Assembly: GCA_000442125.1 (NCBI GenBank)
Contig: KE546966.1
Span: forward strand, 892,969-956,968
Origin: Opeltia flavorubescens
Lineage: Eukaryota; Ascomycota; Lecanoromycetes; Teloschistales; Teloschistaceae
Direction of reading: 5' to 3'
DNA length: 64,000 bases
Positions 1 to 64,000 of this stretch are shown piece by piece (position 1 is the stretch's first letter; each line of letters opens with the position of its first letter). A program made the position numbers and the translations under genes. The notes beneath the pieces are model-generated. The model saw nothing but the letters and a program-made list of their open reading frames with translations. It ran no database searches and had not been told where the DNA came from.

Positions 1-1266
1 AATTTGCAGTGAAAAACCTGTCTGGCGCAGCTGTTAGCCATCTCCCCAACGCCATGACGCAATCCACTCGTATCCTCGGATCAACATCACGATAGCGATG
101 GACATAGACGGCATTGAAGATATTCTCCATGAATGAATCTACCATTCCCAATTTCCGTTCGCCTTCGTCCACCTTCTTCTGTATGGAAGCAACACGGTCC
201 TTGTTAACTGTTTTCCTCTTCAGCTCACCCTCTTTCTGTCGCGTTGAATTCGCGGTACCATCTGCGATTTCGGTGTAGACGGAGCACAAGGCGCTTTGCA
301 TGGCGAGAGTAATGATGGTCGCTGTGTGACGAAAGGGTCGTATCGGTGAGGAGGACATTGTCGTGACCCAAATCTCAATGTTTTCAATAAGCGCTATGTC
401 GCTATACAGCACACCCGCGGCGTGCGCAGTCTGTATGAGAGCTGAGAAGAAGCCGGTCATAGTGGAGCGAAAGGACACGTAGCTCTTGGCTTTCGATATC
501 AAAGGGTAATCCGTAATTTTCGTGGCCTGATACTCTTCCTGGATGTCTTGTAATTTACTTGGTGCGTTATCGGGATCTTCGATGTCGTGTACATCGACCT
601 CCAGATTACAACCGGTGCATTTGAGTACCAGGTTGACGAGCTCACACATGGCGTTCGCGTTGTGTTGATCGTACTTCGTAATCCATTCGGCCGCCACTGC
701 ATCTGCCGTATGGCCCTGGGCAAACAGCTCGGCTAGAGGACATGTATGAGCAGACGCGCATCAATATCGATGAAAAGACTGAAGCTGGACTTACAAAATA
801 GTCCGGTCCCTGGGTCAGCCATAGCAGTGTTAGGCTTTGCACGTGTGCGCCGTGGTTTTGATGGTTTTTTGGTGCCATTGACGGCTGGTCGCACAGGTAA
901 GTTGGTTATTTTCGGCTGACTGGTCTTCGTCTTCTTCGCGGCAGGTTTGATAGGAGCTCTCTTTGAGCGCGACTGCCGCCTTTTCTCCTTTAGCTCCTCC
1001 TCGTCTGGGTCGCCATCGCTCCCCTCTGAGCTGCTTTCTTCGGTGTCCAAATGATCAATCTCAGGTTCCTCGTCATCGATGTTTCGCTTGCGCTTGGTAT
1101 TGCCATTGGGTACGATGGACAAGTTAGGGTCAGTTTGAAGAAGGACCGGCTTATTCCTGACACGGCCAGACTTTCTTCTAGTGGTCGCATCGCTTGGGCT
1201 GGAGCTAGCTTGTGGTATGGCAGGATCAGACAACTCCATACTTGAAAGTCTCGCAGGCATTGGCAA
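1..1266 (-). CDS. SCC3: Cohesin subunit SCC3/Psc3 (STAG family), N-terminal part
   Basis: Part of the cohesin ring that holds sister chromatids together; STAG/SCC3 proteins bind the kleisin subunit and DNA. Two exons are visible, 1266-795 and 732 to the window edge, where the gene runs off. The intron 794-733 has a GTAAGT donor and CTAG acceptor, and the join is in phase (codon T|CC). The first ~150 residues are disordered, acidic then basic (SSSEGSDGDPDEEELKEK, then KRAPIKPAAKKTKTS). The folded STAG region follows: ELFAQGHTADAVAAEW, LVNLVLKCTGCNLEVD, and near the edge VYVHRYRDVDPRIRVDCV, the usual start of the SCD (stromalin conservative domain). The start at 1266 gives MPMPARLSSMELS; the ATG at 1239 (MELS) is an alternative. 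The C-terminal two thirds lie outside the window. Family call is from recognised motifs. Confidence 0.88.
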
Positions 1267-2195
1267 CAGCAGTGTCTATATCGCACGAAATTGTTGACGT
1301 GCAGTGTAAAGAACGATGCGCGTTCCTATCAGAAGTCGTGGCTCTCTTCCAGGACGCGCCAAGCCAAGACTTTGCTCTAGCTAGAAGTAATTTAGTCACG
1401 TGCTTAGGCAGGTAACTATAACGCCTCAGGTATCAGGTACCGATATTTGCATAACTGTACTCACGCTTGTCAAAATATTGGGATTCTTCTTTCATCAACC
1501 ATCGCAATTTTGACGTGGGAACAGAGGATATCTCACAATATTGATTAGAAATATGCTTTTTGATCTGTAAAGGACGCTGTCGTTGATGTCTTAATTTCTC
1601 GAACTTAGACGGCCATACTTCGTGTCAGCGTGCAAACACATTCTTAAAGACATCTCCATGATAGAATGAGAACAACCTCGTCAAGTCAAGACCTCAAGTG
1701 CTGGCCATCCTATCGGAGCCTGTCTAAATAACGATTTATGCGCATTTATACGAATTACTTTTTATACGTTTGGCTTTAAATCATATCTTGACTTTCTTTT
1801 TTCAAAAAGCTCTCCATTCAAAGTCATGGCTTCGTTACTTGTTGCTAGCATTACGATTGCAACAGATAGTTTGAACTGCCCTAACTTGCTTCCAACGGTG
1901 GTGTCTTCACCAACCCGGGTGCTCATTCTTTAGCCCACCGAAAAAGAAGCTTTCTCAACTTGATCTACCCCTGATCTCAGTCAGTGAAGTTTGACACTTT
2001 GATTGACAGGTTTGAAAGCCGGCAGGGCATGGCAATGAGCTGTTCTTTGCATCAGAAACACAAAATTTCTTATTGTGCTGTCAGAATAATGACTTGCAGG
2101 AGCTCGTGAATACAAATGGCAGTCAAAGCTCGAACTCCTTAGCGGCGTTGCTCAGTTCAAGGTGTTGCCAATGATTGATCTTGTTAGTCGAGTGG
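1267..2195. other. Intergenic: SCC3 promoter and 3' end of next gene
   Basis: Upstream of SCC3 and downstream of the membrane-anchored protein gene, both on the minus strand. Only short open frames with no family resemblance. No RNA gene or repeat seen. Confidence 0.5.
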
Positions 2196-3056
2196 TCAGC
2201 GTGCATCCAACTCCAATCTCGCTCGGCCCCCGATTTCCATTCTACTCTCACCGTCAAGCTCGACATGAGGTTTACCAGCAAATTCTGCACTCATCTCCTG
2301 TGCCCTGTAATTATCCGTGCCCATCTCTTGTGCTTTGTCATCGTGGAAAACTGGCTCCTGCTTCCGAATTCCTGTGCTTCGTTTTCTCAAGAACACGAAA
2401 AGTAGAACTGTAATGATGGCGAGGACAGCTATTGCTACGCCTACACCAATACCGGCTTTTGTACCGGAGCTGAGATGATCTGAAGAGGACGATGTTGGGG
2501 ATGTGACAGCTTCTGGTGATAGAGGAGCAGTTGTGGTAGTAGAAGTTGTAGAAGTCAATGCTGTAGACGACGAGAGTGGTGGCTTCGTGTAGCTTGGCTG
2601 TGCTGAAAGAGACTCAGGGGGGAGGGCTTTGAAAGACTCCGAGCCAGGATTGGCGCAGTTCGCGCTTGTCTGGTCTTCGGAAGAGTAGCAACAATGCCAG
2701 AGCCCCTGCGTATTGTTGTAGACGACATCATGTGCTTGGTATCGAGCTAATTTGGAACGTCAGTATCTTGATTTAAACCAGGTCGCCTTGAATTAACATT
2801 CAGATGAGGCTGACTCACCGCATCTTTTCGAACAGGCTGGATCGCGGAAGGTCTGGTCGGTGCATCCACCAAAGTAGTAACCGCTCGTGCCATTGATTTT
2901 GCGATTGAAAAGGCAGATGCCATCGTCCATGCAAATGTGACCTTTCGCACAACAGAAGGTATTCTGGCCAGTCGAGCCACCGCAAGGGAGAGATTCGCTC
3001 GTTTCGATATTGCCCGCTCTATTATAATAGCATGTGGGAGTCGTGTCATTTGCCAT
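2196..3056 (-). CDS. Cys-rich, single-pass membrane-anchored surface protein
   Basis: Two exons, 3056-2819 and 2746-2196, joined across an intron with GTGAGT donor and TTAG acceptor in phase (G|CT), giving 262 residues. The N-terminal half is Cys-rich (TPTCYYNRAGN, LPCGGSTGQNTFCC, DDGICLFN, GCTDQTFRDPACSKRC, LWHCCYS), a pattern common in fungal surface proteins. A Ser/Thr/Pro linker follows, then a hydrophobic helix (AIAVLAIITVLLFVFL) and a basic stop-transfer KRSTGIRK with a ~60-residue cytoplasmic tail. This resembles wall-stress-sensor architecture (ectodomain, Ser/Thr stalk, one helix), but no named family is certain. The start is doubtful: no signal peptide follows 3056, whereas in-frame codons upstream (TDCTNKSV) and a hydrophobic reading frame from 3190 suggest a missing first exon. 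It would need an unusually short ~35-base intron. Confidence 0.75.
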
Positions 3057-4294
3057 TACGGACTTGTTTGTGCAATCGGTTGAGCTGCAAGTAGTAAGTC
3101 CAATTTTGTAGACAGGAACGGCAAGTTAAGAGTAATGATAAGTCTGGAGAAGAGGAATGTTCTGTCAACGAAAGTCATCTTCATAGTCACTACTTAACGT
3201 TACCCCGTCGGGATAGGCCCCCAAAACATGAAGGATTCTGCTAGTGTTGAAATGATTTTGGGGCAGCGGCAACGAGCTTAATGCTTAACCTAGTAGCCAA
3301 TTGTACGTCACAGCTGGACGAAAGTCGGTTTCGCATCTCAGTAGTCTGTGGCTTGGAGTTGCGTTAGATCAATGAGTTCGTTCAGCTTCTTCGCCAAGGC
3401 GGCACGGACGGGGCGGATCTCCACTCAGTGCTAGAGGTCTTTCTTGCGACTCTTCTATGTTTTATGCTTCATGCTCCCCTGGTAGTATTCATGGCTGCAT
3501 GCTTCAGATGTGATATCTCAGCTTCGTCGTTGCTCACGCGTTTACAAAACAGGTCGAGGTAAAAAATGGCACATAAAGAAAGCATCGAACAGATTATACG
3601 GTAACCGTCAAAAACTTGGGAAAGATTTCTTTACGGAGGAATTGATTCTTGTTGAGAATATATCAGATGTGATGATTCTCACCTGAATGATCCCTTAATC
3701 ATGTCTCGGTATTCGGTCACGTCCAAGTTANGGGGTGCATAAATTCGAGATACTCTACCCTGCCTTCTCAGATGTATGAGGTATTGTCCTTGATGACTGG
3801 TCTTTAGAAAAGAATAGAAAGGAGAGGGTGGCATTCAGTGAAAGCAGATTTATCACACGGAAACTATGATACCGCCCGCTGATGTAGGACATGATAGTGG
3901 TCTTGAGCTCATCATGCCTGAAAGCAGTGTTTCGCTAAGCATTTTGATGCAGGTGGTCTTCAGTGTAAAACTCTTGATCCAATTATTTTCATTGACACTA
4001 TGTAAATAGCAGGTCTGCTCCCAGGATCAAGCGAAGGCGTGAGGCTAGTCCCAGTGGCATGGTCATCCGTAGGCAGTTTGGAATCGACAGCTACCTTACG
4101 GAGGGATGATCTAAGTTCAAGGCAAGGCTATTAGCTTCCGACAGATAACCGCACGCTAGCAAGCTCGGCAAGCCAGGCGTCTCGGGCCTGGATATGGCGA
4201 CACATCAATTGTAGAACGATGCGAATTTAAGGATAGTTTCTTAGTCTTTTGGACTGAGTTTTCTGGGGCCCAGGCCCACATTATCTTGCCCAGG
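3057..4294. other. Intergenic between divergent genes; one N
   Basis: About 1.2 kb between the membrane protein (-) and the Sec2-like gene (+), holding both promoters. An undetermined base sits at 3731. No convincing ORF, RNA gene or repeat. Confidence 0.5.
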
Positions 4295-5291
4295 ATGAGT
4301 GACCCAATGGAAGACCCGCAACAGCCTCCTCCTGTGTCCTTCAATCAAGCATGTCCATCTTGCGGTGGAGACATAAGCGGCCTTCTTCAACAGCTTGCTC
4401 AAAGAGCACAGTCAAGGATATCCGAGCTAGAAACCCAGGTTCGGATACTTACCGACAAAGCCACTGCCGCCGGTAATCACTATGCAAATCTGACCTAGTT
4501 TAAGTTCTAATAGGAAGACTCTAGTCGACAAATTAGCAGACTACGAAGACCAGCTCCACCAGCTCAAGTCTTCCTCATCCACGGCCAGAAATACCAACTC
4601 CTCGTCCATCGAGCCTCCGGACTCCGATCCCCCACCGCACCCTCTCCCCGCAACAGCCAACCACCGCTCTGCAATCCAATCCCGCCTCTCATCCCTCCTC
4701 CCCACTAACCGCCGGTCAATATCCCAACCTCCCTCCTCCGCACCCCCCACGAAGCTCACCCACTCGCAAACCCCATCCAGCCAACCACAAAAACACCACC
4801 ACACAACCTCGAACCCCCTCCATCCCCCTTCCTCATCACCACCGCAAGACCTCACCACCGCCCTCCACGAAGAACGCACCCTCCGCCTCGCGCTCGAAGC
4901 CCGCCTCTCCGCCTCCACAACCGAACTCGAAGAACTTTCCACCCAGCTATTCTCCGAAGCAAACGAGCTCGTTGCCACGGAGCGGCGCTCCCTGCACGCA
5001 TTGCAGCTGCAATATCAATCTTTGCAGCAGGAAGCGCAGGGGTGGGAGAAGAGGGCGCAGGAAAGGGAAAGGGAGGAGGTGAGGTTGAGGGAGAGGATTG
5101 AGCTATTGGAGGGGAGGGAGAAGGGGAAGGGGAGGAGGTGGGAGGAGTTGGAGATGAGGGTTAGGAGGGTGGAGAGGGTGAAGGGGTTGCTGGCTGAGAG
5201 TGGGGAGGATTACGGAAGGAGGAGTTTTAGTGCGCCTCCCGTGGAGGATAAGGGAGGCGAGAAGGGGGTTGATGGGATGGCGGCGCCGTGA
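4295..5291 (+). CDS. SEC2: Sec2/Rabin-type Rab guanine nucleotide exchange factor
   Basis: Sec2-family proteins form a parallel coiled coil that loads GTP on the exocytic Rab Sec4/Rab8 on secretory vesicles. Exons 4295-4472 and 4525-5291 join in phase (G|TC) using donor GGTAATC and acceptor CTCTAG, giving 314 residues. Residues 20-23 are CPSC, followed by a coiled coil (QRAQSRISELETQVRIL). Next comes a ~90-residue Ser/Pro-rich linker. The Sec2 signature lies at about 183-215 (ALEARLSASTTELEELST, QLFSEANELVATER), the segment that contacts the Rab in yeast. The rest is charged coiled coil (QEREREEVRLRERIELLEG). The ATG at 4295 is the first in frame. An earlier AG at ~4514 and an AG at 4496 would put the second exon out of frame. 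The protein is much shorter than yeast Sec2 (759 residues) and lacks its C-terminal regulatory half. Confidence 0.82.
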
Positions 5292-6067
5292 GTGAGCTTG
5301 TGAGTCGAATTGGATCGAAATTTTTGATTATCGGGGTTTGGGAAAGGGCCGGTCCGTTGGAAATGGGCTTTTCGGGCGTGCCAGCATATCTTGTTTCTTG
5401 AGCGATGATACCCCTTCATGTTCATACGATAGGCAATTATCACATTAGTCTGCACAATTCATACAATATCTGCATCCGGAAACATCATACAGACGACTAG
5501 CCTCAATGTGATGGATAGCAGATAACCATTCACTAGCCACAACAAATCTCAGAGTCAGTAAGAAATATTCATCATTTCAATCTAAAGTACACGAAACCCT
5601 CTGGCTCCCTTCGCAAGCGACGTCCGATGCAATCACCATCACCGCAAAGAACCGCATTGCCCCTCGCCCAATCACATGTAGATCTTGTGGAAGATCAATC
5701 ATCGATACCATATGTTCTCTACAAAGACAAAGGAGAAAGGGAAAAAATAATCGCCTATGAGATCACCCTCGCAATGCACTCCCATGACAACTTTTGATGA
5801 TGTTGGAGAGCAGCAGTGTGTAGAAGAAGGGAAGCATTGGCCGTGCAGAAGAGCAGAGGAGCCTATCCAGAGTGCGTTTTAAATATGATCACCCTGCGCT
5901 TAATTATGACCATTGATGATCCGTAACGCCGCCTGTCTGAGTTTGGAGACTGAAGAGAAGAGAATGCTGAAGAAAGCCACGGCTGACTGGTCTTGAAAAT
6001 CTTAGTGTGCACACACCAAATACCGCCAGTCAAGCTGAACGTTTCGGGTTGCTGAGCAGAGGAGGTT
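5292..6067. other. Intergenic between convergent genes
   Basis: Holds the 3' ends of the Sec2-like gene (+) and eIF4B (-). No additional gene or repeat is seen. Confidence 0.5.
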
Positions 6068-8050
6068 TTAAGAAGCTATGGCTCTGGCAGCCATGTTCCC
6101 ATTTCTTGGATTCTTGCGTGCCTTCTGAGGTTTAGAGACAGTGCTCCAACCATCTTCTGCAAGTGCTTCAGCACTGGGCTCGACCGGCGTATTGCTGTTG
6201 GAGGGGCTATTGCCATTGGCATCCGGAATGTCTCTGACAATCTCTTGTGGCTTGATAGCTTTATCATCTGTGATGATGCCGTTTGCAGTGCCCTCAGGTT
6301 CATCTTCTGCGGCATCGGCATCTTCATTAGCCTGTCTTCGTAAGATCTCGTAGTTTTTCCCTGGAGGAGGTCCGGTAGCTCCGTTTTCTTTCTCCGGTTC
6401 AACGCCATTAGGCTTGTCCTTTGATAGTATGGTTTTTTCAGGTGTGGTAGCCTTTTCTGTCTCTTTAGCAAGCCGCTTTTCCTCGCGAGCCTTCTCATCT
6501 GCGATTTTCTTCTCTTCACGAGCCTTTTCTTCTGCCTCTTTCTTCTCTTTCAGCGCAGCTTGTCGCTTTTCTTCAATTTCTTTCTCTTTAGTTGCTGTGT
6601 CTATGGGTTTGGCGGCACCAAATGGACTTGACTTCGAATCAGATGCTTGGGTGGCCGATGGTTCTGATGGTGTTTCAGTAAGCGTACGTTTTTGTAGGTT
6701 AAGTTTTGGTCGCACGGTGGGAGCAGCAGGTGTTGGGAGTGTCGCAGGAGCTGCTAGCGGGGATGAAGGGGTACTGGAACCATGATTGGACATTGCAGGT
6801 GATCGAGCTGGAGCAGTTACAGGTGCATCCGGCCTCATGTTGTTGCGCCATTGACTGTCCTTCTCAGCAGCAGTCAAAGCCCTATCAATGGGCGGCCTCT
6901 CGACAAACTCCCGACGTGGAGGGCGAGAACCTTCTTGCGAGCGACCTTCTCCCCATGCGGGCGAATTCCGCCTCATGCTTGGGCCATCACGGCTCATCGG
7001 TCGATTCGTTTCAGGTCGAGGGGGACCCGAGGGTGCAGGGGTGGCAGGTTGGAGAGGTCCCTTACGCTCCCAATTACCAAAATCCCTAATTTTACCGTCA
7101 CCTTGTTCGTAAGGTCGTCGAGAGCCACGTTCGCTGCCAGCCTCTGAAACATTGTCAAAACTTCGAGGCGCGCCGAATCCCGGACGGTCAGAGACACGAC
7201 GCTGATTTGGTAAATCTGGAAGTGGCCCTTTGCGTGTCCAGTCATTAAATTCGCGAGCGTCTGGTCGATCTTTCTCTGGAAAAATGTAAGCGCGACAGTT
7301 TTGGTACTAGCATGGTGAGAGTTTAGCCTTACGCGGCTCGGCGACACTGATACGGATGTTGCGCCCTTGGAATTGAGACCCGCTCAGGCTTAAAGCCTTC
7401 TTAAGACCATCCAATGTCGCAAATTCTGCATAGCCGAAGCCCTTTGGTTTGCGATCGATTTTATCCTCTACTATCCTCACACTTGTGACCTGGCAATCAC
7501 CGAAGAAATCATGGACGTCACCCTCAGTTGAATCGAATGACATATTTCCAAGATGAACGGTAAATGGGGGTTTCGAAGGCAGCGGTAGTTCCTCTCGGAT
7601 GGAGTATCCTTCGCGATCTGAAGTATCTTGTTAGCGATGCTGGAGTTCAAGACTGGATGAAGATATTCACTGAATCCGCCGCCGCTACCACCACCGTATG
7701 CAGGTGCTGAGCTGAAAGATCGATCTCCCATGCCATAATTTGAACGAGTGCCTTAAAAAAAGGTCAATATTGAATTGAAATATTGGATCATCGCTCGATG
7801 AGGAGGGATTTGCGTACTGGCTACAGATTATACGGGTCAGCGCTCAAGTGACACTATTCATAGATTGTCGTCCTTACCAGGCATTGGCATATCCTCCATT
7901 TCATCAGCCCAAGAGCCTAGGGCTACATCGAAAGTCAGTGATTAATGGCTCATGGCTCGGTCGGGCGAGTGGAGGTTTTGAGCGCGTACAGCTATCCGTC
8001 AGGAAAGTCCCCAGGTCCATCTTCTGGCCCTTGGTCTTCGGAGCTACCAT
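6068..8050 (-). CDS. TIF3: Translation initiation factor eIF4B (Tif3/Sce3)
   Basis: eIF4B stimulates the eIF4A helicase and mRNA recruitment to the 40S subunit. Five exons (8050-7990, 7916-7878, 7751-7671, 7617-7333, 7275-6068) keep phase and give 557 residues. The N-terminus has the conserved fungal eIF4B block KTKGQKMDLGTFLTD and SWADEMEDMPMP. An RRM spans about 78-155 (RNP2 TVHLGNM, RNP1 KGFGYAEF). After it come the repeats typical of yeast eIF4B: DWTRKGPLP and NWERKGPLQ, later SQWRNNMR. A charged Lys/Glu segment (EKEIEEKRQAALKEKKEAEE) follows, then a C-terminal WSTVSKPQKARKN. The third intron region (7877-7752, 126 bases) is long for this gene and contains a possible 3-base exon at 7820-7818, which also preserves the frame. 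Divergent from the Tim17-like gene. Confidence 0.92.
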
Positions 8051-8480
8051 GCACACAGCGATCAGCAGTTGCCCTGAAAGTAGCTGGAGATGAGGATGTA
8101 GGCACAACTGCCTTCTTTCAAAGTCTTACCCATGATTGCGGGATGTTCTCACTGCCCGATTATCCTCTCCGTGGTTGAAAGTGCGAGCACTCTCAAAACG
8201 TCAAAAGGCTGATCCTTCCTCTTGGGTCTTCTCTGTACGTATACTGGACGGTATTTATCTCGTCCAATGATCGGTTGTCAATTGAAGATGAACTTCGTCA
8301 GCGGTCGGAAGATGCAGCAAACGAGAATTAATTTTAGCCGAGCAGCCGCTAGTGTCCCTTCATTAGCGCAAAGGACCCTCAACATCATCTTGCAGCAGTA
8401 CGGACATCGAGATATCTTAAATAACTATGTTGCATTCTCAATAAATAATATAGGATCTTAATCAACATGTCAGGAAAGTC
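8051..8480. promoter_or_regulatory. Divergent promoter region, eIF4B and Tim17-like gene
   Basis: 430 bases between two start codons facing outward. No specific element is recognised; the role follows from the head-to-head layout. Confidence 0.5.
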
Positions 8481-9643
8481 ATGGCAGAAGATACATCTTT
8501 GGGCAAGTTCTACCCCCAGTATCATGTTCTTACTGGGAGTCTGAAGGTTGGTGCTTTGAGTGGTCGGTTCCCCTTGGCCCTTTTCCTGTTCTTCTCGTCA
8601 TACATAGCTGTTGTTATTATGCTATAGCATTTGTTATGAATTGGGACGACTCCATACAATGTTACATTATGCCCAGCTAAGCTTTGCTACATGCTCCATA
8701 CTCGCGAATCAATGCTGCTATGGGAAAGCTTGTATTTGCCCTTTTTTCCCCCGAGAATTGCAACGTTCTTATACCATCTATTGATTTCATCTTGCGCATG
8801 CATATGAGTGGATTCTAATGATCTAAACTTATAGGAGCATCTGGTCTTTTTGTTGGAGGAGTCGCCGGTATAATCCGTTCACCCACCCCTGGGCTGTTCG
8901 CTATTGGATCTGGGCTTCAATGGGCTCTCCTGGCTATGACGTATAATGGTGAGGGTCAACCGTTTCCAAAATGTGTATAGCTTGTGTAGCATTAACCATC
9001 GTCTATTGTATCATTGAATCCATCGGCCGCCTCGTCCTCAAGCTTAATCAAACAATTCCCCATTGATTATTCATCGTACTTCCCTTAACATCCATTGCTA
9101 AGAAGTTCATAGCATCCCGCGAAGCAATCTTTCAAGCATGGCATATTTCACCCTCTGCGCCGCCACAAGAGCGCATCCTACCATCGACGTTAGCTGGCGG
9201 AATTACTGGAGGGTCTGTTGGATGGATGATTAGTATGGATTCTCGTCTTACCTTGTTCACTATGATACAAAAATAATATGAACGCATTCCTAATCACCTT
9301 CTACTTGACAGGAGGCCGCGCGAACATCATCCCTGGTGCAATCATGTTCTCCCTCTTCGGCTTCGCAGGTCAGCATATCTACAACGCACTCGATTCTCGC
9401 CAAAAGTCACGGATCCTTGCATCTTCTGCGGCCACTGCAGGAGGCGACAATTCTGATCTGGATCAACCTCGTTGGAAACGTGTTCTCAACTCCAAATATA
9501 GCCCAATGAAAGTCCTTTCCGACGAGCAGTACGAGAAGATGCTGAAGGAGCAATTGGTAAGGGTGGATGCTGAGATCGCACTCGTGGATGAGGAAATTGG
9601 GAAGGTGAAAGGAATGGCGAAGAGAGGAAAGGACGAAGATTGA
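8481..9643 (+). CDS. Tim17/Tim22-like membrane protein
   Basis: Four exons (8481-8562, 8835-8948, 9113-9232, 9312-9643), all in phase 1, give 215 residues. Glycine-rich hydrophobic segments resemble Tim17/22/23 family helices: ASGLFVGGVAGIIRSPTPGL, LAGGITGGSVGWMI and NIIPGAIMFSLFGFAGQ. The C-terminal ~85 residues are soluble with a charged helix (EQYEKMLKEQLVRVDAEIAL). That fits a mitochondrial inner-membrane protein, but the exact family member is not identified. The first intron uses a weak donor (GTCGGT) that was chosen because it alone keeps the frame and yields a smooth GALSGASGLF junction. An upstream ATG at 8467 is out of frame. Exon 1 is therefore the least certain part. Confidence 0.7.
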
Positions 9644-10288
9644 TGACGATTAAGGTTATAAGCGCGATCATCTCTTTGATGCGTATTTGGCTAAAATTTT
9701 TGTATCCTTTGGAAGGTATCTTCCATCATTGCCGTAGAAGGAGGCCAATGCCTGAAATTCAATTTTTTTCGTTATCGCTTTTACATCTCCTAAATGAATA
9801 TATCGTCAATATCAATACGTCAGGTATTAAACAGCCTAACTGCGAGATTGGTAGGCATGTAATCAACACATGTACCGCCGAACCAATGGTCGATAAAATG
9901 GAATCACAANTGAGCAAGAACAATTTATGTTGATTTCTACTTCTACTGCATTCTAGAATTAGCAAGCGCTCTATCGGATGATTCTTGACACCTGATCAGG
10001 AAGCAAAAGTAGTCTGTCGCCGTCTCTCTTCTCTCTTTCNCCTGCCGCAGAAATAAGCAAAAAACAGGCCATAAGGCAGGGTATTTCGCAATCGCTCTCA
10101 GAATCAAGGTAAATAAGCAATCCCGCCTTTTCTCCAGTCCCTTCAACCTCCATGATCCCCTTTTCCGATAACGCCTAGCTGTGCAAACAACTCCCATAAA
10201 TTGCTTTTGAGAATCATGAACCTTACGATATCCAAAGCCGCCCAGTATTCACCTTTCCGTTTTTTCTTCAGCTGTCTTTAGAAAAACA
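9644..10288. other. Intergenic between convergent genes; two N
   Basis: Holds 3' ends of the Tim17-like gene (+) and Cdt2 (-). Undetermined bases at 9910 and 10040. No gene is seen; small open frames here cross the N positions. Confidence 0.5.
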
Positions 10289-12472
10289 TTAGTCATCCCA
10301 ACCCGGGCGCACGTCCGCCCATCCGCATCCCCATCGCCTTCCTCCCGTTTCCCCTCCAACCCTCAAGTCTTTGGCTTTGGCCCGGTCCTCACGCCAGCAT
10401 CTCGTCGTGAAATCGTCACTCGTAGTCACCAGCTCGCCACCGTATGCCCAGCTTAGACCCGTGACCTCGTGCTCATGGCCTCGTATAAGCGCCGTACCGT
10501 GATCGTAGATGGGAATAGTGTCATGAAGTCGTGCATTACTCCTTGCGCGCGGAAGAGAGGGTCGTGCTAAAGGCGTCGATGGTGAAGAAGACCGATATCG
10601 GTCATCAGCGTATACAGCTGGCAGCGAGCCTGAATCAGACGTGCTGGCAGAAGGGTTACAATGACGAGTGTAACGTTCGTCCGTAGGCCAAACCACTGCG
10701 CAGCCGTCACTGCTTCCCGCAGCCAGGAGCTCTGTTTGTGAGCCTTGGGCAGGCCTCACGGCGATCCTGACGTAAAATGAGGTCGCGTGAAACTCGGGAT
10801 GGCGGAACCCGTAGATGGGGCCCAGGCCTGGTCGCTCGATAGTTCGAGTGAACCGGGATTTAGGCGCTGATGTGGTCGCACCATTGGACATGGTCGATGT
10901 TAGCTCCGGGGCATGGCCCAGTATTAGGTGAGAGGTAGAGTAGGCGTAGATTGTATTATCTCGACAAAGGGTAAAGAGTCGAGAGGAATCACTGTTCAAA
11001 GCCAACGACGTGATGCCAAATGAGCGATACCTGGCATGACCATCAGGCTGGCGAGTACTCGATAATGGGACTGCATCAGCGCTACGACGGTGGGAGTGCG
11101 TCGTGCGGAGATCCCACAATTTGACCGTTGCGTCTCCCTCGGAGGCAGTAATGAGAAGGTGTTGATGGCGCGGCGACAGAAAGGAAATTGCAGTAACGGA
11201 AATATCTCCATGGCGAGCGAGCCTTTCTTTCTTCAAGGGCACATTAGAGGTTGATGATGCACCACGATTGGAGTGGGCATCTAGAATCGCATCAACACAA
11301 TGACCGTTCGTCATCTTTTTAGCCGGGGCCCTGGCCGCATTGCTGTCCTCGGGCCCATCAAGTGGCACGCGGATCTCATGAGCCGGGGTTTGAGATCCTT
11401 TGCATCTGAGATCCCAGATTCTGACGCTTCCATCGCGGCTTGATGTGGCGATGATGCTTGAATTCCCAGGTTGGAATTTTGCCTGCTTCACAGACGACTT
11501 GTGGGCTGCTAAGCTATAGATGGCACGCTGAGAAGGCATATCAATGATTTGGGTGGTTTGATCTCCAGAAGCAGTCGCGAGTAGCAGGTCGTCGGATGAG
11601 AATTCGAGATTTATGATTGCATTTGTGTGAGGACGGAAGGCCAAATGAGTTTTGGAGAAAGGAAGCTTTCCGTCTCCAGATGTTTCGAGGAGCCTAATAC
11701 CACCTTCTTCATCCCCAATTGCGACCAAAGAGTTTGTGTTGCAACTTGATGAACAGAAAGGGAGGGCGTTCTTCGTCGGCTCGTTCAAATTATCGCAAAG
11801 ATGGCTGTCTTCAGGGGTAGAATAAAAGTTCGAAGTCTCATATTGCCAATCCAAAGCACTGTAAACAGGTAACTCGTTTTGCCTTGCTGTTACCGAGCCC
11901 GTTTCTCTGGATAGCAGCTTGCCGATAGTTGTATAGTGGGTTGAACGGCGTATTGGCCGGAGAGTAGAATGTGGCGTTTTTGCCCTTATGGAAGTTGACT
12001 CTTCTCCATCGTCATCATTGCGTTCGGAATCATGCTCTGCATCGCTGCTGCGAACAAAATCGTTGGCTGAGGTTGATAGCCGTTTCAATGGCGATGATCC
12101 ATCGATGTTAATATCTAACGAATTGATCTTGCGTTTGCTACCTATTTTCCACCCCAAATCATTTTCATCCTCTTGAACGATAGACGGGCTTTCTATCGGT
12201 GTCGGCTGCTGAATATTTGAGGTGCGATTGGCATTGATGTTTTTGAAAATCTGACGAGAGGTTCCGATCTTGCTGCTGTTGAAACATGAGGGTCTTGGGG
12301 TAAAAAAACGGGTGAAAGTGTTTGGAGTAACAGTAGCTTCAGCCTTTCGTCTACTGATATTGCTCTTTCCTGAACGTGTCACAGGGTTTGTATTCTCCTC
12401 ATCGCTTAACGTATCCACAGCCACAGCCGTGCACTCACTGTCCTGTGAGGCTGTGAATGGAGGACTCTCCAT
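10289..12472 (-). CDS. CDT2: Cdt2/DTL-like WD40 substrate receptor of CRL4 ubiquitin ligase
   Basis: Single exon, 727 residues. Cdt2 is the WD40 receptor that brings PCNA-bound proteins (Cdt1, Spd1 and others) to Cul4-Ddb1 during S phase and after DNA damage. The WD40 propeller starts near residue 210 (DWQYETSNFY, NSLVAIGDEEGGIRLLE). Clear repeats follow: LLATASGDQTTQIIDM, IIATSSRDGSVRIWDLR, LLITASEGDATVKLWDLR and, at the end, VTGLSWAYGGELVTTSDDFT. WDLR-type DxR repeat ends fit Ddb1 contact. The N-terminal ~200 residues are disordered and basic, and contain PNTFTRFF at 50-57, close to a PCNA-interacting peptide. Shares a short divergent promoter with RRP5. Confidence 0.85.
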   Translation of the reverse strand: MESPPFTASQDSECTAVAVDTLSDEENTNPVTRSGKSNISRRKAEATVTPNTFTRFFTPRPSCFNSSKIGTSRQIFKNINANRTSNIQQPTPIESPSIVQEDENDLGWKIGSKRKINSLDINIDGSSPLKRLSTSANDFVRSSDAEHDSERNDDDGEESTSIRAKTPHSTLRPIRRSTHYTTIGKLLSRETGSVTARQNELPVYSALDWQYETSNFYSTPEDSHLCDNLNEPTKNALPFCSSSCNTNSLVAIGDEEGGIRLLETSGDGKLPFSKTHLAFRPHTNAIINLEFSSDDLLLATASGDQTTQIIDMPSQRAIYSLAAHKSSVKQAKFQPGNSSIIATSSRDGSVRIWDLRCKGSQTPAHEIRVPLDGPEDSNAARAPAKKMTNGHCVDAILDAHSNRGASSTSNVPLKKERLARHGDISVTAISFLSPRHQHLLITASEGDATVKLWDLRTTHSHRRSADAVPLSSTRQPDGHARYRSFGITSLALNSDSSRLFTLCRDNTIYAYSTSHLILGHAPELTSTMSNGATTSAPKSRFTRTIERPGLGPIYGFRHPEFHATSFYVRIAVRPAQGSQTELLAAGSSDGCAVVWPTDERYTRHCNPSASTSDSGSLPAVYADDRYRSSSPSTPLARPSLPRARSNARLHDTIPIYDHGTALIRGHEHEVTGLSWAYGGELVTTSDDFTTRCWREDRAKAKDLRVGGETGGRRWGCGWADVRPGWDD

Positions 12473-12804
12473 TGTATATGATACTGATCAATCCATTGTG
12501 TAAGAAGGAAAGAAGGAAAAAGCAAATATGCGAACTGAATCGATTGATCCAGTGAAAGGTCCTCAGAGGAAGATCGAACGGAAGTGAGATATAAGTACAA
12601 TTAAATGCTTCGCGATCACCACTTGATCACGCGAACCCCTGCTTAGCGTCATGCAGCGTGTCGGATAAGATATCTATCCGTTATCCGTTAGAAGACTTGG
12701 CAGGGTAGATCATGAACACTTACTTCAACTCAGATTCTTTCTAGAGTGAATACAACGGTTGTTCGTTCTTCAAGAGGAATTGCGTAACCATTACTTCTTC
12801 TACA
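12473..12804. promoter_or_regulatory. Divergent promoter region, Cdt2 and RRP5
   Basis: 332 bases between outward-facing starts. A short direct repeat (two copies of TATCCGTTA-like sequence near 12671-12690) is present. No known factor site is assigned. Confidence 0.5.
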
Positions 12805-15800
12805 ATGGCCCTTTCAAAGCGGAAGTCTACCTCGACTCACGATATAGGGAAATCTGGGAAGAAACAAAAAACGAAAGACGCTGCAGTAGATTCAAGTCCA
12901 GCATTTCTGCGACAAGATGAGCCGTCTTTTCCAAGAGGGGGAGCGAGTGTCTTGACCCCTCTTGAACAGAAGCAAATCCAAATACAGGCAAATGATGATG
13001 TTCTGTTCGAACAGAGTACCGGGAAAAACGCGCCCAGAAATGAATACGCAGACGATGAGAATGAAGAACAACTGTCGGACGGTATTGAAGCTGCTTCTAC
13101 AAAGGCAAAGCGGAAACCAAAGTCGAAGAACAAGTCAAGAAATGCGAGGTTGGCTTCGGGCGAAGAACGAAAGGAGCATGGTGTGCGCATCGAAGGTCTG
13201 AGCTACAAACGGCTCGTCCCTGGTTCTATGGTCTTGGGTCAGATTTCTCAGATTAACCAGTATGACCTAGCTATGAGCTTGCCCAATAATCTGACTGGAT
13301 ATGTGCCTATAACATCGATATCCGATTGTCATGCAAAGGCCGTTGAGGTAATGGCAAGGCTAGAAGCGGATGATGAAGGCAGTGGCATCGATAGTGCTGA
13401 ATCCGAAAACAAAGCTTTGGACCTGCAATCTTACTTTACAATTGGCCAGTATCTGCGTGCCTATGTTGTATCGACAGAAAAAGACACGGCGCAACCGACA
13501 AAGGGCAAGCGACACATTGAGCTCTCCATCAATCCCAAGCAGGCGAATTTGGGGCTTGAGCGCTCGTCTCTTGTCGTTAACAGTATGATCCAGGCTTCTG
13601 TCAGAAGCGTGGAAGATCATGGTCTTGTTATGGACCTAGGCTTGGAACAAGAAACCATCCGAGGTTTCATGTCGTCAAAAGAGCTAGGCCCTTACTTGCA
13701 TATGTCTCAAGTACAATTGGGTGCAGTCTTTTTGTGTTTGATCACGGGTTTAAGCTCAAACGGCAATATTGTGAAACTCTCGGCAGATCCGCAGAGGTCG
13801 GGCAATTTGAAGAAAGGCCATTTCCTGAGTGATGCCCCCACTGTTGATTGCTTTCTGCCAGGCACAGCGGTCGAATGTTTAGTGTCTGAGGTCACTGCAT
13901 CCGGTATCATTGGCAAAGCAATGGGTCTCCTTGATATGACGGCAGACATAATACATTCGGGTAGTGCTGCGAGTGGCAAAAATCTAGAAGACAAGTACTC
14001 TGTTGGAAACAAAGTCAAGGGAAGGATCATTTGCACATTCCCTGGTGCCGAACCGAGCAAGCTTGGAATCTCGTTACTGGAACACAACTTGTCTTTCCAT
14101 TCTCATCCTACCTTGATCAAGTCTGAAGTCAGAACCAGGTCACCCGTAGAAGTACTTCCAACATCCACAATTGTCCCTGAAGCCAAGATCGTGAAGGTCG
14201 AGCCAGGCTTGGGACTCTTTGTTGATGTAGGTGTGAAAGGGATTCGGGGTTATGTCCATATATCTCGGATCGCTGATGGTAAGATCGAAACTCTTGCTGC
14301 AGAGACAGGTCCATACAAGATCGGATCTTCCCATGCGGCAAGGATTATAGGGTGCAATTACATGGACGGCCTATACATTGTTTCCCTTGAGCCTAGGGTT
14401 CTTGCCCAACCGTTTCTTAGTGTCGATGATGTTGAAGTCGGTCAGATCGCGAAAGGGAGTATACAGAAGCTTCTTATCAATGAAAATGGAATCAATGGTC
14501 TTATTGTCAGCCTAGCTGAAGGCATTACCGGCTTGGTACCAGAGATCCATTTTTCGGATATCCATCTTCAGCATCCTGAAAGAAAGTTCAAGGAAGGTGT
14601 TATCGTCACGTCGCGCGTCTTGTCGAAATTACCAGCGAAACGTCAACTGACACTCACTTTAAAGAAAGCCCTGGTAAATTCCGATAGTGCTATCTGGAGC
14701 TCCTACGATAACCTCCAAGTTGGTGCTGAAGCTCCTGGAACTATCGTCAAGATTGTATCTTCAGGTGCAATAGTCCAATTTTATGGACCCGTCCGAGGGT
14801 TTTTGCCGGTATCGGAAATGAGCGAGTCCTACATCGACGATCCAACAAAGCACTTCCGACCTGGTCAGGTTGTCACAGTTCGCATCTTGTCTATTGATAG
14901 ATCGGCAAAAAGAATGATCATATCTTGTAAAAGTCCCTCGGTCATCGGATTGGCGCAACAAGAACACCTCCGAAATCTGGCCGTAAGCTCACTGGTCACG
15001 GGTACGGTCTCAGAGAAAGCTAATGATGAGTTCATCATTGATCTTGAAGAATCGGGACTCAAAGCCAATTTACCTTTTGAGCACCTCACCGACGGTTCTT
15101 TGCAGAAATCGTCATCAGCTGCGAAGAGGATCCGCATTGGACAAAACATGACTGATCTCGTCGTTTTGGACAAGGCGGAAGGTAAGCGTCTGGTACGAGT
15201 TTCCAGTAAACCGAGTTTGCTCAAGGCCGCCCGGTCTGGGAAGCTCATCAAGTGTTTTGAAGATGTACATGAAGGGGCTGAAGTCAGCGGTTATGTGAAT
15301 AATGTCACTGCAAAAGGAATATTTGTCCATTTTGCTGGAGGCACTTCTGGCCTTCTTCTCAAGACTCAACTTCCGGATGATGTCGTATCCCTACCAGATT
15401 TCGGCATGCGTAGGAACCAATCAATCGTTGCCCGAGTCTGGTCAGTCGATCACACCCAGCAACGCTTCCTATTGACAATGAAGGCTGAGCCACAGGCAAA
15501 GGAGGAAGTGTCCGAGGTGAAGGCAACTGTATCTTCTTCAGCCGATGGTCTCCTGTCTGATCCCGTAGATAAGGTATCGACCAGCATTGACGACTTCAGC
15601 TTCGGTAGAATAACCAAGGCTGAAATCAACTCTGTCAAGGATACTCAACTCAATGTACATCTAGCGACTGGTGTACAAGGCAGGATCGATGTTTCTGAGA
15701 TCTTCGACAATTTAAGCGATATCAAAGACCGTAGAAGTCCCCTCAAGTCATTTCGTCCAAAACAAGTCTTACCAGTACGAGTTCTGGGAGTCTTTGACTC

Positions 15801-18318
15801 TCGAAATCACCGGTTTCTTCCAATTACTCATCGCGGCAAAGCACCGGTATTTGAATTGAGCGCAAAGTCGAGTGATTTAAATTCTGTTGATTTCGATATC
15901 TTAACTGTAGATAAGGTACAAGTCGAGTCTACCCATCTTGTCTTTGTCAACAACGTTGGCGACGACTGCGTCTGGGTTAATCTTTCGCCCAATGTTCGCG
16001 GTAGGATCAAGGCTCTGGAGCTGTCAGACGATCTTTCAATGCTCAAGGATCTCAGCAAGAACTTCCCGGTCGGATCAGCTCTTAAAGCTAAAGTTACCAA
16101 CGTTGATGTGATCAACAATCGCCTTGATCTCTCTGCACGACTCGCAAGTTCTACGAAACCATTGACAATAGACGACCTCTCACCCGGAATGGTGCTACCG
16201 GGCAGAGTGACTAAAGTGAATGAACGGCTGGTGATGGTCCAGCTGAATGAGGCTCTCTCTGGATCTGTAAGCCTGGTGGATCTAGTGGATGACTATTCCA
16301 AGGCTGATCCCACGGTCTATGACAAAAACCAAATCATCCGTATCTGCGTGAAGTTTGTCGACAGCCCAAACAAAAGGGTTTTATTCTCCACAAGACCTTC
16401 ACGGGTCCTTAGCTCATCCCTTCCAATTGAAGACCGCGAGATCAATTTCGTAGCAGATTTGACAGTCAATGACATAATCCGGGGCTTCATCAAGAATATT
16501 TCCGATACAGGTGTTTTCATAAGCTTAGGAGGTAATGTTACGGCATTTGTGCGAGTGTCCGATCTGTCAGATCTGTATCTCAAGAATTGGAAGTCCCACT
16601 TCCAGGTCGATCAATTGGTCAAAGGCAAAGTCATCGAAATCGACACTTCCCTAAATCAAGTACAGATGAGCCTCAAGGACTCACACATCGACAAGAATTA
16701 CAAGCCGCCCCTAATTTTTAATGATATGACAGTTGGCCAAATCGTCACAGGCAAAGTCCGGAAGGTGGAGGACTTCGGGGTGTTCATCGTGGTGGATAAT
16801 TCAGCGAACGTAAGCGGTCTTTGTCACAAGACACAGATGGCTGTCGGAAAAGCGCCGGATCCACAGAAGCTCTACGAAGAAGGCGACACGGTCAAAGCAA
16901 AGATCTTGAAGATCGATCGCGAAAAGCGTCGGATATCTTTTGGTCTCAAAGCATCGTTATTCAAGTCCGAAGTAATTGCCGAAAGCGAGGTTGAGGATGA
17001 TCAAGTGACTTCTGAAGGTCTCATCGAAAAGGATGCCAGCAACAGCAAGGATAGCGGAATGGCAGAAGTAGGCGATGTATTTAGTAAAGAAGCTGATGTA
17101 ATGTCAGACACCTGGGAAGGGCTGGACGAGACGCAGGATGCGGATGATGATACTCCCATGGATGAGGGAGGCGTGCCCATCAATGGTGATTCATTCCAGG
17201 CCACCCAAAAAGGACTAGATGCCGGAGGTTTCGACTGGACAGGAGGGCTTGCAGACTCCAAGTCACAAGATTCCTCATCCGAGTCTGACGCAGAAACACC
17301 CCAACCTAAAAAGAAGAAGCGTCGAAAGGCCGAACCTCAAATCGACCGCACTGGCGACCTCGACGTACATGGTCCTCAATCTACAGCTGATTATGAACGT
17401 TTGCTCCTTGGACAACCCAATTCATCGGTCCTTTGGCTCGGTTATATGGCTTTCCAATTACAGCTGAGTGAGATCGATAAGGCGCGAGAGATCGGTGAGC
17501 GAGCGCTCAGGACAATCCATATCCGAGAGCAGGATGAGAAATTGAACGTCTGGGTCGCATTGCTGAATCTGGAAAATACTTATGGGACCGAGGAGAGTTT
17601 GGAGGAGACGTTCAGACGAGCATGTCAACATTGTGATGGCCTAGATATGAGTGAGAGGTTGATTAGCATTTTCATCCAGAGTGGGCAGCATGAGGTAAGA
17701 ACCTATTTCTGTTTTCTCAGACAATGACCTCCCGGTTGTGTTATGGCTAATGTTTTCTGCCCATATTAGCGAGCCGATGCCCTCTTAAACACAACCCTTT
17801 CTAAATACTCCTCCTCCTTCTCAACATCACTCTACCTGAACGCTGCTACCTTTTATCTTACTACCACCAATCAACCGGCCCGGGCTCATGCCCTTCTCCC
17901 TCGCGCTATGCAATCTCTCCCCTCGCACACGCACGTCGATCTCACCAAACAGTTCGCCCTTCTAGAGTTCTCATCTCCCAATGGAGACCCAGAACGCGGA
18001 AGAACACTGTTTGAAAATCTGTTAAGTACAGTTGGGGGTAAGAAATTAGATCTCTGGAGTGTTTATGTTGATGCGGAAATCAAGAGAATCGGTGATGCAA
18101 AGATTGTTGGAGAAGCAGCCAAGGACGCTCAAGAGAGGGTTCGTGGCTTGTTTGAAAGGGTCAGCAAGATGCCCGGATGGAGACCTCGGCAAATGAAGTT
18201 CTGGTTTGGGAAATGGGCTACTTGGGAGGATAGAATGGGGGATGAAGTCGGGAAGAAAAGGGTGGAATCTTTGGCAGAGGAATGGGTGAAGAGAACAGAG
18301 GAGAAGAAAGACAAATAG
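12805..18318 (+). CDS. RRP5: rRNA biogenesis protein RRP5
   Basis: Exons 12805-17694 and 17770-18318 join in phase 0 (GAG|GTAAGA ... TTAG|CGA), giving 1812 residues, normal for the family. RRP5 is a nucleolar factor needed for pre-rRNA cleavages leading to both 18S and 5.8S rRNA. It has a basic, acidic-patched N-terminus, then about a dozen S1 RNA-binding repeats between ~115 and ~1390. Examples are LVPGSMVLGQISQINQYDL, GLFVDVGVKGIRGYVHIS, GAIVQFYGPVRGFLPVSEM, GVFISLGGNVTAFVRVSDL and VTGKVRKVEDFGVFIVVDN. An acidic linker (TQDADDDTPMDEGG) with a KKKKRRK signal precedes the C-terminal HAT/TPR repeats (~1530-1812: TADYERLLLGQPNSSVLWLG, WSVYVDAEI, MKFWFGKWATWEDR). The intron sits inside the HAT region. 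Confidence 0.96.
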
Positions 18319-18929
18319 TTGAGGCCGGTAACATAGGGAAGCTAATGCATGTCGGATGTGTCTTTGCAAGTGAAGCTATTCCTGCTTCTAGTAAGGAAGT
18401 CATTCTGCGGTCATACCGGCAATTACTGGTTCAATATGGAGAAATAGTATGGCCTATAGCGTCCTAGAGCGCATCTTGCAAGCAGCAGAGCGATAGCGAC
18501 AATTGATCCATGAGCGAAAAGTATGGCCTAGCTACCGAGCAAGTAATTTCACTATTATGAAACAACCCAATGCAGAGCTCAGACGAGCATTAATGGTGGG
18601 TTTGTAGTTTTGTACGATGTGGTCTGACCTTGTAATCTTCTATCTTTATGATTAACCTTAGCAGTATCATACCATCTCACGCTGCTACACATCGATTAGA
18701 CGAGGGAGCACCTTGCATGACATGAAAGGCCGCGATTTAACCGCCGCCAAGCTATTCTGACCGCCGCTGCGATTGGGTAGTGACGTCCTCTTCTCTCCAC
18801 AAAACCAGTCATCCCAAACAATGATCCAAAGAAGCTTATGGAATAGAGACTCCTGGATCCATTTAGCCGCAATCATGATACCGATTTAAGTCATCTGTTC
18901 CCGGTATTCGTTTTCCTTGGGTATTCAAG
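18319..18929. other. Intergenic, upstream of UPRT gene
   Basis: Tandem plus-strand spacer with the RRP5 3' end and the UPRT promoter. No gene, RNA or repeat recognised. Confidence 0.5.
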
Positions 18930-19801
18930 ATGGCTGCTCCAGCTACGATGTTGAGCAATGTCCACATCTCGACCCATCCATGCCTCCGTGCAAAGCTCTC
19001 CCAGCTTCGTTCAAAGGATGTCAATGCACGAGAGACCAAAGCCTTGGTGCATGACATTGCCCTTATCGTTGCTTGTGAGGCCCTAGCATCAGAGTTGCAG
19101 ATAGTATCCAGCGGTATAGTGAGCCTCTCATTACTTTTCATCGCATATTGTACTACTCAGTAGAAAACGACAAGTTTCCCCGCAGCATAAAGTGTACGGT
19201 ATAGCTGAAACAGCAAAAATAGGGTGAAACGCCTCTAGGATATGAGTATACCACCGAGACGATTCACCCGAAACTCGCCCTTGTTCCTATCCTTCGCTCA
19301 GGACTTGGCATGGTTGAAGGTAACCGAGTTTTCCTTCCCCGAGCGCATTCATGGTTCACCCCAAGGCTGAGGCACAATCTAGCTCTCCAAATTCTCCTTC
19401 CCGAACCCGTTCCTATCCACCACCTCGGGCTCTTCCGCGAACCCACGAGCCTTCAGCCAGTCGAATACTACAACAATCTTCCCTATCACCGACCCTCCTC
19501 CTCCAACCCTGCATCATCGCACCCAGATGTAGTGATCCTACTCGACCCCATAATAGCTACGGGCGGTACATCGGTTGCAGCAATCCAGACATTGCTGGAA
19601 TGGGGGGTGAAAAAAGTTGTCGTTATTGCGGTGCTTGGAAGTGAGGAGGGATTGAAGAGGGCTGCGGCCGAGGGTGGAGGCGAGGGAGGGAAGGTTGAGA
19701 TTTGGGTGGGTGGATGTGATAGAGAAGTTGATGGAAGGGGTATGATCAGACCAGGAATAGGTGACGTGGGAGATAGATTGTTTTTGACTATTGGAAAGTA
19801 G
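18930..19801 (+). CDS. FUR1: Uracil phosphoribosyltransferase
   Basis: Salvage enzyme converting uracil and PRPP to UMP. Three exons (18930-19118, 19223-19319, 19383-19801) give 234 residues. Splice choices were fixed by the family motif TPLGYEYTTETI, which requires the acceptor at 19222 (AATAG) and the donor GTGAGC at 19119. Key blocks: HPCLRAKLSQLRSKD (N-terminal), LVPILRSGLGMVEA, PVPIHHLGLFREP, PVEYYNNLP and the PRPP-binding loop VILLDPIIATGGTS. The C-terminus GIGDVGDRLFLTIGK matches the uracil-binding end of the family (GDxGDR). Cytosolic by inference. No truncation seen. Confidence 0.93.
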
Positions 19802-20619
19802 TCGGATGGACAAGGTCATGCTGGAGCCGAGCAAGGTAAAGAACATTAATGAGCTTATGGTAGCGTTTCCTAATAATGTATTTTAAACAGACATTCTAAA
19901 GGCTCAAGTACCTGTCGCTTTGATTACTTTGGATATGCGTTCAAAGTGCTTCTCAACTACTACCTGAACCCTGAACTGCGTTCGCCTTTTCTTAATTCCC
20001 AGATACGCAACACGGCATCTGATTATAAAACAGTGCAACTCTTATGAGCTCTTTTGACTAATTCATAAACGGCTATGTGATTAAGCTTTTGACTTTGCGT
20101 ACGATCGTGGGTTGCATTGGACTGTGCTCCAAGCATGCCGTTGATAGTGACGTCATGCTAACAGGTAGAGTCACTTATCCCGATTTATTTTTACTTCTTT
20201 CGATCCTTCCCAATTCAACGCATTAACCCTGCAACTCTCTATCTCTTTAATCTACCAATTAACATGTGATTTCCTTGCTCGACTTCCTTTTCTGCGAACT
20301 GTTGACGAGTCTGACGTATTCCCTTCCCTCGCATACCAATGTCAATTTTTAGAGCAAAGAGTAGGCTAGGGAACGATAGTGGGAAGGCCACGGAATCTCC
20401 AAGAGGCTATGTTGTTGGGAGGTGTCATCATGCGATAAAAGGTAGGGAACTCTCATCACTGATAGCGGGTGCTATCCTCACTTAAGCAGCAGTCCTTAGT
20501 TTCTATCAGTGTTCTTCTGGAACTCTGACGCTTTCTTTCTTGGTTTTCTTTCCTTGGCTTTCAAATGTTAGTTCTACCAAAGATATGTCCCGTGCATACA
20601 CACCGAACATATCGTGCTT
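19802..20619. other. Intergenic between convergent genes
   Basis: Contains 3' ends of the UPRT gene and the secreted-protein gene. A perfect CRE palindrome TGACGTCA occurs at 20148-20155, but it is not near any start codon. Nothing else noted. Confidence 0.45.
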
Positions 20620-21813
20620 TTATGCGGTTACGGCAGATGAAGTTTCTTGATGAGAACTATTCCCACTTCCTGGCAACGCAAGCCCTGCTGGTTCGTCCGA
20701 AATTACCACTATCATATCAGCAACCGATTGTCCCAGCTTGTCTTTTCCTCGAACTATGAGTTTTCCGCCTTTTCCTTTTCTCACGCAGCCGGCGTTAACA
20801 AGTGATGCACTGAGCCAGACGTTGAACCAAGTGGTCAATTCGGACCTTGACGGGATATTAGTGTCAATGACCACTTGACAAAGGCCATCCGCTATTCGAG
20901 ACATTTCAGCTGCGTACCAGCGACGTGGGTACGAGAAAACACTCACGTGCACGTAGGGTGAGTGGCAAAGCTACGGTGACCTCCCGTTGAAATTTACCAA
21001 ATATTTCCAGTCGATGATCCTTGTACATCTCGTCGAGGATGTATTGACAAGAGCGTGGTGTTGCTTGTATGTCTCCGTTACACTCAGGGTGGTCGGCATT
21101 GCCCATCACGGTAACAAGGAGCCTGTCGTCTCCACCTAGTAACGTCCGTGAATATGACAATATGATTGCTGGGAAGCTTTCTTCACTCTCTTGGGTGGTG
21201 AAGGAGTCATTACAGATCGTAACATACCAATATAGCGAGCCAAGCCACCCAATCTCCGTCGAATGACGCATTGCCGGATAACTACACGAGCAGCCTCGGT
21301 TATATTATCAGCGCTTGCATGAGCAACTGGGTACGTGGGAGGTAGAATTGGCTGGATTATGCATTTCGTATCGTCTTTGCAAAATGGTCAGCTCAGCTAA
21401 GGTTGTAATTCAAGGATGCTTTGGCTTATCAAAATTTTGGCAAGCAACCAGGGCATTTTGTTTGGAACACGTGTTTACTCACCGCTGAACAGCATCTGGG
21501 GCAATCGAACGACGTTCTGACCTGGAGGAGGTGCAACTCCGTTGTTCACCCAAGCCTCTTGCTGAGGACCCTGAGGACCAGTATCCAAGGCATCAAAACA
21601 AGGTCGCGCATCCAACCCAACTCCGTATCTGTAATCACAATGAAAGGCCACAGCGTTGCCACTGGGATCCGTAAATTTCTCCCATTCCCCAACTCCCTGC
21701 TGCAGGCTATCCTCGATATCAGCCACACTTTGGTTTTCTTGTCTTACACTGAGTACCGCTGCATAACTGGATCCGACCGACAGAGCTAGCAGAAACAGGC
21801 CGATAACCAACAT
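20620..21813 (-). CDS. Secreted protein, four exons, unknown function
   Basis: Exons 21813-21483, 21374-21228, 21135-20947 and 20909-20620 all keep phase 1 and give 318 residues. A signal peptide is clear (MLVIGLFLLALSVGSSYA). The mature part has few Cys (HCDYRYG, RPCFDA, CIIQP, RQCVIR, ECNGD, RSCQYIL, GLCQVV, AGCVRKG), probably eight, suggesting disulphides. The last exon (GLCQVVIDTNIPSRSEL, TTWFNVWLSASLVNAGCVRK) resembles the C-terminal block of a family of secreted ascomycete proteins of unknown role; I cannot name it. The tail is disordered (SGNSSHQETSSAVTA). The second acceptor (GCAAAG) is weak and the least certain junction. The promoter contains clustered CGG repeats (21892-21949). Confidence 0.75.
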
Positions 21814-22378
21814 GACTGCTCATACTTTTCTGATAGGAAGTTGAGAACATGTAGTGTTGAACGTAGCAATCTCTCCTAAAGCTGACCATTTTATCCGCCT
21901 ACCCCGAGCTTTGACAGCTGCTATGTCTGTCGTGGCGGATAGGCGGATACTTAAGATGTCCGACGTTGTGACAGGACGAACGGACGGATGAAGCGCAAAG
22001 CGCATATGTTGGTACAAACCTTTTTTCCATGTTTAGCTGTTTTCTGTTGTAGACGAGATCTCGATTCTTTGGCTTTCACTTAGTCGAGCCAGCTCATGGC
22101 TTTCCAATTATAAGATTCGGGTATTTCAGGAGCAAGGAAACCTAGAAAGGAATTATTCCTCGTTCCTTTTCTACTCTCGATTATCTTTTGAAAATCCGAT
22201 GCTCATCACTATCGCTTCGAAGAAATTCGGAAGACATAAGCAGATTGAAGAGTCCGAGCCAGGGATTTCAAATCACAACATTATCAAAAGTTGAAGTAGT
22301 TCCTCAAATCCTCCAAATTTTCGCTCAAACTTACAGTCCACAAATCCATATCCAAATTCGCACTCCTCCCATCTCACC
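21814..22378. other. Intergenic upstream of secreted-protein gene
   Basis: Holds the promoter of the secreted protein (-), including the CGG repeat cluster, and the 3' end of the small two-helix protein gene (-). Confidence 0.45.
21892..21949. promoter_or_regulatory. Inverted and direct GGCGGATA repeats in promoter
   Basis: TATCCGCCTA at 21892-21901 and its exact complement TAGGCGGATA at 21940-21949 form a 10-base inverted repeat. The right arm is a tandem GGCGGATAGGCGGATA (21934-21949), that is CGG-N5-CGG. It lies 80-136 bases upstream of the secreted-protein ATG at 21813, where fungal Zn2Cys6 factors often bind paired CGG triplets. The binding factor is inference. Confidence 0.45.
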
Positions 22379-22705
22379 TCAACACCTCACACCCATATCC
22401 TCCTCTTCCCCCTCCCCTTCCACAAGTCCCTCCCTATCACCCTTCTCCCCAAGCCTGCCAGCCCACATCCCCGCCCAAACCCCAATCCCGCATCCCCAAA
22501 CCCACCGCATAACCTCCCCAACATCCATCTCTTCAAAAATATACGCCAGCATCGGCGCCACAATCACCAGCATGAGCGCTCTGTTCACGTCGAGGGCTTC
22601 CGCGCCGTATTTGTGTTTTTTGTGACCACCGCCCGCGGCTGCTCCCACTGCGGCTGCTCCTCCTGCTGCTGCTCCGGCGGCCCCGGCTCCGCCCTTGGGT
22701 GCCAT
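22379..22705 (-). CDS. Small two-helix membrane protein, unknown
   Basis: Single exon, 108 residues. An Ala/Gly-rich N-terminus (GGAGAAGAAAGGAAAVGAAA) is followed by a basic patch HKKHK, two hydrophobic stretches (ALMLVIVAPMLAYIF and VMRWVWGCGIGVWAGMWAG) and an acidic tail (GEGEEEDMG). The ATG context is good and the frame is free of stops, although the longer antisense frame 22188-22625 is also open. Function unknown; it may be a small organelle-membrane protein. Codon use is GC-rich in the Ala/Gly part only. Confidence 0.5.
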   Translation of the reverse strand: MAPKGGAGAAGAAAGGAAAVGAAAGGGHKKHKYGAEALDVNRALMLVIVAPMLAYIFEEMDVGEVMRWVWGCGIGVWAGMWAGRLGEKGDREGLVEGEGEEEDMGVRC

Positions 22706-23551
22706 TTATAAATGACTTTGGTCGTAGGGAGAGATGAGGTGGTAAAAGTTTTGCAACGAGTAGGATGGGTGCAGGAAAGATCGATTTCTCGTGGTTCAGA
22801 ATAGTGAAGATATGCGGGTGATAGCGAAATGTGCAGTAATGGATAGAATTTGACGGTGTGGAGATATGGACTTTGGAGGGGTTTGAGGAAACGGGTCGAG
22901 TTTTTTTGTATCTATTGAAAGAAGAACATGGTGACTCCTTGCTTCCGAATGTGGAATGTTGTGATATAGAGAGCATGGATGAGTGATGAATGAGACGCTG
23001 GGGTCTGCAGGCTTGATACGTTTGTTTTGAGTAAATTTGATAATCTTTTGTGTGTACTATCGAACGGAGAACGATGGGAGTCATCAGAAAAGCCATACTT
23101 GTCAAGACCACTGATCTTGATGGAATGGATGATGAATGACGAAAATGACGATGAAATAGGGAGAGACATACTGACTCCGCTTTTCTGTCACCATCTCGGG
23201 GATAGTCACCTATTGGGGTAGTCATTGCCACTGACTTTCACAGCTGCCGTAGCGTCATGGAGGTACTTAAAACGTATGTCAATATCACAATAACATGTCT
23301 GTTTCTTTCCTTTATCACATGAATATCATCTCCCAGAGAAACCCATAAAGTCTATCATGATTCACCCACAAAATCCGGTCACAGAAAGTGGGAATAGAAA
23401 ATTTGACTGTACCGGGATAACCCCATTGATATAAATACCACTACTCCAGACGTGTACCTTCCGTCATCCACAAACGTCGCACCTTCCCCTCAAGCTGGAT
23501 ATTCACTGTTGACTTCTATCCTTATACACAATACGATTCAAAGACAAAAAA
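22706..23551. other. Intergenic between two small divergent genes
   Basis: Promoters for the 108-residue (-) and 78-residue (+) proteins. A TATA-like TTTATAAAT lies directly before 22705 on the minus strand. No other feature. Confidence 0.45.
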
Positions 23552-23788
23552 ATGGCACCATCAAACCCAATAATCACACGCGCTATCAACCACAGCTGCG
23601 GCGCTCTCCACGGCAAACCCTTCGGTATTGGTTTCCAAACATACCTCTTTGCGGTCGCTCTAGTCTCTGCAGGGTTAGCCATGCATACTATACAACGAGA
23701 CATACGTCGACGGAGGTTGGAAGCTAAGGAGCAGGAAATGTTAAGGTGCTTGGAAGAGAACAAGGGTCTCGGGGTCGAAAAATGCTAA
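23552..23788 (+). CDS. Small single-pass membrane protein, unknown
   Basis: Single exon, 78 residues. The N-terminal part (ITRAINHSCGALHGKPFGIG) leads into one hydrophobic helix (TYLFAVALVSAGLAMHTI) followed by a strongly basic helix (RDIRRRRLEAKEQEMLRCL). That pattern resembles small mitochondrial inner-membrane or respiratory-accessory proteins, but no family is recognised. It starts at an ATG preceded by AAAAAA, a favourable fungal context. Confidence 0.5.
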   Translation: MAPSNPIITRAINHSCGALHGKPFGIGFQTYLFAVALVSAGLAMHTIQRDIRRRRLEAKEQEMLRCLEENKGLGVEKC

Positions 23789-24566
23789 ATATCATGACGA
23801 TCAGGGTGAAAGTGTACGGTTTGGTCGATCTTGTGGGATGGGTAGTTACTGTTCGCCCTGGTTCTTGCAACAGCTTGCCATCGTGAGAAGCGTTGTTTCA
23901 AAATTCGATTTCAAAAAAATATCTTCGTAATGCTCTTTGGCGATGAGGAAAGCGTAAGCAGAACACAAAGAGGCGCGGTCCCAGATAGGAATTACGAATA
24001 TGGCATACCAGGGCTGGTACGATGTCCATATTGAGCATACCGAACGGAGGCCTTGAAACTAAGGGGAGCCCTCCTGCAATGTCTTTTCCCTTGCAAACTT
24101 GCCAGGTCTTCATCCCACCACACCGACCAATGTAATTTCGGTCGCTGGATTACGATACTCCACCTGCAGTGCATCTTCTTCAGAGTGCTGTATATTCTAG
24201 CAGCTCTGGATGAGTCGAATGTCGACACATCGATCAAGATCTCGTCAGCTCGCATACTATGACCGTCGTTTCCTACAGATCTTCGAGGTTTACGTGCCCC
24301 GTTGTGTTAAAAATAATTCGCAATGTGAGGGCCTACGGCAGCCGCTAAATAGCCCGCCTAGACTCTCAATTAGGGGGTTGCTCAGCGACACTCCGGGCGG
24401 TCTTGGCGCCCACCGTAGGCTCTCACATTGCGAATTATTTTTAACACAACGGGCGTGCCTAATATGGGAACAGATCTTTTTGGGAGTAGGGTTTGATGCC
24501 CTAAGACTTTATTGGGGTATGAGATTCTTCCAACCATAGGTATCTTACATCAATCCTCCTCCCCTA
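23789..24566. other. Intergenic with MITE insertion
   Basis: Apart from the MITE at 24298-24453, the spacer holds no recognisable gene. The MITE sits about 113 bases before the start codon of the CCDC137-like gene. Confidence 0.55.
24298..24453. mobile_element. MITE with ~41-base terminal inverted repeats
   Basis: A 156-base non-coding element. The left end CCCGTTGTGTTAAAAATAAT is mirrored exactly by ATTATTTTTAACACAACGGG at the right end. The match continues inward to give ~41 bases with a single mismatch (24298-24338 and 24413-24453). Direct repeats CGTGC flank it (24293-24297 and 24454-24458), which looks like a 5-base target duplication. The middle ~74 bases have no coding potential. Near-perfect arms mean either a young copy or strong hairpin gene conversion. 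The superfamily is not assigned: five-base duplications are unusual for Tc1/mariner (TA) or hAT (8 bases). Confidence 0.82.
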
Positions 24567-25499
24567 ATGATGCCTCACAAACATAAGCGCCTCAAGAGCT
24601 CCTCAATCCCGACTCATGATCTCCCACCGACCTCTCTCGCCCGCCCCCTCCCAGTGACCAAATTCCCATCCACATCCAAACCCCCCCGGCGCAAACATGA
24701 CAACCTCCAAAACGACACTCCCCGTGCCTTCACCCGGCTCATGACCTACGCTTCCACCGGACAAAAGACTCCAAAAGGCCTTGATGATGGCTTCTCCACG
24801 ACTAAATCAAAAAAGCGCAAACGAGGTCCTGACTTCGAAAACCTATCAGAAGCAAGACCGCAGCCATCCTCCACCTTGACAGAGGTCCCTAAAATCCTCC
24901 CTGGCGAGCGCATGGGCGACTACTCCGCGCGCGTCGACCAAGCGCTCCCCGTCGCTGGGCTCGTGAATAAAGGGAAGAGGAAAGATATAGTGGGAGAACG
25001 ACAACAGTCTAGAATGGAAAAGCGAATGCAGAAGATGCAGAAAGAATGGAGGGAGGAGGAAGCGAGGCGTAAGGCGAGGTTAGAGGAGCAGAAGGAGGAA
25101 GAAGATGAGGGTGAGGATGGCGTGGAGCTTAACGACGTCAGTGACGCAAAGAGTGGGAAATCGAAGAAGAAGGGTAAACGGCGGAAGAAGAATCATGATG
25201 TGGGTGGGCAGATGGAGGATGAGGATGAAGATCCTTGGGCTATCGTTGCGGCGAATAGGAAGAGGGAGCAGGAGGAGAAAGAGAAGGAAGGAAAGGGGAA
25301 GGGCTTGGTGGGGCTGCACGATGTGGTGCTGGCACCTCCAAAATTTGACAAGGTGCCAAAGGTGAAAGTAGGGGTTGGCGATGTGGTGAAGAAGGGGGGC
25401 TTGAAGAAGCAGGTAGAGATGGGTGAAGCGAGGAGGAGTGTCATTGAGGGTTATAGACAGATGATGAGAGCGAAGAGGGAACAACAAGTAGCAGCTTGA
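24567..25499 (+). CDS. Basic coiled-coil nuclear protein, CCDC137-like
   Basis: Single exon, 310 residues, starting ATGATG. It is very Lys/Arg/Glu-rich: a basic N-terminus (MMPHKHKRLKSS), the block FTRLMTYASTGQKTPKGLDD, a nuclear signal SKKRKRG, the conserved-looking segment ILPGERMGDYSARVDQALPV, and a long charged coiled coil (RMEKRMQKMQKEWREEEARR). The C-terminal block GLVGLHDVVLAPPKFDKVPK, then RRSVIEGYRQMMRAKRE, resembles the end of CCDC137-family proteins found in fungi and animals (nucleolar/chromosome periphery). The family call is from memory of the motif and is moderate. A MITE lies in its promoter. Confidence 0.6.
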   Translation: MMPHKHKRLKSSSIPTHDLPPTSLARPLPVTKFPSTSKPPRRKHDNLQNDTPRAFTRLMTYASTGQKTPKGLDDGFSTTKSKKRKRGPDFENLSEARPQPSSTLTEVPKILPGERMGDYSARVDQALPVAGLVNKGKRKDIVGERQQSRMEKRMQKMQKEWREEEARRKARLEEQKEEEDEGEDGVELNDVSDAKSGKSKKKGKRRKKNHDVGGQMEDEDEDPWAIVAANRKREQEEKEKEGKGKGLVGLHDVVLAPPKFDKVPKVKVGVGDVVKKGGLKKQVEMGEARRSVIEGYRQMMRAKREQQVAA

Positions 25500-25787
25500 G
25501 GTAGGTGCTGCTCGTCCAACGCTGTAATCCTATTTTTCTTAGCCGGCTCGCGAATGCATTGATACCACCGGGAAAGCACTGTAATGAAGAAACAAGCAGC
25601 AAAGGAGTTTTGTGGAACAAGTAGCACGCCATAGGCCCTTTGTACCGCCCCGAGGACGGGTAATATTTTGCAGATACAATGTATGAATCCAATTGATATT
25701 GTTCTAGCCAAATCCGTCGAAAGAGCTATCCAACATCTATTTAGAGTCTCAATAGAAGTATCCAAATATCCAGTCGACATGGTATCT

Positions 25788-28700
25788 TCATCGATCCAAT
25801 CCATTCAACTCAACCAACTTCCTCACAATGCCGACGACCTCACTAGACGCAATATCGAGCCCAGGATCTTCAATCTTTTTCGCCAAAACACCATCAAGCA
25901 TCATTCTCAGCCTGCTCACCAGAACCCCTATCCTTGCCCACCCTTTCAGTCTCAACCATCCATCCACGATCAACCCTCGCCCAAGCGTATCCAAGACTAT
26001 AGGTCCTCCGAACAGCAGCAGCGTGTAGGCATTGAAAGGCGTCAACTCCCTCATGAACACTTTACTTGTCGCCATCTTATTGAAGTAACTCATGTACATG
26101 GCATTGCCGACGAAGCCTTGGGCATCGAAAAGTGAGGAGCTTGGGTGTACAAAGACTCTACCATTGTCCTTGTTAAAGAATTTGATAGTTCTTGCCTCAG
26201 GATCGAGTTCGATCGCGCCAGTTGCGGAACTCGCGAACTTCTTGTCTGGAAAGTCGATACGAGCGATTTGAGGGTTGAAAGATGCCGCTATGAGGGCACG
26301 GATGAGTGCAGGATTTGAGTTGTTGGCGTTAATTGGATGATGAATATCTGGGCTATAGCTGGGAGGGAGAAAGCCCGTCTCTTGCAAGGACGAGAGGTAT
26401 TGCAGTCGATTGGTGGAAATATCGTTCATTGTTTGGCTCGAGAGAAAATTTTGCTCACACCATATCTTTAATTCTCGAAAACTCGAACCAGACCGCATAT
26501 GGGACCACTCTTCGTACGCTCGTTGGTCACATAGTAAGTCTCCTTGGTTGGGGGCGAATGATGAACGAGCCGCCTTCGATTCCTCTCGCTTATCCTGGGG
26601 ATTGACAAAAGGGCTCTTTGCGGTCAGAATGGCAGCGATTGTTAAGCATGCTTCGAAGCAGCCAAACGTAGCCCCATAAACCATCAGCTTGCCACATCGA
26701 AGATCAGCAGGGATCATTGACAGATGCGTTCCAAGCGCTGTGAGCTCATCATCTTCTATAGCTCCCATCTCGCGAAGCAGCCCAAGGGCACCCTCAACAG
26801 CCAGAGAATCCGGAGGAGTCAGAGCGCTTGCAAGGAATGCCGGGACATCAGCTACGCCCATAGCTTTGACGGATAAACATAGTTGCTCCAAAGGTACGCG
26901 TCTGATTTCAGGGGCAGGTCGCTCAGCCATCTTGGTCTCAGCGCTCCGAGTGTAGAGCTTGTAGCATTTACCCGGCCTCACACGACCTGCCCGACCACGA
27001 CGTTGTTTGCATGCAGCTCGAGAGGCCCACACTTCTTCAAGCTTTACCATGTTATTCTGCGGGTCAAAAGAAGTTTCTTTCACCTTGCCACAATCAATGA
27101 CGGCAACGATATCCTCGATTGTGATCGATGTTTCTGCGACGTTGGTGGCTGCGACAACCTTGCGCTTTCCTATTGGGGTTGGAGGAAACACTCGTCTCTG
27201 TTCATTAGGTAAAAGTGAAGCATGCAATGGAAGAGCATGCATGTTCGGCAGGCTTCGGATAGCATCGAGGGTGCGATTGATTTCGACGACCCCAGGAAGA
27301 AAGATGAGGATGCCTCCACTCTCTGCGCCTAATTCTTGATCAATGGATCTAACGCAGTCAGCTATGAGATTATAGTTGATTCTCATGCCAAGTGATTGTA
27401 TGGTGCTTGCTATACTTGGATCTTTTTCATGTTGCTCGACGTCATCACCAGTGTACTGAGAGCGATGCCCATATCCTGCTTTCTGTATGACATCGTCTAG
27501 ATAGAAGTCTTCAACAGGGAAAGTGCGACCCTCGATATGACATTTACCGACGGAAGCCGTGGTCTTGAAATAGTCTTCAAAGACGGCAGCATCCAGAGTT
27601 GCGCTCATCAGGACAACTTTGAGGTCGCGACGTTGGATCATGACATCTCGCAATAAAATCAGCAGGAAATCGCTGTCTAAACTTCGTTCATGTATCTCAT
27701 CAACAATGATGTGACTGACATCTGCCACCGCTGAAGCTACATCTTCCTTACTACCGCCGGACGTTTGCAATCTTCTGAGGAGAACACCAGTAGTGACGAA
27801 TGTAATCCGTGTCTGACCGGGCCGGATCTTAGATTCGCCCCGGATGGCATACCCTACTTCATCTCCGACGGCCATACATCGTTCATCACTGACTCGATCT
27901 GCTAATCCGAGGGCAGAGATTCTCCGCGGCTGCGTACAGATAATATTTGCACAAGACCCCAGTTGCCGCTGTATCATGTCATCTAGAATAAATTGTACCG
28001 CTTGCGTAGACTTGCCCGATCCTGTTTCACCAGAGATGATGGTGACCTGATTCTGGTTGACAGTCTCAACAATGGTCTCCATCTGTTTCCATGCAGGAAG
28101 ATTCTGCCGGACACTGAGCATTTTCTTTTGGCGAGGCGTGGTCTGGCGAGAAAGCCACTGTTCACGTAGTTCAAGGCTCTTCGCAGATCCAACTTTCCAG
28201 TCGATACTTCGTGGCTTTGGTCTGGAATATATGCGCATGCTCCTGAGTAGCTTCTGGCCTTCGGCTGTACCAGTGATTGCACCAGAGACATCACGAAGCT
28301 TCCCGGGATTCTTCACAATGTGTGGTATCTCCATCTCCAGCCAATCAATGAGACTGAAGATCATAGATTCAGCGAGAAGCATGCTCCGAGCGTGCTTAAA
28401 GAGCTGGCGGAGGATACTCAAGCGAATATAAGCTGGAATTTCACGAGATACGATCGCCATGATTGGAGGCTCTTGCGGATATGTAGACGATTTTCTGACC
28501 CGTAGTGTACATGTCTTGAGATTCTCCACTTGTAAATCGATTTCGGATACAGATTCAGAAATACACTTGAATCGATCTCCAAAGATAGCGCCCAATGTCT
28601 CTTGTTCCTCCTTCCACCCTGCTGGGCTCGTTGGCTCGTTTGTGTTTGTAGTCGATGAACCAGGCCCTGTGGGTATCATTAGAATTTTCTGCAAGTACTC

Positions 28701-29864
28701 AGCAGCAAGTCCTTCATCTTCGTCACAATCATCCATTATTCTCTCGCAAAGATTGGTTGTGTAACCTGCTTCAGCCAGCCGGGCGATAGCTGCATCCCTC
28801 TTTGGATTTCCACTAGCCATACTAATCCCAGCAGTATAGCCTTCAGGGAGACTCCACCGTGGAAGATCATCCTCAGGTACGTGGATTAGGAGCCATTCGA
28901 GTGCTTCCTCGCGATCCTTGCATTCAGTAAGCGCCTCCCGTACATGGCTCTCCCTAAAACCTTTTGCCGTGAATTCCTTTATAACGTCTTCGGTCTGAGA
29001 CGTCGGGAATTCCGCACCATGAGGATTCCAAGTACCGTCTCGTTGCACAAGATTCTCGATCCGCGCCCGAGTCTGCTTTCCCATTTCGACACTTGGAGCC
29101 TTAGTCCAGCCTTTGGTGGGCTTGCTACTAGGTTCGGCGCCATTCTTACTAGAGTTTATACTGATGTTGACCATCTGTCTTGCATCTTGACTCCGTTTCT
29201 CCTGCTCAGCTTTTCGCCGCACACTTAATGCGTGGGCTTCGTTCTGTTCTTGTTGAGCAGCGAAAGGGTCAGCTGCGTACATCCATCTCCGGCTGGCTGC
29301 AACATCCTCTTTCTTTGACTCGGCGAATTCGTTTTTCCATAAGTCTCGGTAGGTAGGTGGCAGCATCATATGGATGTTACGCATGCTACAAACGCGAAAC
29401 AAAGCATAGGTAGCGGCGAAATGGCGAGCCTCAATTGCTGTAGGTTGGAAGGTAACATTCCTGTAGGAAGGAGGCAGCACGAAAGGTGGGAGAGACACAG
29501 CCTCTCTTGACTTTGAGTCTATTGATTTGAGTATCACCGATGAGGAAAAACCGGCAGCAGCCTTTGTCATCGTATACTCCGGTTTACACCATTTCTGTTT
29601 CTGGCAATGCTCCGACAGAAGGTTGACGGGTAGCTTGCCAGTCCATGATGCGCCTCCAATAATTTGTCTGGTGTCTGGTTTCTTCGGCACCTCCTGTCCT
29701 GAGGCCTCGTCAGTGCTCTGTTTTGACTTTCCAGGATTGTTTCCGGTATTTGTTTTCTTTTTTGGCTTTTCATTCCCGAATACGATGTTACTTTCATCGT
29801 CGCCATGATCCAGTAGATTTGCTGGCTTTTTGGAGGGACCTCCTCTACCACCGCCTTTTCGCAT
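25788..29864 (-). CDS. DEAH-box RNA helicase with UBA and RWD domains (DHX57/YLR419W type)
   Basis: Single exon, 1358 residues. The N-terminal basic disordered region is followed by a UBA-like helix set (EFTAKGFRESHVREALTECK, ~295-340) and an RWD domain (EEQETLGAIFGDRFKCISES, ~430-540). The helicase core has motif I GETGSGKSTQ (~610), motif Ia TQPRRISA, motif II DEIH (~720), motif III SATLD, motif V AATNVAETSITI and motif VI QRRGRAGRVRPG. Winged-helix/HA2 and OB domains follow (RRVPLEQLCLSVKAMG). This layout matches DHX57 and yeast YLR419W, and is related to DHX29, a translation-linked helicase. Substrate and pathway are not shown by the sequence. Very long intron-free ORF. Confidence 0.93.
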   Translation of the reverse strand: MRKGGGRGGPSKKPANLLDHGDDESNIVFGNEKPKKKTNTGNNPGKSKQSTDEASGQEVPKKPDTRQIIGGASWTGKLPVNLLSEHCQKQKWCKPEYTMTKAAAGFSSSVILKSIDSKSREAVSLPPFVLPPSYRNVTFQPTAIEARHFAATYALFRVCSMRNIHMMLPPTYRDLWKNEFAESKKEDVAASRRWMYAADPFAAQQEQNEAHALSVRRKAEQEKRSQDARQMVNISINSSKNGAEPSSKPTKGWTKAPSVEMGKQTRARIENLVQRDGTWNPHGAEFPTSQTEDVIKEFTAKGFRESHVREALTECKDREEALEWLLIHVPEDDLPRWSLPEGYTAGISMASGNPKRDAAIARLAEAGYTTNLCERIMDDCDEDEGLAAEYLQKILMIPTGPGSSTTNTNEPTSPAGWKEEQETLGAIFGDRFKCISESVSEIDLQVENLKTCTLRVRKSSTYPQEPPIMAIVSREIPAYIRLSILRQLFKHARSMLLAESMIFSLIDWLEMEIPHIVKNPGKLRDVSGAITGTAEGQKLLRSMRIYSRPKPRSIDWKVGSAKSLELREQWLSRQTTPRQKKMLSVRQNLPAWKQMETIVETVNQNQVTIISGETGSGKSTQAVQFILDDMIQRQLGSCANIICTQPRRISALGLADRVSDERCMAVGDEVGYAIRGESKIRPGQTRITFVTTGVLLRRLQTSGGSKEDVASAVADVSHIIVDEIHERSLDSDFLLILLRDVMIQRRDLKVVLMSATLDAAVFEDYFKTTASVGKCHIEGRTFPVEDFYLDDVIQKAGYGHRSQYTGDDVEQHEKDPSIASTIQSLGMRINYNLIADCVRSIDQELGAESGGILIFLPGVVEINRTLDAIRSLPNMHALPLHASLLPNEQRRVFPPTPIGKRKVVAATNVAETSITIEDIVAVIDCGKVKETSFDPQNNMVKLEEVWASRAACKQRRGRAGRVRPGKCYKLYTRSAETKMAERPAPEIRRVPLEQLCLSVKAMGVADVPAFLASALTPPDSLAVEGALGLLREMGAIEDDELTALGTHLSMIPADLRCGKLMVYGATFGCFEACLTIAAILTAKSPFVNPQDKREESKAARSSFAPNQGDLLCDQRAYEEWSHMRSGSSFRELKIWCEQNFLSSQTMNDISTNRLQYLSSLQETGFLPPSYSPDIHHPINANNSNPALIRALIAASFNPQIARIDFPDKKFASSATGAIELDPEARTIKFFNKDNGRVFVHPSSSLFDAQGFVGNAMYMSYFNKMATSKVFMRELTPFNAYTLLLFGGPIVLDTLGRGLIVDGWLRLKGWARIGVLVSRLRMMLDGVLAKKIEDPGLDIASSEVVGIVRKLVELNGLDR

Positions 29865-31415
29865 AGAATTTCCAAAAGATTATCATCAACTACAAGGCTA
29901 CACCAACGAGGTTGCAGAAATGGGATTCAGAGCAGGTTTCTAAACGCTTGCTTCAGGAGTACACACTATCACTTCTATTTGGTTTGCTGTTACACCTGAG
30001 AGCAATTAACCACTCCTTCAGAATCAAGATTCGAATGTACTGGTTACAAAATATTGATCAACTGATTGTTTGCAAGTTATTTTGAGCAGGATGTGTAGGA
30101 GTATTTGAATAATGCTTCCAGTATTACTTGCGTCAGATGGTTATTCGAATGCAAATGGAACCTAGCCTCGCCAGATGCGGCTCTAGTGGGAGATTGTCAC
30201 GTGACTCATTCTCTGTACCTACCTCCATGAGCTCCACTACCTTCATGCTAATCTCCCTTCCTTGACTTTCATCAGCAATTTCTGTCATGCTTCGGAACCA
30301 TGTAAGTCTAGTTAGTCTGCTGTTCATGAGTAGTCATAGACACTTGATATTACTCAAAGCAGCTCTTACAGAGGTCGACCCCTCGACGCGAGTTTTTACA
30401 GGCCAGGAAGTTGCCCTGGGTAGCTTTTCAAACATCCTTGATTTGCTTTATCATCTTACGCTAGATGTCAGAATGTTCGAGAGGGACTACAATCAACGGT
30501 ATTACCTCCGATCTTCAATAAGGCCGCCTCAAGCGCCTGTAGCGGTTGTAACACCATTCCCCAGCCTACGGATAGGGAGACCGTCGCGGGTAGGGAACCT
30601 GAAACGTCAAGATCTGCTGCACAAGCGTCTTGTTTCGGAGGCTGAGAAGCTTCTCTCTTTCTGTGGCGGTAGACCTATGCAGGTACTGAAGAAGCGCACC
30701 CACTTGTTATGAACGTATATTTTCAGTGTGAACTTTCAACGGCGTCGACATCCGGCGACCCTCTTTCGACCGGCTTTTGGAATAATAGTTACTAAAACGA
30801 CGTATACTGTAAGTCCGAGTGCCGTATACTAAAGTTCCCATTAGAAATCTATCTGGTCTTCTCATCTCTTCATCAAGAATACCTTTCTATCAATCCAGTG
30901 GCGTTATTTTCAAACAGTGGCATGTAATACTCCATGCGAAGCGTATTACCAGGATCTAGCCCTGTGTGTCGCCAGCACGTAAACTATGATGTTCGTGTTT
31001 CTATCAATTGGTCCAATGGGGATAAAATATGGGGTTGCGGGATTGCGCGGGTGGGAGAGCTTCCAACGTGGAGACCAATCCTTGTCGTCATTGAAGGATC
31101 TCCAGTAGTCCGCAATTCCCCATATTTGTATATCCTTAGTCTGGAGGGGATCTTGATCCTTCGAGACCCTTTCATATCGCGATTATTTCACCAGGTGACA
31201 GTCTCCCGCACCTAAATGATACATGATACATGAGTGGGTCCAAATCACAGCATGGCTTCAAATATACGACTGTTATGTTATGATCAAATCTTCAATTTTC
31301 ATCATCTTCTTACCTAATATTTGAAGCTATCCATTGAATCTTAGAGGTCGTTGAGGTTGGGGGGCTAAACTCGCGATTTCATCCTCTATCAGATTGTTTC
31401 TACAAATACTCCACC
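29865..31415. other. Intergenic with unassigned open frames
   Basis: About 1.5 kb between the helicase (-) and a secreted protein (+). Open frames at 30287-30712 (+, 141 codons) and 30934-31215 (+, 93 codons) have no recognised motif. The first begins with a GTAAGT donor-like site five codons after its ATG and an acceptor TTACAG near 30370, so a small orphan gene is possible but unsupported. Confidence 0.4.
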
Positions 31416-31931
31416 ATGATACATTCCACCACCACTCTCTTCATACCCCTCACGCTGCTCACCTACCTCCTCACCCTCACAACAGCAACTCCGATGTCCT
31501 CTCCAGGCAGAAATTTCGCCTTCGTGCCCGCCCCCGGCCCCATTCCCTTCTCCAACCCCGCCCACGGCGGCGACTGGCCCGAAGGCGCCGAAAGAACAAA
31601 CTGGGACGAAGGCCTCCCCACCGACGCCGTCACCCAAGCAGCATTCGCCCAATGTCTCACAGACTTCGGCTCCGGTGCCTTCTACGACAGCTGGGCCGGC
31701 AATCGCTGCGGGAACCTAGGCTGGTTCAAGGGCGCCGCTAACGATAAGATCAGCACCTACGATTGCTATCAGAGTTGCGCGCCGTATCTGCTGTATGATG
31801 GTGCGCGAGGAGGAGCGGTGGATTTTCAGTGTGATTATAGGACGGGGACGAAGGGGCATTGTTGGATGGGATATCATCGGCTGACGGGGAATGAGACGGA
31901 TAGCTCGGGGGAAGGGGTTGCTACTCAGTGA
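31416..31931 (+). CDS. Small secreted Cys-containing protein (effector-like)
   Basis: Single exon, 171 residues. A signal peptide is clear (FIPLTLLTYLLTLTTATP). The mature protein has six Cys (AQCLTDFG, NRCGNLGW, YDCYQSC, FQCDYR, GHCWMG) and is rich in Gly, Trp and Tyr, with no membrane anchor. Third codon positions are strongly C-biased compared with the AT-rich flanks. Size, Cys count and export signal fit a secreted effector-type or wall-associated protein. No family recognised. Confidence 0.75.
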   Translation: MIHSTTTLFIPLTLLTYLLTLTTATPMSSPGRNFAFVPAPGPIPFSNPAHGGDWPEGAERTNWDEGLPTDAVTQAAFAQCLTDFGSGAFYDSWAGNRCGNLGWFKGAANDKISTYDCYQSCAPYLLYDGARGGAVDFQCDYRTGTKGHCWMGYHRLTGNETDSSGEGVATQ

Positions 31932-32256
31932 GAGTTTGGATGGAAATCGGAATTCTGAAAGGCCTATAGTGTGGCATAATCCTAGAAATAGACGTTCTGG
32001 ATTGTGGGTTCTGGATATTGGCATTTCAGCGATTGCATAGAATATTTTAAATGTTTACGGTGATTTTATCCTTTACATCGGTACACAAGATCTGATTTCT
32101 ACTTTTTCTACCCAAAGTCATTCAGGCCAGACAATCCGATATTAATTTAATATACAGCCATAAGAGGAAACTTATCAAGTACGTTAAGGAATTCACCCAT
32201 CCAGTTTTATGATCATGAAATGCCCGTCCGCTCCATCAAGCCTTAACTCATACTTA
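31932..32256. other. Intergenic between convergent genes
   Basis: AT-rich 3' spacer; nothing else seen. Confidence 0.45.
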
Positions 32257-33027
32257 TCAACTCCCACCAGCACTGAGACCATTATTCATCGCTTTCCTGG
32301 CCTCGTTCTGTACGTGCACCATGGCAGCTCCGCTTACTACAATCTCATCCAGCGCCACCCCATTGATGCTTCCATTCACAACATGCAATTTCCCCGCCTT
32401 GCTCATCGAGAACAGACTTGCGTCGAACTTTGCAATCCAATCATTCCTCGAGTTCACCAGCACCAGATCCGCCCCCCAAAACCCATCGCATTCCCACTTC
32501 ATCCTTTCCCCGAACGCGGGCGAGGAGAAGTTGTAGGAGCGGGTGAATATTCCTGAGGATTCGAAAGCAATAGGGCGGCCATGGACTTCCAGATCGACGG
32601 TTCGAGACCAGCTGTGGTAAGTTGCGGTGCCAATGGCCTGGCCTGATGAAGGATTCCTGACTGTCATGTGGGGTTTGGAGCTGAACATACCGCCGGAGTT
32701 CTGGTCGATTTGGTAGAGAGGTTGGTTTTTGGCTTCGTCCTTAATGGTCATGTGACGACTACTGAAGCCGTGTCCACGGTAGATGTGAAGGACTCGCGGG
32801 GTGTTGTAGGCGGGAGCCGCAGGTTGGGGAGGAGTGTTGTAGTATTGTGCTGGCATTTGAGGGCTTGGGTAGGGCGATGGCGATGGCGATGGCGCTGGCA
32901 TAGGGGGCGCTGGGTAGGGAGATTGCATTGGCATAGGAGGGCCGGGGTAGGGAGACTGCATTGGCATAGGAGGGCCGGGGTAAGGTGGAGTTCCATGCTT
33001 CTGGAAGGGCTGTTGCTGGTAGTTCAT
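32257..33027 (-). CDS. LURP-one-related / Tubby-C-like protein with Pro-rich N-terminus
   Basis: Single exon, 256 residues. Residues 1-75 are Pro/Met/Tyr-rich with imperfect 11-residue repeats PYPGPPMPMQS (two exact copies, then PYPAPPMPAPS and shorter variants). The remaining ~180 residues form a LURP-one-like beta-barrel/helix fold: RVLHIYRGHGFSSRHMTIKD, PLYQIDQNSGGMFSSKPHMT, IGTATYHSWSRTVDLEVHG and GKLHVVNGSINGVALDEIVV, with a C-terminal helix. Tubby-C-like proteins bind phosphoinositides or scaffold at membranes; the fungal members have no defined role. Sits between two secreted-protein genes. Confidence 0.8.
   Translation of the reverse strand: MNYQQQPFQKHGTPPYPGPPMPMQSPYPGPPMPMQSPYPAPPMPAPSPSPSPYPSPQMPAQYYNTPPQPAAPAYNTPRVLHIYRGHGFSSRHMTIKDEAKNQPLYQIDQNSGGMFSSKPHMTVRNPSSGQAIGTATYHSWSRTVDLEVHGRPIAFESSGIFTRSYNFSSPAFGERMKWECDGFWGADLVLVNSRNDWIAKFDASLFSMSKAGKLHVVNGSINGVALDEIVVSGAAMVHVQNEARKAMNNGLSAGGS
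32825..33010 (-). repeat. Coding tandem repeat, 33-base unit
   Basis: In the LURP-one-like gene, a 33-base unit encoding PYPGPPMPMQS is repeated. Two copies are nearly identical in DNA (around 32923-32988) and degenerate copies follow downstream. Such units often vary in number between strains. Confidence 0.65.
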
Positions 33028-33933
33028 GATATCAGATTGTACGCGTCGATTGAGATGATGATTTAGTAAGTCGCGACTCTTCGATCAATTCTTCGTCTCC
33101 CTGAAGGTAGAGAACGAGGTGGGTGAAGGATGCCATGATATTGGAGTCGAGTCGTAGGATCAAGCTAATAAAAGCAACCGAAGCATAGCTGGCCTCTGAT
33201 CCCAGGGCGGAGGAAGCTCAGCCGCACACTGGTGAGACGAATTGATGGGCCCGGGCACCCATCGATAATTTGCCTATGAAAGCGTTAAGATCTCTAAGCA
33301 TCCTAGCTCTTGAAGAAAATAAGGTGATGGAAGTGTTGAGGCTGGCGTGATTACACGAGGGGTTGGGAGTATCATAAATTTTGGAGGGCTTGATGCCTTG
33401 GTGTGTTAGAGTAGGGCTGAATAGAGAGCTTAAATAGGTTAGACATAGCACCGTAGCTTCTCGGTTAATTGCATAACCAACCAGCCAACCATCATGCCTA
33501 CTGTGCCTCCTATGTCTTAACGTGTTCTATTCCTGTGGGAATGAGAACCCGTCATCAGCAATGCGATATGTATCCCTACATGAGCTGTAAGTCGCGAGCA
33601 CCTCTGTCACTGCAATCGGGCCAGTTGAGCCTCTTGTGTCACTATAGAGCAACAGCTCCTTCCAGTTCACGGTTGAAATAGAATCTACAAGGTGATGCTT
33701 TATCGCCATAATCTCGGGACTCTGACATGGACAGACACTCGACCATATAATAAAGTCCCGCGTGCTTTGTTTCTTATCTTTTTCCGACCTCTTCGCCAGT
33801 CGCTTTTATCTACCCTGTAGACCCTATAGACAATGAAGTCCGTGCCGGTCTATGTCTGGGCTTATCGGAGAAATCTTCAAAAGAGAGCTTGCGCTACTGT
33901 TAAATTTTGTTTAATTCTTTCGTCCTAATTAAT
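33028..33933. other. Intergenic between divergent genes
   Basis: About 0.9 kb holding promoters for the LURP-one-like gene (-) and the secreted 192-residue protein (+). A pyrimidine-rich tract (33765-33800) is close to the latter start. No gene or repeat recognised. Confidence 0.45.
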
Positions 33934-34563
33934 ATGCGTTTTCTCTATGTCCTCATCGTTCCTTTTCTTCTGCAAGTATTCAAGCCGCATGTACAAGGAC
34001 TTGCCCTTTCAAACCACAATACTAACCTAGGGCCTCGAAAACTTATTTTGCCGCCCCCTCCATATTATCCACCACCTCCTGAGTAAGCTCACATTTTTTG
34101 GATTAATCCGGTTTACCTCTGTTAACTTGCCAGACCATGGGATGAACATCTCTGCAGAGACCTTGGCAGAGATCCGGAACTGTACCTTACCTTTTCCTGG
34201 GGCACAACAGTCTCCCGCGCAGCGATGAGTGGTCTTCTATACGCCAGCACGCGCATCGTGCAAGTCATTGTCAGGGATGGTCACGGCGACGAGTATCTCC
34301 CATTACATGCCGGAAGCGTTCTTGTGCCATATCATGGCCTCCTACTTGCCGCGCGCCCGTATCAGAATGAGCATTTCACCTATAAGCAGATACTCGATGC
34401 GATCGATCTTCTCCGGCTTTGTGGACTAGACAGAGGATACCGTGAAGAAATGTGGGCTTATTGTTTTCTCGGGCCAAAACGAATAGGAGAGATAAGTATT
34501 CAGTGGGCAAGGGTTTCCAGCAGCAGCAATGAGAACAGAACATCGGCTATGGAAAATTCTTGA
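33934..34563 (+). CDS. Secreted orphan protein, two exons
   Basis: Exons 33934-34082 and 34134-34563 join in phase 2 (GA|A) across a 51-base intron (GTAAGC, CTTGCCAG), giving 192 residues. The signal peptide is MRFLYVLIVPFLLQVFKPHV, followed by a Pro/Tyr stretch (LPPPPYYPPPPE) at the intron. The mature part has PWDEHLCRDLGRDPELYLTF, STRIVQVIVRDGHGDEYLPL, PYQNEHFTYKQILDAIDLL and a third Cys in WAYCFLG, with a Ser-rich end. No transmembrane anchor. No family recognised. The open second exon and matching phase support a real gene. Confidence 0.65.
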
Positions 34564-34761
34564 TAAGGAGCATTGGTACGAATTGACCTCCAACCACAGC
34601 CATTTGCCATTATACCCGAGGTTTGTTGCTCGTGTGATGAAAAACATAAGTCATTATCCATTATATTGTACGCTATGCACTTCAAGGCCCAGTTTCCACG
34701 CTATGCCTGACAGTTCGGACCACGCTTCTCAACGTTCTCTCGGGAAAGGATACCACAAATC

Positions 34762-35298
34762 TCAGACTCCGCACAGCCCGAGATACAATTCCACTTGCCC
34801 CGCAGCCGGACTGTTCTGCTCATTCAAGAAAAGATAACAGCTGTTCACCAGCGCGTTACTGAAAATTTGGCTTTGCTTGCACAGGCAATTTTCTCGCACA
34901 GTGACCTCCTGGCATATATTAACATTACAATTGTTGAATGCCTCCGCTATCTTCTTGCATCCATGTCCGTTTTCGAGGTTGGAGGCGAATTGTGTTGGAA
35001 GCGGAGCTCGACATTTACCCTCGTCGCCGCCGGTGCCGGAGCCACCTTCGCTGCTAGATTCGGTACCGCTAACAGTTTCACTCTCCGTACCAAGGCCGCC
35101 CTGTTCTTCTTCTCCTGTGCCACCTTCACCGTGGTGCTTGCGGGGTTTGGGAGGGGGCATCCTGGCGTTAGAGGATGGTGTTCTATTGCTAGTGCTGGCT
35201 TGGATACTCGGAGTTTGTGGAGCTGGGTAGGCCGTAACATTGGAGAGAAGGGAGACGAAGAACAGAAAGAGGATAAGGAGGGAGGAGTAGGTTTGCAT
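34762..35298 (-). CDS. Secreted protein with eight-Cys C-terminal domain
   Basis: Single exon, 178 residues from ATG 35298; the frame extends upstream to 35430, but only 35298 puts a signal peptide first (LLILFLFFVSLLSNVTAYP). A Gly/Glu/Ser-rich linker (GEGGTGEEEQGGLGTESETV) precedes a compact domain with eight Cys: GKC, HGC, NNC, NIC, ENC, LC, NSC, LC. Eight Cys recall CFEM-type domains, but spacing differs (adjacent NCLC pair), so CFEM is not claimed. No GPI signal seen. Effector-like by size, export and Cys content. Lies convergent with the 192-residue secreted protein. Confidence 0.72.
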   Translation of the reverse strand: MQTYSSLLILFLFFVSLLSNVTAYPAPQTPSIQASTSNRTPSSNARMPPPKPRKHHGEGGTGEEEQGGLGTESETVSGTESSSEGGSGTGGDEGKCRAPLPTQFASNLENGHGCKKIAEAFNNCNVNICQEVTVRENCLCKQSQIFSNALVNSCYLFLNEQNSPAAGQVELYLGLCGV

Positions 35299-36048
35299 TC
35301 TTGAAGGTCGTTCCACAGGAATTTGCGATATCGACAGGTAGAAACGGAAAAGGCGACGTGAAAACCGTAGAAATACCAAAAACGTTATAGATATTTGACA
35401 ATGAGCTGTATCAGCAATGGGAAGAAACACAATTTATTTATACTTGTTTGCTCTCTAGGCGCATTCGCTGCGCCACCAAGTGCAGCAGAGCCTCATCTCG
35501 TCCCAAGATTCTGGGATTGCTGAGCCCCCTATTTAATGCCATGCATTATCGATGCCATACCTACCATGCGAGCATACTATCTAATGTCGATCCCCACACC
35601 ACCCTCCGGATCTCTGAACATTGCCATCCATGTGGCATCCGAGAGCTATTTTCAGCTTTCGAAATGGCAACCCAAATTTATCTAGCAGTAATCGCCTTGT
35701 CTGCATCTTCTTCTCTTAGCTCAAAGAACTTTGATTTATCTGCGGCTAGAGGATCATTGGTAGATTACACATGCTTAGATACGCAATATTGTCTATCGCG
35801 AGGATAACAAGGGAAAAACCGCGTGCATGAAAATAAGGGACGGACATAACCATAGACCAGCCTGAGATGTGGTGGATGCCTTGAGAGAGGAGATGAGACG
35901 TTATCTCAAGTAGAACGAAGACATGATATGATGAATATCTATCATCTATGGCCCTAAGTTCGAAATATTAGACAATCATCTTTAGATGCCGAGATTTACA
36001 CTAAGGCATTCTGAGAGCCTGCAGAAATTCAGATTAGGTACCTACGTG
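35299..36048. other. Intergenic
   Basis: Promoter of the eight-Cys secreted protein (-) and 3' end of the CCCH gene (-). Short frames only; no RNA gene seen. Confidence 0.45.
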
Positions 36049-37779
36049 TCATTTCTTTCCAACCTTTGTTGTTCGCACCACAGTGGCATCAAGACCGTGC
36101 AACTCCCTCTCGAACTTGCAGTTATCGCCAAAGGAGCAATCTTTTTTACCTGGAACGCTCAAGGGACATCTGAAGATTAGTGATATTAGCTTTACTGTCA
36201 TGCTCAAAGTCATGGTGGGGTTTCAAGTATCCTCAAGCTCCGTGATAAAGAAATGAGGCTTACCTGTGACCATAGATACACTTTGGATCGTCACAATCAG
36301 GGCCATAATAGCATGGTATCATCCGTGCCAATGCCTTCAACGATTGTAATTCATTCTTCGTGATCTTATATTTGTGACTATGTGTGCAAGGATCGTACGC
36401 GCAATCGTGTCGAAGGAAATGCACATTGCACAATTTGAGGCTACGGAGACGATTCACCACCTCCTTATCGTAAACAGTGGAAGGATCAATGCGCTGTCCA
36501 AATTTGTTGCGAGGAATCTCCTCGCTTGTGGCTGGGTATGACACGGCTGGCGTAGGGGTCGGGGGAGGAGAGGCCAGCTGAGCTGCCGCATTGGCGGTGG
36601 ACGCCCAGCTCGTAGCTTTAGGATTCATGGTTGAAGGATTACTTGGAGCAGGACTAGGACTTGGGTTGCCACCAATTGGCTGGTAAGGTGACTGGTAAAC
36701 GGGATGTGAGGGAGGTGCTGCTGTGTACTCAGATGGTGCTCTGATAGTCTGACTTGATAAAGGTTGCGAGGCAGAATTATGTTGTAGATTATAGATATTG
36801 ATTTTGCTTGTACGAAAAAGATCTTCAAATTTGACGGTAGAATATTGATTCCTCATTGAGTTGAGCTCTTTTTCAAAAGGTACTCCTTCCAGAAGTGTTA
36901 TTCGTTTGGTTAGAGTTGGTTCTGTATACTGCTCGAGGAGTCTTGCGTAGCCGTTGTCATGAGAACAGCCAAAGAAGATATGGTGACAGTGGTAATCGCT
37001 TAGATGAAGTTTGAATAGCTCTGCATACAGGTCAACACTTGAGACGATGGTGTTTCCACAGGAGGACTGATACCCGTAATCTTCTCGTCTGCCCGATCTT
37101 TTCCCGGGCCGACATCGACGAAATCGAATAATATCTTACTCCCAGTAAACCCCCGATAGAATTCTTCAAGCAGGTTGACTCTTTCCACGATGCCAGATTT
37201 GTAGCATACTTCAGCCAAGCCCTTCAAATTCGCATATATTCTCGTCATGATTTTGCATTCGGGTGGTACATCGGGTAGCTTTTCATGGACATAGTCTTTT
37301 ATCTCATTCCAGAGTTTTGCTGCAGCTTCCTTCCCACCGGCCTCTCCTTTTTGGATCATGTCATCTTCAAATATCATACCGTCTCCGTCTACCAATACGG
37401 AGACAAAGGGATCCCGATTCTGAGGACGTTAGCCCACATCCTCTTCACCGAAGACAATATAGGCATTCAGGGCATAGTACCATAAAAGATTGAAGTTTGC
37501 GCAATTCGTCCTTTAACTGACGTTCTCGCAATTGGCCTTCGCGATTAAATTGGGTTTCTCGTTGATGATCAAGGCTCATTTGCTGATAATCATTGCTCAG
37601 ATTGTCTATCCGACGTAGTAATTCCTATTGGTTATTAGAGTTTGAAACAGGAGATATACCACGCTGAAGCGACTACGAATATCTACTACCATTATTAAAT
37701 CATTCTTGTGATGTTCGGCGCCTCGTAGTAATTCAAATCGTTCGTGTAAAGCATGGTCGGACAACCCTTCCAGAGCCAT
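36049..37779 (-). CDS. CCCH zinc-finger protein with DUF7923-type N-terminal domain
   Basis: Five exons (37779-37690, 37624-37481, 37419-37074, 37020-36264, 36169-36049) give 485 residues with all phases consistent. The N-terminus is coiled coil (ELLRRIDNLSNDYQQMSLD). The fungal domain seen in this family follows: FVSVLVDGDGMIFEDDMI, IMTRIYANLKGLAEVCYKSG, FYRGFTGSKILFDFVDVG and HHIFFGCSHDNGYARLLEQY, a PIN/NYN-like Asp-rich fold by appearance. A disordered linker leads to CCCH-type fingers: CNVHFLRHDCAYDPCTHSH, CYYGPDCDDPKCIYGH and, in the last exon, CPLSVPGKKDCSFGDNCKF. Probably RNA binding. The last donor AG|GTAAGC contains TAA in frame, so an unspliced transcript would lose the final finger. 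Divergent from the aprataxin gene. Confidence 0.87.
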
Positions 37780-38063
37780 GATGAAAAATTTCTGGCTATT
37801 CGATACAATTGACGGATCAGATGTGAAGCACTGTCAAGTATTAAATGAATTGAGTTGAGTTCAGTTCCTGTAATATTGTGTAAAGCACAAAAGACGCAAG
37901 CGCGTCTCTTTGGTCTTCACGTGCATTATTTGTGGATAAAGTTTATGCAAACATAAAGAATCTTTGGAGCTTCCGTGACGACTTCTCTATGAAAGGTGGT
38001 GGCCCTCCCATTGCCAACTTGCCTGTGCGTAAACTCCTAGTCGACATAGGATACAAGGCCGGC

Positions 38064-38995
38064 ATGACCGCGAAACACGCAGAGGAAAACAATCAGTCGC
38101 AGGATGCAACAACCGGGGAAGAGATCTCAAGCACAACCATTCCCCCATCAACACCCACTGAGAAACGTAACGCATGTAGCTTCTCATCCCGTCCCGTTGC
38201 TTTCCCTCGAACGCTGACTCTATCTTAGTCACAGAGCTTCTCTCACCATCCAAGAAAAGTCTAAAAGAATCCGCCCGACCCTCTACGCCTGACCATGCTC
38301 TTCCAGAGCGCACAACTTTCGCTGGCCGTTCTGGCCTCGGAGCCTACACCTATGCCCCTGAATCCTTCCCGCCATCTCGCGTCATAAACTTCAACGAGTC
38401 TTTCGTTACGATCAACGACCTCTATCCGAAATCCTCCATACACCTCCTTCTCCTCCCCCGGCATCCCGAAAAGCAGCTCCTGCACCCTTTCATAGCCCTC
38501 CAAGATCCTGCCTTCCTTACGTCAATACAGGAGGAAGTACGGAAATTGAGGGGTCTGGTAGCGAAAGAGTTGCAGCGCCGCTTTGGCAATGTCTCCGCAC
38601 AGGAACGGAAGAGGGAGGAAGCTATGGAGAAAGCATTGGACGCGGGCGAGGACATCGACGAAGCGGCTTTGCCACAAGGGAGAGATTGGAGTAAAGACGT
38701 GATTGCAGGCGTGCATACGCATCCCTCGATGTCGCATCTACATATTCATATCCTCAGCATCGATAGGCAAAGCGAGTGTATGCGGCATCGGAAGCATTAC
38801 AACAGCTTCGCAACCCCGTTCCTAGTCGACGTTGAGGATTTTCCGCTCGATAAGCAGGAAACGGCGAGAAGGTCGAAAGGTGGGTGGTTGGACCGCGACT
38901 TGGTATGTTGGCGATGTGGTAGGAACTTTGGGAACAAATTCAAAGCGTTGAAGCAACATCTGGAGGGAGAGTTTGAAGAGTGGAAGAAGCAGTAA
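38064..38995 (+). CDS. HNT3: Aprataxin (DNA 5'-adenylate hydrolase), HIT-zinc finger
   Basis: Aprataxin removes AMP from abortive DNA ligation ends. Exons 38064-38166 and 38229-38995 join in phase (C|TC) to give 289 residues. The HIT domain has the His triad region THPSMSHLHIHILS, with upstream NDLYPKSSIHLLLLPRHPEK and downstream MRHRKHYNSFATPF. A C-terminal zinc finger CWRCGRNFGNKFKALKQH, then LEGEFEEWK, has the C2HE ligand set known in fission yeast aprataxin (Glu as fourth ligand). An in-frame ATG at 37989 would add 25 residues. The 38064 start was preferred for its better context (G at -3). Confidence 0.9.
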
Positions 38996-39386
38996 CCCCC
39001 TACTCAAGTGGAGAGTGGTTTTCTCTTCGAAACCTCGGGAGATGGGAAGACTGTAGGGTGCATCGAGTGCTTCTTATGGGTTGTCATATCTTAAAACGGA
39101 ACTGTACCTTGTAAGCGTGCCTGGCTGGCTATTGTCAGACCTTTGCAAGGAGATCACCCCTACTTCCCTCATCAAAGCAAACTCTTCATACCTTTACTGC
39201 AGACCAGACTTGCTATCACGTGCAATGATCATAGTATACCAATTTTCCAAGATGAAAATCAAATTATACTATTTTATACATTTGTAACAAATAGATTCAA
39301 AAAAAATGGTCATGTTCACGATGTTCTAGCTCTTTCATTTTCTTATTTTGACATTCCTCTATCGATGAAAACATGGTCATGTCATT
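38996..39386. other. Intergenic between convergent genes
   Basis: AT-rich 3' spacer around 39250-39340. Nothing else recognised. Confidence 0.45.
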
Positions 39387-40811
39387 TTACACCTTTCCGT
39401 TCGGATGTATAAGCACCTTCGTGTATCCCTCAACCCTCCTGTCGAACTTCTCGTAAGCCGTCGGTGCTTCATCAATCCCAATCTCATGGCTGACCACAAA
39501 GCTCGGGTCAGCTTTGCCTGAAATGATCATATCTCGAAGATAGCGATTGTACTTCTTGACATTACATTGCCCCGTGCCAATGGAGAGACCCTGTCAATAT
39601 CACAAAATTTGTCAGCAGAAGAGCGCCGTAGAAAAACACAGGAAAATGAGATAAATGAAGGGAACGATACCTTCTCAAACAACTTCCCAAAACTAATAGC
39701 CATAACGCCCATCTTACTCCTCTCATCCACCGCACCGGGATCACTAGGCACATATAACCCCGGCACACCAATCCCTCCAGTCGGCCTCGTAACTTTAATG
39801 CACTGCTCTAATACCACATTCGGCACCTCTCCCTCCCCCTCCTTCCCGCCATGAGCCTGATACCCCACCGCGTCCACACTCCGATCCACCATCTCCCCAC
39901 CATTCTCCTTAATAATCATCTCCACCACATCTCCCTTCGAGAAATCAACGGCCTTAGCACTAGGTATTTTGCCCACAGCCTCCAGCCTCTCAGGTACCCT
40001 ATCAACAACATAGATCCTTGCCGCCCCTCGTAAATGCGCCGAATACGCCGCCATCAATCCCACCGGTCCCGCACCGAATACAGCGACGCTTTCTCCTGGC
40101 TTGAAGCCCGAGAGCTCCAACCCATGCCATCCGGTTGGAAAAATGTCTGCCAGCAAGGCGAAGCTCGCCTCGTGCTCACTACCAGGTGGTAATTTCAGGG
40201 CATTGAAATCTGCAAACGGAACACGCAAGTACTGGGCCTGGCCGCCTTGATAAGGGCCCATGGCAACATAGCCGTAAGCACCGCCGGCGAAACCGGGGTT
40301 GACGCCTGTGCAGAATGCGGTGCGCCCTTCTTCGCAATTCGGGCAACGGCCGTCCGCGACATTGAAAGGAAGGACAATCCGGTCGCCGTTTTTGAGCAAT
40401 GTGATGCCGCTGCCGACTTCGGTGACGATGCCCATGTTTTCGTGACCTGGAGATAAGGGGGATGACGGTCAGCAAGAGCTTTCAAGAAGATTTGCGAGAG
40501 CAATGTAGGCTTGCGACATGGCTGGCATGAAATAATTAACACCGCAATAGATAATGTATTGCTCACCAAAGACAAGACCACTCTCTGCAGCCGTCCGGCC
40601 CTGATACATGTGCAAGTCGGAGCCGCAGATTGCTGCGCACGTATGTCAGTGCACTTCCATTTCCCTTCATCCAAAAGATATGTGTACCGGCTGTAGTGAC
40701 CTTGATAATCACATCATCCGGATGCTCAATCTTCGGCGTCGGTATTTCGCGGACGCTGACTTGGAATGGTTTCTCATAATGGATTGCTTTCATGGTGGTA
40801 GTCGATGACAT
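39387..40811 (-). CDS. Zinc-dependent alcohol dehydrogenase, formaldehyde-dehydrogenase-like
   Basis: Four exons (40811-40688, 40632-40567, 40446-39671, 39590-39387) give 389 residues. MDR-superfamily signatures: catalytic-zinc Cys in AICGSDLHMYQGR, GHENMGIVTEVG after the second intron, and the structural-zinc loop VADGRCPNCEEGRTAFC. In that loop the first usual Cys is Asp. The Rossmann motif is VAVFGAGPVGLMAAYSA, with Asp in YVVDRVPERL indicating NAD preference. The segment GVNPGFAGGAYGYVAMGPY and the end SFVVSHEIGIDEAPTAYEKF match glutathione-independent formaldehyde dehydrogenase-like fungal enzymes. Actual substrate unknown. An upstream ATG pair (MSSTTTMKAIHYEKP) leaves the start at 40811 or 40793. 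Confidence 0.9.
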
Positions 40812-41942
40812 CTTTGCGCTCTGTGTTCAGGCGCGACGGCAGGTAGAATAATGAAAAAAGAATCACAGATACCCATCATACTGAAAGGTGACGTTGGTTG
40901 CATGGGATGATCCGCTTTCTCCTCTCCTGAGCTCATAGTCAACCCATCGATGCGAGTGTGGGGCAAGGGGGGTGTCCGCGGGGTAAGCTGCCTTTTGCGG
41001 AGGAGTCTGACGCTTTTGACTGAGAGCTTCGGCAGATGGATTCAATGAGCCGTCGTCAAAGTGTTATATCAAGATAATGATGGAGAGAGTCTTAGAGATC
41101 TAGGGAAAGAAATGAGAAGTCGGTATCAAGCAGCGAAAATCAACCGTTGAAACACTTTTTAAACATTTATAAGTCAAAGAACATGTGAAAGCCAGTATCT
41201 CACCAAGACTCAAAGATCGCAATGCATCAGGCATTGGTTTAAAAGGTAGTACTTGACTGAAGATGTATGATTAAGCGTAAACACAGAGAGATGCATATTT
41301 GAGACTTCGAACGAATTGCGAGCAGTTTGAGGGGAGCACGTAAGCACAAACAATCAGCGAAGTAGCTGCTTTCTTAATAAACACAAAGCAGCATCATTGG
41401 GTTTGAGCATGATTTGATTGTATGGAAGTACATAGGCTTGTCTGCTGAATTATGATAATTCTATTGACACCTCCGCATAAAACCTTGGAAAGAAATAAAG
41501 CCAACCTCAATTCATTTCAATCTAACGCCAGGGTAATCAGATGCTGTGTTGATCCGTGTTTCAAAATCAAACTGGCCGGGGTACATGATGGTGTATCTTA
41601 TTGTCGTGAAAACGTCGTAATCGGATGGTTGGGGTCATCGTTGCTCATGGTGACTGTGGTGGGAATTTTGCTGATGCTGTTCAGGAGGAGTATTTTGGGA
41701 TGACGCTGGGGAATTGACTGAGTGTGAGAGTATGGAGACTTGGTTCAGGAGTAGGTGAACATACAAGACCCAGCTCCTTGTTGTCGTCGATATTTCGAGT
41801 TAGTGGTAGATCCACTTGCTTTCATTGATCCAAAAGGGCGTGACTCTCGTAGTACCCTGTCGTGCCCCTGTCATCTGCTGTGCCGATGGTGGAGTTGTTT
41901 AGAGCTTCCAGACGATGGTGCTACGCTGATAATCATTAGATC
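40812..41942. other. Intergenic between two minus-strand genes
   Basis: About 1.1 kb with the dehydrogenase promoter and the importin alpha 3' end. No convincing ORF, tRNA or repeat. Confidence 0.45.
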
Positions 41943-43823
41943 TTACATATCCATTGAGTCACCCCCATTAGCAAAATTGAAGCTTCCTTGCTGTCCTTGT
42001 TGGGACTGTGGCTGTTGCTGTTGTTGATTAAACCCAAACCCTCCCTGGCCTTGTTGCTGGGGAGGACCGTCCATGTCAACACCAGCATCTTCCTCATCTG
42101 CGAAGTATTTTCCGATGATGTTATATGCTTTCATGTAGATTTCCTCGTTGATGTTATTCTGGCAATCGTGGATTTTGTCCATACCTCCAACGTCCTCGAT
42201 GATGAGGGCAAATTTGTTAACACCTTGTTCGGCAGGGTCCTCGGACGCCTCCTTATCCTGATCTCCAACCTTCAAAATATTCTCCAACCCGTCCAGTGCA
42301 ACCTGTATGATCTTATTGTCAGGACACGCTAGAAGTTCGCACAATGGCTTAATGCATCCTTGGTGGACGAGGTAACGGATCTGCTCTGGTTTTTGAAGCC
42401 CGCCTGAAGTAGCATTAGAGATGGCCCAGCATGCTTCTTTGCGGGTCTTGAAGTCTCCGTTTGTCAGAAGATGGATCAAAGGTGGAATGATGTTGGCGTC
42501 GATGACAGCTTGAATTTGCGTTGAGTTCCCAGCAGTGACATTGGATATCGTCCAGCATGCCTCCTTTCGGATTCCATCCTTGGACGAGCTAAGTAGCGAT
42601 AGCAAAGCAGGCAAAGCTCCGCAGTTAATGATTATCTGTGTCTGGACATCGTCGCCGGTAACAATGTTACCAACCGAACGTAGTGCGGGTGTCTGCACGG
42701 ATGTCGATGCATGTGTCAATAGCTCAACCAAGCGACGTGGGATTCCGGCTTCGATCACTGCTTGAATCTTGTCATTGGCACCATCGGACAAGTATGAGAT
42801 AGCCCAGCACGCGTCAATGAGGACCTCGTCATCGAGCGAATACACAAGCTTAGCAAGTACGGGCAGTGCCGGCATGATCTAGCAGCTTGTTAGAGCACGC
42901 ACTTCGAAGCCAGAGATAGAGAGGTACATACAGTTTGCCAATCTGGTTGAGGTGTCTTGCCACGGCAGAAATTGCTCAGAGTCCATGTCGCATTACGCAA
43001 CATGCTCAACTTTCGGCTATCCCCAAGCAATGCAAGAAGTGGTCGCAAAGCGCCTGCCTGCAAAACAAAGTCCCTGCAATGAGGACTGTCGCCAGCGATA
43101 TTTCCAAGTGCCCAAACAGCTTGCTCCCTGACATCCGGCTCATGGCTCTCGAGAAGTTCGACAAAGATGGGGACAGCACCGGCATTTATGACAACTTGAG
43201 TCTGTTGTGCCGACCCTGATGCGATATTGGTCAATGCCCAGGCAGCCTCAAACTGGACGAGGGTATGAGGCGATCGAAGGAACTCAACGAATCGGCCGAC
43301 GACGCCTGTGTCGATGACTCGTTCGATGGGTGGATTGCGTTCCTTGGAAAGCAGTTTTCTGAACTTAGTTGTAGCTTGGATTTGAGCATCGATTGACTCG
43401 GAGAAGACACCCTCAACCATCTGAGGAAGTTCTGTATTGAGCTAATGATAAGTTAGTGCATGATAGTAAACAATGAGTCGAGTGATATTAGGAGAAAAGA
43501 AAGAGGCATGGATAAGTATCTCCCCCTCCACCTTCTATGAAATTTTGGTGGTCGGGACAGTTTTCCGGTAAGCATACCTGACTTTCGATGGTACCGCCCT
43601 CATCGTCACTATCAACGGAGGCGCCCAGGGAAGCACCGGGGGCGGAGCCTTGAGTGCCATCTCGTGTGGTAATACCCCTTCGCTTGGCTAAATTCTCTTC
43701 GCGTTTTGCTTTTCGAATTTCAACCTGCTGTTCCTCGCGGCGACGACGCAGCTCATCTGGCTTGAAAGCACTCTTTGCCTTGAACTGATTGCGACGATGC
43801 TCGGGAATGTAGCGCTCCGACAT
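41943..43823 (-). CDS. SRP1: Importin subunit alpha (karyopherin alpha)
   Basis: Adaptor that binds classical nuclear localisation signals and importin beta. Exons 43823-43578, 43441-42932 and 42878-41943, all phase 0, give 563 residues. The importin-beta-binding domain is at the N-terminus ([40 protein letters not shown]). Armadillo repeats follow with the NLS-binding W/N signatures: [80 protein letters not shown] and [15 protein letters not shown]. The C-terminus is Gln/Gly-rich. Start at 43823 rather than the in-frame 43859, because [10 protein letters not shown] is the family N-terminus. Confidence 0.97.
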
Positions 43824-44274
43824 TTTGTCTTGATTGATTTGCCTTTGATATAAGTTCAATGCCGCGTTTGGCGTAGAGGTTGCATAGGTTCAAATTGGAT
43901 TCAAAAGAGTAAATTATGTCAGGGGATTGAGGTTGATGGAACCGGAGGTTGATGATCGACACATTTAGCGTCACTCGGACCACCCGCAAGCGAACCTTTC
44001 ACGTGAAGACGCGAGGCACTATTCAATTTGTTACCTTCACTTTCAACATTCTGCAATGTCTCGATCATTATACATGGTCACAATCAGCCTGCGGTTGCAG
44101 CTTGAAGGCGGGTCACCTCGAATTTTTAGCTACCACGTCATGTACAACTTCTAGTATAGATGCTGTATCCACCCTTTCATCAATAATACACTTCGGGCGC
44201 GTGTCGCGTACTACAAATCTATCTATTTGTCTCCTGAGCACACTATACTAACGCATCTTATCGTGTTCTATTGA
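43824..44274. promoter_or_regulatory. Divergent promoter region, importin alpha and Pot1
   Basis: 451 bases between outward-facing starts. No specific site assigned. Confidence 0.45.
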
Positions 44275-46428
44275 ATGGAAATGTCGGTGAAGGTTCCTGA
44301 GGGATATGTATCCCTGTCGTCTCTTTCTTCTCACACAAATCGTGAGGTGAATTTGATGGGGGTTGTGACTGATTTCCAGACCCCAGTCAGATCAAGAGGC
44401 ACTGATTGGATGTGCAACTTTCGGCTGGCGGACGCGACAGTATTTGATGATGGGACCAAAATTCGATTTTTTAGGCCTATGCAGCTGGAGCTGCCGAAAA
44501 TCGAGAGAAATGGCGATGTAGTCATCCTTGAAAGGGTCAAGATCACCTCATGGAGCGGCATGCTCATGGGCATTTCCAGCTTCAACACCAATTGGACTGT
44601 CGTGCCTGCAGTGTCGATCCCAGAGAAGGTCTCCAAAGGTGATCTCAACCTCAAATGCTTGCGAGAGAAAGGCTCGAGCGGAACAACTCAGCAACAGATG
44701 AGATATGCTATTGAGCTGTGCAATTCTCGTGAGAGAAGTGCCCTTGAAGACTTGTCTGCACCTGTCAGCACCAGCACGTCAGCACAGCCCACACAGACTT
44801 CAACCGATAGCTCGGCAGTAGCAGGTACGCCGTCTAACTATGGACGACGTGATAAATTTGCCTTAATTAAGAACATCGAAGTTGACAAGTTCTACGATCT
44901 TGTCGGCCAGGTTGTAAAGGTCTATCCTAGTAATGGGGTTGTGGAGCTATACTTGACCGACTACACTTCCAACCCTCGGTTGTACAACTACGAATGGGGG
45001 CGTGATGACCCAAACGCAGAGCCCGATGATGGCAATTTACTTTACGGGTCTGCAGCATCCACGTCGCGCCAATGGCCGGGGCCTCTAGGCAAAATGACTA
45101 TAACCGTTAGTCTCTTTCCTCCACACTCATATTACGCACAAAACAATGTCAAAGAAAACCAGTTCGTCTTTCTTCGCAATACTCGCATTAAGTCGGGTAA
45201 GGATGTGAAAATTGAAGGTTGTCTACACACGGACAGGCGCAATCCAGAACGGGTTGATGTCACTATCATCAAAGATCATGGTGATGATGAGCGTTGTAAA
45301 GATGTCCTTCGAAGAAAATTAGAGTACACCAAGAAGTTTCAGAAGCAGAGTGAGGCCTTTGTCGAGATCGCTCAAGGTCAGAAACGGAAACAAGCCGAAC
45401 CACCCAAACTATCAAAAGGCCAGCAGCGCAAACGAAGAAAACAGCAAAAGGCACAAGAAGCACGTAAAAGGCTGAACGACCTCGGTTCCTCTGACGATGA
45501 CTGCAATAAGGAAAATGATGATCCGTATCACATACACGTAATTCCAAAATCCAAGCTCAAACCCCACAACGAAACGCACAGCACGCCTCCTACTTCTCCA
45601 CCACCAGCTCGACCGCCGAAGAAAGCCGCTCTCAATGAGAACATCAGAACTAGTAAACCCGATGTCCCTCCTCGCCCTCTGTCCTCCATCATTTCCCTTA
45701 CGACACACGCTCTCACGACTCCTAGCGGAAAACCCTACACCCTTCCCTTCCAAAACATCAACTCTCGTGCTGCCGTTCGAGTCGTCGATTTCTACCCCCC
45801 AGACATCGCTGACTTCGCCGTCCGAAAAAAGAATGAAACCGAGTACGATGTGCTGTCAGATCACTCTGGAGATTCCTCATCCTGCGATGAAACCTCCAGT
45901 CGTTTACCCGATGACACTGATGACGAAGAGGATGACTTGCGTGGTTCGCAGAAACAAAGCCAAAAGGAAGACGGCATCGGAAGTCCTTCAAGGTGGCAAT
46001 GGCGCTTCGCTTTGGTGCTCGAAGATGCTTCCTCGTCTGTTCCCCATGCTGAGAAGAACCCGCGACTCACAGCATACGTGACTGGCGCAGACGCCGAATT
46101 TCTGCTCAAACTCGACGCGTGCAATCTTCATCGTAACCCTCAGGCGTTGGAGGCCTTAAGAGAGAAACTATTCTTGTTATGGGGAGACTTGGAGGAGTTG
46201 AGGAGGAAGGGTGATGGTGATGATGGTGAGCGGACGAGACCGAGCAACAAGCCGTTTGAATGCTGTATCAAAGAATATGGAGTTCGCAGTCGGGAGAGCT
46301 ATCGCCTTCCAGCTATTGGAAGTGATCGACCCAGTGATAACGAGAAAGGGGAAGACGTCGATACAGAGGAAGTACAGGATTGGGGCTGGGAAAGGAGATT
46401 TGCGATGTTTGGCACGACAATTTTGTGA
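44275..46428 (+). CDS. POT1: Telomere end-binding protein Pot1
   Basis: Single exon, 717 residues. Pot1 binds the single-stranded G-rich telomere overhang within shelterin. The N-terminal OB fold (Telo_bind) is clear: YVSLSSLSSHTNREVNLMGV, VTDFQTPVRSRGTDWMCNFR, LADATVFDDGTKIRFFRP and VVILERVKITSWSGMLMGIS. The second OB region at ~200-345 has FYDLVGQVVKVYPSNGVVEL, YLTDYTSNPRLYNYEWGRD, TITVSLFPPHSYYAQNNVKE and FLRNTRIKSGKDVKIEG. A basic linker (KGQQRKRRKQQKAQEARKR) and a Ser/Pro linker lead to a C-terminal domain (RWQWRFALVLEDASSSVPHA, FECCIKEYGVR) that would bind a Tpz1/TPP1 partner. A second ATG three codons in (44281) is possible. Confidence 0.9.
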   Translation: MEMSVKVPEGYVSLSSLSSHTNREVNLMGVVTDFQTPVRSRGTDWMCNFRLADATVFDDGTKIRFFRPMQLELPKIERNGDVVILERVKITSWSGMLMGISSFNTNWTVVPAVSIPEKVSKGDLNLKCLREKGSSGTTQQQMRYAIELCNSRERSALEDLSAPVSTSTSAQPTQTSTDSSAVAGTPSNYGRRDKFALIKNIEVDKFYDLVGQVVKVYPSNGVVELYLTDYTSNPRLYNYEWGRDDPNAEPDDGNLLYGSAASTSRQWPGPLGKMTITVSLFPPHSYYAQNNVKENQFVFLRNTRIKSGKDVKIEGCLHTDRRNPERVDVTIIKDHGDDERCKDVLRRKLEYTKKFQKQSEAFVEIAQGQKRKQAEPPKLSKGQQRKRRKQQKAQEARKRLNDLGSSDDDCNKENDDPYHIHVIPKSKLKPHNETHSTPPTSPPPARPPKKAALNENIRTSKPDVPPRPLSSIISLTTHALTTPSGKPYTLPFQNINSRAAVRVVDFYPPDIADFAVRKKNETEYDVLSDHSGDSSSCDETSSRLPDDTDDEEDDLRGSQKQSQKEDGIGSPSRWQWRFALVLEDASSSVPHAEKNPRLTAYVTGADAEFLLKLDACNLHRNPQALEALREKLFLLWGDLEELRRKGDGDDGERTRPSNKPFECCIKEYGVRSRESYRLPAIGSDRPSDNEKGEDVDTEEVQDWGWERRFAMFGTTIL

Positions 46429-47197
46429 GAAGTTTATTTTGCTTGGCCATCGAGGATACGGCTCGAAAGCCACAGTAATACTTGTGCTTTGCTCTTGCAT
46501 TGAGGGAAGAGAAGGGCAGACATTGGCTTCAAAGGAGTTTTGTAATTTTTCATGATACCCCAATATGCGAGCTCTGAAATGTAGTGCTTGATAGTGTTTT
46601 CGAGGAATTTCAAAGAATAAATTCTTTGAAATCTTGATATTGATTAGGAATTAAGTACTTTTCTGAACGCGCTTTGCACAATACTTTTCCTAGAAATCAG
46701 GAGGGTTCTTCTGCGTATTTATTTGACGGTGGATATGCTAATGACAACATTTTTCCAAAAATCGACTTCAACGATCGGTCATACTAGACATGCTGGGTTT
46801 CCACAAGCGAATAAGAAATTTAATTCTGCTATCCAAGCTTACATATAGTACATCAAGGTTTATCATCAAGGTTTATCAAACGCATTTCACCGATTGCAGG
46901 CGCTCCTGCGTTGCATGCGTATCCCATCCGTTAATATGCTAAAAATCGCTCCACCCCAAAACAACTCCCAAAACGAATGCCTTAACATGGAATGGACCAG
47001 CCAGGAAGATTCTACCTTCCAAGACCCAAGAACAAAAAGATAGGGCCAACGACAAAACCAAAAGGTCCCTCGTGGTCAGTTCGAGCATCGACTACCTGTT
47101 GAATCGTTGGAAGCCTTGAATAACTCCAGAACACCCATAGAGATTAAATCATAATGCGATCCACGGGTGCGGTATCATAGTTCCAAGGTTATGAATG
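46429..47197. other. Intergenic between convergent genes
   Basis: 3' ends of Pot1 and the heme-oxygenase-like gene. Contains a perfect hairpin at 46607-46632 and a tandem ATCAAGGTTT pair near 46852-46875. No gene seen. Confidence 0.5.
46607..46632. repeat. Perfect 11-base hairpin downstream of Pot1
   Basis: ATTTCAAAGAA, loop TAAA, TTCTTTGAAAT. It lies about 180 bases after the Pot1 stop codon, possibly within or next to its 3' untranslated region. Function not shown. Confidence 0.6.
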
Positions 47198-48186
47198 TCA
47201 TTCAGCATTAACTTGCACCGGCAGCGGTTTGGCGATTTCCTGCTCAGGCCCGCGAGCAGCAATCAATGCGACAGCAGCGGATAAAACGTCTCTGAAAGGC
47301 AGAGGGAAGAGGCTCCTCACGAGCAGACTCCATGGCGGTACAGTCCTTGCTACCGGAACCTGGAATTTTATGCTTTCCTCCGGAGGTGCTTGTAGTGCCA
47401 GCGCAACAGCCCGTGACGGCACGACTTCTGCGACTTCACTGACAATGTCAATAAGATGCGTCATGATCGAAACGCTTTCTGCAACAATATCTGCCTTCTC
47501 TTCCTCCGTAAGCTCTGTAGTGAGTGCGGTGACCCGGTTTTTGTATTCGAGTTTAAGGTCTTCGCCATCGACTTCGCCAGGGAAGTTCCAGAAAGCTAAT
47601 CCTGAGCGAGGGCCATGCTGTATCGAAGGTGATGATGATGCAATCGATGCTTGAAGGCCAGCTTGGAGTTTGGAGCGAATGTATCGGCCTCCAGAAAACA
47701 AAGCCATGTAAAAGATCCAGGTGTAGGCAAAGAGCAGGAGCGGCTTCTGGGAGAGGGATAATTCAATATGCCTCTTGAAGGCTTCCAGACAAGGAACGGT
47801 CCTGGCATCTGGATAACGATGTGATAAAGGCAGAAGCAATCCGATATCGCAGTCCAGGGCATTGGCACGTTCAAGACCCTGTACATGCAACCTGTTTAGG
47901 ACGTTTGCGATCCGTGAAGGGGCGATATCCGTGCTAAGATGCTGATGAAAGACGGACTCGAAAACAGAATATATTGGATGGACATGAGATACTCCAAGAG
48001 CGTACAGGCAATGGCGCGACGTATTGGGGGGCAAAGCCAAGGGGAGGAATCGGAGGATGGATCGGTTGAGTGCTGTATGATGAACCCTAACAGAACTTTA
48101 GTAACCAATTTGCTTTTGCATGATATCAGTTTGGCCGCAGCGTACCTTGTAGCTTGGTTGATCTCGTCACCTATCGAGCTTGCCAT
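47198..48186 (-). CDS. Heme oxygenase-like helical protein
   Basis: Exons 48186-48146 and 48086-47198 join in phase 2 (AG|G), giving 309 residues. The first 41-base exon encodes MASSIGDEINQATR; after the junction the frame reads VHHTALNRSILRFLPLALPP, then YALGVSHVHPIYSVFESVF, the N-terminal pattern of fungal heme oxygenase-like proteins (His where the proximal heme ligand lies). Further helices: GLERANALDCDIGLLLPLSH, LLLFAYTWIFYMALFSGGRY and IRSKLQ, corresponding to the distal helix with a Gly pair. The C-terminal ~100 residues add a membrane-proximal hydrophobic stretch (DVLSAAVALIAARG). Heme degradation is likely by family, but activity is inference. Divergent from the Lys-rich gene. Confidence 0.75.
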
Positions 48187-48612
48187 GATGGAAATTTGAA
48201 CAAAAGTGGCAACTTAAGAGCAGTTGCCGAACAAGTTTCGTCTCAGCCAGCTGTGGCGGCCAGGGATTGTCTAAGAATAAGGAGCGACTGATATAGAAGG
48301 GAGCGTTTAGGATCCATAATCAGATCTAGGGGCGAGAATAGAATAAAGGATAGGAGTCACACATTCAAGTCATAACAACACCTTCTCCATATTCAACCAA
48401 CGGCGGCGTTGCTAAGACTAAGGTAGTCACGCAACCCTAATCAACAATCGACAATTTCAAAAGCGCGGCTGTTTTTTCCGATAACGGGCGCGCTTGTTAA
48501 TCGTTTTGAGACTAGCGCACAGAAGCTCTTGACAATCAATTTTTATTGCACTCGATTTTTATTATTTATATGCTTTACCGAATCTGAACCTTGACCTAAA
48601 TGAATTTTAAAC
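48187..48612. promoter_or_regulatory. Divergent promoter region
   Basis: 426 bases between the heme-oxygenase-like gene (-) and the Lys-rich nuclear protein (+). No specific element assigned. Confidence 0.45.
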
Positions 48613-50082
48613 ATGCCGCAAGCACATGATAAACGAACGCCACTTCCGCAGCAACAGTACATAGCACCATCTCAAAGCAATGGTGCAAAAGGCCAGCAGA
48701 AGCGTGGTGGCCCCCGGCCGGCTCGACACATTCCATGGCCCGAGGTAATTTCGTCTGCGCCCTAGAAAAGACATAGATTCTACTAAAGCTTCGCCCAGAT
48801 TTTCAAACATCATATATCACTTGTTGAAGGCCATATGAAAATGATTGATATGGTGCGAAAGCATACGGTCGAGGGAACCAACAACCATCGCACAATCTGC
48901 GAATTGATAGACCGAAGTAAAGACATGCTATGGCAGGCGAAGAAGACCGCACGCTCATTCGTAGGGAGACTCAATTTTGGAAGCAAACTTTGGAGGAATG
49001 CTAATTTTGGCTAGGTCCCTCCTCCAAATCAGCTTGAGCAAGTCCCCCTTGGTTCTTCATCAGATACGATGTATCCAGGATACTCTCCCGGTCATTTTGA
49101 GTACGGCAAAGCTGCAGAGGAATTTGGGAGATATGCCTCCGAGGCTAAGAGACAGGGCAAGGACATCAAGCTAGATGGCGTTGACTACGAGGTGGGGCAA
49201 TCAAAGGGCCTTGGACATCTTACCTTGGCCCAGATCCGTGCGGCTAAGGGTGAGAAAAGCACGACGGGTTCGGGATCTGATAGTGGAGCGGGCCCTTCTG
49301 GATTAAGCGCCGCCACCAAGAAAGGAAAAATCCCGGATGGTGGGGATGAAAATCATGGCGCAGGAGAACAGATGTTCTTCATGGATTCGAACCCAACACC
49401 TGTTAACCTCCCAGGTGCTGCCAATTCTTCTGCGAAGCGAAGAGCACTTCCGGAGCCTGTCGAGGCAAACACTTCCAAAAAGCAGAAAAAGAACCACGAC
49501 GGGCGTGCAACCCAATCAAATAACCCAGCAGAGGACCCTGCCGAGCCCGTCAGAGTTGAATTCGAAGATATTTCTGGTGAGGTGGATGCCCGCCTGAAGG
49601 AGAAGGAAGAAAAGCGCAAACGAAAAAAAGAAAAAGAGGCGAAAAAGCGGAAGCGAGAGTCTGAAAGATTGTCTATTATCACTGCTGAAGCTCCACCCGC
49701 TACCGATTCTCCCAAACCAAAGAACAAGAAGATGAAAAAGTCGGACGAAAGCAATGAAGCTTCAGCAAGTCCGTTGAAGAAGCGTTCTGCTACAGATGAC
49801 GAACAGGGTGCAGAAGGCTCTAGTGCAGCGGTAGCTGCTGAAAAGCCTAAGAAAAAGACTAGAGTAGCCCAGGAGACCATAAGCGAGGAGAAAACAGAGA
49901 AACACCAGCTTGGAGAGGTGGAAGTAAGCGAAGAGCACCCGAAGAAGAAAAAGAAGTCCAAGTCATCTGAAGACATGACTAAAGAGGACAAGAAGAAGAA
50001 ACGCACGGCAGATGGAGAAGCTACCGTCGAGATTGCGGAGGCGGAAGGGAAGGCAAAAAAGAAACAGAAAACAGAAGCTTGA
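48613..50082 (+). CDS. Lys-rich nuclear protein, unknown
   Basis: Exons 48613-48744, 48799-48960 and 49015-50082, all phase 0, give 453 residues. The N-terminal ~140 residues look folded and helical: RHIPWPEIFKHHISLVEGHM, KMIDMVRKHTVEGTNNHRTI, CELIDRSKDMLWQAKKTARS. The second intron is 54 bases (GTAGGG ... GGCTAG). A conserved-looking block follows: PGHFEYGKAAEEFGRYASEA, DVDYE-type LDGVDYEVG, LGHLTLAQIRAAKG. From ~280 on it is Lys/Glu-rich low complexity with many KKKK and KRKR runs, typical of nucleolar or chromatin proteins. I do not recognise the family. The long open antisense frame here is a by-product of Lys/Glu/Ser codons. Confidence 0.7.
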
Positions 50083-50798
50083 AGCCTAGCGTCTTGTCAC
50101 TTGCAGGTCAAATTTCGGTGATTGCATTTCAGCGACTACCTTTCTCTTCTTCAATTAGGCGTCTCAAGGACATAGCGTGAGTCATGGATGAGGTGTCTAA
50201 TTCGGGGTGACCTAGGTTTTATGATATTCTACTTCTTTGAAACTAAAGTAGCTAGGCTTCATATCTGTCCCACCCTAATGAAGTAAATTGAGAAAGTATC
50301 TTCAGTCGATTATAATATATCGTCAATTCAAAATAAATAGTATGACTTTCTGCGAAGTGAGCAGCTGAATTCGATGCTCCTAACCCCTAGGCTTGTTAAT
50401 AAGTAGAAGGCCAACATCTGCTTCACGGGATCCAGCCCAGACCTGTATTTTCAAGCTTCATGGCGAGTCTGGCGGAGCCCCGTGGAACTTTAAGTCCGTG
50501 TATTGAGAGAGACACCAGCCTACCGCTGAGGAGCAGGAATGCCCATGAGGAAAGCTGATCTGCTAATGGCCGTTAATCGCGAGATCTACATCATCTCGAG
50601 ACTATGTTCATAAGCATTCGGTATGTCATCTTTACTGGTAGTACTATCGTACGAGTTACGGCCAAAGACCTGAAGATATCCGCACTAATCGTCGTGTAAG
50701 ATGGCTATCTTGCTGAGCCACCGAGAACAGGGCAAGGATAAGCTGGAGAGATATGCATGCTGGAACATTTCATCGGAGCATTCCACGCATCCAAGTCC
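50083..50798. other. Intergenic between convergent genes
   Basis: 3' spacer; no gene, RNA or repeat recognised. Confidence 0.45.
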
Positions 50799-51449
50799 TC
50801 AATAAGGTGGTACGTTGTGGCATTGTTCGAAAGCCTTGAGTGTGGCAGACAATTCTAACATCAGTTGCCGGAAAAGTGCTCTCCTACCTGTGATGATTGA
50901 ATCATCGAGGATGAAAGTGAAATCGTACCGGAACGCTTTGTAAAGGAACGTTATTGCTAGAGTACCAAGGCGAAAGCATGTTGTAAGCACGGCTAAGGCA
51001 ATTTTCAGATGACTAGGCTCTCCACAGAACAACCAGCTTTCCTGCGAGGTTGAGTCTTGCAAGGACGAGAACGCATCCGCCTTAGCATCCGTATTGAGTT
51101 CCATTTCGACATGCCTTACACGCTGGCGATTGTCTTGTCCAATCGTATCCATGAAATGACGAACGCAGCTATAGCCATCATTCGGGGCGTTTTCCCTTTC
51201 ACTAATGAATCGGAATGTATTGCGGCCGTAGAGTATGTCGCAAGCTTCATCATGGATTTGGTGACAAGTCAAAAGGAGATCAAAGCAAAGAGCAGGCTGC
51301 GGGTGCCAGTTCCGGAAAAGATTTGGCTGATATCCCTGTCGTCGAGCGGTGATGAAATTGAGTGGATAGATAATTCCAGGATGTAAATAAAGGTTAGAGT
51401 AAATTTGATTTCGTATTTCTCCTGGCAAGTCAAGGAATCCGAGTGGCAT
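50799..51449 (-). CDS. F-box-like fungal protein
   Basis: Single exon, 216 residues from ATG 51449 (MPLGFLDLPGEIRNQIYSNL); the frame is open upstream to 51587, but the extension is unlike the family. FLDLPGEIRNQIYSNLYLHP is the F-box-like / 2EXR-type opening typical of large fungal families. ALCFDLLLTCHQIHDEACDI, then LYGRNTFRF, is the second signature. A central region (SCVRHFMDTIGQDNRQRVRH) and a helical C-terminus follow. These proteins are thought to be substrate adaptors of SCF-type ligases, but most have no known target. Confidence 0.75.
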   Translation of the reverse strand: MPLGFLDLPGEIRNQIYSNLYLHPGIIYPLNFITARRQGYQPNLFRNWHPQPALCFDLLLTCHQIHDEACDILYGRNTFRFISERENAPNDGYSCVRHFMDTIGQDNRQRVRHVEMELNTDAKADAFSSLQDSTSQESWLFCGEPSHLKIALAVLTTCFRLGTLAITFLYKAFRYDFTFILDDSIITGRRALFRQLMLELSATLKAFEQCHNVPPY

Positions 51450-51785
51450 TGGGTGACTATGGAAGCGTAGGATGAGAAAAAGATTGGATGCGCCCAACGA
51501 TCTGGATTCGAGAGAGTGAATCAGAGAGCAATTAAGCCGTAGCATAGAACATAGAGACACATATCTCGAATAGATAAATACCTTCACAGATTGAGTTACA
51601 TGGCGCGGTCAGCCTGGTTGCAAAACGCGCGGTTACGTACCGTGCCTCAGCTGATCACCAGACGGTCCAGACCTAACTTCCACTGTTCAGGACCATGATG
51701 GCAAGAGAAAGATGTTGTGCTTTCTCAATGCCGATCAAAAACCGGCATAACTCAATGTATTGCTGAATCCATATGACCGCCGTCA
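51450..51785. promoter_or_regulatory. Divergent promoter region
   Basis: 336 bases between the F-box-like gene (-) and the MFS transporter (+). No specific site assigned. Confidence 0.45.
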
Positions 51786-53381
51786 ATGACTCGGGAAGAG
51801 CCTCTCTATAAGTCCCTTAAAAGGGATACGACCGCCTACCTTGTGTACGTTCTGCTAGTAGCTACTCTCGGTCCCTTTCAATTCGGCTACCATTTAGTAC
51901 GATCCTGTAGCATCGTTGCCCTTCATCAAGCTGACAAATAATTCAGGCAGAACTCAACGCTCCTCAAGATGTCCTCACCTGCAAGAAGAAAAGCATACAT
52001 CAATCCGCCCTACCAAACTCGCTCCCTCAATGTATACCTATGAATATTGCTCAATTCTCTGTCGTCACCTCTATTTTCACTCTTGGCGGGCTCCTCGGTG
52101 CTCTCGGCGCTGGGCCAAGCTGCAATCGATATGGACGCCTTCAGACAATGCGCCTGACGACCTTTTCTTTCGTCCTTGGTTCAGCCCTTGAAAGCTTCGC
52201 CCCCAATATTGGCTTACTGTGCTTTGGAAGATTGGTATCCGGCCTAGGCTGCGGTGCCGCTATTGTTGTGGTACCCATATACATTGCGGAAGTTGCTCCA
52301 CCGAAGCAAAAGGGTTTATTCGGCGCTTTCACGCAAGTTTCCATCTGCCTTGGCATTCTCGTCACGCAGCTGCTGGGATACTTTATGAGCAAGGGAAATC
52401 TGTGGAGGATCATTCTCGCGATTGCTGGGGCCATTGGAGTGCTGCACTTTGCTGGCCTATTCCTGGTTCCTGAGAGTCCGAAATGGCTTGCGGAAAATAG
52501 ATCGCCCCAGCATGCTCGACACATTCTTCGGAGAATCAGAGGTCACAAGGCGGATGTAGATGCTGAGGTAAAGGCATGGAACATCGATGCGTCAGCTACT
52601 GATATCAGTCCGCCTCTCACCTTCCGTATCTGTGGCTCTGCTAATGTTCTTTTCAGCTGAAGAAGAGTCTTTGCTGAGCGCGCCTCCAGGATCACATCCA
52701 GGCTCCAATCCTAGAGCTGCTTCATCCTCTATTAGTCTCTGGGGAGCCCTTGTTCACCCTGCGTATCGGCCTGCCATTATCGCCGTCATTGCAGTCATGT
52801 TCACGCAGCAGCTCACTGGGATTAACAGCATCGTCATGTATTCTGTTTCACTATTATCTGCTCTTCTTCCCACGAAGGCCGCTCTCTTAATCGTCTTCGT
52901 ATCCGCGCTTAATGTCATTATGACAGTTTTGGGTGCACCGCTTTCCGACAAGATCGGCCGCAAGACGTGCATTCTTCTCAGTATTGCCGGTATGGGTACA
53001 TGCTCGGTACTTCTAGCTCTTGGGCTTCTATTCGGAATCCAAATCCTTGCTGCCGTAGCGACCCTTTTATTTGTCGCTTCTTTTGCAATTGGGCTGGGTC
53101 CAGTACCGTTTATTCTGGCCAACGAGCTTGTTGGGCCCGAAGCTGTCGGTGCCACCCAGAGCTGTGGATTGGCTGCAAACTGGATTGCAACATTCTTGGT
53201 GTCGCAGTTCTTCCCCATCCTTGATGAGGCGTTAGGGAAGCATGGTAAGATCTATTTTGTCTTTGCTGGGTTTGCGGTGGTGTTAGGGTCTTTCATTGCC
53301 TACTGGGTGCCTGAGACTAAGGGTAAATCTGGGATTGAAGAGGTCTGGGGAAAGCGTGAAGCGCGGGAGAGGATGGAATGA
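51786..53381 (+). CDS. MFS sugar transporter-like protein, Vps73/YBR241C type
   Basis: Three exons (51786-51896, 51947-52607, 52657-53381) give 498 residues. Introns are 50 and 49 bases. The second has the donor GTCCGC and acceptor TTTTCAG and explains why the reading frame changes near 52610. Sugar-porter signatures: GPFQFGYHLAELNAPQDVLT (helix 1), GRLVSGLGCGAAIVVVPIYI and AEVAPPKQKG (helix 4-5), VPESPKWL at the end of the first six helices, QQLTGINSIVMYS (helix 7), SDKIGRKTC (loop 8-9) and YWVPETKGKS at the end. The N-terminal GYHLAELNAPQ resembles yeast Vps73/YBR241C, vacuole-linked sugar-porter homologues. Substrate unknown. Confidence 0.88.
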
Positions 53382-53741
53382 AACGTCTTTATGTATGATT
53401 TACTTTGGTATACGAAAGCATGGTGTTGGTGGTGATTAAGCCTCGAATGGAAGAAATGGCTTTTCTTATTTCCGGCATTCTGTGTCTAAGTTTTCATACG
53501 CTTAGAGTCTCAAGGCTGTCTCTCTTGATTTGACAAAAGAACGTATAAATGCCTGGCCTTCCATGACCCTCAATCCCTTCGAAGCTGAAACGGGACCTTG
53601 ATGTGAATCCCGCCAGATATTGATGCCCCTCATGGCCCATCCTGGTTTCATATAGCTGGCATCTTAGCCAACACCTCCCCTTCCACCACGCCATTCTTCG
53701 CCTTCCCCTGGTGTCCTCCAAGATCTTCAGAATGGAAGGAC
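53382..53741. other. Intergenic between convergent genes
   Basis: 3' spacer; nothing recognised. Confidence 0.45.
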
Positions 53742-54317
53742 CTACATGACAACGCAGACACCAGCACAACACCTCTCCTTCTTCCTCGTTGCCTCCGCCA
53801 ACCTCTCCCGCCTCGCCTGCTCCGACAGTCTCGCCGTCTCTGCTCGAATCCTCTCCTGCCGCTCCCCCACCGTAAGCGGTCTATCTGGGCGTCTCGCAAA
53901 AGTCTCCACATCTAATTGTTTCCCGCTGGGAGAATGCACGATCAATCGTTTCGATGAAGAAGGTGCTGTGGCGGCGTCGCCATCGGAGGATTCTTGGCCA
54001 GGGGTGCCGTAGCGCTGCTCCGCGCGCATGAGGTCTTCCGGGTCGAGGAGTTCCGAGAGGCGGAGGAGTTTTCGAGGGGGAGCAGGGGCGGAGATTGAAG
54101 GGGAAGGGGAGAGTTTGTCAGGGGCGATGGAGTGGGTGGATTTTTTGCGGATGAGGGTGCGGATTGAGGCTGTGGAGGCGCGTTTTGATAGACTAGAGAG
54201 TTTGGTGGAGGTGGTGGAGGTGTTGTTGCTGTGAGTGAGGGGGCGGAGGGTGGAAGAGGAAGGGTTCTTATGGAGTTTGGCGGGGGCACGAAGGTTCGAA
54301 GTGGACATCCTATTCAT
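53742..54317 (-). CDS. Disordered protein with C-terminal CaaX box (CVVM)
   Basis: Single exon, up to 191 residues (start at 54317 or the second ATG at 54305). The N-terminal half is Ser/Thr/Pro-rich. The segment LLRLSELLDPEDLMRAEQRY and the block RLIVHSPSGKQLDVETFARR look conserved. The C-terminal ~35 residues form a basic helix (ERQERIRAETARLSEQARRE) running into KKERCCAGVCVVM at the stop codon. CVVM is a farnesylation-type CaaX box. Upstream Cys and basic residues resemble second membrane signals (palmitoylation, polybasic). So a lipid-anchored cytoplasmic protein is likely, although function is unknown. Confidence 0.72.
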   Translation of the reverse strand: MNRMSTSNLRAPAKLHKNPSSSTLRPLTHSNNTSTTSTKLSSLSKRASTASIRTLIRKKSTHSIAPDKLSPSPSISAPAPPRKLLRLSELLDPEDLMRAEQRYGTPGQESSDGDAATAPSSSKRLIVHSPSGKQLDVETFARRPDRPLTVGERQERIRAETARLSEQARRERLAEATRKKERCCAGVCVVM

Positions 54318-54810
54318 AAGGGACAGGGGTTATTATATTGTGGTTCGGCTGAGAATCCATGAGACGAGGGCAGGACTGACCTGGGTTTTTGATGGTTTTG
54401 GCGATATTATAGATAATATAATATGCAATCGTGTAGGAGAGTTCCCGCTAATTAATCGTCTCGGTATATGCTTGAATTTGAATGGGATTGAATGGAATTA
54501 ATTTCTAATTGCACAATGCAGAGCAAGCTTGGGAAATGGCGATTTTCTTGTTTACGGAAAAATTGGTTTTTACTGTAAAACATGAAGTGGGACTTAGCTT
54601 CACTTCAGCCCCCCATTAAACCCGGACATGTTGATCTCGGTAGTGAACGGCTTACAAAGGTGATGGGGCAACATCGGATGATATTTGGGACGAAAGCAGG
54701 AAAGTGATAGACTTGGAGAGCACTTTAAGAGATAAGCACAAGAAGCACTTGTATACCAACTGTCGTTGCGATGATCATTAACTTCATGACTGATATAGGA
54801 CCTAAGATAT
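54318..54810. other. Intergenic
   Basis: Promoter of the CaaX protein gene (-) and 3' end of cyanase (-). AT-rich at 54405-54430. No gene recognised. Confidence 0.45.
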
Positions 54811-55553
54811 CTAGAACCGAGTAAAAGGTAGCCTGTATACTGTTAGCAACATACATTGAATACCCTGGGCTGTGAATTAGGCTTACCATTTGCCTCTCAA
54901 AGTAATAACAGCCCAATTATTCCCATCCTTGTCCGTCTCCTTTTCCACCTTCGTCGAGAAAGCGATAGCGCTCATGATGCCATCACCAAACTTTTCATTC
55001 AGAATAGCCTTGTAGGAATATCCGTAATTTTGCACGATCTCATACAATCTATAAATCAAAGGCTCCTTGGGCGGCATGTCCATCGTCTGCCCTCGGAACG
55101 GATAACCTGCCAATTGAGTTTCCAGCTTTGATTGGTCTATTCCAAGGACTCTAGCTAGGTTTTCGACATCCTCAGGTGTAGTCTGAGTCTGACCGTAGAA
55201 TATAGCTGCCACTGCGACTTCATTGCGCCCGATTTCTTTTGCGATTTGCTCAAAAGTGAGCTGCTTCTGCGCTTTGGCTTCGAACAGGGTATGCGCTTGT
55301 ACTGGGAGGCGATCTTTCAAAGTTGTCTGGAAGATCTTAGCTACAAACCGTGAATAATTGACAGGGCTATACATGCGTCAAGTGTTGCGATTCTAGTCGA
55401 AGCCAATCTGCTGGAGTAGTACACAACCGGCTGGTATTTCAAGGTGGAGGTCGGTCTACATGATGTTGTAAGCGTTGGTGGTGTGATTTTAGAATGTGAG
55501 AGGATAGGAGAGATACGGAAAGCCCCGTTTCGGATTGCTGATATATTTGCCAT
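54811..55553 (-). CDS. CYN1: Cyanate hydratase (cyanase) with N-terminal extension
   Basis: Cyanase converts cyanate and bicarbonate to ammonia and CO2. Three exons (55553-55373, 55340-54887, 54832-54811) give 218 residues. The last coding exon is only 22 bases and supplies LPFTRF, the family C-terminus. Core features: [40 protein letters not shown] (helix-turn-helix-like N-terminal domain), then [20 protein letters not shown] and GIMSAIAF, holding the catalytic Arg, Glu and Ser. The first ~60 residues ([35 protein letters not shown]) are basic, Ser/Thr-rich and nearly free of acids. That suggests a mitochondrial targeting sequence; bacterial cyanase is ~156 residues. Divergent from phospholipase D. 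Confidence 0.92.
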
Positions 55554-55962
55554 GATTTACTGTAAGCTGGAAAAGTGGACGTGAGAGCCCCAAAGATCAA
55601 ATCGAAGTGGAACGGGAGTGACGGAATGACGTCGCGGTTGCAGCTAATTTAGCGTACGTTATTCGATAGTTGAGCTACTACCTTAGACTAGCACCTATCC
55701 AACGGACACCCATAGGTAACCTTAGGACTTAGATTATCGTTTGATGTGAATCAGAATTCGACTTATGGAAGTTGATCTGCGCAGACGATTTTGACGAACG
55801 TCATCCAATAAGTAAGTAGTGAAAACCGGCATGATAAAGTCAGCCTATGAAACCCAGCAGAGTCAAACCGGATCTTTATTTCCTTTGGTTGTGAAACCAT
55901 TGAGGTTCTAGTAGCTCGCCGTGGTCTGGTTTTAGGTCGTGTCCGAAAGCCGTATCACCAAT
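55554..55962. promoter_or_regulatory. Divergent promoter region, cyanase and phospholipase D
   Basis: 409 bases between outward-facing starts, with a CRE-like TGACGTCG near 55626. No further site assigned. Confidence 0.45.
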
Positions 55963-58900
55963 ATGGCTGGGGAGTACAAGGAAGACCCGTTGGCTTACGG
56001 CGACTATCATGAAACGCCTGGACCTGCTAATGAGGAAGGTGAATACGGAGAAGGCGAGCGAGGTTTTATTGGCGATACCTATCGAAAGTTTCGAGGCCGG
56101 TACACCGGTCAAGCTTCTCCAGGTCAACCCCCGACCGGTGGTCCAGGGCAATCACCAAGTCTTGTCTCAGGCCTCTTCAGCACCCTTCATGGTGCAGTTC
56201 ACGGGATCGGATCCGAAGTCCGCCAGAGGGTATCAGGGAAGGATAGACCCAGCAGCCATACTCATTCGGGACCATATTGTGACTCAAGCATGCATGACAG
56301 CTCCCAAAATCGATTCGGCAGCTTTGCAGCTCAACGGACTGGCAACGACATCAAATGGTTTGTTGATGGTTGTGGGTATATGTGGGCAGTATCCAGAGCA
56401 TTGGAACAGGCAAGGGAGTCAATCTGGATTCTAGACTGGTGGCTGTCACCGGAGTTGTATTTGCGAAGACCTCCAACCAAGAACGAGCAATACCGGATAG
56501 ATCGTATGCTGCAAGCTGCTGCTCAGCGTGGAGTTAAAGTGAACATTATCGTCTACAAAGAGGTAACTCAGGCCTTGACCCGTAAGTTCTTGACCCCTAC
56601 AATACCTCGATATCTTCATTCTCTCCTACCTCGCCATACCGACAATTTCACCTCCGCGCTAAGTGCTCTCGGCCTTGCTGCTACTTTTGCATCGCTTGAG
56701 TATCTAGAGTCTGAGAACCAGCTGATGAGTCCGGTTGTCCCAGTTTGCTCAAGTCACACAAAGCATGCGCTGGAAAATCTACACCCTAACATCTCCGTTT
56801 TCCGACATCCAGACCATTTACCGGATGCGCAAACACTTCAGTCGTCCTTTATTTCGTCTCTTCAAAACATGTCCCTGTCTGCCAAAACTGCAGCTAGTCT
56901 CCCTTTAGACGCCTTGAAAGCTGTGTATGGTATGAATGAGGACGTCATTCTGTACTGGGCGCATCACGAGAAGCTATGTATAGTCGATGGAAAGACGGCA
57001 TTCATGGGTGGCCTTGATCTCTGCTATGGTCGATGGGACCTGAACCAGCATCCGATTGCCGATTGCCATCCCTCCAACATCAACGATACGGTTTTTCCCG
57101 GTCAGGAATACAATAATGCGCGAGTCTTGGATTTCCAGGATATTCCACATTGGCAAAACAACAAGCTCGACAGGACAAAGAATTCAAGAATGGGCTGGTC
57201 TGATATATCGGTCAGTCTGAGAGGCCCGGTTGTCGAGGATTTGAGGGCGCATTTCGTAGAAAGATGGAATTTCATCTACAATGAAAAATACGACGTACGA
57301 AAGGATGTGCGATATGCGAGACTGAATTTTAATCAAAACGAAACTGGCGCATACCAGGAACGGCCTCCATCGTCTGCAGGAACACAAGGTTATCAATCCT
57401 CGAATGCTTATTCACAACCCTACGCTCAAGCTCAAAACACTCCGCAACCATACCAAGCATATCAACCATCCCGACCGTACCAGCCAACCGCAAGCCCTTA
57501 CGGCCAGGGCAGTCAAGCATCAAGTCAATACTTTGCTCCACCGCCATCATCTCGTGGTGTGGACACTGGTGATGCTGAAACGGCATCACGAGGGTTTGGC
57601 TCATCTTACGGAGATGAGCGCCACGGTCACCACCATCAACCGCTCGAGGGAGGGCTAGACGAAATGGCAGGTGCTGTGCGAGGTCGATTGAATGACGGAG
57701 TCCAGCGTATGGAGAATAGATATGAACATCATAGACACTTGCACGGTGGACCGCAGGAAGCTGGAATTCCATGTCAGATTGTTCGAAGTTGCAGCAAGTG
57801 GAGTCATGGTGTCCCCATCGAGCATTCGATCCAGAATGCGTACATAGATATTATCCAGAGGAGTCAGTACTTCGTCTACATTGAAAACCAGTTCTTCATC
57901 ACGGCCACCTCTGATGATCAGAAGCCCGTCAAGAATAAGATTGGAGCGGCTATTGTTGATCGTATTCTCCGCGCTGCAAGAGCCGGCGAAAAATTCAAGG
58001 TCATCGTCGTCATTCCGGCTGTACCTGGTTTCGCTGGTGACCTGAAAGATGACGCAAGCTTGGGTACGCGGGCCATCATGGAGTTCCAATACGATTCCAT
58101 CAATCGAGGTGGACACAGTATCATGGAGAAAATCGGCAACGAAGGATTTGATCCCACTGAGTATATTCGGTTCTACAATTTACGCAATTATGACCGCATC
58201 AACACGAGTGGTGTAATGCGTGAAGCAGAGCAGCAATCTGGAATCAAATTTCAAGATGCCCAAGCCCAGTACAATGACGCTGTAGAACTTCCCGCAAGTT
58301 ACCCAACCCAGGGAGACGATGGGCAAGACAGAAGTTTCTCGATGGACAGGCAGATGTACAACGAATATCAACAAAGCACGCACGGCATACAACAGCAACA
58401 AGGTCTCGGCAGTGGCCGCTGGGACAGCGTTAGTGAATGCTATATGCTTGGGGGAACAGATATACGTAGTGTACCTTGGGAAAACGGCAATGTATCAGAA
58501 ATGGATGCTTTTGTTAGTGAGGAGCTCTACGTTCACTCAAAGGTAACGTTCTACTTCTTTTTAGCTGTAGGTCCTTCACTTACGAAAAGCAGGTGCTCAT
58601 CGCAGATGATCGAATTGTTATTTGCGGTTCAGCCAACCTAAACGACCGGTCGCAAAATGGGGACCATGACTCGGAGATTGCAATCATCGTCGAAGACCCT
58701 ACACCAATCGACTCGTACATGAATGGGAGGCCATGGCGAGCGACGAAGTTTGCAGCAACGCTCCGGAGACAGCTGTTCCGGAAGCACTTAGGCCTGTTGC
58801 AACCCCAAGACATGGGCCGACCAGATGCAAACTTTGAGCCGGTCGGTGTGCCAAACATGTACGATTTCGGATCCAAAGAAGACGAACTTGTGATAGACCC

Positions 58901-59279
58901 GCTGGCAGACAGTTTCCTGAACCTTTGGAATAGTCGGGCCCACCAAAACACGAATGCATTTGGGAAAATCTTCCATCCGGTGCCGCATGACGATGTAAGG
59001 ACGTGGAAAGATTACGACACTTTCTACGAATCTTTCTTTCACAAGGCGGATAAGGAAGCCGAGGGTAAAGAAGGGAAGAAGTTGCCGGCCAAGTATGAGT
59101 GGGGGCATGTCGTCGCCGAAAACTTTTCTCCTGGCCAACAAGGTGTTCGAGAAGTCAAGGAATTGCTTAGCACCATCCAAGGAACACTGGTTGAGATGCC
59201 TCTGCTTTTCCTTATCAAAGAAGACATTGCGAAGGAAGGAGTTGGTTTCAATGCCTTCACTGAAGAGGTCTACACTTAG
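55963..59279 (+). CDS. Phospholipase D, two HKD motifs, no PX/PH domains
   Basis: Hydrolyses phosphatidylcholine to phosphatidic acid. Exons 55963-56581, 56744-58542 and 58593-59279 give 1034 residues. Homologues read VTQALT directly into SSHTKHAL, so 56582-56743 (GTAAGT ... CCCAG, phase 1) is an intron although it has no stop and is a multiple of three. First catalytic motif: HHEKLCIVDGKTAFMGGLD. Second: HSK | VLIADDRIVICGSANLNDRS, interrupted by the second intron right after HSK. IENQFFITA and DVILYWAHHEK are also family blocks. A ~150-residue Gln/Tyr/Pro-rich insert (PYAQAQNTPQPYQAYQPSR) separates the halves. No PX or PH domain before the catalytic core, unlike Spo14. Start at MAGEYKEDP (55963). 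Confidence 0.93.
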
Positions 59280-60625
59280 ACTGAAGTCTGATTTTAATGA
59301 GTTGATGGGTTGACGTGCGATGAATGAGATTTCCAGGAAGAGTAAAATGTCTGATGATGATTGTCTATTGTATGATTAGTCATGACGGGAGTCCGGCAAA
59401 AAAGGCAGGTGCAAATAGGAAGAACAATACTAAGAGCTGGAATGTTCCCATTCAACACCACGATCAACGACTGACACGAGTCCGCGACATCATCCCCTTG
59501 GAACGAGGCATACTCATGAACGAAGAAACAATGACAGAGCAAGCCCATCACTTATTGCTATCAGCCACACAGAAATATTCTACATTGCATCAGCGAGCAT
59601 GTACTTACAAGCCCTAGATTAAATCATGCTACCCATTGGACTATTTCCTACACACGATGAATTTGTCTTTCTATGTCTGGTCCCATGCTCGAGAGATTCA
59701 TCGCAATTTCCCAGAAGTACAAAGCTCTGAGGCTATGAGCTTGCAACTTGCAAGATCGTCCAGAATTGCATTGTTGTGTTGCTCCAAAGATCCACTGTTG
59801 ATTCACACTCTTGCTTTCGGGATATGCACAACTTCCCTCTTTGCAGCTCGATAACATACTCTAGGCCTGACATTATCCGGATGTGCGATGAACAGCAATT
59901 TTGATTACCGATTATCCTTGCGTTTCTTACCCATCGTACCTGCTTATCCTGAGCTCTTCTAATCGGTCTAGTCTCTACATACGCAACGGTCCCGGATCAA
60001 ACATGGTGCCAGCCATACTACCAGTGACGAAAGCTTGCAAAAATGTTAAGGCAGTAGTCTCTTTCGTCTAAACTCACTTCGTCATCAATCCTCGCTTTCT
60101 TTCACTCCTATCCTTGCTCATTCGCTGTCGAGAACAATATCAAGACAAGAACAATATTAAGCACAGACAAAGAACTCACCACAACCTTCGACATCCAGAA
60201 CCACTCAGATCTCAGAATAGCACCACCTCCCTTCAATCACGTTACCACCTCGCCACATGACCGTCATTCATCCTCCACTGACGAGCCCCCTTCCATGAGA
60301 TAACGGCTTTCAATTGTTCTATGAACCATTTCGTTTCCCTTAGACCGCCACAAGATCACCCCTTTATCATCCTCCGTCCATAAATCCTCATCAGCAACCT
60401 ACTCCTTCAAAAACTTCCTCTTATCACCTCAGGTCAAAGCATTCAAAGGTTCAAATCATCTATCACACTGTAAGCTCATCCCTTTCACACACATCCATCA
60501 TCAAAATTTACTCCTTATACTTCGAATAACCATAATCAAACTTGATACTAATCCATCATACCCCTCTAGCTCTCACTCAAAGCTTCTTCGCTTCGAACAA
60601 AGTTCACTCAAAATCAAAAAGCACA
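59280..60625. promoter_or_regulatory. Upstream region of pheromone gene
   Basis: 1.35 kb with no convincing ORF. From ~60080 to the ATG it is C/A- and pyrimidine-rich, as in long leaders of highly expressed fungal genes. Two direct copies of GAACAATAT (60132-60140, 60149-60157) and an ACAAAG (60167-60172) lie 450-495 bases before the start codon. AACAAT and ACAAAG are core sites of HMG-box proteins such as the MAT1-2-1 mating-type factor. Binding is inference. Confidence 0.4.
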
Positions 60626-60874
60626 ATGTCTCCTATTCCCACCACCATCAACGCCGCTCCAACAGAGATCCCCGGCCCAGCCAACGAGCGCGGCAAGGCC
60701 TACCACTACTGCGTTGTCATGAAAAATGGGATTCCCGCTCCACCTCAAGTTGATCGTGGTATGTTACTTTCCCCTTTCCCCCTGATAAGTGATAGGTCAC
60801 GTGGCTTAATGGATGGCTAACGCAGTTCATGCTGTAACACAGGAGGGTCATACCACTACTGCGTCGTCATGTAA
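60626..60874 (+). CDS. a-factor-like lipopeptide mating pheromone precursor, two modules
   Basis: Exons 60626-60758 and 60843-60874 join in phase (G|GA) across an 84-base intron (GTATGT donor, CTAAC branch site at 60817, AACACAG acceptor), giving 54 residues. The C-terminus is GGSYHYCVVM at the stop codon: a CaaX box for farnesylation and methylation, as in Neurospora mfa-1 and Cryphonectria Mf2 precursors, which also end YCVVM. There is no signal peptide, consistent with Ste6-type export of a-class pheromones. Remarkably, exon 1 contains an internal copy: ERGKAYHYCVVMKNG. The first AG after the branch site (60825) is only five bases away, too close for normal use, so the CaaX frame is favoured. 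Without splicing the product would end in GLMDG with no terminal CaaX. Confidence 0.85.
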
Positions 60875-61480
60875 CGACATCCTCAACATGACGAGCAGTA
60901 TCCCTCCAAAGGGGCTATGGGTCGGTGAAGGCCCACCGTCGGATATCTAATCAATCCCATGTCTCCACTTCATCACTGCGACAAATATTTATTCAGCAAA
61001 GCAGGAGTTATTGTTACAGTCATTTATGGTTCTTGACATTCATTCGGACCTTTGAAGAGATCAACATATATTATGGGAGTTTTTAAAGGGGGGTTGTTCA
61101 GGTTTTTGATATTTGAAATTTGACATTTGCTGCTGGCGTTCTGTTGGCATTCTATGTTACCCCTTATGTTACACATCCACACTCACTAGAACAAATGCAC
61201 CATATGTATTCCTGAATCTTCCCCATGTCTCCTTTTTCCTCTTCATCGTGCGAAATCACAGCAGTGATATAGAGCATCTGGAATCTATGAGGCGAGCATT
61301 AATCAGATATTCAAGGGCAGATCATGTCCATACCCAATGAGATTATGCCTGGGTAAAGTACGAGTCCCTCATGCATTCCTGGAAAGTAGAATCGTCCATC
61401 TTCTCGAACCGCCAAGACCTCGGAGGCCTCACCGTTGATATCGAGGTTAGATCCATCGCCAATCAATGTCGCCATCAAGT
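60875..61480. other. Intergenic between convergent genes
   Basis: 3' region of the pheromone gene (probably a long untranslated region) and 3' end of the Yap-binding protein gene. No other gene recognised. Confidence 0.45.
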
Positions 61481-63551
61481 CTAAAGAGATTGGTCTCCCC
61501 TTTCCTCCTTCTCCTTCTCCTCCTGATGCCTATCATAATACGGAACAAGCTTCTCCCGACACATCCCCAACAACCCCTCCATCAAATTCATTCCCGCCAC
61601 CTCCTCCCCTGCATTCACTTCCCTAAACTTCCGAATTCGCTCTTCCAGATCCGTGAGCCAATCCTTTTCAGACTGGTATTCTAGTCGACTATCAATGATA
61701 TCCACGTATGGATATTCACCTCGCGCACCCAGAGACAGTAGTAGGTAATAGAGATTCAATACTGCTAGGAAATAATTCTGATGCGCCAGAAACGCGTCAT
61801 CGTTCATATCTGTTGGACGGAGGAAGATGTAACGGGCTAGTGTGGGCATGCAATTGGCCTTTCCGAAAGGTGATGTGGCTTCGTTCTGGGTATTGGTCAC
61901 GGTCTCCGCTCGAGGAGCCGGATCCGATGAGATGGGATGTGTCAACTTGCTAGCATGGAGAATCTCATCCTTGAGCCAACCTATTGCGCTAGCTTTCAGG
62001 TTCTCATACGGGCAGTGCTCGAGGTTGTCTTTGATGATTGAGAAGCGTCGATCATCGTTTTGATGAGCGTGGAAGGTGCGAGTTGCTAGTATATGGGCGT
62101 TATATCGCAGGCTTGCGAGTGGTGTGTTCGCGGAGAGAAGTGAGAGGTTTTGGAGGTGGGAATTGAATGACTCGTCATCTGGCAATGATTTTTCGAAGCC
62201 CAGGAGCTCAGAGACGTAAGATCCTAGGAAGAGGAGGGAGTCGATTAGGGCAAGAGATTCAATGTTGAGATTACCTGAGAGTTGGTCGGGTGTCAAGGAA
62301 CGTGTTAGTATGGTCGAGTAGATTGGGAAACTGGAGAACTGCGGGATAGTAGATGGGGCTTGAAAGAAAACGGTGGATGCTATGTTCGCACAGAGCAAGT
62401 AAAGGCAGCCAGGTCGAGAAAGAGGAACCTCGGATGCTGAGGAAGGGAGGTCGTCTGGATCTTCGACATTGGAATCTTCAGGCTCTACGAGGGTCTTGAT
62501 AAGTTCTTCTGCTACAAGATTGAGATCTCTTGCAAGCGCCTGCCTAATTTAAGCATAACTCATACCTTTATGGAAGTGTTTAACTTACCAGCATTTGTCC
62601 CAAGATAGAATCTTGATGATGTAGCTTCTCGTCCTTCTCAAATGCCTCACACATTGAGTCCTGCCCAGGGACATTCTTCTCCGGATGTGATTTCTGTCGC
62701 AGTCGGGTTGACCAGCACATAGCTACTATGTCGTCCTCCGCTGGGAGAGAGGATAAGTATCCTTCCACAACAAATGTTAAGAATGATTGGATCAGCCTCT
62801 GCTGCAGGTCATTCTCTTCTGGTGCGGTGGACTCTTCGCTGGCTTCAGGGTCTGGTGCGGTATCAGGGTTCCCTCGAGGCTGGGTGGGTACCTGCATGCT
62901 ACTTTTCCGAGGTGGCAGCTTCGGTCTCCTAGAGCCGGTAAAGGTCTTGATGAAGTCCAACACGGCACCCGCGGCCTCATCATGCGCCAATAAGGATGCA
63001 TAAGCAGAGAGAAGGGGCTGCAGAGAAGTGGAGAGAAAACGACTTGGATGCTTGGTTTTGATGCGAGGATGGAGAACGGCAAGCATTTCGACCAATACAC
63101 AGAATCGAGATATCTTCGATGGTGGCTCCCGAGGCTGGTCTTTAGGTATTGGGCGCACCGCTGAAGCGTCATGATCAGGGGAAGAAGTTACGCCATTAGA
63201 GGGTGCAAGCTGCTCAGGTTCCGACGATTTTTCTTCATCTTCTTCACTAGCATCATCAACTCTATCCTCAACCGCAAGGGATTCTAAGAGCTCTGTCACT
63301 TTCAAAACAACTTCGCGAGGATTCCCCAGGCGAGCGACGTCTTGAAGACATGTTCGAGATTCAGGAAGCAATGGGAGAAGCAGGTGGACAAGATCCCAAC
63401 CCACGTTAGCAGTAAATGCTGTATCTTGCAGAAGGCCGTGGAGCACAGGAAGCTGCTCGACCGTCAAGTTATATTCGAGGATTGTCAGATAGGACAGATA
63501 ATCGACCGCAGGAGGTAAAGCTTTAAGCAGTGGATTCTCAGTAGTTTCCAT
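61481..63551 (-). CDS. Yap-binding protein family (DUF1760, YBP1-like)
   Basis: Exons 63551-62589 and 62539-61481 join in phase 0 (ATG CTG | GCG CTT; donor GTAAGT, acceptor GGCAG), giving 673 residues. Ybp1 helps yeast Yap1 become activated by peroxide and also acts at kinetochores. The N-terminus (NPLLKALPPAVDYLSYLTIL, NVGWDLVHLLLPLLPESRTC, VARLGNPREVVLKVTELLES) is the family's helical repeat start. FCVLVEMLAVLHPRIKTKHP, then RFLSTSLQPLLSAY, and after the intron ALARDLNLVAEELIKTL, are also typical. An acidic linker (VDDASEEDEEKSSEPEQ) separates the parts. The C-terminus is charged (HQEEKEKEERGDQ). An AG five bases upstream of the chosen acceptor would break the frame. Confidence 0.85.
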
Positions 63552-64000
63552 GACTGTGCTATGGCCGGTTCAGTTGCATATTGTGAAAGCGCCTCTTTCC
63601 AGACAGCAGTCACTGAATTTTGTACAAACAGCTGAATACGTACTTCAGACAGCCCTGACAATGATAGGACTCAAAGTATTCTGTAGAATCTTATGGTATT
63701 CGAGGTACATGATGTATGATATGCGTAACGATGTCTGCTGTGGTGTTCGCTCGCCAAGCCTGGGCCCCTCCCTCTATTGACAACCCCAAAAGCGAAATTA
63801 GTCCTGATCATAGCCACGCCTCTTGTTTACCGCAATCCATGCCATACTTGAGTGTCGAACTCAAAGCATTATGCTATGGGCCGTACGCATTGATAAAGCT
63901 GTCGTACTCGTCAGACGAGGTACGAAACAGTCAAGGTCGCCCTGCAGGAACCGAAATGCTCTTCCTCTGCCTACGAAGCATCTTCGACCGTTATTTTCCA
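63552..64000. other. Upstream of Yap-binding protein gene to window edge
   Basis: Probable promoter of the minus-strand gene. No ORF or RNA gene can be supported before the window ends. Confidence 0.4.

Follow-up and report, generated by a model that had tools for sequence, protein, structure and literature searches.

Our findings point to a small spliced gene at positions 60626-60874 of the window (the whole 64,000-nucleotide stretch analysed, taken from contig C2, 892969-956968, in an assembly of 34.4 Mb and 23 contigs) that very probably encodes a two-module precursor of the a-factor, i.e. of the lipopeptide mating pheromone, in a lichen fungus of the Teloschistaceae. We favor this reading because the predicted product is short, has no hydrophobic leader, ends in a YC..M terminus that is unique in the genome, and is encoded 5.3 kb from cyanate lyase. 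Within it, the presumed activity of the internal unit is the weakest part. The preliminary description had already proposed an a-type lipopeptide pheromone precursor, and this proposal gains from a partly conserved cyanate lyase neighbourhood, an open STE3 gene and the uniqueness of the motif, all of which are detailed below.

The gene lies on the forward strand. Exon 1 (60626-60758, 133 nt) starts with the ATG at 60626 and encodes residues 1-44 plus one base, including module 1; the intron (60759-60842, 84 nt) conforms to splice consensus with a GTATGT donor, a CAG acceptor and a branch-like CTAAC at 60817-60821; and exon 2 (60843-60874, 32 nt with the stop) provides the end of module 2 and the TAA at 60872-60874. 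Joining 60758 to 60843 gives a spliced translation of 54 residues, MSPIPTTINAAPTEIPGPANERGKAYHYCVVMKNGIPAPPQVDRGGSYHYCVVM, in which YHYCVVM is placed twice, once internally and once at the C-terminus. Retranslation agreed with the coordinates, the 60758/60843 junction, the 54-residue product and the two YHYCVVM copies of the preliminary description, with the junction being predicted from splice consensus.

Splicing appears to matter for the nature of the product. The 84-nt intron holds an in-frame stop, and the unspliced frame runs to 64 residues without a CaaX end. When 69 GT-AG pairs were tried by script, 9 yielded a CaaX end; all 9 finish in SYHYCVVM, and among them a GTATGT donor occurs only at 60759. 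Using this donor with the acceptor at 60845 in place of 60842 removes one Gly, while the AG at 60825, which lies about 5 bases past the branch-like A, leads to 85 residues and again no CaaX. Because the unspliced and the 60825 forms are devoid of CaaX, a prenylatable precursor would need the proposed splice, or one close to it, and seems to arise in this way. The acceptors at 60825 and 60842, spaced by 17 bases, compete with each other, the nearer one giving the non-CaaX product, and the pair is a possible candidate for a switch between pheromone production and none. As for the intron itself, we see it as one of ordinary kind, if longer, because the two STE3 introns of the same genome, fixed by a database protein of 483 residues, measure 49 and 58 nt and have GTAAGT donors. 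A possible further intron in the 5' UTR (60470-60569, 100 nt, forward strand; GTAAGC...ACTAAT...CTCTAG) was picked out by inspection.

The repeat consists of two units, each with CVVM at its end. Module 1 (heptad 60701-60721, forward strand) reads NER-GKA-YHYCVVM and is followed by Lys; module 2 (heptad 60851-60871, forward strand) reads VDR-GGS-YHYCVVM and is followed by the stop. Aligned in frame (NERGKAYHYCVVM vs VDRGGSYHYCVVM), they share 12 residues that can be written as [E/D]RG[K/G][A/S]YHYCVVM, and the intron falls within unit 2. The two-module precursor of a-type, with its intron between the heptads, stands as first described, whereas the idea that it was the 32-base exon 2 that had been duplicated does not: the repeated unit has 12 residues and starts in exon 1, and a duplication of exon 2 alone was dropped on these grounds. 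Kex2-type pairs (KR, RR, KK) do not occur in the 54 residues; ER and DR pairs are found instead, and this acid-Arg pair, one ahead of each unit, is a plausible candidate cleavage site.

To judge from the whole 34.4 Mb assembly, the motif is singular. A degenerate 21-base pattern for YHYCVVM matched twice on the forward strand and not at all on the reverse, both matches being in this gene; the reversed pattern, used as control, had 0 matches, and about 0.004 matches would be expected by chance (a hand estimate that assumes equal base frequencies). Y-C-[VIMTA]-[VIM]-M-stop likewise has one match in the genome, the terminus of this gene. The repeat is excluded as a product of chance. Codon use adds to the picture: the fraction of codons ending in C is 0.51 in the spliced coding sequence, whereas eight reference ORFs of the window average 0.27; 3 of 1114 overlapping 54-codon reference windows reach the higher value, and in this respect the sequence would resemble a well-expressed gene. 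Coding scores for frames 0, 1 and 2 (0.106, -0.033 and -0.166 bits per codon) put frame 0 weakly ahead, and exon 2 by itself, with 10 codons, scores negative (-0.120 bits per codon). No TGAAACA element was seen in the 1.3 kb upstream of the gene, and an Rfam scan of 59000-62000 gave no match.

The predicted protein has most of what is described for a-type precursors. Given the proposed splice, it comprises 54 residues and ends in CVVM, well within the at most about 100 residues of such CaaX- or CpaX-ended proteins, and its YHYCVVM terminus is of the aromatic-Cys-aliphatic YC[VI][VI]M kind. In keeping with a precursor lacking a signal peptide, the first 30 residues contain no hydrophobic leader (mean hydropathy over 12 residues peaks at 0.40). 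Its first 18 residues include 3 T, 1 S and 5 P, which makes the start S/T/P-rich rather than S/T-rich. A Gly-Tyr motif is absent, HYCVVM being preceded by SY and AY. This motif has been reported for 87 Leotiomycete genes, with at least 111 species having the gene (PMC10569646), but the a-factor precursor of M. grisea is also described without it (PMC3068285), so we do not take Gly-Tyr as defining. Outside its CaaX end, the product is not significantly similar to the precursor of M. grisea, as 388 of 5000 interior shuffles score equally well. Judged by its sequence, then, the precursor appears to have the a-type features that we tested, save for the common yet non-universal Gly-Tyr and, possibly, the S/T-rich start.

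In N. crassa, M. grisea and G. zeae, the a-factor gene is known to have cyanate lyase nearby; Chaetomium shares this kind of locus, Podospora has a slightly changed form of it, and EBP2 and a MYND protein are further neighbours (PMC3068285). In our window, the ORF part of a cyanate lyase gene (54883-55374, reverse strand; PF02560, E 1.9e-30), the only match in the genome, has its near end 5,252 bases from the pheromone ATG. The candidate had been chosen by motif before this neighbour was known, and the odds of a random site falling so near cyanate lyase are about 3 in 10,000 (a hand estimate from 2 x 5.25 kb of 34.4 Mb). The two genes are not directly adjacent and are on opposite strands. Between them is a phospholipase D-like gene (55939-59279, forward strand, in ORF pieces 55939-58641 and 58593-59279; PF00614, PF13091), and the sole other ORF of at least 150 residues in the interval is one of 153 residues that is antisense to it. 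Downstream of the pheromone gene follows a member of the YAP/Alf4/glomulin family in two ORF pieces (61481-63551, reverse strand; PF08568, E 1.5e-23 and 4.2e-69). EBP2 shares the contig with the pheromone gene at a distance of about 224 kb, and Pfam found no MYND protein among 29 of the 33 window ORFs of at least 150 residues, four overlapping or antisense ORFs being left out. Compared with Sordariomycetes, the cyanate lyase neighbourhood, a supporting yet non-defining a-type feature, is thus conserved in part.

There are other ways to read these data. That the gene and its repeat are a chance ORF with a chance repeat hardly merits belief: the searches brought up no annotated relative, and the sole protein match in the database has no Pfam domain, but two exact, genome-unique heptads in a frame-compatible model near cyanate lyase speak against it, and we regard it as refuted already by the genome-wide uniqueness of the pattern. 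A different suspicion concerns a second ORF that ends in CVVM (53742-54317, reverse strand, 191 residues, ending CCAGVCVVM). Lying directly 3' of cyanate lyase, it sits where the Sordariomycete a-factor has been described, i.e. downstream of that gene (PMC3068285), and could in principle be the true a-factor, the YHYCVVM gene then being something else. With its 191 residues it resembles a long, conserved, lipidated-looking protein and not a short precursor; this makes the swap very improbable, and the protein was dropped as a pheromone after alignment of its relatives. In its own right, it is a conserved protein with a dual-lipidation-like end: 12 listed relatives of 198-262 residues share 50-63% identity with it and 12 of 12 end in CCx[VM]M, 11 of the 12 coming from genera that we take to be Teloschistaceae (e.g. 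Fulgogasparrea, Wetmoreana, Xanthoria). CaaX termini are found on proteins other than pheromones, too, and the YHYCVVM product could be a small prenylated protein anchored in the membrane through its terminal CaaX. The presence of another CaaX-ended protein 6 kb away fits such a role, as does the Leotiomycete candidate a-factor, which is not expressed according to mating type and whose mating role is doubted by its authors (PMC10569646). Two aromatic-Cys modules, the cyanate lyase, the 54 residues with an S/T/P-rich start, the single copy and STE3 nonetheless fit a pheromone better, and to our minds a mere anchor is improbable.

More weight attaches to the possibility that, although the gene is an a-factor gene, only its C-terminal module is pheromone and the internal YHYCVVM is a relic terminus or a spacer. 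We see this as possible, if rather unlikely; it shares the assumption of a-factor identity with our preferred reading, so the likelihoods that we attach to the two overlap. Tandem duplication of the terminal segment, with the old stop becoming a sense codon, would look just like this, and indeed the codon behind the internal module (AAA) and that behind the terminal one (TAA) are one base apart. Moreover, protein farnesyltransferase requires its CaaX at the extreme C-terminus. In Trichoderma, Kex2 sites are dispensable for HPP1 function (PMC3068285), which also counts for a relic. However, a dead copy should decay evenly, and this is not what we see: the internal heptad is unchanged at the protein level and identical to the terminal one at 20/21 bases, while the preceding 18 bases agree at 8/18 with acid-Arg-Gly still kept in the protein. 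Such heptads next to drifted flanks that retain [E/D]RG give the impression of selection acting on both copies, though a similar pattern would come from gene conversion of the heptad core.

If the gene is an a-factor gene with two functional units, as we prefer to think, its working may be envisaged as follows. Removal of the 84-nt intron, as predicted from splice consensus, would join the second CaaX to the frame, and the terminal CVVM would then be handled by ordinary CaaX enzymes, with the Cys being farnesylated, VVM removed and the Cys methylated. Farnesylation, trimming and Cys methylation by these enzymes are established for a-factors. A protease might cut near the acid-Arg pairs, i.e. 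ER before GKAYHYC and DR before GGSYHYC, and thereby release a short farnesylated peptide with YHYC at its end. Least certain is the step by which the internal unit would be freed: a cut behind its CVVM at Lys, followed by trimming of the Lys, could create a fresh CaaX and with it a second, near-identical pheromone. The peptide would be exported without a signal peptide and read by the STE3 of the partner; export of this kind and recognition by STE3 are established for the a-factor family. In sum, the signal would be made in up to two copies per transcript. Precursors of the rhodotorucine-like and h types have been suggested to release units in a comparable way. The studies on HPP1 and Huntiella (PMC3068285, PMC10182648) knew of no mechanism by which internal units are released.

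As far as can be told from domains and motifs, the genes expected around an a-factor appear to be present in the genome. The STE3 gene (C12:1109170-1110067; PF02076, E 6e-56 and 1.2e-28), a candidate receptor for the YHYC peptide, reads open through its two introns and matches the 483-residue database protein at 100%. With a 358-residue STE3 query, 201 relatives reached E 0.001 or better; 120 were listed, and the nearest named ones among these are from Gyalolechia sp. 2 TL-2023 (86%), Loekoesia (77%) and cf. Caloplaca (75%). By taxonomy look-up, Gyalolechia, Loekoesia and Fulgogasparrea belong to the Teloschistaceae, Lecanoromycetes; 19 consecutive STE3 rows (P0003-P0021) among the matches listed are from genera which we presume to be Teloschistaceae as well. 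These rows imply that a-factor intervals are probably present in public assemblies. A search with RF00002 gave no 5.8S rRNA match, so the placement of the fungus, most likely a Teloschistaceae lichen mycobiont, relies on STE3 and on the relatives of the 191-residue CVVM protein. STE2 is on C3, and an ICMT/Ste14-type gene, the sole CaaX enzyme gene checked, on C8. An alpha-factor-like precursor without Pfam match (C7, about 1168 kb; L013 2123-2875, reverse strand) has four differing units, ICNLPGQPC, WCYRPGQQC, FCNSDGQAC and WCLRPGQTC, with KR shortly after each. The MAT1-1 alpha-box (C10:884015-884398) is flanked by genes whose names we read from their domains, an SLA2-like gene (ANTH, I/LWEQ) and an APN2-like nuclease. 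No HMG-box occurs at the MAT locus, the 7 genome matches being on C2, C7, C11, C13 and C16, and no MAT1-2 gene was seen at the MAT1-1 locus. Between the alpha-box and APN2-like genes there is an ORF of 306 residues without Pfam match (L014 7602-8522, reverse strand), possibly an extra MAT1-1 gene.

Searches for relatives of the pheromone gene itself returned little. The one candidate from the protein database is the same ORF in unspliced form (64 residues, P0001), without a Pfam domain, and that database holds many Teloschistaceae proteins, as seen with STE3. Fast divergence, or absence from relatives, may be the cause of the missing homologues. Genes of this kind are also commonly left unannotated, as stated for the Leotiomycete gene (PMC10569646). 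In the genome, a search for paralogues yielded the gene itself plus two weak matches (E 0.03 and 0.11). The YHYCVVM DNA pattern matched twice in viral contigs, on two near-identical contigs and as we read it outside the long open frame there, and 15 stretches from a back-translated search of viral contigs contained no relative. Among 254 stretches of bacterial and archaeal contigs, the single tblastn match (Klugiella, residues 5-44, 43%, E 6e-6) was taken as chance.

As far as we searched, three things are new: an a-factor in Lecanoromycetes, a two-unit form of CaaX type, and exposure of the terminal CaaX through removal of an intron. In the open literature covered, which included the relevant passages of PMC4227064, PMC3897900, PMC6414310 and PMC5655791 with supplements and subscription papers being outside its scope, we met no a-factor of Lecanoromycetes, and in PMC6652019 and PMC10512270 the text terms led to no matching passage. 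Nor is a lichen a-factor gene found in the term-matched text on Endocarpon, Cladonia, Letharia and Lobaria or in that of a Lecanoromycete MAT survey; in the text covered, the word 'pheromone' is absent from the survey and from the Cladonia and Letharia papers and appears once for Lobaria, in a reference. For Endocarpon, the passages in question report the loss of the alpha-factor-like precursor together with its receptor. A literature search for the peptide letters gave YCVIM only. According to Wilson and others, no a-factor gene of a filamentous ascomycete had been known outside the Sordariomycetes before the Leotiomycete candidate (PMC10569646).

We give about even chances to the full proposal that this is the first a-factor of lichen-forming fungi (Lecanoromycetes), that the cyanate lyase locus is older than the split of Sordariomycetes and Lecanoromycetes, that two units are cut at acid-Arg, and that splicing (or the choice of acceptor 60842 over 60825) decides on prenylation. 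A Lecanoromycete candidate near cyanate lyase would fill the a-factor gap for lichen fungi and, if the link is true, cyanate lyase may serve as a search key for missing a-factors, e.g. in Eurotiomycetes and Dothideomycetes. Small, spliced pheromone genes such as this one are easily missed. Lichen fungi are hard to mate in the laboratory; the candidate gene supplies synthetic peptides to try. As a further case of an internal CaaX, with acid-Arg before each unit and a canonical CVVM, it also makes it possible to test in yeast how the release and prenylation of internal units come about.

How does the gene compare with known pheromone systems? It is like the a-types of Sordariomycetes (N. crassa mfa-1, M. 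grisea, C. parasitica, F. graminearum ppg2) in being short, in its CaaX end and in having cyanate lyase near, the M. grisea precursor for instance starting with MSP and ending in IHYCVIM (PMC3068285). It differs in that the canonical form has one module whereas here there are two, with an intron between the heptads and in Lecanoromycetes. The putative a-factor of Leotiomycetes (BCIN_13g03330 family) is another small non-Sordariomycete protein with a CaaX or CpaX end and an S/T-rich start, yet it mostly ends in CTVM, has 45-64 residues and, in the sections of the paper considered here, goes without mention of internal modules; microsynteny offered its authors nothing usable (PMC10569646).

Internal modules bring the gene closer to the h-type HPP1 of Trichoderma and some Fusarium, which combines internal CaaX-bearing copies with one at the extreme C-terminus. 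The comparison with Trichoderma made in the preliminary description holds, though such modules are reported beyond Trichoderma, too, namely in Fusarium, Huntiella and other Ceratocystidaceae (PMC10182648, PMC13037118), with a CaaX or CpaX behind every unit. The h-type is defined by three [LI]GC[ST]VM-like copies (CpaX) as opposed to two of YHYCVVM (CaaX) here, and the HPP1 of T. reesei (but only that HPP1) has Kex2 sites, of which our product has none; with two copies, CaaX rather than CpaX and no Kex2 site, an h-type identity was rejected. In Huntiella, as in our gene, the units comprise 12 residues, the peptide always starting with Arg (PMC10182648, PMC13037118), but there they are of CpaX type and encoded by intronless genes, in contrast to CaaX plus an intron here. 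Ceratocystidaceae often have several copies of the gene, with laccase-1 downstream in almost all. Rhodotorucine A of a basidiomycete yeast, which we compare by description only, comes from tandem units with CaaX-like spacers that give several peptides (PMC3068285). The two-module architecture as such is therefore already known from HPP1, Fusarium, Huntiella, Ceratocystidaceae and rhodotorucine.
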